Below are positions 1-64,000 of a DNA stretch of 64,000 nucleotides, piece by piece. The stretch spans positions 1 through 64,000 of the forward strand of contig NZ_JANQVQ010000007.1 of the NCBI RefSeq assembly GCF_030730205.1. Reading direction: 5' to 3'. The stretch comes from Paraglaciecola sp. (GTDB lineage Bacteria; Pseudomonadota; Gammaproteobacteria; Enterobacterales; Alteromonadaceae). Below the pieces are notes generated by a model. That model did no database searches, had not been told where the DNA came from, and saw nothing but the letters and a program-made list of their open reading frames with translations. The translations under genes and the position numbers were made by a program. Position 1 is the first letter of the stretch; each line of letters begins with the position of its first letter.

Positions 1-2
1 CG

Positions 3-1307
3 GAAACTAGCCCTCATACCCCGCAGAATCCCGTCACCCTTAAACACCCATCTTGGTGTAAAAATGCGGTGATGTATCAAATTAATACTCGCCAGTTTAC
101 TCATGAGGGCACCTTTACCGCGGTGATTGCTCAGTTGCCTCGATTAAAAGAATTGGGCGTTGATATTATTTATTTGATGCCCATTAACCCCATAGGCCTT
201 AAAAATCGCAAAGGTACTTTAGGTAGCCCCTATGCCGTGCGAGACTATTTAGCGATCAATCCTGAGTTTGGCTCATTGGCGGACTTCAAAGCCTTGGTTG
301 AGGCGATTCATGAGCATGGTATGTACGTGATAGTCGACTGGGTCGCTAATCATAGCGCATGGGATAATGTTTTAGTTGAGCAGCACCCTGAATGGTATAG
401 CACTGATCATCAAGGAGAGTTTCATCCTACTCCTTGGTGGGATTGGGATGACATTATCGATTTTGATTACACTAAAGTAGCATTACGAGAGTATATGGCG
501 CAAGCCATGCAATACTGGGTTGAAGAGGCCGATATTGACGGCTATCGCTGCGATGTGGCTGGCATGGTGCCAAGTGATTTTTGGGTGACAGTGAGGCAAT
601 CGCTGGAACAAATTAAACCGGTGTTAATGCTCGCCGAGTGGGAAACTCGTGATATGCATTATGCTGGATTTGACATGACCTATGCCTGGACTTGGAATGA
701 AGTCATGCACGCAATTTGTATGGGCAAAGGTAAAATAGAAAAGTTGTTTAAGTACTATTCTTGGCACGAAAAATCTTATCCTCGTGAAGCAATTAAAATG
801 ACCTTCGTCAGTAATCACGACAAAAATGCCTGGGACGGCACTGAGTTTGAGCAGTTTGGAGACGGCTTAAAAGCGGCCATAATATTGTCTTTCGTAGGTG
901 ATGGAATGCCGTTAATTTATAACGGTCAAGAAGCGGGTAACACAAAGCGTTTAGCTTTTTTTGAGCGAGATCCTATCCGGTGGCAAGCCCATGAATTAGG
1001 CGATTTTTATCACAAGCTTATCCATCTTAAAAAATCGACCACCGCCTTAGCGAACGGTCAATGGGGCGCGACTATGCGGCACATTGCGAATACTTGCCCG
1101 CGTGATGTGCTGAGTTTTATCCGTGCAGATGAAAATGGTGGCGTTTTAGTGGTGTTAAATTTATCGGCACATGAGCGCGAAATACAATTTATCACGCCTT
1201 TGCAACACAGCACTTACACTGACTTTTTTAGTCAGAAAGTTTTTTGCTACGAAGATAAGGAAATACTTCATTTGTCGCCGTGGGATTATCGAGTTTGGGT
1301 ATGTTAA
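3..1307 (+). CDS. GH13 alpha-amylase-family glycosyl hydrolase (5' end outside window)
   Basis: Retaining alpha-glucosidic enzyme of the GH13 (alpha/beta)8 barrel family. The four conserved regions are visible: DWVANH (I), DGYRCDVAG with the nucleophile Asp at bases 552-554 (II), LAEWE with the acid/base Glu at 636-638 (III) and SNHD with the Asp at 819-821 (IV). A GTG at 69 and an ATG at 72 could serve as starts, but the frame stays open to the left edge and encodes WCKNAVMYQINTRQF across that point. This matches the usual start of the barrel in the family, so the true start is probably upstream and the gene is cut by the window. Whether the enzyme is exported cannot be judged without the N-terminus. 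Exact substrate (maltodextrin, starch or alpha-glucoside) is not determinable here. Confidence 0.88.
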   Translation, partial: ETSPHTPQNPVTLKHPSWCKNAVMYQINTRQFTHEGTFTAVIAQLPRLKELGVDIIYLMPINPIGLKNRKGTLGSPYAVRDYLAINPEFGSLADFKALVEAIHEHGMYVIVDWVANHSAWDNVLVEQHPEWYSTDHQGEFHPTPWWDWDDIIDFDYTKVALREYMAQAMQYWVEEADIDGYRCDVAGMVPSDFWVTVRQSLEQIKPVLMLAEWETRDMHYAGFDMTYAWTWNEVMHAICMGKGKIEKLFKYYSWHEKSYPREAIKMTFVSNHDKNAWDGTEFEQFGDGLKAAIILSFVGDGMPLIYNGQEAGNTKRLAFFERDPIRWQAHELGDFYHKLIHLKKSTTALANGQWGATMRHIANTCPRDVLSFIRADENGGVLVVLNLSAHEREIQFITPLQHSTYTDFFSQKVFCYEDKEILHLSPWDYRVWVC

Positions 1308-1316
1308 TTTGTCGCA

Positions 1317-1341
1317 TTAAAAAGCCGACATCAGTCGGCTT
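1317..1341 (-). terminator. Rho-independent terminator of efpL
   Basis: Perfect 8-bp stem AAGCCGAC/GTCGGCTT with a 4-base loop. Read on the minus strand it is followed by a T run, so it fits the end of efpL. It may also stop the amylase transcript from the other side, though the T tract there is poor. Confidence 0.75.
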
Positions 1342-1364
1342 AGTCTGTTTGTCAATCCCAGAGC

Positions 1365-1934
1365 TTAGTCAGCGCGGCTGATGAACTTACTTTCTTCAGT
1401 GTTAACTCTGACTTTTTCACCACTTGAAATATATTCAGGCACTTGGATGGTTAAACCGGTTGTTAATCTTGCTGGTTTAGTCCGCGCACTGGCGGAAGCA
1501 CCTTTGATAGAAGGGTCAGTTTCTTCAATAACTAAATCAACAGCTGCAGGTAATTCAATACCGACTGGACCTCCTTCAACTAATAAGACTTGTAAACCTT
1601 TGGTTTCTTCGGTGATGAATAAAATTTCATCAGCAATGGTGTCTTTGCCTAAGGGATAAGAGGTGTAATCTTCGTTATCCATAAAGAAGTATTCATCACC
1701 ATCGATGTATGACAAGGTCACTTTGCGGCGGCTAAAATCAACGGTTGTGAGCATTTCATCGGCTTTAAAACTTTCATCAGCTTTGGCACCTGTTGCCACT
1801 TCGTATAAACGCATGCGGTACAAACTAGCACCAGCTCGGCCACTTGGGGTTAATTTATTAATATCTTTGACGAGATAGATTTTGCCGTTGTGTTCAACTG
1901 CGGCGTTCTTTTTAATTTCACTGGCTTTAGGCAT
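1365..1934 (-). CDS. efpL: Elongation factor P-like protein (YeiP/EfpL)
   Basis: Paralogue of EF-P that acts on ribosomes stalled at proline-rich and related motifs. The 189-residue product matches E. coli YeiP along its whole length: N-terminal KOW-like domain beginning MPKASEIKK, a loop with an Arg in [12 protein letters not shown] where EF-P carries its modified Lys, and two OB-type domains ending in [12 protein letters not shown] and [13 protein letters not shown]. The ATG at 1934 is preferred over an upstream in-frame start at 1997 because it has a GGAGA ribosome binding site just upstream and fits the family N-terminus. It is transcribed alone and away from its neighbours. The Arg tip marks it as the YeiP type rather than true EF-P. 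Confidence 0.9.
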
Positions 1935-2477
1935 GAGCGTTCTCCAAAAAAAGTTGCGCCAGAAAATAGCACGAAAAAAGAAATTGGCAACATACAAAGC
2001 GACTTTTGTCGCTTTCTTTATCTAAGTTAAATTGCAATTTGAGGGGGAGTTAAAATTAGCACATTGTTGGCAGAATGAAGATGAGGGATTAATTGCGTTG
2101 TATGTGCTGCCTAATTTTTAAGTTGTTGAATTTCACCATGTCTGTTACTTCTGCGTTAAATCGCTACCTGCTAATTTGCTTACCTTGATAAAACACAAAG
2201 TGCTGTTGTTGAGCTACGCTGAGCAAAAGAATTGTAAAAAATGTAATTTGTGCGGCAGCACATTTTTAAATAGTGGACTAATTTGGTTTGTCTCATCTCG
2301 ATTTGCAAGATTGACAAAATTTGGCCTAAAGCAGCAGAAAAAATAAATAAGTCATAATCAGACCAACGTAAGCTCCTGCTACATGATTGAGTTTATTCGC
2401 TTTTTTACTCGTTTGTTGAGCACGTTTTTGGCATACTTAGCGCCGAATTATCATCTTAATCCTCTTAATCAGGTCTT
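1935..2477. other. Intergenic region efpL-yoaA
   Basis: No convincing gene was found. It must hold the divergent promoters of efpL and yoaA. A perfect hairpin, AAAGCGAC-TTTT-GTCGCTTT, lies at 1996-2015 in the likely efpL leader. A TTGACA hexamer near 2310 has no good -10 box at normal spacing. Confidence 0.5.
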
Positions 2478-4409
2478 ATGTCACAATCCTCTGTTTTATT
2501 TTCTGCTGATGGTCGTCTTTCACAAGCCATTGCTGGCTTTGTGCCGCGCCAAGCGCAAACTGATATGGCGGTGGCAATTGAAAAATGCATTGAAGACAAG
2601 GTGCCGTTGATCGTAGAAGCGGGCACGGGTACCGGTAAAACCTTCGCTTATCTGGTGCCGGCGATTGAGTCTGATAAAAAAACCATTATTTCGACCGGAA
2701 CAAAAAACCTACAAGAACAACTATTTCATCGTGATTTACCTCTAATTAAAAAGGCCTTAGGCAGCAAAGCCAAAGTCGCTTTGTTAAAGGGCCGCTCAAA
2801 TTACTTGTGTTTGCATCGACTGCGTCAACATGGCGGTAATAGTACCTTGCTAGACGTTAATGTGATGGGGGAGCTTAGTGAAGTAAAACGGTGGTCGTCG
2901 AGCACGAAAACCGGTGATATGGGTGAAATGAAGGGCCTTGCTGAGGATGCTAAAGTCTTACCTTTTGTTACTTCTACGGCAGATAATTGTCTAGGTAAAG
3001 ACTGCCCAGATTATGAAGACTGCTATATGGTTAAAGCACGGCGAAAAGCCCTTGATGCTGACTTAGTGGTGGTTAATCATCATTTGTTTTTTGCCGACAT
3101 GGCCCTCAAGGATACGGGGTTTGGCGAACTGATCCCAGAAGCGGATCTAGTTGTGTTTGATGAAGCTCATCAGATACCCGATATCGCCAGTGAATATTTT
3201 GGAGAAACGTTTTCAAGTCGTCAGTTGCACGATATTTGTCGTGATATTGAAGTGGTATATCGCACGGTGCTAAAAGATGCCAAACAGCTCAGCACAGCGG
3301 CAGATAAATGTAAGATGATAGTGGCAGACTTACGTTTGTTTTTTCCTGAAACTCCGCAAAAAGGCAATTGGCGCCAGATGTTGCTCAGTGAAGAGATACA
3401 GTTGCACATTAGCAAGCTAACGGATAGCTTGGCGGTGTTAGCTGAAGTGACTAAATTACATATTGGCCGAGACAAAGATCTTGATAATCTTTACGAGCGT
3501 GTGCACGAGTCCAAAGGTAAGTTAGACCGTTTAACTAACACTGAACAGCTGGGTGTGAGTTTGTGGTACGAAACCACTCAGCGTCACATCGTGTTGCATC
3601 TTACGCCTTTGAGTATTGCGGCTAAATTTGCCCATTTTATTGCTGAGCCTAAGCGTGCTTGGGTATTTACTTCTGCTACCTTAATGGTAGATAACGCCTT
3701 TACTCACTTTCAACGTCAAATGGGCTTAAAAGACGCGCAAACGCTGTCTTTAGAGAGTCCCTTTGATTACCCCAATCAAGCAATGTTATGTGTTCCGCGT
3801 TTTTTGCCTGAACCTAATGCGCGAGAAATGCGTGAAACCTTGTTGGACATTTCTATCCAATTGATCAAAGCCAGCCGGGGGCGCTGCTTTTTACTCTTTA
3901 CCAGTCATGCAACCTTAAAAGCGATCGCAGCCCAACTTGAAGATAAAGTAGACAATCCCTTATTGGTGCAGGGGTCTACCACCAAACGTGCCTTGTTAGA
4001 CGAGTATTTGAGTAATAAAAAAGCAGTATTACTTGGCACCGGGGCTTTTTGGGAGGGGGTCGACGTACGCGGAGATGATCTGACTTGCGTATTAATTGAT
4101 AAACTGCCTTTTGCATCGCCGGATGATCCTCTGTTACAAGCACGTATAGAAGATTGTCGTAAATCAGGTGGGAATCCCTTTGGTCAGATTCAAATTCCAC
4201 AAGCCGCTATCGCGTTAAAACAAGGGGCGGGTCGATTAATTAGAGATGAAACCGACCGAGGTGTCTTGGTCATTTGTGATAATCGTTTAGTCACTAAAGA
4301 TTACGGAAAAATTTTTGTTGGCAGTTTACCCAATATGCAACGTACCCGTGATTTGTCTAAAGCCGTGGCTTTTTTAAACCAGTTAAATAGTGAAGAGGAA
4401 AATTCATGA
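2478..4409 (+). CDS. yoaA: DinG-family ATP-dependent DNA helicase YoaA
   Basis: XPD/DinG-type superfamily 2 helicase with an iron-sulfur cluster. In E. coli YoaA pairs with the HolC subunit of DNA polymerase III and helps rescue damaged forks. The 643 residues carry Walker A AGTGTGKT (48-55), four Cys for the 4Fe-4S cluster (C111, C171, C176, C182), the DEAH box (228-231) and C-terminal helicase motifs around GTGAFWEGVDV and GAGRLIRDETDRG. Length and the FGELIPEAD segment fit YoaA better than the longer DinG. The stop overlaps the tsaB start as ATGA, so the two are translationally coupled, as in the E. coli neighbourhood (where yoaB lies between them). Confidence 0.92.
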   Translation: MSQSSVLFSADGRLSQAIAGFVPRQAQTDMAVAIEKCIEDKVPLIVEAGTGTGKTFAYLVPAIESDKKTIISTGTKNLQEQLFHRDLPLIKKALGSKAKVALLKGRSNYLCLHRLRQHGGNSTLLDVNVMGELSEVKRWSSSTKTGDMGEMKGLAEDAKVLPFVTSTADNCLGKDCPDYEDCYMVKARRKALDADLVVVNHHLFFADMALKDTGFGELIPEADLVVFDEAHQIPDIASEYFGETFSSRQLHDICRDIEVVYRTVLKDAKQLSTAADKCKMIVADLRLFFPETPQKGNWRQMLLSEEIQLHISKLTDSLAVLAEVTKLHIGRDKDLDNLYERVHESKGKLDRLTNTEQLGVSLWYETTQRHIVLHLTPLSIAAKFAHFIAEPKRAWVFTSATLMVDNAFTHFQRQMGLKDAQTLSLESPFDYPNQAMLCVPRFLPEPNAREMRETLLDISIQLIKASRGRCFLLFTSHATLKAIAAQLEDKVDNPLLVQGSTTKRALLDEYLSNKKAVLLGTGAFWEGVDVRGDDLTCVLIDKLPFASPDDPLLQARIEDCRKSGGNPFGQIQIPQAAIALKQGAGRLIRDETDRGVLVICDNRLVTKDYGKIFVGSLPNMQRTRDLSKAVAFLNQLNSEEENS

Positions 4410-5092
4410 ATTGTTTGTTGCTTGATACGGCCACAGAAGCCTGCTCGGTCGCCCTGCAGATTCAGGGGCAAGCGTTGACCCGGTTTGAAATATGCCCTCA
4501 ACAACACAGTCAGCGCATATTACCTATGGTCGACGAGGTGTTAAAGGAAGGGCGCGCGGTATTAAATCAACTCGATTTTTTAGGATTTGGGCAAGGACCA
4601 GGTAGTTTCACTGGGGTACGTATTGCAACAGGGATATTACAAGGTTTGGCACTTGGTTCTGAATTGCCGGTAGTAGGGGTTTCTACTTTAGCGGCAATGG
4701 CGCAGCAAGCGATTGTGACTCAAGATGCTCAAGAGGTCTATTGCGCGATTGATGCTCGGATGGGTGAGGTATATTTTGCTCATTATATTGCTCAAGATGG
4801 ACTTGCCATCTTGCAAGGCGCAGAACAAGTGTTGCCACCCGAGTCTGCTATTGAGTTGATGACTACAAACAATCCAGTAGTTGGTGTTGGTACAGGATGG
4901 GCGGCTTATCCGCACATGCAACCTCAGCACAACTTTAGCATGGCAACGGCTATTCTTTATCCCAATGCAGAGTTTATGCTGCCTCTTGCCCATGCGCTTT
5001 TTGCGCAAGGAAAAGTCAGCAATGCCGAACACGTTCAACCTGTTTATTTACGTGATACCGTCACGTGGAAAAAGCTGCCGGGCCGAGAATAG
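4406..5092 (+). CDS. tsaB: tRNA t6A37 biosynthesis protein TsaB
   Basis: ASKHA-fold protein that pairs with the catalytic subunit TsaD, together with TsaE and TsaC, to make N6-threonylcarbamoyladenosine at position 37 of ANN-decoding tRNAs. The 228 residues open with LLLDTATEACSVAL and contain the conserved FGQGPGSFTGVRI segment, both typical of TsaB (formerly YeaZ). The start overlaps the yoaA stop by four bases. Full length for the family. No transcription terminator is visible behind it, so reading into the next small gene is possible. Confidence 0.93.
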   Translation: MNCLLLDTATEACSVALQIQGQALTRFEICPQQHSQRILPMVDEVLKEGRAVLNQLDFLGFGQGPGSFTGVRIATGILQGLALGSELPVVGVSTLAAMAQQAIVTQDAQEVYCAIDARMGEVYFAHYIAQDGLAILQGAEQVLPPESAIELMTTNNPVVGVGTGWAAYPHMQPQHNFSMATAILYPNAEFMLPLAHALFAQGKVSNAEHVQPVYLRDTVTWKKLPGRE

Positions 5093-5226
5093 CAAATCAC
5101 CACATTGGAACAATTTTTGCGATAGCTTTTTAGTTAGTGGCGATTGTTTGCCGCATTTTAGTTCTTGGAGTTTTACCTTGGGCAAGGAACTACCACAAGT
5201 GAACCAACCTATTAAGTGAGGAAAAG

Positions 5227-5535
5227 GTGGCGCTAGAGTCTTCTGGATTATCGTTAATTAGCTCGATAGGCGTGCCTGCCACCAGGAAGGATGTTGCTCG
5301 CGTACCTCCGCCCACCCCAGATAAACCAAGCTCTCAAGCCACAGCAGAACTTGTGGTTCTTCGTCAAGGCAGTGAGCCTGTATTTAAGCAAGCAGAAGCG
5401 TTTCGAGAAACCACCGACAAGATCAGTGCGGGTGGTCTGAAGGAGCGGGTTGCAATTGAGGCTTATCAATCCATTGCGAAAGAACAACAACGCCAAGATA
5501 TTCAACAATTGCTTGGCGTTGATACTTTTGTGTGA
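5227..5535 (+). CDS. Small conserved-looking protein of unknown function
   Basis: Protein of 102 residues begun by GTG with a well-placed GAGGAAAAG ribosome binding site. It is soluble, with no signal peptide or membrane segment. The N-terminal half is low in complexity and Pro/Ser-rich (PPPTPDKPSS); the C-terminal half is a charged, probably helical segment that ends in LLGVDTFV. It sits between tsaB and the Slp lipoprotein, a place that is empty in E. coli. The ribosome binding site and lack of a competing frame support a real gene. I do not recognise the family and assign no function. Confidence 0.65.
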   Translation: MALESSGLSLISSIGVPATRKDVARVPPPTPDKPSSQATAELVVLRQGSEPVFKQAEAFRETTDKISAGGLKERVAIEAYQSIAKEQQRQDIQQLLGVDTFV

Positions 5536-5635
5536 ACTAAAATTGCCTTTATTCGTTCAAATACAATAAGACTGGCATTTTTTAAGCAAAAAAGTATGTT
5601 AGTTTGTGTCCCATATATTCGAGTCGAGGTTTGCA

Positions 5636-6241
5636 ATGTATAAACGTATTTGTTTAGTGGTCTTAGCTTTATTGGTTTCGGCCTGTTCAACAATTCCTGA
5701 ACGTATCCAAGTGCCAGAGGGCACGAATTTAGTCAGTTACCAAGATGCCGCATCTAAATCCACGCAGTTAGCGGGGCAAAAAGCCCGTTGGGGCGGGGTT
5801 GTGGCTAAAATTGAAAACAAGGCCGAAAACACCGTGCTAGAAGTGGTTTATTATCCCCTTAAAAGCTATGGGCGTCCTATCGCAGGCGATGAAAGTATTG
5901 GCCGTTTTAAAGTATATGTAGACGGATTCATGGATCCAATGGTGTACAAAGTAGGTCGTAGTATGACATTTACGGGTGAATTCTCTGGTTTGGAAGAGGG
6001 GCTAGTGGGAGAACATAAATACGTATTTCCTACCCTGCAAAACGCAAATTACTACTTATGGCAAGACATTCAACAAGTTGATGTGACATCAGTACATGTA
6101 TGGCCCTATGATTATTGGAGTGGCTGGTATCCCAGACCTTACACTCGCGGCGTATACATTCGCTCGACCGGGCGGGCGACTATGCCAGCTGGCGCAGCAA
6201 CGAAACCCTTACCGGTAAAGACAGAAAGAGCTAAACAATAG
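5636..6241 (+). CDS. Slp-family outer-membrane lipoprotein
   Basis: Lipoprotein of the Slp/YeaY family, whose E. coli member Slp is an outer-membrane protein induced by starvation. Starting at the ATG at 5636 (GAGG ribosome binding site) the 201 residues begin with a lysine/arginine n-region, a hydrophobic stretch and the lipobox LVSAC with the lipidated Cys at residue 17. An upstream in-frame start at 5606 would add ten residues in front of the signal peptide and is unlikely. Conserved Slp features follow: ARWGGVVAKIEN, GRFKVYVDGFMDP and a late aromatic segment. The location after tsaB and before fadD equals that of yeaY in E. coli. Confidence 0.85.
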   Translation: MYKRICLVVLALLVSACSTIPERIQVPEGTNLVSYQDAASKSTQLAGQKARWGGVVAKIENKAENTVLEVVYYPLKSYGRPIAGDESIGRFKVYVDGFMDPMVYKVGRSMTFTGEFSGLEEGLVGEHKYVFPTLQNANYYLWQDIQQVDVTSVHVWPYDYWSGWYPRPYTRGVYIRSTGRATMPAGAATKPLPVKTERAKQ

Positions 6242-6280
6242 TTGGTCCTTTTTTGCCGTAAAGCGGCAAGTGTTACGATG

Positions 6281-6307
6281 AAAGCGGCAATTGAATGCCG
6301 CTTTTTT
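6281..6307 (+). terminator. Rho-independent terminator after slp-like gene
   Basis: Stem AAAGCGGCA/TGCCGCTTT with a 6-base loop followed by a T run. A second, smaller repeat of the same bases (TTGCCG/CGGCAA, 6253-6269) sits just upstream and could form an alternative fold. Confidence 0.8.
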
Positions 6308-6368
6308 ATTGCTTACTGTTTACCAATTCAAAGCAGACTTGTGAGTCAAGTTGCACAAAGGAGAACAT

Positions 6369-7217
6369 ATGCGAGAGTTAAGTTTCACCTTAAGCCATCT
6401 CACGTTGAGAGGATTGGGCTTAGGCGATCCGCAAAAACCGATGATCCTTGCATTACATGGATGGTTAGATAATGCTGCGAGTTTTATTCCTTTATCTCAG
6501 TACTTAACTGACTATTACATTGTGGCAATCGATATTACCGGGCATGGTTTGTCTGATCATCGCGCTAAAGGTAGCCATTATCACCAGATAGACTTTGTGC
6601 ACGATATTCACGAATTAGTTGAAAGCCAAGACTGGCCTCCCTTTATCTTAATGGGACATTCAATGGGAGGCATCATAGCCTCTTACTATGCCAGTTGTTT
6701 CCCTGAAAAAGTACGTCAGTTGATATCAATTGAGTCGTTTGGACCGATGAGTAAAGAGCCCTCATCGAGTCCTGCGCAACTCAGAGAATCTATTGAAAGT
6801 CGATTAAAAGCGAATTCGTCTGCCGCCAAACATCCAACTAGTCTAGAATCAACCATAGAGGCGCGGTCAAAAGCGGGTGATATGAGTGAAGCGTCTGCAA
6901 CGTTGTTGGTGAATAGAAACATTGAAGCCCGAGATGGACAGTATTTTTTTAAGACCGACCGTCGATTACGAACTATTTCTTCTACTCGTATAACGGAGAG
7001 CCAAGCGGAAGCATTTATGCGCTCTATTGCCTGTCCAATGCTAGTAATATTGGGTGATAAGGGTTATGAATCCATGAAAAAAGCGCTATCAAACCGAAAA
7101 AGCTGGGTTGCAAATAGCCACATAATTGAATGTGAGGGGCATCATCACCTGCATATGGACGACCCAATTTCGGTATCAAACTACATTAATGGCTTTTTAT
7201 TGGGCAAAATTGCGTAA
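6369..7217 (+). CDS. Alpha/beta-fold hydrolase (serine hydrolase-like)
   Basis: Cytosolic alpha/beta hydrolase of 282 residues. Oxyanion-hole HGW at 30-32, nucleophile elbow GHSMGG with Ser98, a late ILGDKG strand carrying the acid, and a C-terminal GHHHLHMD with the catalytic His are all present. The layout resembles the serine hydrolase-like (SERHL) group and other esterase relatives; the substrate cannot be named. The ATG at 6369 follows an AAAGGAG ribosome binding site at ideal distance, so the in-frame TTG at 6351 is rejected. Its place directly before fadD hints at lipid or ester metabolism, but that is only inference from position. Confidence 0.85.
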   Translation: MRELSFTLSHLTLRGLGLGDPQKPMILALHGWLDNAASFIPLSQYLTDYYIVAIDITGHGLSDHRAKGSHYHQIDFVHDIHELVESQDWPPFILMGHSMGGIIASYYASCFPEKVRQLISIESFGPMSKEPSSSPAQLRESIESRLKANSSAAKHPTSLESTIEARSKAGDMSEASATLLVNRNIEARDGQYFFKTDRRLRTISSTRITESQAEAFMRSIACPMLVILGDKGYESMKKALSNRKSWVANSHIIECEGHHHLHMDDPISVSNYINGFLLGKIA

Positions 7218-7273
7218 ATGTTAATCGATTGTTTATTAGTTGATTTATCTTTGCGGCTGCTTTGGTTAGAATC

Positions 7274-7290
7274 AACTGGTCGTACCCCTT
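7274..7290 (+). promoter_or_regulatory. Predicted FadR operator in the fadD promoter region
   Basis: AACTGGTCGTACCCCTT matches the E. coli FadR consensus AACTGGTCGGACCAGTT at 14 of 17 positions, with the left half-site perfect. It lies 68 bases before the fadD start. A possible -10 box (TAGAAT, 7267-7272) abuts it, which would suit repression. The matching regulator FadR is encoded at 15478. Confidence 0.65.
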
Positions 7291-7357
7291 AATAAATTAT
7301 TTGTAGTTTGGTAATGATGATAGCTACAAAGATAAATGAGTTGTGCCTGGAGGCAAA

Positions 7358-9013
7358 GTGGAAAAAATCTGGTTAAAAAGTTACGCCCCTACTATGCCAG
7401 CAGAAATAGATCCTGATCGTTATTCTTCAGTCGTTGATATTTTTGAGCAGTCAATAAAGAAATATGCAACTAATACCAGCTACATCAATATGGGTAAAAG
7501 TATGACTTTTGCTGAATTAGATGAGCAATCACAACACTTCGCTGCGTACTTACAAAACTCGGGACTCAAAAAAGGTGATGCCGTTGCCATTATGATGCCC
7601 AATTTGCTGCAATATCCGGTGGCCTTATTTGGTGTATTGCGTGCCGGTATGGTTGTGGTTAACGTCAATCCGTTGTACACAGCTCGTGAGCTGCAACACC
7701 AATTAAAAGACGCTGATGCCAAAGCGATTGTTATAGTAGAGAATTTTGCGCATACCCTAAGTGAGGTCATTAAAAATACCAATGTTAAGTCGGTTTTACT
7801 GACTTCTCTGGGCGACATGTTGCCACCAATCAAAAAATGGCTAACAAATTTTGTCGTTAAGTATGTCAAAAAGCTGGTGCCAAAATACCACCTGCCACAA
7901 GCTGAGTCGTTTATTGATGCCGTTAAATCTGGGCGAAATCATGCCTACACTAGACCGCAATTGAGCGGCGATGATATTGCGTTTTTGCAATATACCGGCG
8001 GCACCACTGGTGTATCTAAAGGCGCAATGTTAACTCATCGGAATATTGTTGCTAACTTAGAGCAAATATCTACGGTGCTTGAAACTGCCATCACCCCAGG
8101 TAAAGAACAAGTGGTCACCGCGCTACCGCTTTACCATATCTTTGCGTTGCAGGCCAATTGCCTGACTTTCGTTAAGTATGGTTGTACAAATTTGCTGATC
8201 ACTAACCCCAGAGATATGCCGGGCTTTGTGAAAGAGTTAGCTAATTTCCCCTTTACCGTTTTGACTGGTGTTAACACGCTATTTAATGGTCTGTTGAATA
8301 CCCCTGGTTTTGATCAACTCGATTTCAGTCGCTTAAACTTTGCTTTAGGGGGCGGAATGGCAGTACAAAAAGCCGTTGCTGAGCGTTGGCAGAAGGTAAC
8401 AGGCCATGTTTTACTTGAGGGATATGGGCTCACAGAGTGTTGTCCAGTGGTGACGGTAAACCCCCCTAGTATTAAAGAATACAAAGGCTCCATTGGTCTA
8501 CCTGTTGCGTCGACCAATATAAAATTGGTTGACGAGGCGGGTAAAGAAGTTGCGCTCGGTGAACCGGGGGAAATGTTAGTTAAAGGGCCGCAAGTGATGT
8601 TGGGCTATTTAAATCGTCCTGAAGCGACCCAAGAGATGATTGTCGACGGGTGGTTGGCAACAGGCGATATCGCTCGTTGTGATGAAGAGGGTTACTTTTA
8701 TATCGTCGATCGCAAAAAAGACATGATTTTAGTCTCGGGTTTTAACGTGTTTCCTAACGAAATAGAAGAGGTGGCGGCTATGCACCCGAATGTGGTCGAA
8801 GTGGCTGCTGTAGGTGTTCCAAATGAGGCTACGGGTGAATTAGTTAAGCTTTTTGTGGTAAGACGGAATGAGTCTTTAACGGAAAAAGAGTTGATTGATC
8901 ACTGCCGTATTCATCTAACCGCTTACAAAGTTCCGAAAAAAGTTGAGTTTAGAGACGAGCTTCCTAAAACTAATGTTGGTAAGATACTGCGCAGAGAGCT
9001 TCGTGATAAGTAA
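7358..9013 (+). CDS. fadD: Long-chain fatty acid-CoA ligase FadD
   Basis: Activates long-chain fatty acids to acyl-CoA with ATP at the inner membrane, the entry step for beta-oxidation. The 551 residues match E. coli FadD closely, with the AMP-binding motif [11 protein letters not shown] at 212-222, the [10 protein letters not shown] motif, the [15 protein letters not shown] hinge region and the C-terminal [15 protein letters not shown] Lys motif. The GTG at 7358 is chosen because a TGGAGG ribosome binding site precedes it and VEKIWLKSY aligns with the E. coli start; the GTG at 7343 would lie inside that site's spacing. Neighbours fadD-rnd are as in E. coli. Probably repressed by FadR through the site at 7274. 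Confidence 0.96.
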
Positions 9014-9041
9014 CTTTTAACTTAACACCACGTATTACGAT

Positions 9042-9067
9042 AAAAAGCCGGCTTCTGCCGGTTTTTT
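9042..9067 (+). terminator. Rho-independent terminator after fadD
   Basis: CCGGC/GCCGG stem extended by A-T pairs, loop TTCT, followed by six T. Confidence 0.85.
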
Positions 9068-9083
9068 ACTATTTTGGAATGCT

Positions 9084-10247
9084 ATGCAATATACCTTTAT
9101 TACTGAAACCAGCGCACTCGAAAATTTCTGTGCGAGCGCGAGCCAATGTGATGTGTTGGCGGTCGACACTGAGTTTGTAAGAACCCGAACACTTTATCCG
9201 CAATTAGGTCTTATCCAGTTGTATGATGGAAAAGAACTCGTCCTAGTCGACCCCTTAAAAGTGGGTGATTGTTCAAGCTTGATCAGCCTGTTAACAAATC
9301 CCGACGTGGTAAAAGTGCTGCATTCTTGTTCAGAGGATTTAGAAACTTTTTGGCATGCGTTTAAAATTATGCCAAGCCCTATATTTGATAGTCAATTTGC
9401 TGCAAGTATCGTGGGTATGGGAACCTCATTAGGTTATGCAAAATTAGTCGAAACTATGCTCAATGTCACGGTTGATAAAGGCGAGTCACGTACTGATTGG
9501 TTGGCCCGGCCATTGAGTGCCGAGCAATGCGCATATGCCGCAAACGACGTCCTTTACTTACATCAACTTTATCCTGAATTAAAAGCAAAAGTACTTGAGC
9601 AAGATAAGCTGGCGTGGGTTTTTAGTGAAATGACCAGTTTGGCTATGAAGAAACAAACTTTGATGCCACTGGACGCTATTTATTTGGGTATTACCCATAA
9701 CTGGCAATTAAGTGGCAAAGCCTTACTGGTATTGCAGCGTTTAGCAGCGTGGCGTATGGAAACAGCAAGAATACGAGATCTTGCCCTTAACTTTGTTGTC
9801 AAAGAGCAAAATTTAGTTGAAATCGCGAAAAAGAATCCATTAAGCAAAGCGGCTCTGGCGGCTGTGCCTGGCATTAATCATCATGAAATCCGTATCCACG
9901 GTGAGGCGATGCTCAATATAATCCAAAGTTGTCAAGATATTGAGCCTGAGCAATACCCTGCCAAGATCGAAAGATTAACCGAGTTTACTCAATTTAAAAA
10001 AGTCAGCGCGGCGATACGTGAAGTGTGTCAACAAGTGTCAGCAGAGCTAGCGGTGCCCAATGAAATTGTGGGTTCTAAAAAACAAGTTAATCAACTTATT
10101 TCTTGGTGCTGGTGTAAGTACGATGAATTACGAGCGATGAAACTAGAGCCTGATTTGATTAGTGGATGGCGCAGAGAATACTTCTTACCTAGACTGTTGT
10201 CTGTAGATGGTTTGTGTTTGCGTGAAGCGCTAGTAAAGAATAATTAG
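9084..10247 (+). CDS. rnd: Ribonuclease D
   Basis: 3'-5' exoribonuclease that trims tRNA precursors and other small RNAs. The 387 residues show the DEDD nuclease fold: VDTEFVR with Asp28 and Glu30, HSCSEDLE with Asp85, and a third motif CAYAANDVLYLHQLY. One or two HRDC domains follow (about residues 205-370, starting near LLVLQRLAAWRMETAR). Length fits the family. The gene follows the fadD terminator by a few bases and precedes ycgL by eleven bases, so it probably heads the next transcript. Confidence 0.94.
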   Translation: MQYTFITETSALENFCASASQCDVLAVDTEFVRTRTLYPQLGLIQLYDGKELVLVDPLKVGDCSSLISLLTNPDVVKVLHSCSEDLETFWHAFKIMPSPIFDSQFAASIVGMGTSLGYAKLVETMLNVTVDKGESRTDWLARPLSAEQCAYAANDVLYLHQLYPELKAKVLEQDKLAWVFSEMTSLAMKKQTLMPLDAIYLGITHNWQLSGKALLVLQRLAAWRMETARIRDLALNFVVKEQNLVEIAKKNPLSKAALAAVPGINHHEIRIHGEAMLNIIQSCQDIEPEQYPAKIERLTEFTQFKKVSAAIREVCQQVSAELAVPNEIVGSKKQVNQLISWCWCKYDELRAMKLEPDLISGWRREYFLPRLLSVDGLCLREALVKNN

Positions 10248-10258
10248 GAGTTATTTGC

Positions 10259-10534
10259 ATGTTATGTGCAGTGTATAAAAGTAGTAAAAAAGCCGAAACC
10301 TACCTCTATGTGCCGGGGAGAGATGATTTTTCTCAAGTACCACCAGCCTTAATGAATACTTTTGGTTCCCCTATCTTTTTGATGATTATGCCCTTAAAAA
10401 ACGACCGTAAGTTAGCAAGTATGGATATAGAAAAGTTACGAAGTGAATTAACAACCAAAGGATTTTATTTGCAGCTTCCTCCTCCTGTAGAGAATATGTT
10501 GAAAAGCCATTTAGCAGCGCAAAGGATCGAGTAA
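10259..10534 (+). CDS. ycgL: YcgL-domain protein
   Basis: Small cytosolic protein of 91 residues of the YcgL family, recognised by LCAVYKSSKKAETYLYVPGRDDF and the MPLKNDRKLA...DIEKLRSELTTKGFYLQLPPP core. The molecular role is not established. A GGAG ribosome binding site precedes the ATG. The stop overlaps the next start as TAATG, so it is coupled with the transglycosylase gene. In E. coli the same gene heads the ycgL-ycgM-ycgN set. Confidence 0.9.
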   Translation: MLCAVYKSSKKAETYLYVPGRDDFSQVPPALMNTFGSPIFLMIMPLKNDRKLASMDIEKLRSELTTKGFYLQLPPPVENMLKSHLAAQRIE

Positions 10535-11514
10535 TGTGTTTTAGATATCGATTAAGCCTACTCATTTTATGTATTTTTTCTTGCCTTAGTGTTGCCAATG
10601 ATAAGGTAAGTTTTGATGACTATGTTGCCCAACTGAAACGAGATGCCATTGCTGAGGGCTTTTCTGAAACATTTGTGGAACAACAGTTTTCAGATGTGCA
10701 GTTTCATCAAAAAGCCGTTGTAGCCGATAAAAACCAACCTGAAACTAAAATTACGCTCGACCGTTATTTAAGCAGCAGAGTGCCTGACTGGAAAGTAAAA
10801 CAAGCCTTAGAGTTAATGGAACAGCACAAGGCTTTGCTTGCTCAAATTGAATGGCAATATGGCGTTCAGGCTCGGTTTATTGTGGCTTTATGGGGTAATG
10901 AAAGTAACTTTGGTCGCTATATGGGGAATTATCCTGTCATATCCTCACTGGCTACGATGGCTTATGAGGGACGTCGTGAAGCCTTTTTTAAGAAGCAGTT
11001 ATTTGCTGCCTTGAGCATATTGGAACAAGGGCACATTAGCCGAGATAAATTTTTAGGCTCTTGGGCTGGGGCGATGGGGCAAAGTCAATTTATGCCAACC
11101 ACATTTTTAGCCTATGCAGTGGATTTTGATGCAGACGGTAAAAAAGATATATGGGGTTCAACGGCAGATGTATTTGCGTCAATTGCAAATTTTTTAAAAT
11201 CTGAAGGGTGGAATGAACAACAAACCTGGGGGCGTCAAGTTGACGTACCAGAGGGGTTTGACATGGCTTTAGTTGGCTTGGGAAAAGAAAAACGTAAAAG
11301 TTTAGCCGATTGGCAATCTTTGGGCGTTCGCAGATATAACGGACAAGATCTGCCTACTATAGATTTATTTGCATCTTTAGTGGCACCTGATGGTGATGAT
11401 GGTCGAATTTATTTGGTTTACGACAACTTCCATACCTTAATGAAGTGGAACCGTTCAAGTTACTTTGGCGTATCAATTGGGTACTTGTCTGAAAGAATCA
11501 AAAAGGGCAGTTAA
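10534..11514 (+). CDS. Lytic murein transglycosylase, MltB type (GH103)
   Basis: Cleaves the glycan strand of peptidoglycan to 1,6-anhydro products in the periplasm. A cleavable signal peptide spans about residues 1-21 (ending SVA before ND); no lipobox Cys is placed for a lipoprotein, so it is probably soluble. The catalytic Glu123 sits in WGNESNFG, followed by GSWAGAMGQSQFMPTTFLAYAVDFD and DIWGSTADVFASIANFL, all typical of the MltB family. The 326 residues are full length. It is translationally coupled with ycgL and followed almost at once by ycgM. This insertion of a murein hydrolase into the ycgL-ycgM pair is absent in E. coli. Confidence 0.9.
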   Translation: MCFRYRLSLLILCIFSCLSVANDKVSFDDYVAQLKRDAIAEGFSETFVEQQFSDVQFHQKAVVADKNQPETKITLDRYLSSRVPDWKVKQALELMEQHKALLAQIEWQYGVQARFIVALWGNESNFGRYMGNYPVISSLATMAYEGRREAFFKKQLFAALSILEQGHISRDKFLGSWAGAMGQSQFMPTTFLAYAVDFDADGKKDIWGSTADVFASIANFLKSEGWNEQQTWGRQVDVPEGFDMALVGLGKEKRKSLADWQSLGVRRYNGQDLPTIDLFASLVAPDGDDGRIYLVYDNFHTLMKWNRSSYFGVSIGYLSERIKKGS

Positions 11515-11515
11515 C

Positions 11516-12196
11516 TTGAGCTTATCAATAAATAATGACTATCAACATCAGGCGTTATCAGGAAAGAAGATTGATTTGCCGGTTGGGAAAGTGGTGTGCG
11601 TCGGGCGTAACTACTTAATGCATGTTCAAGAACTAAATAATGCAGTGCCCCAAAAGCCTATATTATTTATGAAGCCATCCACTAGTTTAATATACCTACG
11701 TCAAAATATTGATATCCCCAAAGGATTAGGTCAATGCCATAATGAGCTTGAAATTGCCGTATTACTGGCAAAGCCACTTAAATGTGCCAGCCCTGATGAA
11801 GTAGAGCAGGCCATTTGGGGTTACGGCTTGGGGCTGGATTTGACGTTGCGCGATGTGCAATCCGAACTTAAACGTGACGGGCATCCTTGGGAGCGCGCCA
11901 AAGCCTTTGATGGCAGTTGCCCTATGTCACCTTTTGTTGAAAAGTCAGCAGTGAATAATCACAACGAATTACGCTTTGCGTTAACGGTAAATGGACAACA
12001 ACGTCAAGAAGGGAATAGTCAGGACATGCTTTTTAGTATTAATACATTGCTGAGTGAAATATCAAAAAGCTTTAGCTTGCTAGCGGGGGATATCGTGTTA
12101 ACCGGTACGCCAAAAGGGGTGGCTCAGCTGTGTCCGAATGATGTGCTTGAACTGAGTTTTCATGATTTTTTTACCCTATCAACCAAGGTCAACTAG
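11516..12196 (+). CDS. ycgM: Fumarylacetoacetate hydrolase-family protein YcgM
   Basis: FAH-superfamily enzyme (226 residues), related to acylpyruvate hydrolases and oxaloacetate decarboxylases that use a Mg/Mn centre. Conserved segments: KVVCVGRNY, CHNELEIAVLL with metal-binding Glu residues, GYGLGLDLTLRDVQ, WERAKAFDGSCP and GDIVLTGTPKGV. Alignment with E. coli YcgM places the start at a TTG two bases after the transglycosylase stop, with AAAGGG upstream; the first ATG in the frame would be too far inside. The exact substrate is unknown. It is part of the ycgL-ycgN operon. Confidence 0.85.
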   Translation: MSLSINNDYQHQALSGKKIDLPVGKVVCVGRNYLMHVQELNNAVPQKPILFMKPSTSLIYLRQNIDIPKGLGQCHNELEIAVLLAKPLKCASPDEVEQAIWGYGLGLDLTLRDVQSELKRDGHPWERAKAFDGSCPMSPFVEKSAVNNHNELRFALTVNGQQRQEGNSQDMLFSINTLLSEISKSFSLLAGDIVLTGTPKGVAQLCPNDVLELSFHDFFTLSTKVN

Positions 12197-12199
12197 CCA

Positions 12200-12577
12200 G
12201 TGAGTTTATCTTTTACTTATGAAGTTGATTCGGCCAATAAGCTTCTCATTTGTGAAGCTACGGGCACGGTATCTAGAGTGCTTGAAATAGAGCATATGCT
12301 GAAGAGTATTGTAAAATTAGCAGGTAAAAACCAAGTTAAAAATGTAGTGCTGGATGATACGCAACTTATTATAAGCTGTTCAAAAATGAGCATGACGACT
12401 TTGCTACTCGCTATAAAAGAAGAGGGGTGGTTAACTGAAATGAAAATCGCTCGATTGATTAACCCACAAGACAACACACACAATTTAGTAGGCGAAATGT
12501 CAGAACGTTATAATCTACCCATTAAAAATTTTGATAGTCGCAGCGATGCCATGATGTGGTTGCTATTTAATATATGA
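12200..12577 (+). CDS. Unknown protein, possibly STAS/SpoIIAA-like fold
   Basis: Soluble protein of 125 residues begun by GTG four bases after the ycgM stop; its own stop overlaps the ycgN start (ATGA). Beta-strand-rich opening LSFTYEVDSANKLLICEATG, a central VKNVVLDDTQL strand-turn and amphipathic helices resemble the alternating strand/helix order of STAS-like domains, but that is inference from pattern only. No signal peptide or membrane segment. Coupling on both sides argues that it is a real gene and works with YcgM/YcgN. I do not recognise a family with certainty. Confidence 0.7.
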   Translation: MSLSFTYEVDSANKLLICEATGTVSRVLEIEHMLKSIVKLAGKNQVKNVVLDDTQLIISCSKMSMTTLLLAIKEEGWLTEMKIARLINPQDNTHNLVGEMSERYNLPIKNFDSRSDAMMWLLFNI

Positions 12578-13068
12578 ACAAGCCTTACTGGGAAGTTAAA
12601 ACCTTAGAAGAAATGACTAAGGATGAATGGGAAGGCGTCTGTGACGGTTGCGCCAAATGTTGTTTGCACAAGTTTATTGATGACGAAAACGTGGAAGAGG
12701 CAATAAGTACAGACGAGTTAAAAGATAACGAGCAAGTACATTACACCAACATTGCTTGTGGATTATTAAATACCAAAACTTGTGCGTGTACGCAGTACAG
12801 TCAAAGAACCACATTAGTGCCAGAATGTGTGAAATTAACAAAAGATAATCTGCAAGATATCTTTTTTATGCCTGCTAGTTGCAGTTATCGTAGGCTGCAT
12901 GAGGGACGAGGATTACCCTCCTGGCATCCTTTACGACATAAAGGTAAAAAGACGGCGATGCACTTAGCTGGAATGTCGGTGAGAGGTAAAACTGTTGCCG
13001 ATCACGATGTTAATTTGGATGACTTCGAGGATTATATTGCGCTGTGGCCTTTGCAGGACTTAGACTGA
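12574..13068 (+). CDS. ycgN: UPF0260 family cysteine-cluster protein YcgN
   Basis: Cysteine-rich cytosolic protein of 164 residues of the YcgN/UPF0260 family. The N-terminal CDGCAKCC cluster, the later CGLLNTKTCACTQY group and CSYRRLHEGRGLPSWHPL are the family marks and suggest metal or iron-sulfur binding. The biological role is unknown. The start overlaps the previous stop by four bases. The gene closes the ycgL operon and is followed by a bidirectional terminator shared with dsbB. Confidence 0.9.
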   Translation: MNKPYWEVKTLEEMTKDEWEGVCDGCAKCCLHKFIDDENVEEAISTDELKDNEQVHYTNIACGLLNTKTCACTQYSQRTTLVPECVKLTKDNLQDIFFMPASCSYRRLHEGRGLPSWHPLRHKGKKTAMHLAGMSVRGKTVADHDVNLDDFEDYIALWPLQDLD

Positions 13069-13094
13069 TCTGTTGGTGTGTAGCCATGACAAAT

Positions 13095-13119
13095 AAAAAA
13101 AGCGCTAACGCGCTTTTTT
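13095..13119. terminator. Bidirectional terminator between ycgN and dsbB
   Basis: AAAAAGCGC/GCGCTTTTT stem with loop TAAC, flanked by A and T runs so that it works in both directions. The stem includes the dsbB stop codon. Confidence 0.85.
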
Positions 13120-13620
13120 ATTGATTAGTTTACTCAGTAGCACCAGGACTAAAAGGGCACTATAAATCGCGAAAACAACGATCATCCACTGTGGCATCGA
13201 CATACCTAAAAACGACCAATTTATATCACCGCAATCTCCCGTTGCCGCAAAAATATTAGGTAACCATTCGTGCAACGGTGCCCAGCTAGGAAAATTTGGA
13301 ACAATCTCACAAATGGAAAAAATGGACTTAGATGTTTGTAAATCAACATGCTCTATTGCTATCAACAGTCCCCAAATAGCAGAAACACCAACGCCGATAT
13401 AACCAGCAAGACGTGTAAGGATGTTGTTGTGTAAAAGCGGGATTAGGGCCGAAAATAGTATACCAAACACCGCGGTGCGTTGATAAATACACATGATGCA
13501 AGGCTGCAAATTCATAGCGTACTGGAAATACAGGGCAGTTAACTCCAACAATAATGCTGATGAAAACAACAGCACCCATGCAAGCGGTTGACGACCCAGA
13601 TTAGCCAAAAAATTAATCAT
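13105..13620 (-). CDS. dsbB: Disulfide bond formation protein DsbB
   Basis: Inner-membrane quinone reductase that reoxidises periplasmic DsbA. The 171 residues hold four membrane helices and both Cys pairs: CIMC with C41/C44 in the first periplasmic loop and C104/C130 in the second, the same numbering as in E. coli DsbB. The Arg in IYQR next to the first pair, needed for quinone use, is present. It lies 19 bases downstream of nhaB on the same strand, as in E. coli, and its stop codon lies within the shared terminator. Confidence 0.95.
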   Translation of the reverse strand: MINFLANLGRQPLAWVLLFSSALLLELTALYFQYAMNLQPCIMCIYQRTAVFGILFSALIPLLHNNILTRLAGYIGVGVSAIWGLLIAIEHVDLQTSKSIFSICEIVPNFPSWAPLHEWLPNIFAATGDCGDINWSFLGMSMPQWMIVVFAIYSALLVLVLLSKLINKKAR

Positions 13621-13639
13621 ACTTACTGCTTCCTTAACC

Positions 13640-15229
13640 TTAGTGTGAAGCCGGTGTCACTAAACCACCTGCGGCAGCGGCTGAGTGGTGTTCAATTAAA
13701 TGCACGCCATACATCCAAGAGGTTATGTCTTCTAATCCGAAGTAAACACCGGCTAAGCCAACAAGTGTTAATACGATGGTGTAGGGTAAAGCCATATACA
13801 CCATGGTGCCGTAAGATAAACGCAAGAGCGGCGCAATGGCAGAGGTAAGTAAGAATAAAAATGCAGCTTGGCCATTTGGTGTGGCGACACTAGGTAGATT
13901 AGTACCCGTGTTAATAGCTACCGCAAGCATATCAAATTGGTCGCGCGTAATCGCACCGCTTTTTAGTGCAGCAGTCACTTCGGTGATATACACCGAGCCA
14001 ACAAATACGTTATCGCTGACCATCGAGAGTAAACCGTTGGCCAAATAAAATAGTACCAATTGAGTCTTGCCCTCATAACTAAGTACCCAATCGATAACTG
14101 GCGTAAAAAGACCTTGGTCGATAATGACTGCCACTACCCCAAAAAATACACATAACAGGGCCGTAAAAGGTAAAGACTCTTCAAAGGCCTTGCCTATAGA
14201 GTGCTCATCAATAATACCGCTCATGGATGTCGCCAAAACAATAATTGATAAACCGATCAAACCCACGGCTGCAAAGTGTCCAGCTAGGCCGATCACTAAC
14301 CACACAGCAATCAAACCTTGAACGCCTAATTTTGCTTTGTCTTGGCTAGTGAGGTTTTCGTCTACATTTTTGCTGTAATTCGTCAATATTTCACGCACCA
14401 CGGGAGATAATTGCGCACCGTAAGTGAATAACTTAAATTTCTCAACGGTATAGGTCGTCAGGAGGCCAGCGATAAAAACTGGGATAGTGACGGGTGACAT
14501 ACGAATGAAAAACTCAATAAAATTCCAACCTGCTTTATCTGCAATAATCAGGTTTTGCGGCTCTCCTACCATAGTCATAACACCACCAAGGGCGGTACCA
14601 ATGGCTGCATGCATCATCAAATTGCGTAAAAAAGCCCTAAAATCCTCTAAATCTTGGCGACTGGGATGAGGTAATTGTTCGTCATGTGAATGGTCGTGAT
14701 CTGAATGAAAGTCTTTACCTGATGCCACTTTGTGGTAAATCGAATAAAAGCCCATAGCCACTGTCATAATCACGGCAACCACGGTTAGGGCGTCTAAAAA
14801 AGCAGACAAAAATGCCGATGCTGCGGCAAAGGCGATAGAAAGAGTAATTTTGTTTTCAAGTTTAAGTAGCAACTTGGTGAATAAATACAGCAGTAGACCT
14901 TTCATAAAGTAGATACCAGCCACCATAAACACCAGCAGTAAGATAACTTCTACGTTTACGACCATTTCATGTTTCATGTGTTCTGGTGTTGTCATGCCAA
15001 TAAACAGAGCTTGCATTAATAAGATGCCCCCTGGTTGCAAGGGATAACATTTTAAAGCCATGGCTAAGGTAAATATAAATTCAGCAACAAGCGCCCAGCC
15101 TGCAATAAAGGGGTCAAACATGAATAAAAGGGGGTTAATGACTAAAAAGGCGATGATAGCTTGTTTGTACCAAGTGGGCGCTTTACCTAAAAAATTGGCG
15201 GCAATGGCCTGAGGTATCGACATTTGCAT
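13640..15229 (-). CDS. nhaB: Na+/H+ antiporter NhaB
   Basis: Electrogenic sodium-proton antiporter of the inner membrane. The 529 residues align with E. coli NhaB through their length, including [54 protein letters not shown] and the very conserved [18 protein letters not shown] block. A cytosolic loop near residues 173-190 is rich in His and Asp (DHDHSHDE), unlike E. coli. The start at 15229 follows an AAGGA site on the minus strand; a second ATG two codons on is also possible. Divergent from fadR, convergent arrangement with ycgN through dsbB; the nhaB/fadR pair is conserved in E. coli. Confidence 0.95.
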
Positions 15230-15423
15230 AAATGAGTATCCTTGTAGAACTTGGAATTATTATATAGCTGTTTTAAATAGTGTAACGTAAAAAAGCAAGG
15301 TAAATCTAAAGCTTACATATTATTATGCGATTAAAATTAAGGTAATGTTATCGCATTCGAGCCTCAGTAAAATTATAGCGGTAAAACATCCAACAAAGTT
15401 TAATTGTTCCGATTAAAATTCCT

Positions 15424-15436
15424 CTGGTACAATCAG
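15424..15436 (+). promoter_or_regulatory. Possible FadR self-operator
   Basis: CTGGTACAATCAG resembles the CTGGTCnGACCAG core of FadR sites, keeping CTGGT and TCAG in dyad order. It lies 42 bases before the fadR start, in the fadR/nhaB divergent region, where E. coli FadR is also autoregulated. Weaker than the fadD site. Confidence 0.4.
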
Positions 15437-15477
15437 TTAACAAATAATAACAACATAATCATCCAAGCGAGTAATAA

Positions 15478-16188
15478 ATGATTTATAAGGCACAAAGTCC
15501 TGCAGGGTTTGCTGAAGAATACATAGTGGAATCTATATGGAGCGGACGCTTTCCCCCCGGTACGATTTTACCAGCGGAGCGCGAATTGTCTGAACTTATT
15601 GGTGTCACTCGTACGACCCTACGTGAGGTGTTACAAAGACTTGCTCGCGATGGATGGTTAACGATCCAACACGGTAAACCGACCAAGGTCAATAATTTTT
15701 GGGAAACCTCCGGCCTGAATATACTCGAGACACTTGCCCGCCTCGATGAAGAAGGGATCCCAGAACTTGTTGATAACCTACTGGCCGCGAGAACGAATTT
15801 AAGTGCGGTGTTTATACGTGGTGCTATTCGGAATAACCAGCAAAGAGCCATCGAAATAATGCAAAAGTATTGTGACGCACCAGATAATGGTATCGAATTT
15901 GCGAGCAATGACTATCAATTGACCCATGATTTAGCCAATGCCTCAGGTAATCCGGTGTATGTGTTAATGATGAATGGATTTAAAGGCTTGTATTCAAGGA
16001 TTGGGGGCTATTTTTTCTCAAACCCTAAATCCCGTGAATTAACTACAGCGTATTACCATCAATTGCTTGAACTAGCTCAGTCAGGTGATTACAAACAGGT
16101 TCCATTAGTGATCAGAACCTATGGCATTAAAAGTGGCAAAATTTGGCAAGAAATGCGTGATGATATGCCCAAAGGCCTAGTTGATTAA
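15478..16188 (+). CDS. fadR: Fatty acid metabolism regulator FadR
   Basis: GntR-family regulator that represses beta-oxidation genes and activates unsaturated fatty acid synthesis genes until long-chain acyl-CoA releases it. The N-terminal 75 residues with the winged helix ([62 protein letters not shown], split here by helix and wing) are almost the same as in E. coli; the C-terminal ligand domain diverges. The recognition helix [12 protein letters not shown] is intact, so the E. coli operator consensus should apply. Its likely targets in this window are fadD (7274) and fadR itself (15424). Full length at 236 residues. Confidence 0.96.
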
Positions 16189-16210
16189 TGGTAGCGATTT
16201 ATTTTCAGAA

Positions 16211-16232
16211 TTGAGGTCTGCCCTGACCTCAA
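16211..16232. terminator. Hairpin between convergent fadR and chemoreceptor genes
   Basis: Perfect 8-bp stem TTGAGGTC/GACCTCAA with loop TGCCCT. The T tract is short in either direction, so strength is uncertain, but the convergent position suits a terminator. Confidence 0.5.
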
Positions 16233-16283
16233 ATTCGGTTTCAAGTTTTAATTACCCCTCTTTATGACTCTATTTTCTCGTCG

Positions 16284-18209
16284 TTATTTGATTTTATATT
16301 GCGCCAAGTAATTTTGAATACTCGTTACTGTTGCTAACAACTCTTTACAGTTTTGGCTCACTTGGTTGGCGTAATCTACATTATTGACGCCCATGTCATT
16401 AATGATTTTCACCTCTTGGCTGATGTGTTCTGAAATCTTTATTTGCTGAGCGACATAATCTGATGTTTGAGCATTAAGTGCATAAATTTGCGAAACAGAT
16501 TCCAAAGCACTTCGCAGTGTTTGGCCGGCTTCCTCCGTTGAACTGACTGTCTCGAAGGCTATGCCTTTATTCGTTGTCATTATGCTTGTCGCTTGTTTAC
16601 TACCTGACTGAAGGCGCTCTATCATAGCTTGAATTTCTGTGGTCGAGGTTTGTGTGCGGCTCGCTAACGATCTCACCTCATCTGCTACCACGGCAAAGCC
16701 ACGACCTTGTTCACCTGCTCGAGCCGCTTCAATGGCTGCATTCAAAGCTAATAAGTTAGTTTGTTCAGCAATCGTGCGGATAACTTCTAACACCCCACTT
16801 ATCTCATCACTGGATTTGGCTAGACTTTGAATGACATCCACTGATTTATTAATTTCATCTGCTTGGGTTTGTATTTTTTGGATCGTGACATCCAAGGCTT
16901 TCACACTGCGATTGGTTTCATCATCAGACACTTGCGCTGCTTGATTTGCCAATTTGGTATTGTTCGCTACATCTTGAGAGTTAGTTTGTAAAATAGAAAT
17001 TGAGCCTGAAATACTTAAACTCTTGTCGGTTACTTGTTTGGCGAGATGTTTTGACTGCTCTGCAATACCCATTAACTCAGCACCGCTGGTGGCAAGCTCT
17101 TGCGTAGATTGATTAATTTCTCGGATAGTGATTTGGAGTTTACTGAGCAGTAAGTTAAACCCCTTGGCCATGGCGCCAAACTCGTCATTACTTTTTTCAT
17201 TAAATCTAACCGTTAAATCTCCGTCTTTGTTAGCAATACTATTGATGACACTAATAAAATTAGTCAGAGGTTTGCCTACAAAGTATTTCACCAAAAAGAA
17301 AATACTAAATAGAACACCGGCACCACCCACTAAAATTTTGATTAAAAGCCATGTTAGTTCTTTGATTAAAATGCCTTGCTCTTCTTCTAAGGAATAGGCC
17401 AGTACAATGTCATAACCCCATTTTTGAAAAGGGATAACATTGACACTCCATTTGTCTGAACTGCCATCAAGGGCTTGATTTATCGTGTTTAAGTCAACAT
17501 GTTTGGAATGCAGTCTTACATTGCCTTTACTGTCTCTTAATAAAGCAAACCCTTGTTCTAGTATTTTACTTTCATTCAAGGCTTTCTCTAGCGCCAACAG
17601 ATCAGCGGAATACCCGACATAAGCGATGCCAACCACCTTGTTATTGGTGTCAAACAGTGGCTCATAGCCTGTGAGGTAAGGATTACCTAGTATATCCACT
17701 TGTCCATAATAGGCTTTTTTAGCTTTTATCTGAGCGATAGCCTTTCCATTAGGCGATAATTTGGTGCCGATCGCTCTTTTTCCCTCTTTCATTACATTGG
17801 TAGAGATGCGAATAAAGTCGCCGTTGTATTCGCTGAATAGGGTGGCAGTGCCATCCATGACTTGAGTTAAGCCATCCACTAAGTCAAAATTATTTGCGAT
17901 ATTCTGACTGCCTAATGTCAATTGAGAAGCATCAGCACCGTTTACTTGTGTTAACTCCCCTAAACTTGCAACTCCCAGCTCGTTCACCCGCTCCAGTAAC
18001 AACTTCATGCTGCTTTTAACCCGCTCAGACATGAGGCTGTCGGTTATATCTAAGATTGTTAGTAATTGGTCTGTAGTTTGTTGTTTTTCAGTTTCAACAC
18101 GCTTTTGAATATTCGATGAGACCGATAACGCGTTGATAATGCCTAGCACTAAGGTAAAAAAGACAATGACAGCGCTTAAGAATAGTATGAATTTTCGTAG
18201 GATAGACAT
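16284..18209 (-). CDS. Methyl-accepting chemotaxis protein with periplasmic Cache domain
   Basis: Chemoreceptor of 641 residues. An N-terminal membrane helix (about 8-28) is followed by a periplasmic region of roughly 250 residues of the Cache_3/Cache_2 type ([37 protein letters not shown]), a second helix near 285-305, a HAMP domain and the cytosolic signalling hairpin tip [20 protein letters not shown]. The ATG at 18209 has a GGAG site six bases upstream; an in-frame TTG at 18221 overlaps that site and is rejected. The ligand is unknown. No other chemotaxis gene lies nearby, so this is an orphan receptor gene. Confidence 0.92.
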
Positions 18210-18395
18210 TGTGGACTCCAAAAGTCAGATCATTAACGTAGTTGTTATCGGTCAAATTTTAATTACAGCCACTCGGAGTATGGAATATTCGGGAATAAAA
18301 TCAATTTACGGCAGTAAATCAAATTGTTAGTTGGATTGCGTGGCAAGGGCTACTAGACAGTTGACTAACCAAAGGCTTTAATAAAAAGAGGATGG

Positions 18396-18425
18396 AGGTG
18401 GCTAACGGGCTACAGCAAGCCACCT
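18396..18425 (-). terminator. Possible terminator of slyD
   Basis: Perfect AGGTGGCT/AGCCACCT stem with a 14-base loop, lying 49 bases past the slyD stop. On the minus strand a T-rich tract follows after about nine bases, so it is weaker than a classic intrinsic terminator. Confidence 0.4.
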
Positions 18426-18473
18426 TTCTTTTGATAATACTATTTTTAAAAATCCGCTAATTTTTTAATCGAT

Positions 18474-18959
18474 TTAGTGGTTGTGGCCACAGCCTTCTTC
18501 AGAGTGAGGATGCCCATGGGCAATTTCCTCATCCGTCGCAGCTCTGACCGCCAGCACTTCAACATCAAAATTCAAGGTTAAACCCGAAAGAGGATGGTTT
18601 CCGTCAACGACGACTTCATCGTCAGTGACATCTATGACCATTACTGATTGTTCGCCATCATCCGTGGTTGCACGAAACGTCATACCAGGATTCACTTCTA
18701 AGTCTGCAAACATTGATTTTGGCACAACTTGTACAAGGGCATCGTGACGTTCGCCGTAGGCAAGTTCTGGGGTAACATCAATTGCAAACTTGTCACCGGC
18801 TTGTTTGCCCTCTAATTCATTTTCTAATCCTTGTATGAGGTAGTGGCTGCCCTGCAGGTAGTCCATTGGTTTACCTTCGCGTGACGAATCTATTTGAGTT
18901 CCATCTTCTGTACAGACAGTGAAGTGAATGGTGGCTACAGTATCTTGAGTAATTTTCAT
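18474..18959 (-). CDS. slyD: FKBP-type peptidyl-prolyl isomerase SlyD
   Basis: Cytosolic prolyl isomerase and chaperone with an inserted IF domain; in enterobacteria it also supplies nickel to hydrogenase. The 161 residues contain the FKBP part (MDYLQGSHYLIQGLENELEGKQAGDKF) and the IF insertion (AYGERHDALVQVVPKSMF). The C-terminal metal-binding tail is short (HGHPHSEEGCGHNH) compared with the long His/Cys tail of E. coli SlyD. An ATG one codon upstream (18962) also fits; the second ATG is preferred because family members begin with MKI/MKV. It stands alone between the chemoreceptor and ygfZ. Confidence 0.92.
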   Translation of the reverse strand: MKITQDTVATIHFTVCTEDGTQIDSSREGKPMDYLQGSHYLIQGLENELEGKQAGDKFAIDVTPELAYGERHDALVQVVPKSMFADLEVNPGMTFRATTDDGEQSVMVIDVTDDEVVVDGNHPLSGLTLNFDVEVLAVRAATDEEIAHGHPHSEEGCGHNH

Positions 18960-19028
18960 CATGGTCCAAATATTAATTGTGCTGATACTTGGCTAAGCAT
19001 CAAAAGCATGAGTTGGCTTAACCTAAAT

Positions 19029-19955
19029 TTAGGTTAATTCGTATGGTTGTGGCATAACAGTAAAGAGAGCTTCAGGCACATCTTTTAAGCGCACAATGGT
19101 ACCAATTTCTGTGTCGGAGGCCAATGTGGCGAGTAACCAAGTTTGTTCATTGGCAACACCGCAACGCAACACGGTTCCTGCTGGGCGCCAATTTTCGCCC
19201 ATCTGTACTTCTAACTTTTCGCCAATGCCTACTGCTCTGGACGTTTCAGAATGTAGCCTAAAAGCAGCCCGTTTATTTTTACCTAGGTATTTTGTTCGAG
19301 CGACAACTTCTTGCCCCATATAACACCCTTTTGTGAAACTGATGGCATTAAGTTGTTGTAGGTTCATCATTTGAGGCACAAATTCATTGCATGTTTGCGC
19401 TCGAACATCGGCAATGCCTGCTTTAATATCCTCAATCTCCCAACTACTTTCATGAAGAGGCGACGGCTTTATCGTAATGAGATCATTAGCTGTTTTAGGT
19501 TGCAGAATAAGATAGCGCTTGATGTTACCTTCAAGGAGTAGAGCAATACCCTGGTCATTTTTGCAATAGTCTTGATGTTTTTCAGGTAAGTGACCAAAAA
19601 CCCGAATGATTTCAGCTTCAGTTTCTTTGCCCACACCGCCTGTAACTATCCAATCGTTACTGGCATCGATTATATCAACTTTGGCGAATACACCGTATTT
19701 CTTAAGCTCAGCCAGTGATTTTTCAATCACCGAACAGTGAGTTATCAGCAGTAAAGATTCTTTCCAACTGAGTAAGTAACTTACACTCCACGTTTTGCCC
19801 TTAAAGTCACAGTGACAGGCTAACAGTGCATTGTCTCCTTTTAGCGAAGCGACATCCGCGGTGACTTGGCCTTGCAGATACTTCTCTCTTTCTGCGCCTG
19901 AGAGTTGGATCACGCCTTTTTCAGTTAAGCTTGTATAGAAATCGCTAGGAACCAT
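19029..19955 (-). CDS. ygfZ: tRNA-modifying / iron-sulfur maintenance protein YgfZ
   Basis: Folate-binding protein of the IbaG/GcvT-like YgfZ family that supports activity of MiaB-type and other iron-sulfur enzymes. The signature KGCYMGQEVVARTKYLGKNKR with its conserved Cys is visible, as is YLQGQVTADV near the start. The ATG at 19955 gives 308 residues and agrees with the start of relatives; an upstream in-frame TTG at 19997 would add 14 residues with no good ribosome binding site. It is divergent from sdhE-ygfX, the same arrangement as in E. coli. Confidence 0.92.
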   Translation of the reverse strand: MVPSDFYTSLTEKGVIQLSGAEREKYLQGQVTADVASLKGDNALLACHCDFKGKTWSVSYLLSWKESLLLITHCSVIEKSLAELKKYGVFAKVDIIDASNDWIVTGGVGKETEAEIIRVFGHLPEKHQDYCKNDQGIALLLEGNIKRYLILQPKTANDLITIKPSPLHESSWEIEDIKAGIADVRAQTCNEFVPQMMNLQQLNAISFTKGCYMGQEVVARTKYLGKNKRAAFRLHSETSRAVGIGEKLEVQMGENWRPAGTVLRCGVANEQTWLLATLASDTEIGTIVRLKDVPEALFTVMPQPYELT

Positions 19956-20114
19956 ATTTATCTCTAATTTGTTGGAGTTAATTTGTTTCGTTTGCAAGTG
20001 TTGGGTTCTTAATGCTTCAATGCATCCAAAAATGCGCTACGTCGTATTAATGGTATCATGTTGTGATTTTTTCAATGAGTAAATAACGGGGACACGTGAA
20101 AATGAGGAAAAAAC

Positions 20115-20366
20115 ATGTTTGATAAACAACGATTAGGTCGATTGAAATGGGCCTGTCGGCGTGGAATGTTAGAACTAGATGTGTTGTTTATGCCTTTTGT
20201 TGAAAATGGTTTTGAACAGCTTGATGATGAGCATCAACTTATATTTGAACGTCTGCTCACGTTTGATGATCCTGATTTATATGCTTGGTTTATGGGTCAC
20301 TTAGAATGCAAAGACCCAGAAATTAAAGCCATGATTAGCCATATACTAAGTCGTGTCAAAGTATAG
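20115..20366 (+). CDS. sdhE: FAD assembly factor SdhE
   Basis: Small protein (83 residues) that promotes covalent flavinylation of SdhA in succinate dehydrogenase. The key RGM(L/K)ELD motif is at residues 16-22 (RGMLELD), and the five-helix fold is suggested by the conserved DDPDLYAWFMG segment. A GAGGAAAAAAC ribosome binding site precedes the ATG. The 3' end overlaps the ygfX start by 14 bases. Confidence 0.95.
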   Translation: MFDKQRLGRLKWACRRGMLELDVLFMPFVENGFEQLDDEHQLIFERLLTFDDPDLYAWFMGHLECKDPEIKAMISHILSRVKV

Positions 20367-20793
20367 GATTGAATTAGCTCCATCACAGTATAAGTTTTTC
20401 GTACTATTACTGTTTTGGGGCCTTATTTTAGCATCGATTTGTCACTGGCAATCTAACATTATGCCTTACCAACATGTCATTCAATTTCTTTTTGCCAGCA
20501 TCATTCTTTGGTTCGCGTTTACGAGCTTACTGGCCTGCAAGAAAACATTGCCTCGCTTGATCGCGGTAAGTGTGCAAGGGGAGTGGGACGATTTAGAGCA
20601 GGATAATCCATCTCAATGGCGCGTTAGTGGAAAGTCGAGAGTGACACCTTGGTTGCTGTGGGTCCATCTTATTTCGCCAATTGACGCTAAAACTGCACAA
20701 TGGGTTTTTGTGTATAAAGATCAGGTAAGCGAAGCAGATTATCGTCGCCTTTGTCGGATTATTTTGTTACTGCAACAGAAAAAATCACAATAG
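20353..20793 (+). CDS. ygfX: YgfX/CptA family membrane protein
   Basis: Inner-membrane protein of 146 residues with two close hydrophobic helices (about 14-30 and 37-56) and a C-terminal soluble part. It starts at a GTG inside the end of sdhE. In E. coli the partner YgfX (CptA) binds cytoskeletal proteins MreB and FtsZ and was described as a toxin opposed by SdhE (CptB); that reading is disputed given the flavinylation role of SdhE. Sequence identity across the family is low, so the call rests on topology, size and the sdhE overlap. Confidence 0.85.
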   Translation: MSKYRIELAPSQYKFFVLLLFWGLILASICHWQSNIMPYQHVIQFLFASIILWFAFTSLLACKKTLPRLIAVSVQGEWDDLEQDNPSQWRVSGKSRVTPWLLWVHLISPIDAKTAQWVFVYKDQVSEADYRRLCRIILLLQQKKSQ

Positions 20794-20796
20794 AAT

Positions 20797-21690
20797 ATGC
20801 CAAAAATTATCGAACAGACGCTTACTCGCGTACCCCCGTTTTTGCACCTCGTTCCTAGTATTCTAATGAAAAAAGCGGTCATCTTTGACTGTGAAAATTC
20901 ATTGCCTTTATTGCGATTTCGGGTTCAAAACATCACATTAGACGCCGTTCGAATCCAGCGATTTAATCAAACCGTGCATTGGCGAGACAATGAGGCTGTT
21001 CACCCTGGCTATTTGCATACCTTGGCTTTTCCTTTACAAATCAAACTCATGTTACATCAGCAGTTTCCGTTTTCCGTGATTGGTTTAGTGCACTTATACA
21101 ATCACATCGAGCAATACAAGGTGGTGCTTGCTTCTGATCGCATTGATATAACCTGCGAATTTGGTGAAATTACAAAATCAGATATTGGCTGGAAATTTCT
21201 TATTGCGAGCCACTTTTATGTGAATGGGGTTCGTGTGCTCAGCGCACAACATCAATATCTGAAACGTAATATGTCGGCCATTCGAACAAAATTGATTGAG
21301 TACACTGAAAGTACATCCCTGCTAAGTGATCAACAGCAGTGGGCATTAAACAGTAATTTGGGAAGGCTGTATGCAAATTGTTCGGGTGACTATAATCCCA
21401 TTCATTTGTATCCCTTGACTGCAAAGTTATTTGGTTTTAAGGGCCATATTGTTCATGGGATGTGGTTAAAGTCTCGAGTGATTTCAGCGTTATTTGAAAA
21501 CAACAAGAATATAGTCGGAAAGCCATTTAAGTGTGAAGTTACCTTTAAAAAACCGCTTTATTTACCTAATAATGTTGGCTTTTACCAGCAAGCTCAACAG
21601 GGCTATGCGAAAGAATTAAACTTTGCGGTTAAAAGTGCGAAGCACAATCTGCCTGTTGAACATATGACAGGCAGATTGACGCATACGTAG
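20797..21690 (+). CDS. MaoC-like hotdog-fold dehydratase
   Basis: Protein of 297 residues with a C-terminal MaoC-type hotdog domain: YANCSGDYNPIHLYPLTAKL and GFKGHIVHGMWLKSR carry the Asp and His of the hydratase motif. The N-terminal half probably forms the second, degenerate hotdog repeat. Such proteins hydrate or dehydrate enoyl-thioesters; the substrate is unknown. It starts three bases after the ygfX stop, so probably cotranscribed with it, and is convergent with nadB, whose stop is nine bases away. A strong hairpin lies inside its 3' end (21646-21677). Confidence 0.8.
   Translation: MPKIIEQTLTRVPPFLHLVPSILMKKAVIFDCENSLPLLRFRVQNITLDAVRIQRFNQTVHWRDNEAVHPGYLHTLAFPLQIKLMLHQQFPFSVIGLVHLYNHIEQYKVVLASDRIDITCEFGEITKSDIGWKFLIASHFYVNGVRVLSAQHQYLKRNMSAIRTKLIEYTESTSLLSDQQQWALNSNLGRLYANCSGDYNPIHLYPLTAKLFGFKGHIVHGMWLKSRVISALFENNKNIVGKPFKCEVTFKKPLYLPNNVGFYQQAQQGYAKELNFAVKSAKHNLPVEHMTGRLTHT
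21646..21677. repeat. 11-bp perfect inverted repeat at the MaoC/nadB convergent junction
   Basis: AATCTGCCTGT and ACAGGCAGATT are perfect reverse complements around a 10-base loop. The element lies in coding sequence, ending 13 bases before the stop codon. A second perfect palindrome (AAACTAGCTAGTTT, 21696-21709) covers the gap to nadB. They may jointly end transcription from both sides. Confidence 0.6.
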
Positions 21691-21698
21691 TTCTGAAA

Positions 21699-23312
21699 CT
21701 AGCTAGTTTTACCTGCTATGATAGTAGGGCCTGAATTTTCTAATAGCTCGGGATAATCGAGATTATAATGTAGGCCACGGCTTTCTTTGCGATCTTGCGC
21801 GCACCTAACGATCAAATCTGCTACGGTCAATAAGTTACGTAACTCCAACAAGTTATTGCTCACTTTAAAATGCGAGTAATATTCATCCACTTCTTGTTTT
21901 AATAGAGCGATTCGGTGTTGTGCTCGCTCTAGACGTTTGTTGGTACGGACTATTCCCACATAGTCCCACATGAATAATCTCAGCTCATGCCAATTGTGCT
22001 GTATGATGACTTCTTCATCTGAATTGCTTACCTGACTCTCATCCCAAGACTTAATGGGCTCCGCTTCCCTGGTTTCCTCCAGACGATTGACTATATGATC
22101 GGCAGCTGCATGGGCATAAACAATGCACTCTAATAAAGAGTTGCTCGCCATGCGATTTGCACCATGCAAACCGGTATAGGCTACCTCGCCAATCGCGTAG
22201 AGATTGTCCAAATCAGTTTTTGCATCAAAGTCTGTCATTACACCGCCACAGCTATAGTGAGCAGCGGGTACCACAGGGATGGCTTGCTGAGTGATATCAA
22301 TACCTAAGGAACGGCACTTTCGATAAATGTTAGGGAAATGCTGGACGATAAAGTCGCTAGGTTTATGACTGATGTCTAAATACATGCAATCAGCACCTAA
22401 GCGTTTCATTTCAAAATCGATTGCACGGGCTACAATATCTCGCGGAGCTAAATCGCCTCTTTCGTCAAAGCGATGCATGAAAGGGGTGCCATCGGCATGG
22501 CATAACTTTGCTCCTTCGCCCCTTAAGGCTTCGGTAATAAGAAAGTTACGAGCTTCAGGGTGATACAGACAAGTAGGGTGAAATTGGTTAAATTCCATAT
22601 TGGCGACACGGCAACCAGAGCGCCACGCCATGGCTATCCCATCTCCACTGGAGACATCTGGATTTGAGGTGTATTGATACACTTTACTGGCACCGCCTGT
22701 TGCGAGTGCGACGAATCTTGAGCGGATAACTTCTACACTTTCTCGTTTTCTATTCCACACGTAAGCGCCGATAATAACGTCTTTATTCGAGCTGCTTTTT
22801 ATGAGGTCAATAGCATTGTAACGTTGAAATAGATGAATATTAGGATGGTGTTTTACTGCCTCTACTAAGGTCAGTTGGACCGCTGCACCAGTGGCATCTG
22901 CAGAGTGTAAAATGCGGCGGTGGCTGTGTCCGCCTTCTCTGGTAAGATGAAAGCGTGTTTCTGGATTGGCCGCAGTTTTTTCGATACCAGCTATTTGATC
23001 AAATGGCATACCAAATTCTATTAACCACTGCATGCACTTCTTGGCGCGAGAAGCAGTAAAATAAACGGCGTCTTTATTACATAAGCCTGCCCCAGCGTTT
23101 AGCGTATCTTCCACATGGCTGTCTATGGAATCGTCTTCATCAAATACCGCGGCAATGCCGCCTTGAGCATACTTTGTTGACCCTTCAGATATATCACTTT
23201 TGCTGAGCACGATAACTTGACAATGCTCTGCAAGTTTCAGTGCTAAACTTAAACCCGCCGCACCACTGCCAATAATAAGGACATCACATTGATGTTCGAC
23301 GCTTGAGTGCAT
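21699..23312 (-). CDS. nadB: L-aspartate oxidase NadB
   Basis: FAD enzyme that oxidises L-aspartate to iminoaspartate, the first step of de novo NAD synthesis. The 537 residues hold the dinucleotide-binding GSGAAG (15-20), [16 protein letters not shown], the [15 protein letters not shown] active-site segment, [20 protein letters not shown] and the late [12 protein letters not shown] / [15 protein letters not shown] blocks. Full length. It is divergent from rpoE, as in E. coli. Confidence 0.96.
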
Positions 23313-23475
23313 ACACTACTCGCAATTAAACTTAATAAGTCCTGTCATACTAATTAACAGCCTAAAAATTACAATCATTCCAAAGGGTTTAGACGATAAA
23401 TCCTGTAAAACTGCTCACTTAATAGACAGGTTTTCTCAAAGTGCAAATTTTTTGATAAAAAACTGATGTAAAATC

Positions 23476-23502
23476 GAACTTTCATAGCAAGCCGCAGTCA
23501 AT
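23476..23502 (+). promoter_or_regulatory. Predicted sigma-E promoter of rpoE
   Basis: GAACTT (23476-23481), 16-base spacer, TCAAT (23498-23502). This matches the sigma-E -35 consensus GGAACTT exactly in its core, with a near-consensus -10 at the right spacing. It lies 52 bases before the rpoE start and fits the known autoregulation of rpoE. Confidence 0.65.
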
Positions 23503-23554
23503 ACTTGTGCTTGCATGAGTCGCAGTATTAATTCGTAAAGGAGTAAAGGCTCGA

Positions 23555-24136
23555 ATGAGCGAGCAATTCACAGATCAACAAATAGTTGAAAAAGTGCAGC
23601 GCGGAGACAAAAATGCTTTTGGTCTGCTGGTGGTGAAGTACCAGCATAAAGTGGCTTATCTGGTTTCGCGTTATGTGAAAAATACGGGTGACGTAGCCGA
23701 TGTATCGCAAGAAGCGTTTATAAAAGCATACCGAGCTTTACCGAGTTTCAGAGGTGATAGTGCATTTTACACGTGGCTTTATAGGATAGCGGTAAACAGC
23801 GCTAAAAATTACCTGGTATCGCAAGGCAGAAAACCACCAGCGAATGATGTTGACGCTGAAGAAGCCGATTTTTACGATGGTAGCGATGCGTTAAAAGAAA
23901 ATAACTCACCAGAAAAAAGTTTGATGTCTGATCAAATGGAAAAGGTGTTATTTGATACGTTAGAACAGTTACCTGAAGACTTGCGTATGGCCATTAGCCT
24001 GCGAGAGCTAGACGGAATGAGCTATGAAGATATAGCCAATGTCATGGATTGTCCTGTTGGTACGGTAAGATCAAGGATTTTCCGGGCCAGAGAAGCATTA
24101 GATAAAGTGATTCAACCAATGCTTATGAATGATTAA
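23555..24136 (+). CDS. rpoE: RNA polymerase sigma factor RpoE (sigma-E)
   Basis: Extracytoplasmic stress sigma factor of 193 residues. Region 2 (VVKYQHKVAYLVSRYV...DVSQEAFIKAYRAL) and region 4 (LPEDLRMAISLRELDGMSYEDIANVMDCPVGTVRSRIFRAREAL) are typical of RpoE and nearly full E. coli length. It is followed by rseA, rseB and rseC, which control it through anti-sigma binding and regulated proteolysis. A sigma-E promoter match lies upstream, and an AAGGAG ribosome binding site is close to the start. Confidence 0.97.
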   Translation: MSEQFTDQQIVEKVQRGDKNAFGLLVVKYQHKVAYLVSRYVKNTGDVADVSQEAFIKAYRALPSFRGDSAFYTWLYRIAVNSAKNYLVSQGRKPPANDVDAEEADFYDGSDALKENNSPEKSLMSDQMEKVLFDTLEQLPEDLRMAISLRELDGMSYEDIANVMDCPVGTVRSRIFRAREALDKVIQPMLMND

Positions 24137-24191
24137 GCCTCGGTTAAATGGTTTTAGATACTTAATTTATATTTAGCGGGAAACAATTTGT

Positions 24192-24812
24192 ATGTCGCAA
24201 AAGTTTGAAAATTTGTCAGCTCTAATTGATGGTGAAAACACTCAATTTGATATGCAGGGTAATGATACGATTGCCGCGATTAAAGATGATAAAGAGTTAC
24301 AAGCAAAATGGCACTCTTATCATTTAGTGCGTTACGGTCTTCGGAAAGAGTTACCAAATCAATTGCAATTCGACATCGCTGCAAATGTTGCCTTAGCACT
24401 GGAGTCAGAGCCAGCTATATTGGCTCCTAGAAAGACATGGCGTGATGCCCCTGTGATAAGCGCTGTTATTCCGTTTGTCAAGCAAGGTGGTCAAATGGCC
24501 ATTGCAGCATCAGTTGCCGTTGCAATGATTATTGGAGTTCAACAATATAATCAATCAGATGTGGAACAACCATTTAACTCGGCGGCCCCGATATTAGGTA
24601 TTCCAGGGGGCTTATCTCCTGTGAGTTTCGAGCAAACCTCGACGGTACCTCAAAATGACATGGTTGAGCAAAAACGCAGAATTAATGCTTATATTGCTGA
24701 TCATCAGCAACAAATGCAGTTAAAATCTGTAGAATTAAATCCAATTTCTGATGTGGAACAACAAGTTGAAAAGAGTGATTCGCAGTCTAACGTCGTTGAG
24801 CAAAATCCTTAA
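24192..24812 (+). CDS. rseA: Anti-sigma-E factor RseA
   Basis: Inner-membrane protein that holds sigma-E through its cytosolic N-domain and is degraded by DegS and RseP on envelope stress. The 206 residues start with the anti-sigma domain (ENLSALIDGENTQFD, WHSYHLVRYGLRKELP), then one membrane helix near 99-117, then a periplasmic tail rich in Gln and Glu that would bind RseB. The 3' end overlaps the likely rseB start. Alignment with the E. coli protein is weak outside the N-domain, as usual for this family. Confidence 0.92.
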   Translation: MSQKFENLSALIDGENTQFDMQGNDTIAAIKDDKELQAKWHSYHLVRYGLRKELPNQLQFDIAANVALALESEPAILAPRKTWRDAPVISAVIPFVKQGGQMAIAASVAVAMIIGVQQYNQSDVEQPFNSAAPILGIPGGLSPVSFEQTSTVPQNDMVEQKRRINAYIADHQQQMQLKSVELNPISDVEQQVEKSDSQSNVVEQNP

Positions 24813-25830
24813 GCGCTTCGCAGCCCAATTTCAGGTTGGGCTGCTTAGTTTGTGTTTAGTGTCATTTGTGGGTATCGCCCAAGAAGAACAAAGCCTTTCT
24901 CCTGTTCCAGAAAATTCAAATCCATCTTATCCCATTGATAACGCCGAAGGATGGTTGAAGAAGCTCTCTGAAGCGGTACAAACTCTCAACTACAGTATTT
25001 CTTTGGTTGTGTTAAAGCCCGGTGTGGATTCGCAGCCGTATTTATGGCGACACGGCATTGACACAAGGGGCGTTGAGATGGAGCAACTTAATCTACTTAA
25101 TGGCCCAGGCAGAGAAATTGTGCGTGTGGGCAACAAAGTGAGTTATTTTGAACCAAACGTGCCGCCCTACAGTTTGCGGTCTCAGACTATCAATGGGCCA
25201 TTTCCCAGTGAACTGTTGTATAATCCAGAGCAATTATTTGATGGTTATGAATTTGTTTTAGTTGGTAGAAGCCGAATTTCGGGGCGCTCAGCTCAACAAC
25301 TCAGAGTCATCAGTAAAGACAAAAGTCGATTTGGACTTAATTTATGGTTAGATCAAGAAACTGGCTTAATCCTTAAAATGAACATGGTCAATCTTGAGGG
25401 ACAATTAATCGAGCAAATTCAAGTGACCGGTATCCATGTCAGTGACAGCCCTGACCCATTTTTTGCAAAAATTGAACAAGATATGCTGCCGGACATTCTC
25501 GAACTCCCCAATTCAGCAAGCAATCCGCCGAGATGGGATATTACGAATTTGCCAATGGGTATGCATATTGTAAAACAAGATATTCATCGTTTACCCATGA
25601 CAGGAGATGTGGTTGATTACATCTTATTGTCAGATGGTTTAGTCGATGTTTCTATTTATTTGCAACCTTTACCCAGTCTTAACGCGCCTCAAGATATAAT
25701 TGGTCGACACGAATCCAATACCATATTGACTCGCCAAGTAGGTGAAGTCAGTGTTACGGTGGTTGGCAAAGTACCTGCTGCGACAGCTGATGCAATATTG
25801 AAATCAATTCAAGTACTTAGAAAACGATGA
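24751..25830 (+). CDS. rseB: Sigma-E regulatory protein RseB
   Basis: Periplasmic protein that binds RseA and shields it from DegS until it senses misplaced lipopolysaccharide or porins. Features match RseB: SEAVQTLNYSISLVVL, LNGPGREIVRVGNKVSYFEP, GRSRISGRSAQQLRVISKD, WLDQETGLILKMNMV and a C-terminal YILLSDGLVDVSIYLQPL domain. A signal peptide ends near VGIAQ. The start is uncertain: the ATG at 24751 gives a long basic n-region, while a TTG at 24796 gives a more typical signal peptide; neither has a clear ribosome binding site. The gene overlaps rseA and, by four bases, rseC. Confidence 0.9.
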   Translation: MWNNKLKRVIRSLTSLSKILKRFAAQFQVGLLSLCLVSFVGIAQEEQSLSPVPENSNPSYPIDNAEGWLKKLSEAVQTLNYSISLVVLKPGVDSQPYLWRHGIDTRGVEMEQLNLLNGPGREIVRVGNKVSYFEPNVPPYSLRSQTINGPFPSELLYNPEQLFDGYEFVLVGRSRISGRSAQQLRVISKDKSRFGLNLWLDQETGLILKMNMVNLEGQLIEQIQVTGIHVSDSPDPFFAKIEQDMLPDILELPNSASNPPRWDITNLPMGMHIVKQDIHRLPMTGDVVDYILLSDGLVDVSIYLQPLPSLNAPQDIIGRHESNTILTRQVGEVSVTVVGKVPAATADAILKSIQVLRKR

Positions 25831-26315
25831 TCGAAGAAGTGGGAACTATTGTTTCTGTAACTCAAGAACATGGCGTACAGAACATTTGGGTTGAAACTGC
25901 CATTAAGACAACCTGCAGTTCTTGCCAAGCACAAACTAATTGTGGAACCAGTGTGGTAGCCAAAGCTTTCTCACCTAAAAAACAAAGTATAAAATTACCT
26001 TATGAACACGCTGTAGTTATCGGCCAAAAAGTCAAGTTGGGAGTGCCCGAAGAGGCATTGCTAAGCGCCTCATTACAAGTCTATTTACTTCCTCTTCTTG
26101 GGCTCATTTTAGGCTCGTCATTGGCAAGTTATGTTATGCCGTTTTTAGCCTTAGAATCGGAATTATGGGTGGTATTGACAGGCTTTATTATGGCGGGTGT
26201 TGTTTTTCTGCTGATCAGAAATAAGTTGGCTGAAGCCAATAATTTACAGTACTGTCCTACGTTGATAGAAGTGTATCCGAACCCCGTAGAGACTATTTCA
26301 GTCAAAAATTTGTGA
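25827..26315 (+). CDS. rseC: SoxR-reducing / RseC family membrane protein
   Basis: Inner-membrane protein of 162 residues with an N-terminal Cys cluster (C30, C33, C39 in CSSCQAQTNCG) and two membrane helices (about 82-100 and 113-131). RseC family members act in sigma-E control and, with the Rsx system, in reduction of SoxR. The ATG overlaps the rseB stop (ATGA), so the gene is translationally coupled. It closes the sigma-E operon, and about 180 bases separate it from lepA. Confidence 0.9.
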   Translation: MIEEVGTIVSVTQEHGVQNIWVETAIKTTCSSCQAQTNCGTSVVAKAFSPKKQSIKLPYEHAVVIGQKVKLGVPEEALLSASLQVYLLPLLGLILGSSLASYVMPFLALESELWVVLTGFIMAGVVFLLIRNKLAEANNLQYCPTLIEVYPNPVETISVKNL

Positions 26316-26499
26316 CAAATTGAAAATCTTAGGTGATTAGCTCAAGTATTCCTGAGATCATTGTCGCAAAGTTAACTATAAAAATGTAAAATCCACCCCT
26401 ATTTAATCAAATTGTTCCCGTATTTCGCCTGAGCATGCTTGCATTGTTCAAACAAGCGCTTGGGGAAAGCAACAGCACTAGGTATTTTTCTAAATCGCT

Positions 26500-28296
26500 A
26501 TGCAAATGAAGCACATACGTAACTTTTCTATCATCGCCCACATTGATCACGGTAAATCAACCCTCTCAGACAGACTTATTCAGCACTGCGGTGGCCTTCA
26601 GGCTCGTGAAATGGCTGAGCAAGTGCTCGATTCAATGGATATTGAACGAGAACGCGGTATTACTATTAAGGCACAAAGCGTTACGCTTAACTATGTCGCA
26701 AAAGATGGTGAAACCTATCAGTTGAATTTTATCGACACGCCGGGTCACGTCGACTTTACCTACGAGGTTTCTCGTTCTCTAGCGGCCTGTGAGGGTGCCT
26801 TATTGGTGGTTGATGCTGGTCAAGGTGTTGAAGCGCAAACCCTTGCAAATTGCTACACCGCCATCGAGCTCGAGATGGAAGTGGTTCCAATTATTAATAA
26901 AATTGACTTACCTCAAGCAGAGCCCGATCGCGTTGCTGCTGAGATTGAAGACATTGTCGGTATTTCAGCGATGAACGCAGTACGTTGTTCGGCCAAAACC
27001 GGTATCGGTATCGAAGATGTACTTGAGGTTATTGTTAATCAAGTCCCCCCTCCCGAAGGCGATGTAAACAAGCCATTAAAAGCCTTAATTGTTGATTCAT
27101 GGTTTGACAACTACCAAGGCGTTGTATCGTTGGTGAGAATCATTGATGGGCAGTTGCGTAAAAACGACAAAATGAAAATCATGTCAAATGGCGTGGTGCA
27201 TCAAGTTGATAAGGTTGGGATTTTCACACCTAAAGCCACCGATACTGGAGTGTTAAGTGCCGGAGAAGTGGGTTTTATCATCGCCGGTATTAAAGAAATC
27301 CATGGCGCTCCCGTTGGCGATACCATCACTCTTGCTAAGGATCCTGCGGCTCAGGCTCTGCCTGGCTTTAAGAAAATTAAACCGCAAGTTTATGCCGGTA
27401 TGTTTCCAATTAGCTCAGACGATTACGAAGACTTCAGAGACGCATTAAACAAATTAAGTTTAAATGATGCTTCTTTATTTTTTGAACCAGAAAGTTCATC
27501 TGCCTTGGGCTTTGGTTTCCGCATAGGTTTCCTCGGCATGTTACATATGGAAATTGTTCAAGAAAGATTAGAACGTGAATATAATCTCGATTTGATCACT
27601 ACTGCGCCTACCGTTGTTTATGAAGTTGTGGATTCATCAGGTGAGATTATCTATGTTGATAATCCTTCAAAATTGCCGCCAGTTAATAATATTCAAGAAA
27701 TTCGTGAGCCCATCGTTGAAGCGAATATACTGGTGCCACAAGAATATTTAGGCAACGTGATAACTCTATGTGTAGAAAAACGCGGCACACAAAATAACAT
27801 GACCTATCATGGTAAACAGGTTGCTTTGAGTTATGACTTACCTATGGCCGAAGTCGTGGTGGATTTCTTTGACAGACTGAAATCTACCAGCCGTGGTTTT
27901 GCCTCTTTGGACTACAATTTTAAACGCTTCCAGGCGGCCAACATGGCGCGCTTAGATATCCTAATTAACGCTGAAAAAGTTGACGCCTTGGCAATGATTA
28001 CACACCGTGATAATGCACAAGGCCGGGGGCGCGATATCGTTGAAAAATTGCGTGAAATCATTCCAAGACAGATGTTTGATATTGCTATTCAAGCAGCGAT
28101 CGGCAACCAAATAATCGCCAGAAGTACCATTAAACAATTACGCAAAAACGTTATTGCAAAGTGTTACGGTGGTGATGTGAGCCGTAAGAAAAAGTTATTG
28201 CAGAAGCAAAAAGAAGGTAAAAAACGGATGAAACAAGTAGGGAACGTTGAACTACCTCAAGACGCATTTATGGCAATATTGAAGGTGGGTAAATAA
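26500..28296 (+). CDS. lepA: Elongation factor 4 (LepA)
   Basis: Translational GTPase that binds ribosomes under stress and aids initiation and back-translocation. G-domain motifs [17 protein letters not shown] and NKID are present, followed by the EF-G-like domains and the LepA-specific C-terminal domain ([17 protein letters not shown]...[19 protein letters not shown], shown in part). The 598 residues agree with E. coli LepA. The ATG at 26506 is an equally good start and matches E. coli more exactly; no strong ribosome binding site decides. lepB starts directly after its stop. Confidence 0.96.
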
Positions 28297-29205
28297 ATGG
28301 CAAATTATTTTTCTATCTTTTTAGTCGTATTGACTATTGGCTCTGGCTTAATCTGGTTACTCGATAGTTTGCTGTTTGCCGCTAAAAGACGTGAACGTAT
28401 GGCGCTAGCTGGCACAATGCAAGGAGATAATGCAGGCCTTAAAGCCGATGAACAATTGCCGTGGCTGGTAGATACGGCACAACAGATATTTCCTGTAATA
28501 GCCTTTGTCTTAGTGCTGCGTTCATTTTTATACGAACCCTTTCAAATCCCATCAGGTTCAATGATGCCTACTTTGTTAGTGGGGGACTTTATCTTAGTTG
28601 AAAAGTTTACCTATGGCCTTAAAGATCCTGTCATGCGTAAAAAATTTGTGGATATTGGTGAGCCAAAAAGAGGGGATGTCGTGGTATTTAAATACCCTGT
28701 TGATACTCGTTTGGATTACATTAAACGTGTAGTGGGTTTGCCCGGTGATACGGTAATTTATCGTAACAAACAACTGCAGATTAAACCTGCATGCGGTACC
28801 CCTGATAATTGCCCTGCTTTGCAAACGGTGGAGTTAAAATTTGAAAGTGTTGGTGAAGAATTCCAAAATTTTGCACCTCTTGAAAAGTTAACTGAACAAT
28901 TAGGTGAAGTCAGCCATCAGATTTATCGCACTACCAGTAAAAGCAATCGTTCTAGCGAATACTACCAACAGCCAGGCACGCAGGTTGACGAATGGTTAGT
29001 GCCAGAAGGGCACTATTTTGTGATGGGCGACAACCGTGACAACAGTCTAGATGGTCGTTTTTGGGGATTTGTACCTGAAGAAAACCTAGTTGGTAAAGCA
29101 GTGGCTATTTGGATTAGTTTTGAGTTTGACCGTGTGCCAAGTAGTTGGGTACCGGGTTGGATCCCTACTGGTGTTAGATTTGAACGAGTGGGTGGCATTC
29201 AATAA
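28297..29205 (+). CDS. lepB: Signal peptidase I (LepB)
   Basis: Inner-membrane protease that removes signal peptides from exported proteins. Two N-terminal membrane helices (about 4-28 and 63-80) precede the catalytic Ser88 in PSGSMMPT and the general base Lys143 in YIKRVVGLPGD; the GDNRDNSLDGRFWGFVP box closes the fold. The 302 residues are typical. It lies head to tail with lepA and rnc without gaps, as in E. coli. Confidence 0.96.
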   Translation: MANYFSIFLVVLTIGSGLIWLLDSLLFAAKRRERMALAGTMQGDNAGLKADEQLPWLVDTAQQIFPVIAFVLVLRSFLYEPFQIPSGSMMPTLLVGDFILVEKFTYGLKDPVMRKKFVDIGEPKRGDVVVFKYPVDTRLDYIKRVVGLPGDTVIYRNKQLQIKPACGTPDNCPALQTVELKFESVGEEFQNFAPLEKLTEQLGEVSHQIYRTTSKSNRSSEYYQQPGTQVDEWLVPEGHYFVMGDNRDNSLDGRFWGFVPEENLVGKAVAIWISFEFDRVPSSWVPGWIPTGVRFERVGGIQ

Positions 29206-29892
29206 ATGCAACTTGTCGATCCTTATGTCAGTTTATATAAAAAGATTGGATACACGTTTAACGACCCCGCTAATTTAAAATTAGCGCTTACGCATCGCAG
29301 TGCTAATAAAAAGCACAATGAACGACTGGAGTTTCTGGGTGATGCCATACTGGGTATGGTTATCGCCAAAGAACTTTTTGAACGTTTTCCTTCGCAACCT
29401 GAAGGTAAATTGACACGCATGCGCTCTAACTTGGTCAAAGGTGATACGCTTGCCGCCTTAGCCAGAGAGTTTGATTTAGGCGATTTGCTATTATTAGGTC
29501 CCGGTGAATTAAAAAGTGGTGGTTTTAGGCGAGACTCTATTTTAGCTGATGCAATAGAAGCTATTATTGGCGCTATTTATTTAGAGAGTGGTTTATCCCA
29601 ATGTGAACCTATCGTTTTGCAATGGTTTGCGACGCGCTTAGCTGAACTTGACCCGCAACTGGTTTCTAAAGATGATAAAACCCGTTTACAAGAATATTTG
29701 CAGGCCAGAAAATTACCTTTGCCTTTATACGAGGTAACTGAAATCGCAGGCCAATCCCATGAACAAATTTTTCACGTCGAATGCTCGGTAGTAGGATTAA
29801 GTCAAGCTACTGTAGGTAAAGGCAACAGTCGTCGAAAAGCAGAACAAAAGGCTGCTAGACAAGCCTTCGAGAAATTATCAAATGCAGGATAA
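29206..29892 (+). CDS. rnc: Ribonuclease III
   Basis: Double-strand-specific endonuclease for rRNA processing and RNA decay. The catalytic signature ERLEFLGDA lies at 39-47, and a second acidic site [13 protein letters not shown] follows; the dsRNA-binding domain occupies the last 70 residues ([29 protein letters not shown]). Its 228 residues match the usual length. It begins directly after lepB and overlaps era by 11 bases. Confidence 0.96.
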
Positions 29893-30784
29893 TACCTATT
29901 GCGGCATGATTGCTATTGTAGGCCGACCTAATGTAGGTAAGTCGACTTTACTCAATAAATTATTGGGACAAAAAGTCAGTATTACCTCACGTAAGCCACA
30001 AACCACAAGACACAGAATTATGGGCATCGACAGCGAAGAGCAATACCAAGCTGTCTATGTTGATACCCCCGGCTTACATATTGAAGAAAAACGGGCGATT
30101 AACCGTTTTATGAACCGTGCGGCCTCTAGTTCTATTGGAGACGTTGGATTGGTGTTGTTTTTGGTCGAAGGCACAAAGTGGACGGATGACGACCAAATGG
30201 TCCTGACAAAAATACAACAGAGTAATGCGCCTTGTTGGTTGATCGTAAATAAGTCCGACAACGTTAAAGATAAAGAAACAATGCTGCCCCACCTAAAGTG
30301 GTTGGGCGAACAGCACACATTTCAAAAAATTATGCCTGTTTCAGCTAAAACTGGCAAAAATGTGGAAGAGTTACGCAAGCTAGTGCAACACAGTTTGCCT
30401 CCTAGTGAGTTTTATTTTCCAGAGGATTACATAACCGATCGCTCAAGCCGTTTCATGGCATCAGAGATCATTCGTGAAAAACTCATGCGTTTCACCGGTG
30501 ACGAATTACCTTACTCAGTAACAGTCGAGATAGAGCAATTTTTACTGAGTGAAAATGGGATGTACCGGATAAACGGCCTAATTCTGGTAGAACGAGACAG
30601 CCAGAAAAGCATGGTAATAGGGAAGGGCGGTCAACGACTTAAGACCATCGGCGCCGAAGCGCGCAAAGATATGGAAACGCTGTTTGATGCTAAAGTATTT
30701 TTAGAGCTATGGGTCAAAGTCAAATCAGGTTGGGCCGATGACGAGCGCGCATTGCGGAGTCTTGGTTATGGTTTAGATAATTAA
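29882..30784 (+). CDS. era: GTPase Era
   Basis: Essential GTPase that binds 16S rRNA and helps mature the small ribosomal subunit. G1 GRPNVGKS (14-21), DTPG, NKSD and the C-terminal KH domain ([16 protein letters not shown]) are present in 300 residues. The start lies inside the end of rnc. In E. coli recO, pdxJ and acpS follow; here pdxH follows after 25 bases instead. Confidence 0.96.
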
Positions 30785-30809
30785 TTAAAACAATTCCAAG
30801 AGGCATAAC

Positions 30810-31451
30810 ATGCAATCTATCAGTGATATCAGGCGAGACTACACCAAGTCTGGATTAGATACGGAAAATTTAACTGCTGACCCCTTGGAATTGTTCGATA
30901 TCTGGTTACAAAATGCAGTAGATGCAAAATTAGATGATCCGACGGCAATGACGGTGGCTACCGTTGACCCCTCTGGACAACCATCACAACGCATAGTGCT
31001 ACTTAAAGACGTTAACCAAGGTGGTTTTGTTTTTTATACCAACTTGGGAAGCAAAAAAGCGGATGACCTAAAACACAACAGTAAGATTTCCTTGCACTTT
31101 CCTTGGCACATGCTCGACAGACAAGTCAAAATATCCGGGACGGCAGAGCTGTTAAGTGTCGGTGATGTTGCTAAGTATTTTGTCTCACGTCCCAAACCAA
31201 GCCAAATTGCTGCTTGGGTATCAAAGCAAAGTCGACCTATCGCTACAAGACAATTACTAATGTCTCAATTCAATGAAGCGAAACAAAAGTTTATGCATGG
31301 TGAAGTGCCACTTCCAAGTTTTTGGGGGGGATACCGTGTCATTCCTCATAAAATCGAATTTTGGCAAGGGGGTGAGCACCGCATGCATGATCGCTTCGTT
31401 TACACCTTGGACAGTAATAAACAGTGGCAAACGCAACGCTTAATGCCCTAG
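30810..31451 (+). CDS. pdxH: Pyridoxine/pyridoxamine 5'-phosphate oxidase
   Basis: FMN enzyme that oxidises pyridoxine or pyridoxamine phosphate to pyridoxal phosphate, the last step of vitamin B6 synthesis. Conserved segments: [82 protein letters not shown] (given in part) and the C-terminal QRLMP. The 213 residues are full length. An AGAGG ribosome binding site is well placed. It occupies the position after era that recO-pdxJ take in E. coli. Confidence 0.95.
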
Positions 31452-31496
31452 CGCTCTCAATCATGCCAACAATTATTAGCCAGTTAACTAGTCCCG

Positions 31497-32273
31497 ATGT
31501 TAATTGACTCCCATTGCCACCTCGACTTTCCTTGTTTTGATAACGACCGTCAGAACGTGATTGAAAAATGTTCTGGTTTAGGTATCGATACCATTGTGGT
31601 GCCGGGCACTGAGGCTAGTTCGTGGCAAAACATTATCGCACTAAGCCGACAATTTACTGCTTTAAAACCAGCATTTGGTTTACATCCTTACTTTTTGGCT
31701 GGTTTTGAGGAATCTCACTTAGATGAGTTAGTCGTTTATTTAGACAAGTATAAAAGTACTGTTGTGGCCGTGGGGGAGATAGGCTTGGATAGGGCAATCT
31801 CGGTTGATATTTCATTGCAAAAGAGGGTGTTTGAACGGCAACTCGATATTGCCCATGAGGCTGACCTGCCAGTCATTATTCATCATAGACGGTCTCACAA
31901 TGATATTATTAAAACCCTTAAGCACCTGAAATTTAGCGGTGGCGGTATTATTCACGCTTTTTCAGGAAGTCTACATGAGGCGCTAACTTACCAAGATTTA
32001 GGTTTTAAATTAGGAGTTGGAGGGCTGATCACTTATCCCCGTGGTCAAAAAACCAGAAAGGTAGTGGGGCAAGTGCCACTTGATTTATTAGTATTAGAAA
32101 CTGATGCGCCAGACATGCCTTTATTTGGCCAACAGGGCAAGCGAAATACGCCGGAAAACATTCCTATGATATTGGCTGAACTGGCGAGTTTGCGAGAAGA
32201 AAGTGCAGATGTTATTGCCTTACAATGTCGTCAGAATGTATTAGCCGTATTACAAAATATCACTACTGTGTAG
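31497..32273 (+). CDS. TatD-family metal-dependent hydrolase
   Basis: TIM-barrel metalloenzyme of 258 residues in the TatD nuclease family, probably a 3'-5' DNase or related phosphodiesterase. Metal ligands are visible in DSHCHLDF, GEIGLD, IIHHRRSHND, IIHAFSGS and LETDAPDMPL. Sequence style is nearer the YjjV branch than TatD proper. Its end overlaps by 24 bases with the convergent membrane-protein gene on the minus strand. Nuclease activity is known for the family, not shown here. Confidence 0.88.
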   Translation: MLIDSHCHLDFPCFDNDRQNVIEKCSGLGIDTIVVPGTEASSWQNIIALSRQFTALKPAFGLHPYFLAGFEESHLDELVVYLDKYKSTVVAVGEIGLDRAISVDISLQKRVFERQLDIAHEADLPVIIHHRRSHNDIIKTLKHLKFSGGGIIHAFSGSLHEALTYQDLGFKLGVGGLITYPRGQKTRKVVGQVPLDLLVLETDAPDMPLFGQQGKRNTPENIPMILAELASLREESADVIALQCRQNVLAVLQNITTV

Positions 32274-32933
32274 TTTTTCTTTGAGTTTACGCCGGTATTG
32301 GCGGTACCTGATTGTGTAAAAAGCCCGAGTCAAAATGCCGCCGGCCACTGCTGCCAACAAAACTAAGACTTCAAATTGCTCGATCAATTGTTGTTGATAG
32401 TCAAAATGAAACTGCATGACCTTTTTTTCTGAAAGTATAGTTCGAAGATAACCTATTACCGCATTGTTGGTGGCGCGTATCTCTTGAACAAAAATAAGTG
32501 CTTGAGAGGATGGGTCACGAAAACGCAACACGATGTTAGATTCACTGCCTTGCTGTTGTAATAACTGGCCTTTGAAATTATAGACGGCTACACCTTCAAT
32601 GTAGGGGTCCTGCATTAGCGCCGCTATTTGAAGATTTAGTCCATTATCATCTTGTTCCGAAATGTTAACAGCCATTGCGTGCGCACTCAGTACTGTTAAA
32701 CTTCTGCCTAGTTGATTGGCTTGTTGATGATACCAGTCAGCTTGTTGTTTGTGATGAACCAACCACAAGTTAATACAAATGATGACGCCAATAATGACCA
32801 AACTTAAGTTAAGCAAACGTTTGAAAATAGAAAAGTTACTAGCACGGCTTACATAAGGCTTTTTAACCGCTTGGCTTGTTTCTTCATTAGAATAAACAAG
32901 TTGAAAAAGTGAGGAGGCTTTAGGAATGTTCAT
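32250..32933 (-). CDS. Smp/AhpA (YtjB)-type membrane protein
   Basis: Membrane protein of 227 residues with a helix near 39-59, a periplasmic domain of about 120 residues (LGRSLTVLSAHAMAVNI, IAALMQDPYIEGVAVYNFKGQLLQQQG) and a second helix near 186-205 before a basic tail. This two-helix layout with a PAS/Cache-like extracytoplasmic core fits the Smp (YtjB) family, whose function is poorly known. The ATG at 32933 is chosen; the frame stays open upstream to 33074 but that extension is Cys-rich and does not look like an N-terminus. Convergent with the TatD-family gene and divergent from the ABC cassette. Confidence 0.7.
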   Translation of the reverse strand: MNIPKASSLFQLVYSNEETSQAVKKPYVSRASNFSIFKRLLNLSLVIIGVIICINLWLVHHKQQADWYHQQANQLGRSLTVLSAHAMAVNISEQDDNGLNLQIAALMQDPYIEGVAVYNFKGQLLQQQGSESNIVLRFRDPSSQALIFVQEIRATNNAVIGYLRTILSEKKVMQFHFDYQQQLIEQFEVLVLLAAVAGGILTRAFYTIRYRQYRRKLKEKLHSSDIL

Positions 32934-33238
32934 GCTCTGACAATAATGCAGTTTGGTTAAATTGCCAAGGCAAATTAAGCAGATTACTTGCTGATTGTTA
33001 TTGCCTACCTTAGTAAGGTGCGGCTCGTAAAATAGGATACCCACTGTTTGGTGCATGCTTCTTTGGTACTGCATTTGAAATAGTTTTTTTATATGTTCTA
33101 TCGTTTTTAAACGTAGTAGGCGAATTAAAATAACTGCCTTTGGTAACGATATAATGGCTTTTAACTTTCAGACCTATTGAAAATACGAGCGTTATCACCA
33201 TATTTTTGCTCAGTGTTTTCGATCATTTTAGGATAGTT
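32934..33238. other. Divergent intergenic region before the ABC cassette
   Basis: About 305 bases without a supported gene. A TATAAT at 33150-33155 is a candidate -10 for the ABC cassette, but its -35 region is poor. Part of it is an open continuation of the minus-strand frame (to 33074) that I do not regard as coding. Confidence 0.4.
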
Positions 33239-34165
33239 ATGATCTCGGTAAAAAACTTATACAAGTCCTTCGGTGATGTGATGGCCGTTGATGATCTTAG
33301 TTTCGAAATAAAACCTGGAGATGTTGTTGGTTTCTTAGGGCCAAACGGGGCAGGGAAATCTACTACTATGAAAATGCTCACTGGCTTTTTACCCCAAAGC
33401 TCAGGTGAAATTTCGATTTTTGATATGTCGTTGAGTCAGCATCCCATTGCTATCAAAAAGAGAATTGGCTATCTACCAGAGGGTGCTCCCGCATATGGTG
33501 ATATGACGACGCTTCAGTTCTTGAATTTTATTGCTCAAATTAGGGATTATTCGGGTAAAGAAAAACAAGAGCGTATTCAAGATGTAATTGAAAAAGTAGA
33601 GCTGCAAGATGTGCTCGATAAACCCATTGAAAATCTATCAAAAGGGTTCAAACGACGTGTGGGTTTGGCCCAAGCTTTACTTCATGACCCTCAAATTCTT
33701 ATTCTAGATGAGCCTACAGACGGTTTAGACCCCAATCAAAAACATCAAGTTCGGCAACTAATTCAAAATCTTGCAAAAGATAAAATTGTGATTATCTCCA
33801 CTCATATCCTCGAAGAAGTCAGCGCAGTGTGCAATCGAGTCATGATTATTGCCAATGGTAAATTGATGTTTAATGGCACGCCTGAGGAGCTAAATCGTAA
33901 ATCCCGTTATTACGGAGCGATTACGCTGCGCTTTAGCTATAAAGCAGATACTTCAGAATTAGAGGAATTAGAAGGGGTTGCTGGCATGGAGGTTAATCCA
34001 GAAAATGGCGACATAACTCTGTTTGCTGAGCCTGACAAACAAATTTTACATTTGGTGACGGCTCTAATTCAGCGCTGTAAATTACCTGTTGATAGTCTAA
34101 TGATTGAGCAGGGCAGGCTAGACGAAGTTTTTAGGGATATTACTCAAATGGAGAAAGCAGAATGA
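33239..34165 (+). CDS. ABC transporter ATPase, GldA-like
   Basis: Nucleotide-binding subunit of an ABC-2 type exporter. Walker A GPNGAGKST at 34-42, signature LSKGFKRRVGLAQ near 133, Walker B LILDEPTDGLDP near 157 and the switch His in STH are all present; a 70-residue C-terminal extension follows the core. Starting at the ATG at 33239 (AGGA six bases upstream) gives 308 residues; the earlier in-frame start at 33206 is less likely. The stop overlaps the permease start (ATGA). The four-gene set resembles the gliding-motility GldA-GldF-GldG type seen also in non-gliding bacteria; the cargo is unknown. Confidence 0.9.
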   Translation: MISVKNLYKSFGDVMAVDDLSFEIKPGDVVGFLGPNGAGKSTTMKMLTGFLPQSSGEISIFDMSLSQHPIAIKKRIGYLPEGAPAYGDMTTLQFLNFIAQIRDYSGKEKQERIQDVIEKVELQDVLDKPIENLSKGFKRRVGLAQALLHDPQILILDEPTDGLDPNQKHQVRQLIQNLAKDKIVIISTHILEEVSAVCNRVMIIANGKLMFNGTPEELNRKSRYYGAITLRFSYKADTSELEELEGVAGMEVNPENGDITLFAEPDKQILHLVTALIQRCKLPVDSLMIEQGRLDEVFRDITQMEKAE

Positions 34166-34896
34166 GTAATGTGTTAATTCTACTCAAGCGAGAGTTTGCA
34201 AGTTTCTTTGCTACCCCAGTAGCGTATGTATTTATTGCTATATTTTTAATTTTATCCGGTGTTTTTGCGTTTTTTGTAGGTGGTCTGTACGAACGAGGTC
34301 AGGCCGATTTATTGGCCTTTTTTAATTTCCATCCTTGGCTATACCTTTTTTTAGTGCCAGCGATGGCGATGCGAACATGGTCAGAAGAAAGGAAAAGTGG
34401 CAGTATCGAACTGCTAATGACCCTTCCTATTAGCACTTGGCAGGCAATGATAGCTAAGTATCTAGCTGCTTGGTTGGTACTTGGCTTGGCATTGGTTTTG
34501 ACTTTTCCGCTGTGGTTAACCGTAAACTATCTAGGCAACCCTGATAACGGCATTATATTGGCCGCCTATATTGGGAGTTGGTTTATGGCTGGTGCTTTTT
34601 TAGCGATTGGGATTTGCATGTCTGCCATGACTAAAAACCAAGTTATAGCTTTTATATTGTCGGTTGTGGTGTGCTTTTTGTTTGTGGTGAGCGGCAGCAA
34701 TATCGTATTAGATATATTCAAAAATTGGGCTCCCAATCTTGTGATTGATACCATCGCATCTTTCAGTTTTTTAACGCACTTTGAGGCAATGTCTAAAGGC
34801 GTTATTGCATTAAACGACATAGGGTATTTTTTGTTGGTCACCCTGACATGGCTTTTTGCGGGTTTAATTATCATTGATCAAAAGAAGGCGGATTAG
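34162..34896 (+). CDS. ABC-2 type permease, GldF-like
   Basis: Membrane subunit of 244 residues with about six helices, opening MSNVLILLKREFASFFATPVAYVFIAIFL (shown in part) and carrying the family loop MRTWSEERKSGSIELLMTLPI. This loop is the usual mark of GldF-type ABC-2 permeases. Translationally coupled with the ATPase upstream and two bases from the GldG-like gene downstream, so the subunits are made together. Confidence 0.88.
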   Translation: MSNVLILLKREFASFFATPVAYVFIAIFLILSGVFAFFVGGLYERGQADLLAFFNFHPWLYLFLVPAMAMRTWSEERKSGSIELLMTLPISTWQAMIAKYLAAWLVLGLALVLTFPLWLTVNYLGNPDNGIILAAYIGSWFMAGAFLAIGICMSAMTKNQVIAFILSVVVCFLFVVSGSNIVLDIFKNWAPNLVIDTIASFSFLTHFEAMSKGVIALNDIGYFLLVTLTWLFAGLIIIDQKKAD

Positions 34897-34898
34897 TC

Positions 34899-36767
34899 AT
34901 GCTAAATAAAGTAACCGCAACGTTCAGTTTATTGCTTATCGCTATCGTTTTTTTTGCATTGGTGTTGATTAATAATCAATTATTGTCGCCTTTACGCTTA
35001 GATCTCACACAAAATCAAGTGTATTCGCTATCTACGGGCAGCAAAGAAGTCTTAGCTGAAATTGACGAGCCTATTAACTTGTACTTTTTCTTTTCAGACA
35101 AAGCCTCAAAAAATATGACCAGTTTGCGTAATTACGCTAATCGAGTAGAAAGTCTATTGAGGGAATACCAGACTATGGCTAATGGCAAACTAAGCCTTCA
35201 GGTAATTGATCCTCAACCGTTTTCTGAACAAGAAGATCAAGCCAACCAGTACGGTCTTACTGGGGCGACAATTGGTGCTGCTGGTGAAGCTATTTATTTG
35301 GGGGTGGCGGCAACAAATTCGATTGGTGAGCATAAGGTCATTGCGTTTTTTGACCCTAAACAAGAGAGTTTTTTGGAGTACGAGATCAGTAAGCTTATTC
35401 ACCAGTTAAGCGATACTAAAGCAATTAAAGTAACGTTATTGACCGACTTAAATATTGCTGGTGGACAAAATCCAATGACTGGGCAAATGGAACCTGCGTG
35501 GACATTTTTTACTCAGTTACAGCAACTTAACGAAGTTGAGTTAGTGGGAAGTGATATCGTAACCCTACCGACTGATACCGATCTATTGGTGCTCGTTCAT
35601 CCTCAACATCTAAGTGATGAGCTACTCTTTGCTATCGATCAATACGCGATGCAGGGAGGCAAAGTATTAGCCTTTGTCGATCCGCACAATGAGTCTGACC
35701 AACTGGCCATGATGGCCGGCTCAATGGGGCCGAATAGTTCTTCGCTTGACAAACTCCTGAGCGCTTGGGGTGTAGATTTTGACGGTGAACATGTATTGCT
35801 TGATGCGATGGCAGGCTTAGATATTCGTACTCAATCTGGCGGAGTGACACGTCATTTTGGCTTTGTAGGGCTTGGGGCTGAACAGTTAGACAGGGAAGAT
35901 ATTACAACTTCGAATTTAGAAGTCATTAATGGCGCATCGTTTGGTACCTTTACTAAAAAAGCGGACAGCCAAGCGCGCTGGTTACCACTGATGAAATCCA
36001 CCGTAAATGCAGATCTTATCGACTCGGCTAGCTATGCGATGACCAGAGATCCCGATGAATTAGCAAGAAAATACCAAAGTAAAAATCGTCAATATACTCT
36101 TGCAGGGCGATTAACTGGGAAAGCCAATTCCGCATATGATCAAGGACTCGATGCTGAACAAAGCACAGTTTTTGTAGATTCAACCAAGAATTTGAATGTG
36201 ATTGTAGTCGGTGATACTGACATACTCGCAGACCGGTTTTGGGTGCAGCAAGCTAATTTCTTTGGCCAAACGATTTTCACTCCTTTTGCCAATAATGGAG
36301 ACTTTGTTACTAATGCAGTTGAAAACTTAAGTGGCAGTGACGCATTAATTAGTGTCCGTAGTCGTGGTACCTTTGTTCGTCCTTTTATCAAAGTGGATGA
36401 GCTAACCGTTCTAGCGGAGAAGAAATTCAGGGAGCAAGAATTAATTTTGCAACAGCAACTCGATGAGACAGAAGCGCAATTAATGCAACTGCAATCACAA
36501 CAAGATGATGGAACTGCTTTAGTCATTTCTCCTGAGCAGCAGCAGACAATTGATAACTTCATGCAGAAAAAAATTGAAATTAGAAAAGCACTTCGTGAAG
36601 TTCGTCACCAATTAGACAAAGACATAGAGCAATTAGGCAATTGGATTAAATTTATTAATATCGCTGTTGCTCCCCTTATTTTGGTGATGTTATTGGCATT
36701 ATTAGCAGCAATGTTGCGAACTCGCTCTAATGCATCACAACGTGAGCACGTTAAGGAGGCAAAATGA
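34899..36767 (+). CDS. GldG-like ABC auxiliary protein
   Basis: Protein of 622 residues anchored by an N-terminal helix (about 8-27) and a C-terminal helix (about 586-608), with a large extracytoplasmic body. The body resembles the ABC_transp_aux/GldG domain: LDLTQNQVYSLSTGSKEVLAEIDEPINLYFF (in part) at the start and LLVLVHPQHLSDELLFAIDQY plus GGKVLAFVDPH in the middle. A coiled coil covers about 506-570. No enzyme motif is seen. It overlaps the DUF4340 gene by four bases. Known relatives sit beside ABC-2 pairs, but their role outside gliding bacteria is open. Confidence 0.85.
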   Translation: MLNKVTATFSLLLIAIVFFALVLINNQLLSPLRLDLTQNQVYSLSTGSKEVLAEIDEPINLYFFFSDKASKNMTSLRNYANRVESLLREYQTMANGKLSLQVIDPQPFSEQEDQANQYGLTGATIGAAGEAIYLGVAATNSIGEHKVIAFFDPKQESFLEYEISKLIHQLSDTKAIKVTLLTDLNIAGGQNPMTGQMEPAWTFFTQLQQLNEVELVGSDIVTLPTDTDLLVLVHPQHLSDELLFAIDQYAMQGGKVLAFVDPHNESDQLAMMAGSMGPNSSSLDKLLSAWGVDFDGEHVLLDAMAGLDIRTQSGGVTRHFGFVGLGAEQLDREDITTSNLEVINGASFGTFTKKADSQARWLPLMKSTVNADLIDSASYAMTRDPDELARKYQSKNRQYTLAGRLTGKANSAYDQGLDAEQSTVFVDSTKNLNVIVVGDTDILADRFWVQQANFFGQTIFTPFANNGDFVTNAVENLSGSDALISVRSRGTFVRPFIKVDELTVLAEKKFREQELILQQQLDETEAQLMQLQSQQDDGTALVISPEQQQTIDNFMQKKIEIRKALREVRHQLDKDIEQLGNWIKFINIAVAPLILVMLLALLAAMLRTRSNASQREHVKEAK

Positions 36768-37792
36768 ACAGGCAGATAAGCCTCTTAATTTTACTCGCTA
36801 TAGCCGCGGTGGGTGGTGGAGTATGGTTAACCATGACTTCACAAACCAGTGATTTTTCAGTAGAAAAACTTTTCAGCTCAGGTGCATCTGATGCAGAATC
36901 TGTTGTCGAAATTACCTTAGAAAATAGTCAAAAAGTGATCTTGCAAGCGAGCTTAGAGGATGGAAATTGGCTAGCTAAGTTGCCTGATACGTATACAAGT
37001 TATCCCTTAGATAAACGAAAATTAGCAGGGTTTATACAAGCCATTGTAAACGCACAATTAATAGAGGCTAAAACCTCGAAGCAGAAAAATTATCATCACC
37101 TAGGCGTTGAATCCATCGATAATGTCGACAGTTTGGCCACGTTAGTGTCACTGAAAATGGCTCGCTCTGCCAAACCATGGCAAGTACTACTGGGGAATCG
37201 AGCTACTATGGGAGAAGGCATGTATGTTCGCTTTCCAACATCCTTGCAAAGTTGGTTAATTGACCATGAAATAGAAGTGCCCAGTGATGAATTTGAATGG
37301 TTGCAGCGCCCACTGCTCACTGTTGACTCGGCAGAGATCGAATCTTTAAGTCGTACTGATGGCAAAGCGTGGCGTATTGTTAAAGCCAAGGACAATGACT
37401 TTAGTCTCAGCGATGTCGCTGATAATAGAGAGGTGCGTTATCCGGGTATCGAGAGTGCTTATGTCACGAGTCTTTTAGAACTTGATTTTGAACGAGTTTT
37501 GCCTCTAGATTCTGCACAGTGGCAACAAGCTCAAATTGTGGCAAAGTTTGATTATGTGCTCACAGATGCCAGACAGCTGCATATTGATATAGCGAAGCTC
37601 GAAACCGATTATTACCTGCAGGTCAATTCTCAAACAATAGACGCCTATTATTTGCAATGGACCTATAAAATTAGCGCTTTTAGTGCGCAGCAATTATTGA
37701 AAACGAAGGAAGACTTTCTAGTTGAGCTTGCGCCGGTTAATGCAGCTAAAAGCGTGAAACAAAAAACAGATGAAGGTGAGGCCCCTTTTTAA
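36764..37792 (+). CDS. DUF4340 domain protein of the ABC cassette
   Basis: Protein of 342 residues with one N-terminal helix (about 5-24) and an extracytoplasmic body of beta-rich repeats (ITLENSQKVILQASLEDGNWLAKLPDTY in part, YPLDKRKLAGFIQAIVNAQLIEAKT, YHHLGVESIDN). This is the DUF4340 pattern, a family found next to GldG-like genes. Start overlaps the previous stop (ATGA) with AAGGAGG upstream. It ends the four-gene cassette. Function unknown; probably a periplasmic partner of the GldG-like subunit. Confidence 0.82.
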   Translation: MNRQISLLILLAIAAVGGGVWLTMTSQTSDFSVEKLFSSGASDAESVVEITLENSQKVILQASLEDGNWLAKLPDTYTSYPLDKRKLAGFIQAIVNAQLIEAKTSKQKNYHHLGVESIDNVDSLATLVSLKMARSAKPWQVLLGNRATMGEGMYVRFPTSLQSWLIDHEIEVPSDEFEWLQRPLLTVDSAEIESLSRTDGKAWRIVKAKDNDFSLSDVADNREVRYPGIESAYVTSLLELDFERVLPLDSAQWQQAQIVAKFDYVLTDARQLHIDIAKLETDYYLQVNSQTIDAYYLQWTYKISAFSAQQLLKTKEDFLVELAPVNAAKSVKQKTDEGEAPF

Positions 37793-37836
37793 AAGGCGGG
37801 TCGTGAGGGCTTTTATAAACCCCTTGTTTGCGGCGT

Positions 37837-38379
37837 TTATAACATTAAATTTTGTAGATAATTCAATCCGAGCTCTCGCGCTTTATCGATGTTTCGTTGA
37901 GGGATTAATTCAGGATGCGGAAAATGACTTAATACGGATTCAAGACTTGATTCTCGCAGAAGATGTAGCATAGGGAAGGGAGAGCGATTAGTAAAATTCG
38001 CCGGATCACTTAATTCTTCCCCTTCAAAACAATACTCAGGATGAAAACTTGCGACTTGATAGATCCCCCGATAGGCACTTTGTTCAACAAGTGAAGTGGC
38101 TAACTCGAGTAAATCAAGGTAATCATCAAATTTTCCAAAGGCGTTATCATAAATAATCAGGGTTGTCTCAACCTCATGGTTAGCATCGAGTAAGCTTAAT
38201 TCATCAATTAAACTGGCAAGAGCTTCAGTAGGCGAATTAGCTGAATCAATTACATAACGAATGCGTTGACGATCATATTCTCTTTTTGCAAAGGGACAGA
38301 AATTCAAACCGATGACCACTTTTTCAAGCCAGTGCTGTGTTCGTGCAACAATGGCTTTCTGTTGCGCTTGGCTACTCAC
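37837..38379 (-). CDS. DUF1415 family protein
   Basis: Cytosolic protein of 180 residues of the DUF1415 family, recognised by WLEKVVIGLNFCPFAKREYDRQRIRYVI (in part) and FHPEYCFEGEELSDPANFTNRSPFPMLHLLRE (in part). The CPFA and NRSPFP motifs are invariant-looking and could be catalytic, but no activity is known to me. Transcribed with folD on the minus strand (26 bases apart) and convergent with the ABC cassette. Confidence 0.85.
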   Translation of the reverse strand: MSSQAQQKAIVARTQHWLEKVVIGLNFCPFAKREYDRQRIRYVIDSANSPTEALASLIDELSLLDANHEVETTLIIYDNAFGKFDDYLDLLELATSLVEQSAYRGIYQVASFHPEYCFEGEELSDPANFTNRSPFPMLHLLRESSLESVLSHFPHPELIPQRNIDKARELGLNYLQNLML

Positions 38380-38405
38380 TGTGCATCACTCAACACTGAA
38401 GGCAC

Positions 38406-39260
38406 TTAAGAGTGATACTTAACATACGCTTCTAAGGTGTTCTCGATCAAACTTGCCACTGTCATGGGGCCAACACCACCTGGAACAGGAGTAATCCATC
38501 CAGCGCGCTCTTGTGCACTAGCAAAATCCACATCACCTCCCAAGCTACCATCAGCTTGGCGATTGATGCCTACATCAATAATAATTGCACCGGGCTTGAT
38601 CCAATTACCCGGTATAAAATTCGCTTTACCCACCGCAACCACCAATAAATCAGCGCGTTCAACATGAGATTGCAAATTCTTAGTAAATTTATGACAACTT
38701 GTTACTGTGCACCCCGCGAGTAATAATTCCATAAACATGGGGCGACCTACGATATTAGATGCACCTACAATTACTGCGTCTAAACCTTTGATAGGACGTT
38801 TGGTTGATTCAATTAGCGTCATGATGCCTTTTGGCGTACAGGGTCTCAAAGCTGGGATCCGTTGGGCTAAGCGGCCGATATTATAAGGATGAAAACCATC
38901 AACATCTTTATGAGGGTGAATACGCTCTAAAACTTGTTCTTTATCCAGTCCCGCAGGTAGAGGCAATTGAACTAAAATACCATCAATTTCAACGTCCGCA
39001 TTTAAGGTATCAATAACAGATAACAGTTCTTCTTGAGTCGTATGGGCTGGAAGGTCAAAAGATTTAGACAAAAATCCCACTTCTTCACAGGCTTTGCGCT
39101 TATTATTCACATAGACATGTGATGCTGCATCACTGCCAACTAATACCACAGCCAAACCGGGCGGACGTTTACCAGCGGAAACGATAGCACTGACTTGAGT
39201 GGCAACATTTTGGCGTATATGTTTGGCGATAAGACCGCCGTCGATTTTTTGTGCAGGCAT
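38406..39260 (-). CDS. folD: Bifunctional methylenetetrahydrofolate dehydrogenase/cyclohydrolase
   Basis: Interconverts 5,10-methylene- and 10-formyl-tetrahydrofolate in one-carbon metabolism. Motifs: [10 protein letters not shown] with the catalytic Lys region, [34 protein letters not shown]-like [12 protein letters not shown] and the C-terminal [13 protein letters not shown]. The ATG at 39260 (284 residues) matches the start of E. coli FolD; an ATG at 39272 is possible. Full length. Confidence 0.96.
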
Positions 39261-39392
39261 AATGGCTAACATTTAGATAATGAGAAGGCTATTGTCACAT
39301 AGCCTAATGTTACCAAGCAATTAACTTGCGTTAAAAAAACAAAATCGCCACTATTCTACTTTATTAATCTAAAAAATAACTAGGGCTACATT

Positions 39393-40028
39393 GTGCAACT
39401 ATCTGGTGTTGAGATTTTCGGTTATTGTGCGTCTGCACTGATTGCTTTTTCGTTAACAAGAAGCTCTATTGTTAAATTGCGTTGGTTTAATCTGTTTGGT
39501 GCGTCGTCTTTTTGTGTGTACGGCATCATTATCAACGCGTATCCGGTAGCTATACTCAATGGCTTTATTGCATTAACCAATATCTTTTTTTTAACTCGGC
39601 TGCTGCTAAATACCCAGCAGCATTTCAATATATTAAAGGCTGCTCGCCCTTCAAATTATGTTGATTTTTTTCTGGATTATCATCAAAAAGAAATAAAACA
39701 GCTCTTCCCCCGATTTATGCGAGGCGCCATGAATGCTGAAAGAGAATATTATTTTTTAACTGAGCATACCGAGGTCATCGGCGTTTTAAGTGGCTATCGT
39801 TCCGAGCCTGGCACCTTTGTAGTTGATTTCGATTTTGTAATTCCTGCCTACAGAGATTGTCGACTCGGCCATTTCACTCTGGGCAAAGGGCAAGAATTGA
39901 AGAAAAAATTTGGTTTTGAGCACGTTATTGCATTAGCTGACAGCTACGAGCATGAAAATTATTTAACTAATATAGGTTTTAGTCCGAAAAAAAATGGGCG
40001 CTGGACCTATGATCAACCCAGTACCTAA
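39393..40028 (+). CDS. Unknown membrane protein with acetyltransferase-like C-domain
   Basis: Protein of 211 residues begun by GTG after an AGGG site. Residues 1-75 form three helices (IFGYCASALIAFSL, LFGASSFCVYGIII, ILNGFIALTNIFFLTRLLL) like YgjV-type inner-membrane proteins. The remaining 130 residues look soluble and follow a GNAT-like order: YFLTEHTEVIGVLSGYR, VVDFDFVIPAYRDCRLG and a final KKFGFEHVIALADSYEHENYLTNIGF, which resembles the acetyl-CoA fold end. The acetyl-CoA loop is not typical, so activity is uncertain. No function assigned. Confidence 0.72.
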   Translation: MQLSGVEIFGYCASALIAFSLTRSSIVKLRWFNLFGASSFCVYGIIINAYPVAILNGFIALTNIFFLTRLLLNTQQHFNILKAARPSNYVDFFLDYHQKEIKQLFPRFMRGAMNAEREYYFLTEHTEVIGVLSGYRSEPGTFVVDFDFVIPAYRDCRLGHFTLGKGQELKKKFGFEHVIALADSYEHENYLTNIGFSPKKNGRWTYDQPST

Positions 40029-40153
40029 TACTTTTTTTAAAAATTGTGAGTAGTGTAAAAGCTATTTTTACTGATAGTTTGGGATGAATTAGCCTTAAAA
40101 ATAGCCACATTGTTTTAAAAGTAGGCACTTGAAATTTTTGTTTTAAAAAGTGT

Positions 40154-40182
40154 TTGACGAGCTTAAATCTAGTATGTAACAT
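40154..40182 (+). promoter_or_regulatory. Sigma-70 promoter of the tRNA operon
   Basis: TTGACG, 17-base spacer, TAACAT, followed by a GC-rich discriminator GCGCCTCCCG. Strong boxes plus a GC-rich discriminator are usual for stringently controlled stable RNA promoters. It lies 42 bases before the first tRNA. Confidence 0.7.
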
Positions 40183-40223
40183 GCGCCTCCCGTAACAGAT
40201 GAGAATGAAGTTACGGTTTAAGT

Positions 40224-40300
40224 CGGTGAGTAGCGCAGCTTGGTAGCGCACTTGGTTTGGGTCCAAGGGGTCGTAGGTTCGAATCCTATCTCACCGACCA
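40224..40300 (+). tRNA. tRNA-Pro (anticodon TGG)
   Basis: 77 bases with a CGGTGAG/CTCACCG acceptor stem, anticodon arm CTTGG-TTTGGGT-CCAAG, T-loop GTTCGAATC and encoded CCA. First gene of a four-tRNA operon. Confidence 0.97.
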
Positions 40301-40329
40301 CTTTCTCATTATTACTTAAGATTCGTCAA

Positions 40330-40406
<77 letters not shown>

Positions 40407-40459
40407 TGCGATTCGGAAGGACAGAGTAATAAGTTGTATAGCACTGCATTAATACTGTG

Positions 40460-40535
40460 GTGGGCGTAGCTCAGTTGGTAGAGCCCCGGATTGTGATTCC
40501 GGTTGTCGTGGGTTCGAGCCCCATCGTCCACCCCA
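40460..40535 (+). tRNA. tRNA-His (anticodon GTG)
   Basis: 76 bases, acceptor GTGGGCG/CGTCCAC, anticodon arm CCGGA-TTGTGAT-TCCGG, encoded CCA. The base before it (40459) is G and the discriminator is C, giving the extra G-1:C73 pair that marks tRNA-His. Confidence 0.97.
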
Positions 40536-40541
40536 CTCTCA

Positions 40542-40626
40542 GCGGAAGTGGTGAAATTGGTAGACACGCTGGATTTAGGTTCCAGTGCTTTACGGCGTGA
40601 GAGTTCGAGTCTCTCCTTCCGCACCA
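40542..40626 (+). tRNA. tRNA-Leu (anticodon TAG)
   Basis: 85 bases with a long variable arm, acceptor GCGGAAG/CTTCCGC, anticodon arm CTGGA-TTTAGGT-TCCAG and encoded CCA. Last gene of the operon, six bases after tRNA-His. The set Pro, Arg, His, Leu is the same as the E. coli argX-hisR-leuT-proM operon in another order. Confidence 0.97.
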
Positions 40627-40717
40627 TCATTAAGTTCTAGTCAGATATAATTCTTATTTTATTCTAATGTAAATTAAATCGATGTTTTAATCGTACAAGG
40701 CTTTTTTAACTTTCGGC

Positions 40718-40746
40718 TCGACTTGCAATAAAGCTATCGCTATACT
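40718..40746 (+). promoter_or_regulatory. Possible promoter of tig
   Basis: TCGACT, 17-base spacer, TATACT. Good -10 and moderate -35, 166 bases before the tig start and after the tRNA operon. Confidence 0.4.
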
Positions 40747-40911
40747 ACTGCGTCTTTTTTATCTGGCATTTTTAAGTTGATCAGTTAGATCCGCGTTTGT
40801 TAGTGTTATTGCGGCAACATACAACTGATTGTTGCTACCAATATCCCGCCGATAAAAACTCCTTTGGTATTAATAAATGAGCGCGAGTAAGCGCCAAATT
40901 GAGGTAGAAGA

Positions 40912-42222
40912 ATGCAAGTTTCCGTTGAGACGACTACAGGTTTAGAACGCCGTCTTACTATCACCCTTCCTGCTGCATCTATTGATTCTGCAGTTAAATC
41001 GCGCTTACAGCAATTGTCTAAAACCCAACGAATCAATGGATTTCGTCCTGGTAAAGTACCAGTGAACGTTATTCAAAAGCGTTATGGTCAAGCGGTTCGC
41101 GAAGAAATTGCTGGTGAAGCAATGCAGCGTAGTTTTTATCAAGCAATTACCCAAGAAAAAATTACGCCAGCTGGCGCCCCAAATTTTGAAGTAAAAACAG
41201 ATGTTTTGGGTAAAGACCTTGAGTTTGTTGCTTCTTTTGAAGTTTATCCAGAAATTGAAGTTAAAGATAACGACAAGATTGAGGTTGAAAAAGCGGTTGT
41301 TGAAATTACAGATGCAGATCTTGATACCATGATGGATACGCTGCGCAAGCAACACGCTAGCTGGAAGGAAGTTAAACGTAAGTCTAAAAAAGATGACAAG
41401 TTAACAATGGATTTTGTTGGCACTATTGACGGTGAAGAATTTGAAGGTGGAAAAGCTGAAGACTTCGCACTAGAAATGGGTAAAGATCGCATGATCCCAG
41501 GCTTTGAAAAACCATTAGTGGGTGCCAAGGCTGGTGATGAAGTGATTGTTGACGTGACTTTCCCTGAAGATTACCACGCTGAAAAGCTAAAAGGTAAGGC
41601 CGCTCAATTCACAGTAAATGTTAAAAAAGTAGAAGCTTTAGATTTACCTAAGGTTGACGAAGAGTTTGCTAAATTGTTCGGTATTGAAGACGGCAGTATT
41701 GACGCGTTAAAACAAGAAGTTCGCAAGAACATGCAGCGTGAATTAGATCAAACCTTGAAAGCCAGCTTAAAAGAGCAAGTGATAAACGGTTTGTTAGCTA
41801 ATAACTCAGTTGATTTACCGAAAGCCTTAGTTGACCAAGAAATCAATGCATTGCGTGAACAAGCAAAGCAGCGCTTCAGTCAACAACAAGGTGGTAACAT
41901 AGACAACTTGCCTGAATTACCTGCCGATTTGTTTGCTGAAAACGCTCGTAAACGTGTTTCTATCGGTTTGTTGTTGGGCGAAATTATTCGCACTAACGAA
42001 TTAAAAGTAGACAATGCTAAAGTTGATAGCTTGATCGAAACAGCCGCTTCAGCGTATGAAGATCCGCAAGAAGTAGTTGAATACTACAAATCGAATAAAG
42101 AGCTAATGCAACAAATGCAAAACGTAGCAATGGAAGAACAAGCCGTTGAACTACTGTTAACCCAAGCTAAAGTAACTGAAGTTACTAAAGCATTTGATGA
42201 GATCATGAACAAACAGGCTTAA
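40912..42222 (+). CDS. tig: Trigger factor
   Basis: Ribosome-bound chaperone and prolyl isomerase that meets nascent chains. The 436 residues show the ribosome-docking signature NGFRPGKVP near 43, a central FKBP-type domain (about 155-235, [23 protein letters not shown] in part) and the C-terminal helical arms. Full length. First gene of the tig-clpP-clpX-lon-hupB-ppiD block, kept as in E. coli, and closed by its own terminator. Confidence 0.97.
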
Positions 42223-42263
42223 TTTGCTGATTGTTATTTGACTTGTCTAGTCTGCAACTGCTT

Positions 42264-42292
42264 AAATGCTCGGTATTCCCCGAGCATTTTTA
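42264..42292 (+). terminator. Rho-independent terminator after tig
   Basis: ATGCTCGG/CCGAGCAT stem with a 6-base loop followed by five T. A TTGACT/TTAAAT pair just before it could be the clpP promoter, so the hairpin may sit in the clpP leader. Confidence 0.85.
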
Positions 42293-42312
42293 TTTGTGAA
42301 GAATTCTAAAAT

Positions 42313-42957
42313 ATGATTATAACTCCAAACGATACCAGTAATGCCCTAGTGCCTATGGTTGTTGAACAAACTGCTAAAGGCGAACGTTCGTACGATATTT
42401 ATTCTCGTTTATTAAAAGAAAATGTCATTTTTCTAGTTGGCCAAGTAGAAGATCACATGGCCAACCTAATCGTTGCGCAAATGCTTTTCTTAGAAGCTGA
42501 AAATCCAGAGAAAGATATTTTTCTTTATATCAATTCACCTGGTGGGTCTGTAACGGCGGGTATGGCTATTTATGATACAATGAACTTCATTAAGCCTGAT
42601 GTCAGTACAGTGTGTATTGGCCAAGCTGCGAGTATGGGGGCATTTTTGTTATCAGCAGGCGCTAAAGGTAAACGTTATTGTTTACCGAATTCGCGAGTAA
42701 TGATTCACCAACCTTTGGGCGGTTTTCAAGGTCAAGCTTCTGATTTTGAAATTCATGCGAGAGAAATTTTGTCTATCAAAGAAAAGATGAATCGCCTTAT
42801 GGCCAAACATACTGGCCAAGATTATGAAAAAGTTGCCAAGGACACGGATCGTGACAATTTCTTATCGGCAGCAGAAGCAATGGAATATGGTTTGGTTGAT
42901 CAAGTTTTATCAAGCAGACCTGATGCAAGCCACAGCGATGTTAAATCAGGCAAGTAA
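42313..42957 (+). CDS. clpP: ATP-dependent Clp protease proteolytic subunit
   Basis: Serine protease that forms a double heptamer with ClpX or ClpA. Catalytic Ser107 in [11 protein letters not shown] and His132 in MIHQPLGG are in place, with the Asp in the region [10 protein letters not shown]. The first residues are a short propeptide. The 214 residues are full length. clpX follows after about 100 bases with a hairpin between. Confidence 0.97.
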
Positions 42958-42998
42958 ACAATATTCTTGATATCGATCTAAAATTGATTGAAGTGAAT

Positions 42999-43028
42999 CC
43001 TTCAACTCAGGTATGGTTCAGTTGAAGG
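42999..43028 (+). repeat. Inverted repeat between clpP and clpX
   Basis: CCTTCAACT and AGTTGAAGG form a perfect 9-bp stem around a 12-base loop, 28 bases before the clpX start. No T run follows, so it is not a classic terminator; an RNA processing or attenuation element is possible. Confidence 0.55.
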
Positions 43029-43056
43029 GTTGTCTCGAAATAGGAAAAGACATCAG

Positions 43057-44334
43057 ATGAGTGAGAAAAAGAGCGGAAGCGACGATAGTAAACTTCTCTA
43101 TTGTTCGTTTTGTGGCAAAAGCCAACACGAAGTTAGAAAACTGATCGCTGGACCTTCAGTGTTTATTTGTGATGAGTGTGTCGATTTGTGCAACGATATT
43201 ATTCGTGAAGAAATTAAAGAGATCGCACCGAAGAAAAAGAAAGACCACTTACCAACACCAAAAGAAATTCATACCCATTTAGATGATTATGTGATTGGCC
43301 AAGAACACGCTAAAAAAGTGTTAGCGGTGGCTGTGTATAACCATTATAAGCGTTTACGTAACGGCGATGTGCATGAAGGCGTAGAATTAGGTAAGAGTAA
43401 TATCTTATTGATAGGTCCCACTGGTAGCGGTAAAACATTACTCGCTGAAACTTTAGCGCGTCTATTAGACGTGCCGTTTACAATGGCTGACGCTACCACG
43501 CTAACAGAAGCAGGTTATGTGGGTGAAGATGTTGAAAACATCATTCAAAAGTTATTGCAGAAGTGTGATTATGATGTAGAGAAAGCTCAGCGCGGCATTG
43601 TTTACATTGATGAAATAGATAAAATTTCACGTAAGTCCGACAATCCCTCAATTACCAGGGATGTGTCTGGCGAAGGTGTGCAGCAAGCGTTGTTGAAATT
43701 GATAGAAGGCACAGTTGCATCCGTTCCGCCACAAGGTGGTCGCAAACATCCGCAGCAAGAATTTTTGCAAGTTGATACCTCAAAGATTTTGTTTATATGT
43801 GGTGGTGCTTTTTCAGGTTTAGATAAAGTCATTGCACAACGTGCTCATACCGGTACAGGTATAGGTTTTGGCTCTGAAATTAAAAATGTCAATAACAAAG
43901 CCAAAGAGGGTGAGCTGTTCAAAAAGGTTGAGCCAGAAGATTTAGTTAAATATGGTCTTATTCCTGAATTTATTGGCCGTTTACCTGTTCTTACCAGCTT
44001 AGAAGAGTTAAGCGAAGAGGCCCTTGTACAAATTTTACGTGAACCTAAAAATGCGTTAACTAAACAATACTCTGCACTATTTGGTATGGAAAATACTGAA
44101 TTAGAGTTTAGAGAAGATGCACTTCAGGCCATAGCTAAAAAGGCAATGAAGCGTAAAACTGGTGCACGTGGTTTGCGGTCAATTGTAGAAGCAGTGCTAC
44201 TAGATACCATGTACGACTTACCGTCGATGACGAATGTTAGCAAAGTGGTAATTGATGAGGCTGTTATTAAAGGCGAGTCAAAACCTATTTTGATTTACGA
44301 CAATTCATCTGATAAAAAAGCCGCGTCTGAATAA
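43057..44334 (+). CDS. clpX: ATP-dependent Clp protease ATP-binding subunit ClpX
   Basis: AAA+ unfoldase that feeds ClpP. The N-terminal zinc domain has Cys16, Cys19, Cys38 and Cys41; Walker A GPTGSGKT, Walker B VYIDEIDK, the [23 protein letters not shown] sensor region (in part) and the C-terminal AAA+ lid follow. The ATG at 43057 gives 425 residues and fits E. coli ClpX; the in-frame start at 43030 would add nine basic residues and is rejected. Ended by a terminator. Confidence 0.97.
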
Positions 44335-44342
44335 AACGAATC

Positions 44343-44367
44343 AAGGTCCCTGTATGGGGCCTTTTTT
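44343..44367 (+). terminator. Rho-independent terminator after clpX
   Basis: AAGGTCCC/GGGGCCTT stem (one G-T pair), 5-base loop, then six T. Confidence 0.85.
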
Positions 44368-44423
44368 ATGGACCCGAATAACTCTTTGAGTTGCCATCTT
44401 TGTGTTTACTGAGTAATTTTTAT

Positions 44424-44451
44424 TTGAACTTTATCTGACCATCCCCATATA
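44424..44451 (+). promoter_or_regulatory. Heat-shock (sigma-32) promoter of lon
   Basis: TTGAAC, 13-base spacer, CCCCATATA. The -10 matches the sigma-32 consensus CCCCATnTA fully and the -35 matches the TTGAAA core in five of six. It lies 42 bases before the lon start, in line with lon being a heat-shock gene in E. coli. Confidence 0.75.
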
Positions 44452-44493
44452 GATTTAAATTACTCATCATTCATTATTAGTACGAGATTAAAT

Positions 44494-46860
44494 ATGACAA
44501 AAACGCGAGAAAATACCATTGAAATGCCGGTGCTAGCATTACGCGATGTCGTTGTATACCCGCATATGGTGATCCCGCTGTTTGTTGGGCGCGAAAAATC
44601 TATTCGTTGTTTAGAAGCGGCAATGGATAAAGACAAACAAATATTTTTAGTTGCACAAAAGGATGCTGGTGTTGATGAGCCAAGTACGAAAGACATTTAT
44701 ACCTTTGGTACGGTAGCCACTATTCTGCAATTACTGAAATTACCTGATGGTACTGTCAAGGTGTTAGTCGAAGGTAATCAGCGCGGTGAAATTGACGTAT
44801 TTACCTCCACTGAAGATTTTTTTGTGGCTGAAGTTGTTAGTAAAATTGATGAAGAGTTAGCGGAGAACGAACAAGAAGTGTTAGTTCGTTCAGCAATTTC
44901 TCAGTTCGAAGGTTATGTAAAACTCAATAAAAAGATCCCGCCTGAAGTATTGACCTCATTGAGCGGTATAGAACAAGCCGCGCGCTTAGCTGATACGATG
45001 GCCGCTCATATGCCGCTTAAATTGGTAGAGAAGCAAAAAGTATTAGAAATGCTCAGTGTGACTGAACGTTTAGAATATTTAATGGCTTTGATGGAAAGCG
45101 AAATTGATTTACTGCAAGTGGAACGAAAAATTCGTACCCGTGTTAAAAAGCAGATGGAAAAAAGTCAACGTGAGTACTATCTCAATGAGCAAATGAAAGC
45201 CATTCAGAAAGAATTAGGTGAGTTAGATGACGCACCTGACGAATTCGAAACGCTTAGTAAAAAGATCGAAGATGCCAAAATGCCAGAAGAGGCCAAGAAA
45301 AAAGCCACTACTGAGCTCAATAAATTAAAAATGATGTCTCCAATGTCAGCTGAAGCAACAGTTGTGAGAAGTTATATAGATTGGTTGACCAATGTACCTT
45401 GGGTAAAAAGAAGCGTCGTTAAAAAAGACTTAGCCTTAGCTGACGAGGTCTTAAATGCAGATCATTATGGTTTAGATAAAGTCAAAGAACGAATTATTGA
45501 GTATTTGGCGGTGCAACAGCGGGTAAAAAAATTAAAAGGTCCCATTTTGTGTTTAGTAGGCCCTCCCGGTGTAGGTAAAACCTCATTAGGTCAATCCATC
45601 GCTAAAGCGACTGGTCGGAAATACGTACGCATGGCCTTAGGTGGAGTGCGAGACGAAGCGGAAATCCGCGGTCACAGACGTACTTATATTGGTTCTATGC
45701 CCGGTAAGATAGTCCAAAAGATGGCCAAGGTAGGGGTGAAAAATCCGCTATTTTTGTTAGATGAAATAGATAAAATGTCATCCGATATGCGTGGAGACCC
45801 GTCCTCAGCGTTATTAGAAGTACTCGATCCAGAGCAAAATGGCGCGTTTAGTGATCACTATTTAGAAGTCGACTATGACTTATCTGATGTCATGTTTGTG
45901 GCGACTTCAAATAGCATGGATATCCCTGGACCCTTGCTTGATCGTATGGAAGTGATTCGTTTATCAGGTTACACCGAAGATGAAAAACTAAACATTGCAA
46001 AAGGTCACTTAATAGACAAACAAATATCGCGTAATGGTCTGAAAGCGTCAGAATTAACCATAGAAGAAGACGCGATAGTGGGGATAATCCGCTATTACAC
46101 CCGTGAAGCTGGAGTGCGAAGTCTTGAACGCGAAATATCTAAAATTTGCCGCAAGGCAGTGAAAAAGATATTACTTGAGAAAGACACTAAAAAAGTGGTC
46201 GTAAACCAAAAAAATCTTAATAAATTTTTAGGTGTACAGCGCTTTGACTATGGTAAGGCTGACAGTGAAAATCAAATTGGCCAAGTTACGGGTTTAGCGT
46301 GGACACAGGTCGGTGGGGAGTTACTGACCATTGAAACTCAATCCGTGGTTGGTAAAGGTAAAACAACTTTTACTGGTTCATTGGGTGATGTGATGCAAGA
46401 GTCAATTCAGACCGCCATGACAGTGGTTCGTAGTCGAGCCGATAAACTGCGAATTAACCCTGATTTTCATGAGAAACGAGACATTCACGTACACGTGCCA
46501 GAAGGTGCGACACCCAAAGATGGCCCAAGTGCGGGTATTGGAATGTGTACTGCCCTTGTTTCGGCGTTAACGGGTAATCCTGTACGCTGTAATGTAGCGA
46601 TGACGGGTGAGATTACCTTGCGCGGTGAAGTATTAGCCATTGGTGGCTTGAAAGAGAAATTATTAGCCGCGCACCGTGGTGGTATAACAACCGTCATTAT
46701 TCCTAAAGACAATGAAAGAGACTTGGAAGAGATTCCAGATAACGTCAAAAAAGATTTATCCATTCATCCAGTGCGCTGGATTGATGAAGTCTTATCGTTA
46801 GCGCTGGCTGAAGATCCGGAGAGATTTTCACCAGTAATCCCAGAAGAGGCGAAAAAGTAA
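44494..46860 (+). CDS. lon: ATP-dependent protease Lon
   Basis: Cytosolic AAA+ protease for damaged and regulatory proteins. The 788 residues hold the N-terminal LON domain ([22 protein letters not shown] in part), a coiled coil, Walker [10 protein letters not shown], Walker [10 protein letters not shown] and the protease domain with the catalytic Ser in KDGPSAGIG and the Lys in [10 protein letters not shown]. Length near that of E. coli. A clear heat-shock promoter lies upstream. No convincing terminator follows; hupB starts 236 bases later from its own promoter. Confidence 0.97.
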
Positions 46861-47009
46861 CCGCTAAAGCTAAGTTTTTTTAATTTTTTTAGGTGAAAGG
46901 GCTTCACTATGTAAAAAGTTATGGTAGCCTTTCAAACAGATTCGCTTTAAGCCTTATCACAAAAGGGATGGAGACGATTCATAAAAGTTAATTATTTGTA
47001 AATATATGC

Positions 47010-47038
47010 TTGAAGTTAGAATTCAAGCTTGCTATAAC
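47010..47038 (+). promoter_or_regulatory. Sigma-70 promoter of hupB
   Basis: TTGAAG, 17-base spacer, TATAAC, 58 bases before the hupB start. The -35 box lies in a perfect inverted repeat GCTTGAA-N7-TTCAAGC (47008-47028) that could be an operator. Confidence 0.65.
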
Positions 47039-47096
47039 ACTTCGGCTTCGTAATTTGCGAGCCAACAGTATAATAACAATTGAAGGGGTTCATATT

Positions 47097-47369
47097 GTGA
47101 ATAAGTCTCAACTTATTGATTCTATCGCTGCAAGTGCAGACATTTCTAAAGCCGCAGCAGGACGTGCACTAGACGCACTAACTGATGCAATTACATCAGC
47201 ACTTAAAGACGGTGACCAAGTAGCATTGGTTGGTTTCGGAACTTTCGCTGTTCGTGAGCGCGCTGCTCGTAGCGGTCGTAATCCGCAAACTGGTGAGACT
47301 ATCCAGATTTCTGCAGCTAAAGTACCTTCGTTTAAAGCAGGTAAAGCATTGAAAGACGCTTGCAACTAA
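47097..47369 (+). CDS. hupB: DNA-binding protein HU-beta
   Basis: Histone-like nucleoid protein of 90 residues that bends and wraps DNA as a dimer. The start is a GTG with AGGGG eight bases upstream, giving [19 protein letters not shown] (read with Met first), the usual HU N-terminus; the longer frame from 47010 starts inside the promoter and is rejected. The DNA-binding arm signature [21 protein letters not shown] (one Phe-rich turn plus RNP) is present. Closed by a strong terminator. Confidence 0.97.
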
Positions 47370-47385
47370 GCGACACAAAAATCAG

Positions 47386-47417
47386 AAAAGGCGATGATTT
47401 ATCATCGCCTTTTGTTT
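47386..47417 (+). terminator. Rho-independent terminator after hupB
   Basis: AAAAGGCGATGA/TCATCGCCTTTT, a perfect 12-bp stem with loop TTTA, followed by GTTT. Confidence 0.9.
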
Positions 47418-47669
47418 ATCTGCGGTTTGTCAGCAATAACTTCTTATTTTTATCTGAACGGGGCTAATCCCGTGTTAATAAATCTAATTGATTGATATAT
47501 AATCCCGCGCGTTTGTCATTAAGTCGGTTTTTGGATGGTAGCTATCCAAAACGTCCGCTTCAAAGAGAACAGCCTTACAGTATGAACTCTTAAGCAACCC
47601 GTCGGGTTTAAACAGTAGTTGCTACACTGCCTTATCAATAACAACTCATTTTGGAGTTTGGAACATATT
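47418..47669 (+). other. Structured leader region before ppiD
   Basis: A TATAAT at 47498-47503 followed by CCCGCGCG looks like a promoter -10 with a GC-rich discriminator (the -35 is weak). The transcript would have a leader of about 160 bases with two perfect hairpins: TTTTGGAT/ATCCAAAA (47529-47551) and AACCC/GGGTT (47598-47610, followed by TTT). No open reading frame of note. It could be a regulated leader or a small RNA. Confidence 0.4.
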
Positions 47670-49556
47670 ATGTTGGAAAGAATTAGAGAAGGATCACAAG
47701 GCACTTGGGCCACCGTTATCCTAGGATTAGTCATATTTAGTTTTATTTTTGCCGGTGTTGGCAGTTATATAAATTCGTCGATTAATTCTGCTGCTGCCAC
47801 CGTGAATGGCCAAGATATTAGTCGTGATGCTTTAGAAAAAGCATATCAAAATGAGCGCTCGCGGATGGAGTCTCAATATGGTGAAGCTTTCGCTGCATTA
47901 GCTGGTGACGAAGCCTATTTAAAAGAATTTAGAAAAGGTGTGCTTGACCGCTTAATCAGTGAAAAGCTTATTGATCAAGCGGCTTTAGAACTCGGCTTAA
48001 GGGTAAGTGATGCTCAGATCAAACAAGCCATTGTTCAAATGAGCGAGTTTCAAGTTGACGGTAAGTTCGATAACGACAGATATCTTATTGTATTGCGTAC
48101 CGCAGGCTTTCAACCAAATGGTTTTAGAGATTATATGCGCATTGATATGGTACGCAGACAATTGTCTCAAGCGTTGATTGGAACTGAGTTCGCTTTAAGC
48201 GGCGAAACTAAACGAATTTATGATCTTCAAGCGCAAACCCGAGATGCAAAATATCTTACTGTTAAAACAGATGATTTTGCTGAGCAGGTGAGTGTTACTG
48301 ATGAAGAAATCAATGCCTATTATCAAACCAATATAGCGAGCTTTGACACCGAACAAAAAGTCAGTGTGGCCTATGTAGAGTTGACATTAAACGACTTACT
48401 CCCCGCTATTGAAGTGACAGAGCAAGAATTAGAAGATGAGTATCAAGCGTCTTTAGCGGATTTTAAAACGGATGAAGAGCGCAGAGTTTCTCATATATTA
48501 ATCGAATTTGGTGATGATGAAGCAGGCGCAGAACAGCAAGCTGAGGATATTCTTACCCAAGTAAAAGCCGGAAAAGACTTTGCTGAACTTGCAAAAGAAT
48601 ACTCTGCTGACACTTTCAGTGCAGAAAAGGGTGGCGATATTGATTGGTTTGGTAAAGGTATGATGGATCCAGCGTTTGAAGATTCTGCATACTCCTTAGC
48701 TACTGTTGGTGAAGTAAGTGATGTAGTCAAAAGTGATTTTGGTTTTCATATTATTAAACTAACCGATATCAAGCCTGAAAACGTGACACCTTATAATGAT
48801 GTCAAAGAGCAATTAACAACGACGGTAAAAATGCGTAAAGCGGAAACCGAGTTATATGCATTACAACAACGTATGGCGGAAGTTGCGTTTGAAATTCCTG
48901 ATCATTTGGATGAAGTTGCTGCAGTAGCCAATAAACCCATCGTTACCACTGAACTATTTTCGCGAAACGACGTGCCAGTGGCTTTATCATCTGCCAAAGC
49001 AACGAATGCTGCTTTTGACGCTGATTTGATAGAGCAAGGCGTTAACAGTGATGTACTAGACTTAGGTGACAATCGGTTAATGGTATTACGTGTCGTTAAC
49101 AGTGAAGCAGAAAGAACCAAGGAGCTGGCAGAAGTGGCTGACTCAATTAAACAAATCTTGGTTAAAGAAGCCGCTGTTGTTGCCGCCCGACAGTGGACTC
49201 AAACGCTTGCGAATAGTTTAAAATCAGGCGCAGATATTACTGAAGAATTGGCGAGTCAAAACATTGCTTGGCAAGAAAAGCAAGCGATTGCGCGCACTGA
49301 CGCCCAATTAGGCCAAAATGTACTTACTGAGCTGTTTAAGCTTGGAGAAGGTGAGAGTAATAATACTGCGGTAGTCGATACTATTTCTGGTGACGTAACC
49401 TTAGTGCAACTTCTCAAAATTAACTCTCCAGTAGAACCTGAATCAATGCTTTTGGACAACTTCCAACGCCGTTTAGCGTCAAATAAAGCACAAGTATTGT
49501 ACAGTGAGTTATTAGATTCCTTAAAAGCCTCTGCTGATATTGAAATCTATAATTAG
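47670..49556 (+). CDS. ppiD: Periplasmic folding chaperone PpiD
   Basis: Membrane-anchored chaperone near the Sec translocon. One N-terminal helix (about 13-33, ATVILGLVIFSFIFAGVG), a SurA-like N-domain, an inactive or weak parvulin domain near 260-355 (RRVSHILIEFGDD, LAKEYSADTFSAEKGGDIDWFGKGMM in part) and a C-terminal SurA-like part make up 628 residues. The ATG at 47670 gives MLERIREGSQG, the family start; the upstream in-frame start at 47619 adds residues that do not fit. Followed by a bidirectional terminator. Confidence 0.94.
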   Translation: MLERIREGSQGTWATVILGLVIFSFIFAGVGSYINSSINSAAATVNGQDISRDALEKAYQNERSRMESQYGEAFAALAGDEAYLKEFRKGVLDRLISEKLIDQAALELGLRVSDAQIKQAIVQMSEFQVDGKFDNDRYLIVLRTAGFQPNGFRDYMRIDMVRRQLSQALIGTEFALSGETKRIYDLQAQTRDAKYLTVKTDDFAEQVSVTDEEINAYYQTNIASFDTEQKVSVAYVELTLNDLLPAIEVTEQELEDEYQASLADFKTDEERRVSHILIEFGDDEAGAEQQAEDILTQVKAGKDFAELAKEYSADTFSAEKGGDIDWFGKGMMDPAFEDSAYSLATVGEVSDVVKSDFGFHIIKLTDIKPENVTPYNDVKEQLTTTVKMRKAETELYALQQRMAEVAFEIPDHLDEVAAVANKPIVTTELFSRNDVPVALSSAKATNAAFDADLIEQGVNSDVLDLGDNRLMVLRVVNSEAERTKELAEVADSIKQILVKEAAVVAARQWTQTLANSLKSGADITEELASQNIAWQEKQAIARTDAQLGQNVLTELFKLGEGESNNTAVVDTISGDVTLVQLLKINSPVEPESMLLDNFQRRLASNKAQVLYSELLDSLKASADIEIYN

Positions 49557-49577
49557 ATTGGTTGCAAATTAATAGTT

Positions 49578-49607
49578 AAAAAAGGGAGTCTATGACTCCC
49601 TTTTTTT
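49578..49607. terminator. Bidirectional terminator between ppiD and the 57-residue gene
   Basis: GGGAGTC/GACTCCC stem with loop TAT, A run on the left and seven T on the right. It can end ppiD and the small minus-strand gene whose stop codon touches it. Confidence 0.88.
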
Positions 49608-49779
49608 ATAAACGAGTCAACCACATCATCAATGTATAAAATACCGCAATAACGCTAGAAAATATGAGAATGTAAACAAACCCTTTTCTGCCTTGAGCGA
49701 GGCTGTAACCTCTTATTTTTAAGTAGCCAAACCAAAGTGAACACAGACATAAAGGCAATAAAAATAAAAATTTGATCAA
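49606..49779 (-). CDS. Small two-helix membrane protein (57 residues)
   Basis: Read on the minus strand, a TTG at 49779 preceded by AGGAGA seven bases upstream opens a frame of 57 residues that ends at the shared terminator. The product begins MIKFLFLLPLCLCSLWFGYL, then a short basic/polar loop (KIRGYSLAQGRKG), then a second hydrophobic stretch FVYILIFSSVIAVFYTLMMW and a basic end. Such a clean helix-loop-helix pattern with positive residues in the loop, a good ribosome binding site and a terminator is strong evidence for a real gene. I do not recognise the family; no function is assigned. Confidence 0.72.
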   Translation of the reverse strand: MIKFLFLLPLCLCSLWFGYLKIRGYSLAQGRKGFVYILIFSSVIAVFYTLMMWLTRL

Positions 49780-50041
49780 TGGGTCTCTCCTATTAAAAGC
49801 TAAAAGTAGTGATGAGTACTTTTGGCATAAATATTTAGCAGATTTTGCCGCAAGTATAGAATTTTCACTACAAATCCTACCAGCGGACGGTAAGTTTCAG
49901 AATAAATTACCAAGTTATTGAATGACTTATTAAAAATCCGTGTGATTCATTAGGCATTTAAGCACATTTTGCATATAATCCGCGCGAAAATTTTGTCTAC
50001 CTCCCTTACGAGGTACTTTTACTTATTATGGAGTCCAGAAA

Positions 50042-50473
50042 ATGGCTTTAGAGCGCACTTTCTCAATTATCAAACCAGATGCTGTTGCAAAAAATGTTAT
50101 CGGCGCAATATACAATCGTTTCGAGTCTGCAGGTTTACGCATTGTTGCAGCGAAAATGTTACATTTAAGCAAAGAGCAAGCAGAAGGCTTTTATGCTGAG
50201 CACAGTGCTCGTCCATTTTTCGGTGCATTAGTCAGTTTCATGACGTCGGGTCCTGTCATGATACAGGTGCTAGAAGGTGAAAACGCCGTACGTAAAAATC
50301 GTGAGATCATGGGCGCAACGAATCCTGCTGAAGCTTTTGCTGGTACACTACGTGCTGACTATGCAGCATCAATTGACGAAAACGCTTGTCACGGTTCAGA
50401 TGCAGCAGAGTCTGCAGCTCGTGAGATTAATTACTTTTTTACTGACGAAGAGTTGTGCCCACGCACTCGTTAA
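50042..50473 (+). CDS. ndk: Nucleoside diphosphate kinase
   Basis: Transfers the gamma-phosphate from ATP to nucleoside diphosphates through a phospho-histidine. His117 in NACHGSDA, the nucleotide-binding segment GTLRADYA and the [11 protein letters not shown] start are present in 143 residues. A TATAAT at 49974-49979 followed by CCGCGCG may be its promoter; the -35 is weak. Followed by a terminator. Confidence 0.97.
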
Positions 50474-50493
50474 TTCTTTTTAAGTACTAAGTT

Positions 50494-50519
50494 AAAAGGG
50501 AGCATTGGCTCCCTTTTTT
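50494..50519 (+). terminator. Rho-independent terminator after ndk
   Basis: GGGAGC/GCTCCC stem extended by A-T pairs, loop ATTG, six T. Confidence 0.9.
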
Positions 50520-50625
50520 GTATTATGTATCGGTATAAATCAATATCGACTTCGACTCGCTCGAAAAGTATGGGCCAACTGTTATACAATTGGAACCATA
50601 CAAAATCACTTTATAGAGGTTGCTT

Positions 50626-51771
50626 GTGTCTGCTGAATTACAGTCTGTTAAATCCAATAAGATAAATTTGCTCGATTTTGATCGCGCTGGTTTACGTGCT
50701 TATTTTAGCGAAATAGGTGAAAAGCCGTTTCGAGCTGATCAAGTCATGAAGTGGATTTACCAGCAAGGTATTGCTGATTTCGAGCAGATGACTAACCTGA
50801 ATAAAGTGTTACGTGCAAAACTTATTGAAAATTGCGAAGTACGTGCACCTGAAATTGCCTATCAGCAAAATGCGACCGATGGCACGATTAAATTTGCATT
50901 GCGTTTGGATGGTGGGCAAGAAGTTGAAACGGTTTGGATCCCTGAAACCGATCGAGCCACGCTTTGCGTCTCGTCTCAAGTAGGCTGTGCATTAGAATGC
51001 ACTTTTTGTTCTACCGCTCAGCAGGGCTTTAACCGTAATTTAAAAGTATCCGAAATTATTGGTCAAGTATGGCGAGTTGCCACAACGATTGGTTTGACAA
51101 ATGATTCTGCTCGCAGACCTATTACTAACGTCGTCATGATGGGCATGGGTGAGCCGCTATTAAATTTAAAAAATGTTGTTCCAGCAATGAACTTGATGAT
51201 GGATGACTTAGCATTTGGTTTGTCTAAACGTCGAGTCACCTTAAGTACTTCCGGGGTGGTGCCGGCTCTGGATTTATTAGGTGATCAAATTGATGTAGCT
51301 TTAGCTATATCTTTACATGCTCCAACCAACGAGCTTCGTGATGAAATTGTCCCCGTTAATAAAAAGTATCCTATAGAGGTATTTTTAGCCGGAGTTCGTC
51401 GCTATTTGAGTAAGTCCAATGCCAATCAAGGCAAGGTTACTGTTGAATACGTCATGTTAAATGGCATAAACGACAGTACTGATCAGGCGCATCAATTAGC
51501 TAAAGTGTTGGCCGATACCCCAAGTAAAATAAATCTAATTCCGTTTAATCCGTATCCTGGATCGCCTTATACTTGTTCTAGCAATTCACGTATCGATCGC
51601 TTTGCAAAAGTGCTCATCGGGTACGGCTTTGTGGTAGTTGTGCGTAAAACTCGAGGTGATGATATTGACGCGGCGTGTGGTCAGTTAGTCGGCGATGTTG
51701 TTGATAGAACAAAAAGAATGTTGAAAAAACAACTTAAGGGCGAGAATATTTCAGTAAAGATGGCACAATAG
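50626..51771 (+). CDS. rlmN: Dual-specificity rRNA/tRNA (adenine-C2) methyltransferase RlmN
   Basis: Radical SAM enzyme that methylates A2503 of 23S rRNA and A37 of some tRNAs. The 4Fe-4S Cys lie at 121, 125 and 128 (CALECTFC), and the two mechanistic Cys at about 114 and 351. Start: the GTG at 50626 has AGAGG at proper distance, while the TTG at 50620 is almost on top of that site. The 381 residues match E. coli RlmN. It heads the rlmN-pilF-rodZ-ispG run. Confidence 0.95.
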
Positions 51772-51787
51772 CTTTTTGATAAAACGA

Positions 51788-52909
51788 ATGAGCACCATGA
51801 AATATACCATTACTCTTTTTTGTTTTTTAGTCATTACCCTCAGTGCATGTACCAGCCAGACAAGTCATCCCAGTTTTGGGGATGACTTTGATCAACAAAA
51901 AGCAGCCAAAACGCGGGTTTCCCTTGGTTTAACGTATCTAAAAAACGGTAATTTCAGTCAGGCCAAGTTTAATTTAGATAAAGCATTAGAGTTTGCCCCT
52001 CGCTCTGCGGATGCTCATTATGGTGTAGCGTATTATTATCAGACTGTTGGTGAGTTTGCTTCGGCAGAAAAGGCTTATCAAGCGGCAATGGATTTTGCAC
52101 CTAATAATGCCGATATTGCGAATAGTTATGGTGCGTTTTTGTGCCAGCAAGGCAATTATCCCAAGGCAAAAGAGTATTTTTTAAAAGCGATTAATAATAA
52201 TAGTTATATTTCGAGTGCAGAGACTTACGAAAACTTGGCGTTATGTAGTCAGAGTCAAGGGTTTCAAGCAGAGGCCACCGAGTATCTCCGCAGTGCCGTT
52301 AATCATCAACCTGGTCGAGCTAAAAGTCTATTTTTGCTCACTCAATCTCTGGTAAAAGAAAACAATTGGCTAGAAGCCCGCGATGCATTGCGAAGGTACG
52401 AAAAAGTCGCACAGGTGAGTGCCGATACCTTGTTGATGTCGAGTCAAATTGAGCGGAAGCTAGGGAACATGGCCGTCGCGGCAAGTTATGGCGATATGCT
52501 GTTAAAAATTTATCCTGATTCTGCAGCAAGTTTGGAATACAGAGAGTCTTTATTAGCAGAAAATAAAACCCAAGCTATTGCGCGTAAATCTTATAAGGTT
52601 GAAGAGATACAAAAACCAGTGGAGCCAGACCAAGCTACATTACCCGATACCATGCCAAAGGCCCTAGGGGAGAGCATGCAGCAACAAGAGGATAAAGAGC
52701 CTCTTTCAGGGCCAGTCAAAGCTTCACCTGTTCCTGTTTTTCATGAAGTTATGGCGGGTGAAAATTTGTATCGTATTTCATTGCAATACAACATTAAAAT
52801 GCAACGTCTGATAGAATGGAACGACTTGAAAAACGCATCTGATATCTATGCAGGTAAAAAGTTGCGACTTGTGGCGCCTGCCCCCGATACTGCCAGCATT
52901 GAAGAGTAA
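51788..52909 (+). CDS. pilF: Type IV pilus lipoprotein PilF/PilW with LysM domain
   Basis: Outer-membrane TPR lipoprotein that helps the PilQ secretin assemble. From the ATG at 51788 the signal peptide ends in the lipobox ITLSAC with the lipidated Cys at residue 21. TPR repeats fill about 45-250 (SLGLTYLKNGNFSQAKFNLDKALEFAP in part). A linker rich in Pro, Glu and Gln leads to a C-terminal LysM-type domain (AGENLYRISLQYNIKMQRLIEWN in part). The ATG at 51797 and a TTG at 51776 are alternative starts. The LysM addition would tie the protein to peptidoglycan. Lies between rlmN and rodZ. Confidence 0.87.
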   Translation: MSTMKYTITLFCFLVITLSACTSQTSHPSFGDDFDQQKAAKTRVSLGLTYLKNGNFSQAKFNLDKALEFAPRSADAHYGVAYYYQTVGEFASAEKAYQAAMDFAPNNADIANSYGAFLCQQGNYPKAKEYFLKAINNNSYISSAETYENLALCSQSQGFQAEATEYLRSAVNHQPGRAKSLFLLTQSLVKENNWLEARDALRRYEKVAQVSADTLLMSSQIERKLGNMAVAASYGDMLLKIYPDSAASLEYRESLLAENKTQAIARKSYKVEEIQKPVEPDQATLPDTMPKALGESMQQQEDKEPLSGPVKASPVPVFHEVMAGENLYRISLQYNIKMQRLIEWNDLKNASDIYAGKKLRLVAPAPDTASIEE

Positions 52910-52918
52910 AACAATAAT

Positions 52919-53854
52919 ATGAGTGAAGAAATCCAAGAGCAGCCACAGATTAGTCCAGGCTTGTTACTAAAAACAGCGCGAGAAGCGCTTAATCTGAGTA
53001 CGCAAAACATTGCGGACAGACTCTGTCTCAAAAATAGTATGGTAATCGATATTGAAAATGATATTTATGATCAGAATATCTCCCTAACCTTCATCAAGGG
53101 GTATTTAAAGTCCTATGCTAAGTTTGTGGGAGTGCAAGAACAGACGGTAATAAGCGCATTTGATGAGCTTAAAACGCAGAAAAAAGAACCCGCTAAATTA
53201 CAGAGCTTTTCAAAACGTCTAGCGCATCAAGCCCATGATGACAAATTGATGTTAGTTACTTACTTAATTGTCGCATTAGTCATTGCCTTAGTGGTAATTT
53301 GGTGGTTGCAACAAAGTGAATCGACTAGCGCAAGCACCCCTGTGAAAGCGCAAGTCAATACATCGACAGGTGACAATACCAGCACGAAAATGCCATTTAC
53401 CAACGACTCCGTCGAGAGTGCTTTGGCTTCTGAACCCGAACCTGAACCCAGTCCACAAGTTGAAACAAATCTGCAAACCGCGAATGAATTTGATACCCAA
53501 GCACCCTCGATAAGTGAAGAGAAGGGCGAAGAGCCAGAGACTCAGGCCGACTTTGAATTGTCTCCAAGCCGTCAACAAAGCTTAACTGAAGAGGTATTAC
53601 CCCTTGCAGAGGTAGAAGTTGTGTTTACCTTTAAGAGTCAGTGCTGGATGAAGCTGACGGATTCTACTGGTGAAGATGTTGCTTACGGCACGAAAGCAAA
53701 AGACAGAGTGATGACTGTATCTGGAGTACCGCCTTTTTCAGTCATCCTGTGCGCGCCTGAAGCCGCTGATATTCTTTTTGCTGGACAGACTGTGGATTTA
53801 TCCGGCATGCGAGCCGGTAGCACCGCCAAATTCACCCTACCTATTACAGAATGA
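52919..53854 (+). CDS. rodZ: Cytoskeletal protein RodZ
   Basis: Bitopic membrane protein that binds MreB and keeps rod shape. Cytosolic helix-turn-helix domain at about 14-85 (LLLKTAREALNLSTQNIADRL, FIKGYLKSYAKFVGV), a basic juxtamembrane stretch, one helix at 111-130, a Pro/Glu-rich linker and a C-terminal periplasmic DUF4115 domain (VVFTFKSQCWMKLTDSTGE). The 311 residues fit the family. The location before ispG is the same as in E. coli. Confidence 0.94.
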   Translation: MSEEIQEQPQISPGLLLKTAREALNLSTQNIADRLCLKNSMVIDIENDIYDQNISLTFIKGYLKSYAKFVGVQEQTVISAFDELKTQKKEPAKLQSFSKRLAHQAHDDKLMLVTYLIVALVIALVVIWWLQQSESTSASTPVKAQVNTSTGDNTSTKMPFTNDSVESALASEPEPEPSPQVETNLQTANEFDTQAPSISEEKGEEPETQADFELSPSRQQSLTEEVLPLAEVEVVFTFKSQCWMKLTDSTGEDVAYGTKAKDRVMTVSGVPPFSVILCAPEAADILFAGQTVDLSGMRAGSTAKFTLPITE

Positions 53855-53876
53855 TTGAGGTTTAATAAATCTAATT

Positions 53877-54995
53877 ATGTTTGCTGAATCACCGATTAAA
53901 CGTCGTAAGTCGACCCGTATTTATGTTGGTAACGTGCCCATTGGCGACGGTGCACCGATTGCTGTTCAATCAATGACTAATACCTTAACGACAGATGTTG
54001 CAGCCACTGTTGCACAAATCAAGCGTATCCAAGCCGTTGGGGGCGAGATTGTCAGAGTATCAGTGCCAACCATGGATGCCGCCGAAGCATTCAAACTGAT
54101 AAAAAAACAAGTCGATATTCCGTTAATTGCGGACATACACTTTGACTATCGGATTGCCTTAAAAGTGGCTGAGTACGGGGTTGATTGCTTGCGCATTAAT
54201 CCCGGCAATATTGGGAGTATGGATCGAGTTAAGTCGGTAGTCGACTGTGCCCGTGATAAAGGCATTCCCATTCGAATTGGGGTTAATGGCGGTTCTTTAG
54301 AAAAAGATCTTCAAGAAAAATATGGTGAGCCCACACCGGCAGCCCTGGTTGAATCAGCCATGCGCCACGTTGACATTTTAGATAAGCTTAATTTTAACCA
54401 ATTTAAAGTGAGTGTAAAAGCGTCTGATGTATTTTTAGCCGTAGGGGCGTATCGTGAGTTAGCTAAGCGCATCGACCAGCCTTTACATTTAGGTATCACT
54501 GAAGCCGGCGGTTTGCGTGCGGGCTCGGTTAAAAGTTCAGTGGGCCTTGGTATGTTATTAGCTGAAGGCATAGGCGATACAATCCGGATCTCATTAGCTG
54601 CAGATCCCGTTGAAGAAATCAAAGTGGGTTTCGATATTCTTAAGTCGTTAAGAATTCGTTCAAGAGGGATTAATTTTATTGCTTGTCCAAGTTGTTCTCG
54701 CCAAGAGTTCGATGTAATCAGTACCGTAAACGCGTTAGAGCAACGTTTGGAAGATCTCCTCACGCCGATGGATGTGTCAATAATTGGCTGTGTTGTTAAT
54801 GGCCCAGGTGAAGCTGAAGTATCTGATATCGGTTTGACGGGGGCGCGTAATATGAGTGGATACTATGTCGATGGTCAGCGTCAAAAAGAGCGTCTTGCTA
54901 ACGATGATCTTGTTGAACAGTTAGAAAAACGAATCAGAGCGAAAGCCGCGCAAATCGACGAAAAGAATCAAATAAACGTCAAAGTACTCAGTTAA
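53877..54995 (+). CDS. ispG: 4-hydroxy-3-methylbut-2-enyl diphosphate synthase IspG
   Basis: Iron-sulfur enzyme of the MEP isoprenoid pathway that forms HMBPP from methylerythritol cyclodiphosphate. The cluster Cys are in [10 protein letters not shown] and [10 protein letters not shown]; the TIM-barrel part opens with [20 protein letters not shown]. 372 residues, the short bacterial form. Its terminator overlaps the hisS promoter. Confidence 0.97.
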
Positions 54996-55049
54996 TTCCA
55001 AAACCTCGCTTAATAAGGCAATTAGCGTACCTTTTTTACGCCGCATTAT

Positions 55050-55078
55050 TTTACGTTTGAATCCAAAGCCCCTATAAT
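55050..55078 (+). promoter_or_regulatory. Predicted hisS promoter within the ispG terminator
   Basis: TTTACG, 17-base spacer, perfect TATAAT. The -10 box is the loop of the ispG terminator hairpin. Start would fall about 33 bases before the hisS GTG. Confidence 0.55.
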
Positions 55079-55091
55079 GCGGGGCTTTTTT
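55065..55091 (+). terminator. Rho-independent terminator after ispG
   Basis: AAAGCCCC/GGGGCTTT stem with an 8-base loop TATAATGC, followed by a T run. Confidence 0.85.
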
Positions 55092-55117
55092 AAATCAGTT
55101 CAAAGAGATTACTGTCA

Positions 55118-56392
55118 GTGTCAAAACAAATTCAGGCTATTCGAGGAATGAATGATTGTCTGCCGAGTCAAACCGGTTTGTGGCAATTTGTTGAATCCGT
55201 CATTCGTCAGGTGGTAGCGAGCTATGGCTATCAAGAAATTCGTACGCCTATTGTTGAAAGTACCTATTTGTTTAAGCGCTCAATCGGTGAAGTGACCGAC
55301 ATTGTTGAAAAAGAAATGTACACCTTTGAAGACCGCAATGATGAAAGTGTTACTTTGCGCCCTGAAGGGACAGCCAGTGTTGTGCGAGCAGGTAATGAGC
55401 ATGGTCTTTTATACAACCAGCAACAACGCTTGTGGTATATGGGGCCGATGTTTCGCTATGAAAAACCTCAGAAAGGGCGTTATCGCCAATTTCATCAATT
55501 TGGTTTAGAGGCGTTTGGCTTGGCTGGACCTGATATTGATGCTGAAATTATCTTATTAAGTCATCGTCTATGGCAACGCTTTGGTATCAATGAACACGTT
55601 ACCTTAGAAATCAATTCATTGGGCTCAAACCAAGCTCGCGCTGATTATAAAGAAAAACTGGTGGCATTTTTACGTACTCATGAATCACTACTTGATGAAG
55701 ATAGTTTACGACGTTTAGACAGTAATCCATTGCGCATACTTGATAGTAAAAATCCACAGGTACAAGAAATTGTTAAAGATGCGCCCAAATTGATAGATTG
55801 TTTAGACGAAGAATCTGCGCAACATTTTGCTGCATTGTGTGAACGATTAGACAGTTTTGGTATCGAATACCGAGTTAATCCAAGCCTAGTACGTGGATTA
55901 GACTATTACAATCGTACTGTGTTTGAATGGGTGACCCAAAGTTTAGGCGCCCAAGGTACGGTATGTGCTGGCGGCCGCTATGATGGATTAGTCGAACAGT
56001 TGGGTGGTAAATCAACGCAGGGAGTTGGATTTGCGATTGGTTTAGAGCGTTTAGTCTTAATGTTACAAACGTTGGAACTCGATAAAACCATCGCTTCGCC
56101 AGTTGATATTTATGTCACTGCGCTTGAAGCCTCGGTCGAGACTTATGCGTGGCAGATTTCTGAACAGTTAAGAGATGTACTGCCCGATATTAGGATAATG
56201 AATCACTGTGGTGGCGGAAATATCAAAAAACAGATGAAAAGAGCCGATGCCAGTGGCGCTAAACTCGCTCTCGTGATCGGTGGTGGTGAAATGCAAGAAC
56301 AGACGGTGACAATTAAATATTTGCGTGAGCAACAAGAACAGGTATCTGTGGCTCGCGCCGACATTATTGAATTTATACAACAGACTTTTTAA
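55118..56392 (+). CDS. hisS: Histidyl-tRNA synthetase
   Basis: Class II aminoacyl-tRNA synthetase that charges tRNA-His. Motif 2 ([17 protein letters not shown]), the histidine-binding [14 protein letters not shown] and AGGRYDGL, motif 3 ([11 protein letters not shown]) and the C-terminal anticodon domain are present in 424 residues. The start is a GTG. It precedes yfgM as in E. coli. tRNA-His itself lies in this window at 40460. Confidence 0.97.
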
Positions 56393-56463
56393 GTCCGTTG
56401 TGCAAAATGACGTATTAAAATAACAAGGCTTTTAATGAGCCCGCGTAGTAAGAGGAATTTTTG

Positions 56464-57099
56464 ATGGAACGTTACGAAACAGAAGAACAACAAGTCGAAG
56501 CAATCAAACGTTTTTGGAAAGAGAATGGTATGGCCTTGGCAATAGGCGCCATTATCGGCTTGGGTGGCTTATACGGTTGGCGTTATTACAACGAGCAACA
56601 AATTAGCGCACAAGAAAGCGCTTCATTAGCTTACGAGGAAGCTGCTACTCAATTATCTTCTGACGAAAAAGGCTTCAGCAAAGCACAAAATTACGTCTCA
56701 GAACATGCTGACACAGGGTACGCCTATTTAATGTCTTTAGAACTGGCGCAAAAAGCCATTGAACGTAAAGATTTGGCTGAAGCGAATAAACAATTAAGTT
56801 TTGTTGCAAACAATGCAGACGTTGCGGCTATTAAGGCCATTGCTAGTATTCGTTTAGCTCGCGTACAAATTGAACAAGGTCAATTGGCTGAAGCATTAAA
56901 AAGTGCTGAGCTAGTCTCTGATGATGCGTTTTCTGGCCAAGTCAATGAAGTAAAAGGTGACGTGTATTTAGCCCAGCAATTATTTGATAAAGCGCGCGCA
57001 GCCTACAGTGCCGCTCTTGAAAAAAACAGTAATGATGGTGCATTAAAAATGAAATTAGACAATTTGGCGCAGGCTACCGCCCCAGCGGCAAACGGATAA
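56464..57099 (+). CDS. yfgM: YfgM family translocon-associated TPR protein
   Basis: Inner-membrane protein with an N-terminal cytosolic stretch (YETEEQQVEAIKRFWKENG), one helix at about 23-41 and a periplasmic TPR body; in E. coli it works with PpiD near SecYEG. The ATG at 56464 has GAGG at fitting distance; the TTG three bases earlier is not needed. 211 residues. bamB starts two bases after its stop. Confidence 0.92.
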   Translation: MERYETEEQQVEAIKRFWKENGMALAIGAIIGLGGLYGWRYYNEQQISAQESASLAYEEAATQLSSDEKGFSKAQNYVSEHADTGYAYLMSLELAQKAIERKDLAEANKQLSFVANNADVAAIKAIASIRLARVQIEQGQLAEALKSAELVSDDAFSGQVNEVKGDVYLAQQLFDKARAAYSAALEKNSNDGALKMKLDNLAQATAPAANG

Positions 57100-57100
57100 G

Positions 57101-58339
57101 GTGAATACATTGAAAATGCGTATTTATTCATTGGCTGTTGTGTGTACCGTTCTGTTGTCTGGTTGCTCGACTATTTCAGATTGGTTTTCAGATGAAGAAG
57201 AAATAGCAGTTCGTCGTTTACAGCCTATTGAGCCCTTATTTACTCCCACTATATTATGGGAGGATGACCTCGGCAGTGGTGTGGGTCATTATTACTCAAG
57301 ACTGGAGCCTGCCTTGGCCTACGGCAATGTTTATGCTGCCAATAGACAAGGTTTAGTGGCTGCCTATGATCAAAAGACAGGCAAAGAAGTATGGTCACGG
57401 AACTTCGCAATTTATCCTGATACTGGCTTAACTTCTGGCCTAAAAAAACTATGGTCAAATGGTTTACCAGCTAAGATTTCGGGTGGCGTTAGTATCGCCT
57501 ATGAAACGGTATTTATCGGAACCGAAAACGGTGAAGTAATTGCTCTCGATGCTAAAACAGGTGAGCTAAAGTGGCAAGTGAGTGTCAAAGGTGAAGTGAT
57601 TGCTGCCCCTGCTATTGATGAGGGCGTTGTGGTGCTTAATACCGGGTCCGGTATGGTGTTTGCCCTAGATGCCAGCTCAGGTGAAACGGTGTGGACCTAC
57701 GAATCAGAAGTGCCACCTTTGTCACTAAGAGGTGTGTCTTCTCCTGCTGCTATTGGTGGTGGTGCAATTATCGGTACTGCTACAGGTAAATTGGTTGTCA
57801 ATATTCTAAGCAGCGGACAAACTGCATGGGAACAGGTTATTACCTCGGCCAGTGGTGTTACTGAATTAGAACGCATTGTCGATATCGACAGCCAACCTTT
57901 AGTTGCTGCAGGTACGATATATGTGATTACTTATGATGGTTCTTTAGCGGCCGTTGAAATGCGCAGTGGCCGCGTTATTTGGAAACGTGACTATAAGTCA
58001 TATCGCCGTCTTACCATGGCGGGCTCGACCCTATTTTTAGTTGACTCCAATAGTAATGTTTATGCACTTGATGCGAGAAACGGGGTTGAGCTGTGGAGTC
58101 AAGGTAAGCTAAAGCAGCGTTTGCTCACTTCCGCGGTTCCGGTTGGTGAGTATCTAGTTGCAGGTGATAAATATGGGTTTTTACATTGGTTCAATCAATC
58201 CGACGGCAAGATAGTATCTCGTATTGCGGTGGGTGATGATGATGAAGATGAGAGTATATATAGTGCGCCAGTAGTTGAAGGCAATGTCATCTATACTCAA
58301 ACCAGAGACGGCAAATTAGTGGCAGTACAAACACCCTAA
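57101..58339 (+). CDS. bamB: Outer-membrane assembly lipoprotein BamB
   Basis: Lipoprotein of the BAM complex that inserts beta-barrels in the outer membrane. A signal peptide with lipobox LLSGC (Cys22) precedes an eight-bladed PQQ-type propeller with repeats such as GEVIALDAKTGELKWQ, GMVFALDASSGETVW and NVYALDARNGVELW. 412 residues. The start is GTG at 57101; an ATG at 57116 is possible. Placed between yfgM and der as in E. coli. Confidence 0.95.
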   Translation: MNTLKMRIYSLAVVCTVLLSGCSTISDWFSDEEEIAVRRLQPIEPLFTPTILWEDDLGSGVGHYYSRLEPALAYGNVYAANRQGLVAAYDQKTGKEVWSRNFAIYPDTGLTSGLKKLWSNGLPAKISGGVSIAYETVFIGTENGEVIALDAKTGELKWQVSVKGEVIAAPAIDEGVVVLNTGSGMVFALDASSGETVWTYESEVPPLSLRGVSSPAAIGGGAIIGTATGKLVVNILSSGQTAWEQVITSASGVTELERIVDIDSQPLVAAGTIYVITYDGSLAAVEMRSGRVIWKRDYKSYRRLTMAGSTLFLVDSNSNVYALDARNGVELWSQGKLKQRLLTSAVPVGEYLVAGDKYGFLHWFNQSDGKIVSRIAVGDDDEDESIYSAPVVEGNVIYTQTRDGKLVAVQTP

Positions 58340-58388
58340 GTTTGTTGTAACAGTCGATTTTCGACTTATAATTTTAAAGTTTTTAATT

Positions 58389-58416
58389 GGCTTGGATCCC
58401 TATCCGAGCCTTTTTT
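58389..58416 (+). terminator. Rho-independent terminator between bamB and der
   Basis: GGCTTGGAT/ATCCGAGCC stem (one G-T pair), loop CCCT, six T. It ends 20 bases before der, so der needs its own promoter or read-through. Confidence 0.8.
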
Positions 58417-58435
58417 GTCTATAGGATAGTCATTT

Positions 58436-59893
58436 ATGTTACCCGTTGTTGCCCTAGTAGGTCGTCCAAATGTTGGAAAATCGACGCTGTTTAATCGATT
58501 AACACGTACGCGTGATGCCTTAGTTGCAGATTTTCCTGGTTTAACTCGCGACCGAAAATATGGTCAAGCAAAATACGAAAGTTTGCAGTTTATTGTGGTC
58601 GATACAGGCGGTATTAGCGGCAACGAACAAGGTATTGATATGGCCATGGCTGAACAGTCATTGTTAGCCATTGTTGAAGCAGACGTAGTGTTGTTTTTGG
58701 TCGATGCACGTGTTGGTATGACGGGCGCGGATCAAGCCATCGCCAATCATTTACGCAAGCAAGATAAACCCGTTTATGTTGTGGCGAATAAAGTAGACGG
58801 CATTGATGGTGATAGCGAAAGTGCAGATTTCTATGCGCTAGGTTTAGGTAACGTCAGTCAAATAGCAGCCGCTCATGGTCGAGGTATGTCTCAACTACTC
58901 GATTTGTCGTTAAAGCCCTTACAAGATCGCTTTCCTGACATGATCATCCCTGAGGTTGAGGAAAACCAAGAAGAGATTGATGCCGAAGAGCAATTAGCTA
59001 AATTACAAGCCCTACCTATTAAATTAGCCTTGGTAGGAAAACCCAATGTGGGTAAATCCACCCTGACCAATCGTATTTTAGGTGAAGACAGGGTCGTGGT
59101 GTACGACGAGCCAGGCACCACCCGAGACAGTATATTTATTCCGATGGAACGAGACGGACGCGAGTATGTGTTGATTGATACGGCTGGAGTCAGACGTCGT
59201 AAAAATATCTCTGAAGCCGTTGAAAAGTTTTCAATCGTTAAAACCTTACAGGCTATCGAGCAAGCAAACGTTGTATTATTGGTGGTGGATGCACAAGAAG
59301 GTTTAACTGACCAAGATCTGAGCTTGCTGGGTTTTGTGTTAAATGCGGGTCGTTCATTGGTTGTTGCTGTCAACAAATGGGATGGATTGTCTAAAGATAT
59401 TAAAGAAGAAATTAAACGCGAACTTGACCGGCGATTAGGTTTTATTGACTTTGCACGTATTCATTTTATTTCAGCGCTACACGGTACAGGTGTTGGTCAT
59501 TTATTTGAATCGGTGCAAGAAGCTTATGAGTCTGCCACAAAACGGATTAATACTGCGATGTTGACCCGTATTATGGATATGGCGCAAGAGGATCATCAAC
59601 CACCTATGGTGCGCGGCCGTCGTGTGAAAATGAAATATGCTCATGCTGGTGGTTACAATCCCCCCTTAATTGTCGTGCATGGTAATCAAGTAAAAGACTT
59701 GCCAGACGCTTATAAACGTTACTTGATCAACTATTTCCGTAAGTCATTAAAGATCATGGGAACACCTATCAAAGTTGAATTCCGCGAAGGTGCGAACCCC
59801 TTTGAAAATAAACAAGACTTTATGACAGACTCACAGCGGCGCAAACGAAATTTATTAATGCGTATGCATAAGAAAAGTAAATCCTCTCAGTAG
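58436..59893 (+). CDS. der: Ribosome assembly GTPase Der
   Basis: Tandem GTPase for 50S subunit maturation. Two G domains, with GRPNVGKS at 9-16 and GKPNVGKS near 201, and a C-terminal KH-like domain ([19 protein letters not shown] in part). An acidic linker joins the G domains. 485 residues. An AGGA site precedes the ATG. Closed by a terminator. Confidence 0.96.
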
Positions 59894-59923
59894 CGCAGTT
59901 GATTAGGTTAGTCTTTTATACCG

Positions 59924-59951
59924 AAAGCCCAGCATAGATGTTGGGCTTTTT
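59924..59951 (+). terminator. Rho-independent terminator after der
   Basis: AAAGCCCA/TGGGCTTT outer stem with further pairing inside (CAT/ATG), followed by five T. Confidence 0.85.
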
Positions 59952-60107
59952 GCTATGGTAATTTCGCTTAAGTTGCTTTACCTTCAGTTGAACATCGTTC
60001 TATCTCAGTTATTGTTGGCGAATTAGTTTAAAAGTGAGTAGGCCTCCTCTGTTATAAAAAATCAACTTGCTATGCTAATCGCATCTGCATCGATTTAAAC
60101 GTATCGT

Positions 60108-60413
60108 TTGATCCTCTTAGGAACACTCAAGAGACACATTGGAGGTTTATGTGGCATCGCAGACACTGTTACTAGGTACGTTCAAGGCAGTGACCGTAAA
60201 GCTTACATGGACGGTTTAAATAGCCTGAAGCAAAGATAGAACTTTACCAAACGCGGCACTATCAATGTTTTACCGCGCTATGTCTTTGGTAAAAGCATTG
60301 CAAAATATTGTGATTCTTTCAACGCTGCTCATCTGGCTTTAGATTATGTAGCCTATGCTCTATCTAGAAAATTAGAGACGTATCAGAACGGTAGGGGCGT
60401 GGTGTATAGATAA
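60108..60413 (+). pseudogene. Probable decayed gene fragment with one in-frame TAG
   Basis: One frame reads 43 codons, meets TAG at 60237-60239, then reads 57 more codons to TAA at 60411. Both parts look protein-like and hydrophilic: ADTVTRYVQGSDRKAYMD before the stop, and RYVFGKSIAKYCDSFNAA and LDYVAYALSRKLETYQNG after it. There is no ribosome binding site at the left end. I do not recognise the family. A remnant of a transferred or lost gene is the simplest reading; chance open frames cannot be excluded. Confidence 0.4.
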
Positions 60414-60670
60414 AATCCAGCCATCCGTCTAAAGCTTTGGTTTACTCGATGCTGTGCTCGCTGGTTTTTATCACCTGTCCGCTTTGGTTTGACTGGCTAG
60501 TGTTGAAGCTATTACCCCGTTTTTGCTCTAATGTCCGCAGTCATTCTCATCGTAACCTATTCGGGGTAAGGCAAATAGGTGAGCCCTTAGCATATTATTG
60601 CTCTTATGCATTCACAGGGTAAGTAACGCTGACGATAAATTAAAAATAATGGTATATTTTTACTATTCGA

Positions 60671-60683
60671 TGAATTTTATTCA
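60671..60683 (+). promoter_or_regulatory. MetR box upstream of the metR-like gene
   Basis: TGAATTTTATTCA is a perfect fit to the MetR consensus TGAA-N5-TTCA and extends to an ATGAA/TTCAT dyad. It lies 32 bases before the regulator start, suited to autoregulation. Confidence 0.6.
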
Positions 60684-60714
60684 TGTTAATTAAATACAAT
60701 GGATGACTTAATCA

Positions 60715-61614
60715 ATGTTAGAGCGTAACCATTTAACCATAGTGCAGACTATTGCTGAAGTTGGCACCATGACTGCCGCAGCAAATCAATTATGTTTGAC
60801 GCAATCCGCCTTGAGTCACGCTATCAAAAAGTTAGAGTCACAACTTGGCGTTGCCATTTGGGTAAAAGAGGGACGTCGTTTGCGATTAACTCAAGTAGGT
60901 CAAACTATCTTAAATTTAGCTGATCGGGTTCTACCGCAAATAGCACACAGTGAGCAATTGATTGCTAAAATGGCGGAAGGAAGCCAAGGCAGTTTGCGCA
61001 TCGGAATGGAATGCCATCCATGTTATCAATGGTTATTGAATATTGTAGGTCCCTTTTTAACTCGTTATCCAAAGGTTGACTTAGATGTACGCCAACGTTT
61101 TCAATTCGGGGGAGTTGGCGCTTTACTGGGGTTTGATATTGATGTGCTTGTTACTCCAGACCCTTTATATATAAGCGGATTAGAGTATTTACCCGTTTTT
61201 GGCTATGAACACGTATTAGTGGTTGCAGGTTCACATCGTTTGGCAGAAAAAGTCTATATTGAACCCCATGACCTTAGCTCTGAAAATGTGATCACTTATC
61301 CCGTTGAACCATCACGTTTAGATATTTTTAGTCAATTTTGCAGTCCAGCTGGTGTTGCAGTTAAAAAACATACTCAAATAGAGACCACTGAAATTCTCTT
61401 ACAAATGGTGGCCTGTGAACGCGGAGTGGCGGCGTTGCCACGTTGGTTGGTCGAAGATAACCAGCAAAAATTAAACATTGTGCCAATCAGATTGGGCGAA
61501 GAAGGGATATTTAAAACGATTAATTTGGGTTTTAGAATGAACGAAGCGCGTCCTACCTATCTCAATCATTTTATCGATTTAGCACGTGAAACGATGCCTA
61601 ACACCACACGTTGA
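60715..61614 (+). CDS. metR: LysR-family regulator, MetR-like
   Basis: LysR-type transcription factor of 299 residues. The winged helix lies at about 1-60 (NQLCLTQSALSHAIKKLESQLG). The effector domain matches MetR well: LRIGMECHPCYQWL, SGLEYLPVFGYEHVLVVAGSHRLA, ITYPVEPSRLDIFSQFCSPAGV and QMVACERGVAALPRWLVE. MetR uses homocysteine to activate metE and other methionine genes. No methionine gene is seen in the window, so its target here may be distant. A MetR box lies in its own promoter. Confidence 0.82.
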   Translation: MLERNHLTIVQTIAEVGTMTAAANQLCLTQSALSHAIKKLESQLGVAIWVKEGRRLRLTQVGQTILNLADRVLPQIAHSEQLIAKMAEGSQGSLRIGMECHPCYQWLLNIVGPFLTRYPKVDLDVRQRFQFGGVGALLGFDIDVLVTPDPLYISGLEYLPVFGYEHVLVVAGSHRLAEKVYIEPHDLSSENVITYPVEPSRLDIFSQFCSPAGVAVKKHTQIETTEILLQMVACERGVAALPRWLVEDNQQKLNIVPIRLGEEGIFKTINLGFRMNEARPTYLNHFIDLARETMPNTTR

Positions 61615-61684
61615 CATACATCCAACCTGCGTTTTTAAGGCTTATTTATTGAAGAGCTACACGCATAAAGAGGGATAAAATTTT

Positions 61685-62212
61685 ATGATGAAGTGGTTTT
61701 TTATATTGAGTTGTTATTTTTACTCCTTGTCGGCCCATGCACTTTCATACACGGTGACGATTTCACAAGATGAATTGCAATCGAGGGTCGAAGCGTTGAT
61801 GCCCATTGAAAAAACAAAAATGTTTGTCACAGTGCTGTTGTCAAACCCTAGAGTTGAATTGTCAGAGCACACAGATCAAATAGAACTTTTTTGCCATATT
61901 ACTATTTCAGCACCTGGTGGATTAGGCGGTCAAGGATCAGTTAATTTAATTGGCTCGTTACGCTATGAGAGCGAGCAAGGCGCATTTTTCTTGATTGAGC
62001 CACAAATACGTTCGATTGAATCAAAAGATGTGGCAGAAAAACATTTAGCTAAAGTCCAACAAATAGCGCAAATAGCCTTAGAGCAATATTTATCCGCCAA
62101 GCCTATTTATCGCTTTAAAGATAATAAGATGAAAGATAAATTGGCTAAAGCTGTGTTGCAGTCAGTAACTGTTGAAAATAAACAGTTGTTGATAGAACTA
62201 GGCATGTTTTAA
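61685..62212 (+). CDS. DUF1439 family exported protein
   Basis: Protein of 175 residues with an N-terminal signal peptide (about 1-20, ending SAHA) and no clear lipobox Cys, unlike the E. coli relative YceB, which is a lipoprotein. The mature part (YTVTISQDELQSRVEALMP, KTKMFVTVLLSNPRVEL, HITISAPGG) shows the DUF1439 pattern, a fold related to lipid-binding TULIP-like domains. GAGGG precedes the ATG. Function unknown. Confidence 0.78.
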   Translation: MMKWFFILSCYFYSLSAHALSYTVTISQDELQSRVEALMPIEKTKMFVTVLLSNPRVELSEHTDQIELFCHITISAPGGLGGQGSVNLIGSLRYESEQGAFFLIEPQIRSIESKDVAEKHLAKVQQIAQIALEQYLSAKPIYRFKDNKMKDKLAKAVLQSVTVENKQLLIELGMF

Positions 62213-62276
62213 GGCTTTAATTAGGGAGTACTCGCCCCAATATTGCTAATAAAACCAAGAGACAAAAGCCCTCTAT

Positions 62277-63260
62277 ATGATTAACTTTTCATTACTGGAT
62301 CTTGCGCCAGTCAATCAACATGGTTCGATCGCACAGGCACTAGAGAACAGCAAAAAAATGGCCATCGCCGCAGAAAACCATGGTTATCACCGAGTGTGGT
62401 TGGCCGAACACCATGGTATGCATGGAATAGCGAGCTCTGCTACCTCATTAGTGATTAGTCATATTGCAGCGGCCACTACACGTATTAGGGTGGGTTCCGG
62501 TGGTATTATGTTGCCAAACCACGCACCGCTAGTCATTGCCGAGCAGTTTGGCACCCTTGAGGCGCTTTACCCACAACGTATAGACTTGGGATTAGGGCGA
62601 GCGCCAGGCAGTGATATGGCGACTGCGAGAGCATTGCGGCGTGACCTCAATTCATCAGTGGATGATTATCCGCAGAGTATTCAAGAGTTGCAGGCTTTTT
62701 TAGGGCCTCAGCAGAGACCTCCGGCTATTAATGCCATACCTGGTCAGGACAGTAATATACCAATTTGGTTGCTCGGTTCTAGCCTATACAGTGCAAAATT
62801 AGCCGCAGCTATGGGCTTGTCTTATTCATTTGCGTCACATTTTGCTCCAGAGCAACTGCATGAGGCTTTGAGTCTTTACCGCCATCATTTTAAAGCATCA
62901 AAGCAAAATCAAGGTCCATATGCTTCTGCGGGATTAATGGCGGTGGTTGCTGATAGCGACGAACAAGCACACTATTTATTTACCTCGGTTCAGCAACAAT
63001 TTGTAAACTTACGCCGAGGAGCAAACCACCAATATCCCCCACCAGTGGATTCCATAGTAGGACTGTGTTCTGAGCCGGAACGACATATGATAAATCACAC
63101 TTTGCAGTATGCCTTAGTGGGTAGTCCAGCGACGGTAAAAGCAAAGTTGTTGCGATTTTTAGCTACAACAGATGTAGATGAAATTATTGTATCAATGCCT
63201 ATCTATGATATCGAGGCTAGACTGAAAAGCGTCGAGCTGTTTGCCAACTGTGTAGCGTAA
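62277..63260 (+). CDS. Luciferase-like flavin-dependent oxidoreductase, YhbW type
   Basis: Bacterial-luciferase-fold enzyme of 327 residues. It resembles E. coli YhbW closely: [44 protein letters not shown] (in part), [30 protein letters not shown] and FASHFAP. Likely binds FMN and uses a reduced flavin; the natural substrate is unknown. It stands alone between the DUF1439 gene and bfd; no ribosome binding site is obvious. Confidence 0.88.
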
Positions 63261-63350
63261 AGACTCAGCTTGATTATTTCGTTTTAGCGGGGTGGGGGGC
63301 AATAGCGGATGGATAGGGAATCATCGGTGGCTAAGGAAGGCGTTTTTTCC

Positions 63351-63545
63351 TTAGCACACCTCTTTGAATAGAGATTCGTCGATAATAGTGTTGTCTATAA
63401 TACTTTGCGCCATTTCAACACAACGACCGCACTGACTACCAACACCCAGGTGCAGTTTTAACTGGCGCATATTACCAATGCCATTTTCACGAACGGCTTG
63501 TTTAATTGCTTTGTCGGTAATGCCATGACACAAACAAACGTACAT
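63351..63545 (-). CDS. bfd: Bacterioferritin-associated ferredoxin
   Basis: Small 2Fe-2S protein (64 residues) that reduces bacterioferritin to release stored iron. The four cluster Cys are at 4, 6, 39 and 42 (CLC and CGRC), typical for Bfd. The ATG at 63545 has AGAGGAA eight bases upstream; the longer frame to 63587 runs into the operator-like palindrome and is rejected. No bfr gene lies in the window. Likely induced on iron starvation through the upstream element. Confidence 0.93.
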   Translation of the reverse strand: MYVCLCHGITDKAIKQAVRENGIGNMRQLKLHLGVGSQCGRCVEMAQSIIDNTIIDESLFKEVC

Positions 63546-63560
63546 AGTTGTTCCTCTAAT

Positions 63561-63597
63561 CTTTATGTAAATAATAATAATTGTCATTTACATAAAG
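63561..63597. promoter_or_regulatory. Operator-like palindrome with Fur-box similarity before bfd
   Basis: CTTTATGTAAAT and ATTTACATAAAG form a perfect 12-bp inverted repeat around a 13-base centre. Bases 63570-63588 match the 19-base Fur consensus at about 13 positions. The element lies directly upstream of the bfd ribosome binding site and faces the peroxiredoxin gene on the other side. Confidence 0.55.
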
Positions 63598-63787
63598 ATC
63601 AAGTGTTATATTGCTGAATTAATAAGCAAAATAACGTCGGTGTAAAACTAAAAGTAGTTTAGTTAAATTAGTTGTTAGTAAATAATTGATTTTTATATAA
63701 ACGTACCAACATCATGGATTAGTAAAGTGCTGCTAGTAAAAACAGCGATACTAACAAGAATTAGTTAACCCAAAAAAGGAGAATAAA

Positions 63788-64000
63788 ATGAGTGTATTAG
63801 TAAGCCGCCCTGCACCAGATTTTACTGCCGCAGCCGTACTAGGCAGTGGTGAAATTGTTGAAAACTTCACTTTAAGTGAAGCTATTAAAGGTAAGAAAGC
63901 TGTTATTTTCTTTTACCCTTTAGATTTTACTTTTGTATGCCCTTCTGAATTGATTGCTTTTGATAAGCGTTACGACGAATTCAAAAAACGAGGTGTAGAA
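63788..64000 (+). CDS. 2-Cys peroxiredoxin, AhpC/Prx1 type (3' end outside window)
   Basis: The first 71 codons of a thiol peroxidase that reduces hydrogen peroxide and organic peroxides. Start ATG with AAAAGGAG seven bases upstream. The product opens VSRPAPDFTAAAVLGSGE and has the peroxidatic Cys at residue 51 in YPLDFTFVCPSEL, the hallmark of typical 2-Cys peroxiredoxins. The resolving Cys would lie beyond the right edge, so the 2-Cys class is inferred. Next to bfd, it suggests joint iron and peroxide management. Confidence 0.92.
   Translation, partial: MSVLVSRPAPDFTAAAVLGSGEIVENFTLSEAIKGKKAVIFFYPLDFTFVCPSELIAFDKRYDEFKKRGVE

Follow-up and report, generated by a model that had tools for sequence, protein, structure and literature searches.

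The closest described relatives of the cassette reported here are GldA, GldF and GldG of Flavobacterium, an ATPase, an ABC-2 permease and a GldG-type protein that support gliding motility and type IX secretion. In a study of F. johnsoniae, GldA point mutants had reduced GldJ and GldK, GldF was required for the stability of GldK, and GldA reached the membrane only with GldF and GldG (PMC9127263). In F. psychrophilum, a gldG mutant lost adhesion, biofilm and proteolytic activity and, in part, type IX secretion; that paper leaves the precise molecular function of GldG open and describes type IX secretion as apparently restricted to Bacteroidetes (PMC5682007).

Related proteins are on record elsewhere. 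Archaeal arCOG01314 (DUF4350) proteins are similar to GldG (PMC5898192), of two COG3225 (GldG) entries in Leptospira interrogans one adjoins a COG1277 permease (PMC1664576), and a 2011 genome paper noted three neighbouring GldA/F/G-like ABC genes in the gammaproteobacterium Thiothrix nivea and in Bdellovibrio (PMC3368414). In the available text of the latter, the link to gliding is made by likeness only and a DUF4340 gene is not named. In Verrucomicrobium spinosum, a DUF4340 domain within one protein is reported to be essential (PMC12283558). The literature searched, which covered few subscription journals, contained no functional study of the cassette outside the Bacteroidota and, in the texts available, no reported function in Proteobacteria, in line with the preliminary description, which had called the cargo and role in Gammaproteobacteria open. 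A relative with the same gene order and a proven ordinary function, such as a drug or lipid exporter, was sought and not found.

Organisation of the cassette

The cassette occupies positions 33239-37792 of the window, which is the whole 64,000-nucleotide stretch of Paraglaciecola DNA analysed, and consists of four genes that we call A, F, G and D.

33239..34165, + strand: A, ABC ATPase, nearest curated family GldA (TIGR03522); ORF, Pfam, NCBIfam and motif scan
34162..34896, + strand: F, ABC-2 type permease, nearest curated family GldF (TIGR03518); ORF, Pfam, NCBIfam and hydropathy
34899..36767, + strand: G, predicted GldG-like membrane-anchored periplasmic protein, PF09822 + DUF7088; ORF, Pfam, NCBIfam and AlphaFold2 model
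34902..34979, + strand: predicted N-terminal membrane helix of G, residues 2-27; model and hydropathy
35010..35312, + strand: DUF7088 domain of G, residues 38-138; Pfam
35421..36356, + strand: GIFT-fold domain of G, residues 175-486; structure alignment of the model
36387..36761, + strand: C-terminal long helices of G, residues 497-536 and 545-621; secondary structure of the model
36764..37792, + strand: D, DUF4340 protein with one predicted N-terminal membrane helix, apparently an accessory subunit; ORF, Pfam, hydropathy and model

Counted from its ATG, A has 308 aa (the mechanical ORF begins upstream at a TTG, 33206), and F, G and D have 244, 622 and 342 aa, respectively. A and F, like G and D, overlap by four bases (ATGA), and F and G are separated by two bases; these coordinates confirm the four-gene operon that had been proposed from the letters, and the family names given to the genes agree with the Pfam matches. 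Searches with DUF4340, PF09822 and a G profile found a single copy of the set in the genome. A promoter scan returned 12 sites where 12.8 were expected from shuffled sequence, and seven terminator-like sites were present compared with 3.9 in shuffled sequence (sd 1.8), none of the seven downstream of D.

A and F resemble an ABC-2 type transporter

A matched ABC_tran in Pfam (1.2e-31), and a motif scan located all four elements sought: Walker A (GPNGAGKS), the signature (LSKG), Walker B (ILILDEP) and the H-loop (STH). Across 78 A-type ORFs, the window included, the LSKG signature is followed by F or Y in 77, reading LSKGFKRR in 68, LSKGYKRR in four, LSKGFRRR in three and LSKGFRHR in two, with one ORF giving no match. 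F matched ABC2_membrane_3 (2.1e-9), has five hydropathy segments above threshold and exceeds the cut-offs of three ABC-2 models (PF12698, 37.4 against 31.6 bits; PF12679, 34.4 against 27.2; PF13346, 32.3 against 25). With complete ATPase motifs in A and a permease above the ABC-2 cut-offs, the pair has the features of an ABC-2 type transporter. Among proteins of solved structure, A comes nearest in sequence to the lipid exporters ABCA3/4/7/1, and NosF is also among its solved relatives; the F profile found a weak match to heme exporter protein B (E 0.04).

We asked how near the cassette stands to the Flavobacterium proteins. GldA, GldF and GldG are the best curated NCBIfam models for A (TIGR03522, 308.9 bits), F (TIGR03518, 186.5 bits) and G (TIGR03521, 100.7 bits), F directly precedes G in both systems, and the signature is of the LSKG type in both, LSKGYRQR in GldA and LSKGF here. 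The earlier label of GldA/GldF/GldG-like therefore stands as a statement of the nearest curated families, but all three scores lie under the equivalog cut-offs (402.6, 288.5 and 389.85 bits, respectively), so these are not Gld proteins proper. A DUF4340 gene also follows G here, and A adjoins F, whereas gldA of F. johnsoniae lies apart from gldF-gldG by locus number (Fjoh_1516 versus Fjoh_2722/2721, PMC9127263). Given these differences and the apparent restriction of type IX secretion to Bacteroidetes, a role like that of GldA, GldF and GldG in supporting gliding motility and type IX secretion is extremely improbable, even with the likeness of families and signature in its favour. Models for GldL and SprA had no match in this genome, nor in any control genome, so that the earlier label of a non-gliding-type genome is presumptive.

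The four proteins differ in conservation. Over the 59 loci with all four genes, mean pairwise identity is 67% for F, 58% for A, 48% for G and 25% for D, and in 1669 of 1711 locus pairs the identity of F is higher than that of A. Among 24 genomes of the family, F exceeds A in all 276 pairs and exceeds the ATPase core (residues 1-225 of A) in 249. The same comparison in these genomes gave MlaE over MlaF in 258 of 276 pairs and CcmB over CcmA in 208 of 276, and the opposite in the Lol system, where LolC exceeds LolD in only 6 of 153 pairs and LolE exceeds LolD in 1 of 231. It should be noted that LolD, LolC and LolE were recovered in 22, 18 and 22 of the 24 genomes and that some of the LolC picks, whose lowest identity was 13%, are probably wrong or cut. 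Because the Mla and Ccm controls behave likewise, we dropped the conservation of F over A as a special trait; it supports a dedicated small permease and no more.

The second-best model for A is TIGR01188, a daunorubicin-resistance subfamily (225.7 bits), which would suit an ordinary DrrAB-type exporter of drugs or toxic compounds. A lies under the cut-off of this model (312.45), F is strongly conserved over loci, and no gene family recurs next to the cassette across lineages in 81 gene maps, namely the window and the best 80 of at least 567 confirmed stretches. To our knowledge, DrrAB also lacks a counterpart of the periplasmic G and D. On these grounds we consider such an exporter unlikely.

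A predicted GIFT-fold domain in G between two predicted membrane anchors

G matched PF09822 (ABC_transp_aux) at 5.5e-56, with 190.4 bits against a cut-off of 34.7, and DUF7088 at 2.9e-25. The Pfam name, which refers to an uncharacterised transport system, is no evidence for transport. Hydropathy places one helix at each end of G (residues 6-24 and 588-606) and a single N-terminal helix in D (residues 5-23), so that two large extracytoplasmic proteins with membrane helices, as first described, are correct as a prediction. The AlphaFold2 model of G has a mean pLDDT of 86.2, with lower values in the C-terminal helix region (blocks of pLDDT 52-83). In the model, the long helices 497-536 and 545-621 come after the GIFT domain and the second ends in the C-terminal membrane helix; the two likely form an antiparallel hairpin, a packing deduced from the secondary structure.

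A Foldseek search with the model ranked oligosaccharyltransferase chains best (7oci_G, E 2.6e-8; 6c26_B, E 2.5e-7). In structure alignments, residues 175-486 were superimposed on the oligosaccharyltransferase chains 8b6l_N (Z 20.6, rmsd 3.1, 228 aligned residues, 18% identity) and 6s7o_G (Z 19.8, rmsd 3.2, 229 aligned) and on IFT52 (5fmr_A; Z 18.3, rmsd 3.2, 219 aligned). The other entries scored lower: a SPRING/S1P chain had Z 14.8, and domains of the glutamine-amidotransferase-like and galactosidase types had about 11-14. We take the matched oligosaccharyltransferase chain to be OST48/Wbp1. By sequence, the G profile reached one weak chain among solved structures (E 0.0054). The Pfam IFT52 GIFT model also matches, under its cut-off, two relatives of G from three-gene loci.

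G is thus predicted to have the GIFT fold in common with a eukaryotic oligosaccharyltransferase chain and with IFT52, a likeness of fold that shows no common function. It does suggest one specific possibility for what G may hold. One could suppose that A-F-G translocates a lipid-linked glycan and that G shares descent with the eukaryotic oligosaccharyltransferase subunit that is membrane-anchored and has a GIFT domain, GIFT being an old docking domain for lipid-linked sugars that was kept on the equivalent side of the membrane (periplasm or ER lumen) and later reused in IFT52. We regard this scenario as very unlikely. We know of no ABC transporter partner of the oligosaccharyltransferase. The GIFT domain of IFT52 is reported to bind IFT-B2 (PMC7561706).

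The cassette is widespread and its core is A-F-G

PF09822 is present in 27 of 197 genomes of the order (24 above its cut-off) and DUF4340 in 20 of 197; in the phylum, DUF4340 is present in 114 of 398 genomes. A pattern scan of genomes of named species found at least 591 stretches, of which at least 567 encode a G relative. The matches listed include Alteromonadaceae, Psychrosphaera, Pseudomonas, Halopseudomonas, Stutzerimonas, Azotobacter, Xanthomonadales, Thiotrichales, Woeseia and others. Among them, Paraglaciecola hydrolytica is nearest, with 79% identity in G. The cassette is therefore no special feature of its own genome and is by sequence an unremarkable member of a family that is widespread, named and functionally open, not a new kind of system. 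The earlier proposal of an undescribed envelope system survives only in that the job of the family is unknown; the family itself is already catalogued, and GldA/F/G-like genes in a gammaproteobacterium were noted in 2011 (PMC3368414). In P. aeruginosa, PA4040 is a DUF4340 protein (PMC8088628).

PA4040 has the same family name as D, and the whole cassette is present in other Pseudomonas species. PA4037-PA4039 are presumably the A-F-G genes of P. aeruginosa; no paper naming two of PA4037-PA4040 together was found in the literature searched.

Contigs leave room for the whole cassette in 74 of the 81 loci. All four genes lie together in 64 of these 74 and A-F-G lacks an adjacent D in the other 10, where D was scored as adjacent within 6 kb of G and the profiles were made from 59 of these loci, so that the figure is a count and not an independent test. 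The tight intergenic spacing recurs among relatives. At the level of the order (20 loci from 19 genomes), eight loci show A-F-G-D and three A-F-G only, the third protein carrying PF09822 and DUF7088 in both of the two checked. In seven loci, a single fusion protein of 952-991 aa combines F and G, and a DUF4340 gene comes next; in one of these (L079), the ABC-2 part spans residues 88-211, DUF7088 310-414 and PF09822 606-895. One locus (L076) has A and D and a PF09822 match in between, where ORF picking missed the F-G stretch, and a divergent one (L084) has A-F-G with a DUF4340 gene two genes upstream of A. The fusions indicate that F and G sit together, and synteny and fusion jointly make it well supported that A, F and G would work as one envelope ABC machine. 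Paraglaciecola, Pseudomonas and Xanthomonadales would then possess an ABC machine related to that of Bacteroidota. In one Alteromonas genome (G121, contig C6; L079 / L078), the split and fused forms lie about 14 kb apart.

D matched DUF4340 (PF14238) at 5.7e-8, with 33.6 bits against a cut-off of 25, and had no match among the NCBIfam models. Its structure model is confident (mean pLDDT 93.3), yet Foldseek returned nothing at E <= 0.001, its top hit being RseB (E 0.015, prob 0.07), the best solved chain for the D profile by sequence was only at E 0.93, and a second structure search gave at best Z 7.1 (2mct, 99 aligned residues, rmsd 2.9, residues 182-314), which may reflect merely a common arrangement, so that we assign no fold to D. 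A profile search of the 10 genomes without an adjacent D located a displaced D in one (L139) and none in nine, three of which (L138, L141 and L168) are metagenome-assembled and possibly incomplete; the controls L151 and L119 were matched, both being rows of the D profile. This absence suggests that D is accessory. The idea of one four-gene unit thus holds for most loci with room, but by sequence the core looks like A-F-G, with D sometimes missing.

The nine loci with A-F-G and no detectable D (L130, L138, L140, L141, L144, L145, L148, L158 and L168) belong to pseudomonads, including Azotobacter vinelandii and Stutzerimonas, and to two other Pseudomonadales-type metagenome-assembled genomes.

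No fifth gene, cargo gene or client gene is common to the loci in the 81 maps (the window and the best 80 of at least 567). The neighbours are lineage-specific housekeeping genes, with proS, trmO, DUF1415, folD and tig in Alteromonadaceae and plsB, dapE and others in Pseudomonas; these names come from reading the sequences, except DUF1415, which is a Pfam match. We dropped plsB as a pointer to lipids, since this neighbour family (19 loci) stands beside Pseudomonas-type loci only. In three Xanthomonadales loci (L134, L152 and L167), a gene for a protein of about 980 aa lies 3' of D, directly or past one small gene. By eye, this protein resembles a secreted hydrolase of the penicillin acylase type.

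A tentative model for the A-F-G-D machine

We tentatively propose that the cassette encodes an envelope exporter of the ABC-2 type that includes its own periplasmic subunits. An F dimer in the inner membrane would be powered by a pair of A subunits, and G would be tethered at both ends beside F, with its DUF7088 and GIFT domains and the helical hairpin facing the periplasm. D would be a periplasmic partner that is optional and evolves fast. Driven by the binding and hydrolysis of ATP, an amphipathic constituent of the envelope, either a lipid or a lipid-linked glycan, would leave the inner membrane and be received or handed over by G, together with D where D is present; such transport could indirectly support outer-membrane and surface structures. 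The genes, motifs and domain families stand on direct observation, the fold of G is a prediction and the unity of the A-F-G core draws on comparison; we infer the stoichiometry, the direction of transport, the cargo and the hand-over.

The proposal draws on the complete ABC motifs of A, the scores of F above the ABC-2 cut-offs, the F-G fusion, the four genes lying together in 64 of 74 loci and the conservation of F over A. The lipid exporters nearest to A point the same way, with the limit that this likeness concerns the nucleotide-binding domain and tells little about the substrate. Also consistent are the effects of Flavobacterium GldA, GldF and GldG on the stability or amount of surface-machine proteins (PMC9127263, PMC5682007) and the DUF4340 domain reported to be essential in V. 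spinosum (PMC12283558). Against export, neither a cargo nor a phenotype points to it, no fifth gene is common to the 81 maps (the window and the best 80 of at least 567), many relatives lack the cassette or have it in decayed form, and any small, dedicated permease is compatible with the conservation of F over A.

The main rival is mechanotransmission without transport, in which the ATPase cycle would act through F to set the periplasmic domains of G and D in motion, and these would serve another envelope protein as its chaperone, extractor or switch. NosFY acts in this way on NosD, and MacB and FtsEX on their partners. The large periplasmic mass on a minimal permease of 244 aa, the two long helices of G beyond the GIFT domain in the model, the presence of NosF among the solved relatives of A and the loss of other proteins among the Flavobacterium defects (PMC9127263) would all suit such a machine. 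However, F is the best conserved protein and D the least, a pattern more in keeping with a conserved path through the membrane than with a variable client site; moreover, D, the candidate client-binding part, is sometimes absent, and the 81 maps (again the best 80 of at least 567 with the window) share no client gene. Weighing these points, we keep export as our best guess and place mechanotransmission, itself somewhat doubtful, close behind.

Descent, loss and the genomic site

In a tree of G (92 rows, quick method), the Alteromonadales form one supported group of 31, the Pseudomonadaceae one of 28 and the Xanthomonadales one of 4; the deep placement of the fused, three-gene and divergent types is unsafe because of long branches. 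The tree broadly tracks organism groups, which suggests that the descent of the cassette is old and mostly vertical. A short metagenome-assembled contig labelled Rhodospirillaceae (L150) falls among gammaproteobacterial rows.

A G-profile match of some kind was obtained in 54 of 98 genomes of the family: 39 full-length of the window type, one in two frames (G589), six fused, seven weak only and one in fragments only (G600). In G600 (L202 5969-8102), A and F match at full length between trmO and DUF1415 and G is in pieces; D was not detected between these two genes. This remnant favours loss of the cassette over gain, at least in G600. In G589 (L201 5657-7538), of the same genus as the window, the cassette is complete except that G is split over two overlapping frames, through a real frameshift or an assembly error.

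The commonest site in Alteromonadaceae is proS-trmO-[A-F-G-D]-DUF1415-folD. Empty sites, with trmO directly beside DUF1415 and no cassette, were found in one of 19 genomes without a window-type G (G090) and in two of 18 further stretches (G031 and G621), where G624 is in both sets and the remaining genomes are uninformative, having DUF1415 elsewhere. G121 (record L117) has a filled site and its congener G031 an empty one. The split between an A-F-G core and a dispensable D, the relatives that naturally lack D and the sites that are empty or in decay provide ready comparisons toward the cargo.

In the window, the neighbour upstream of A is a divergent gene (32250-33074, - strand) with two membrane segments by eye and no Pfam match, which is also present in three Paraglaciecola loci (L091, L092 and L100) and in G589. 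In 22 of the 81 maps, a trmO-like gene stands in its place, mostly directly before A. This alternation points to a rearrangement breakpoint that probably adjoins the cassette.
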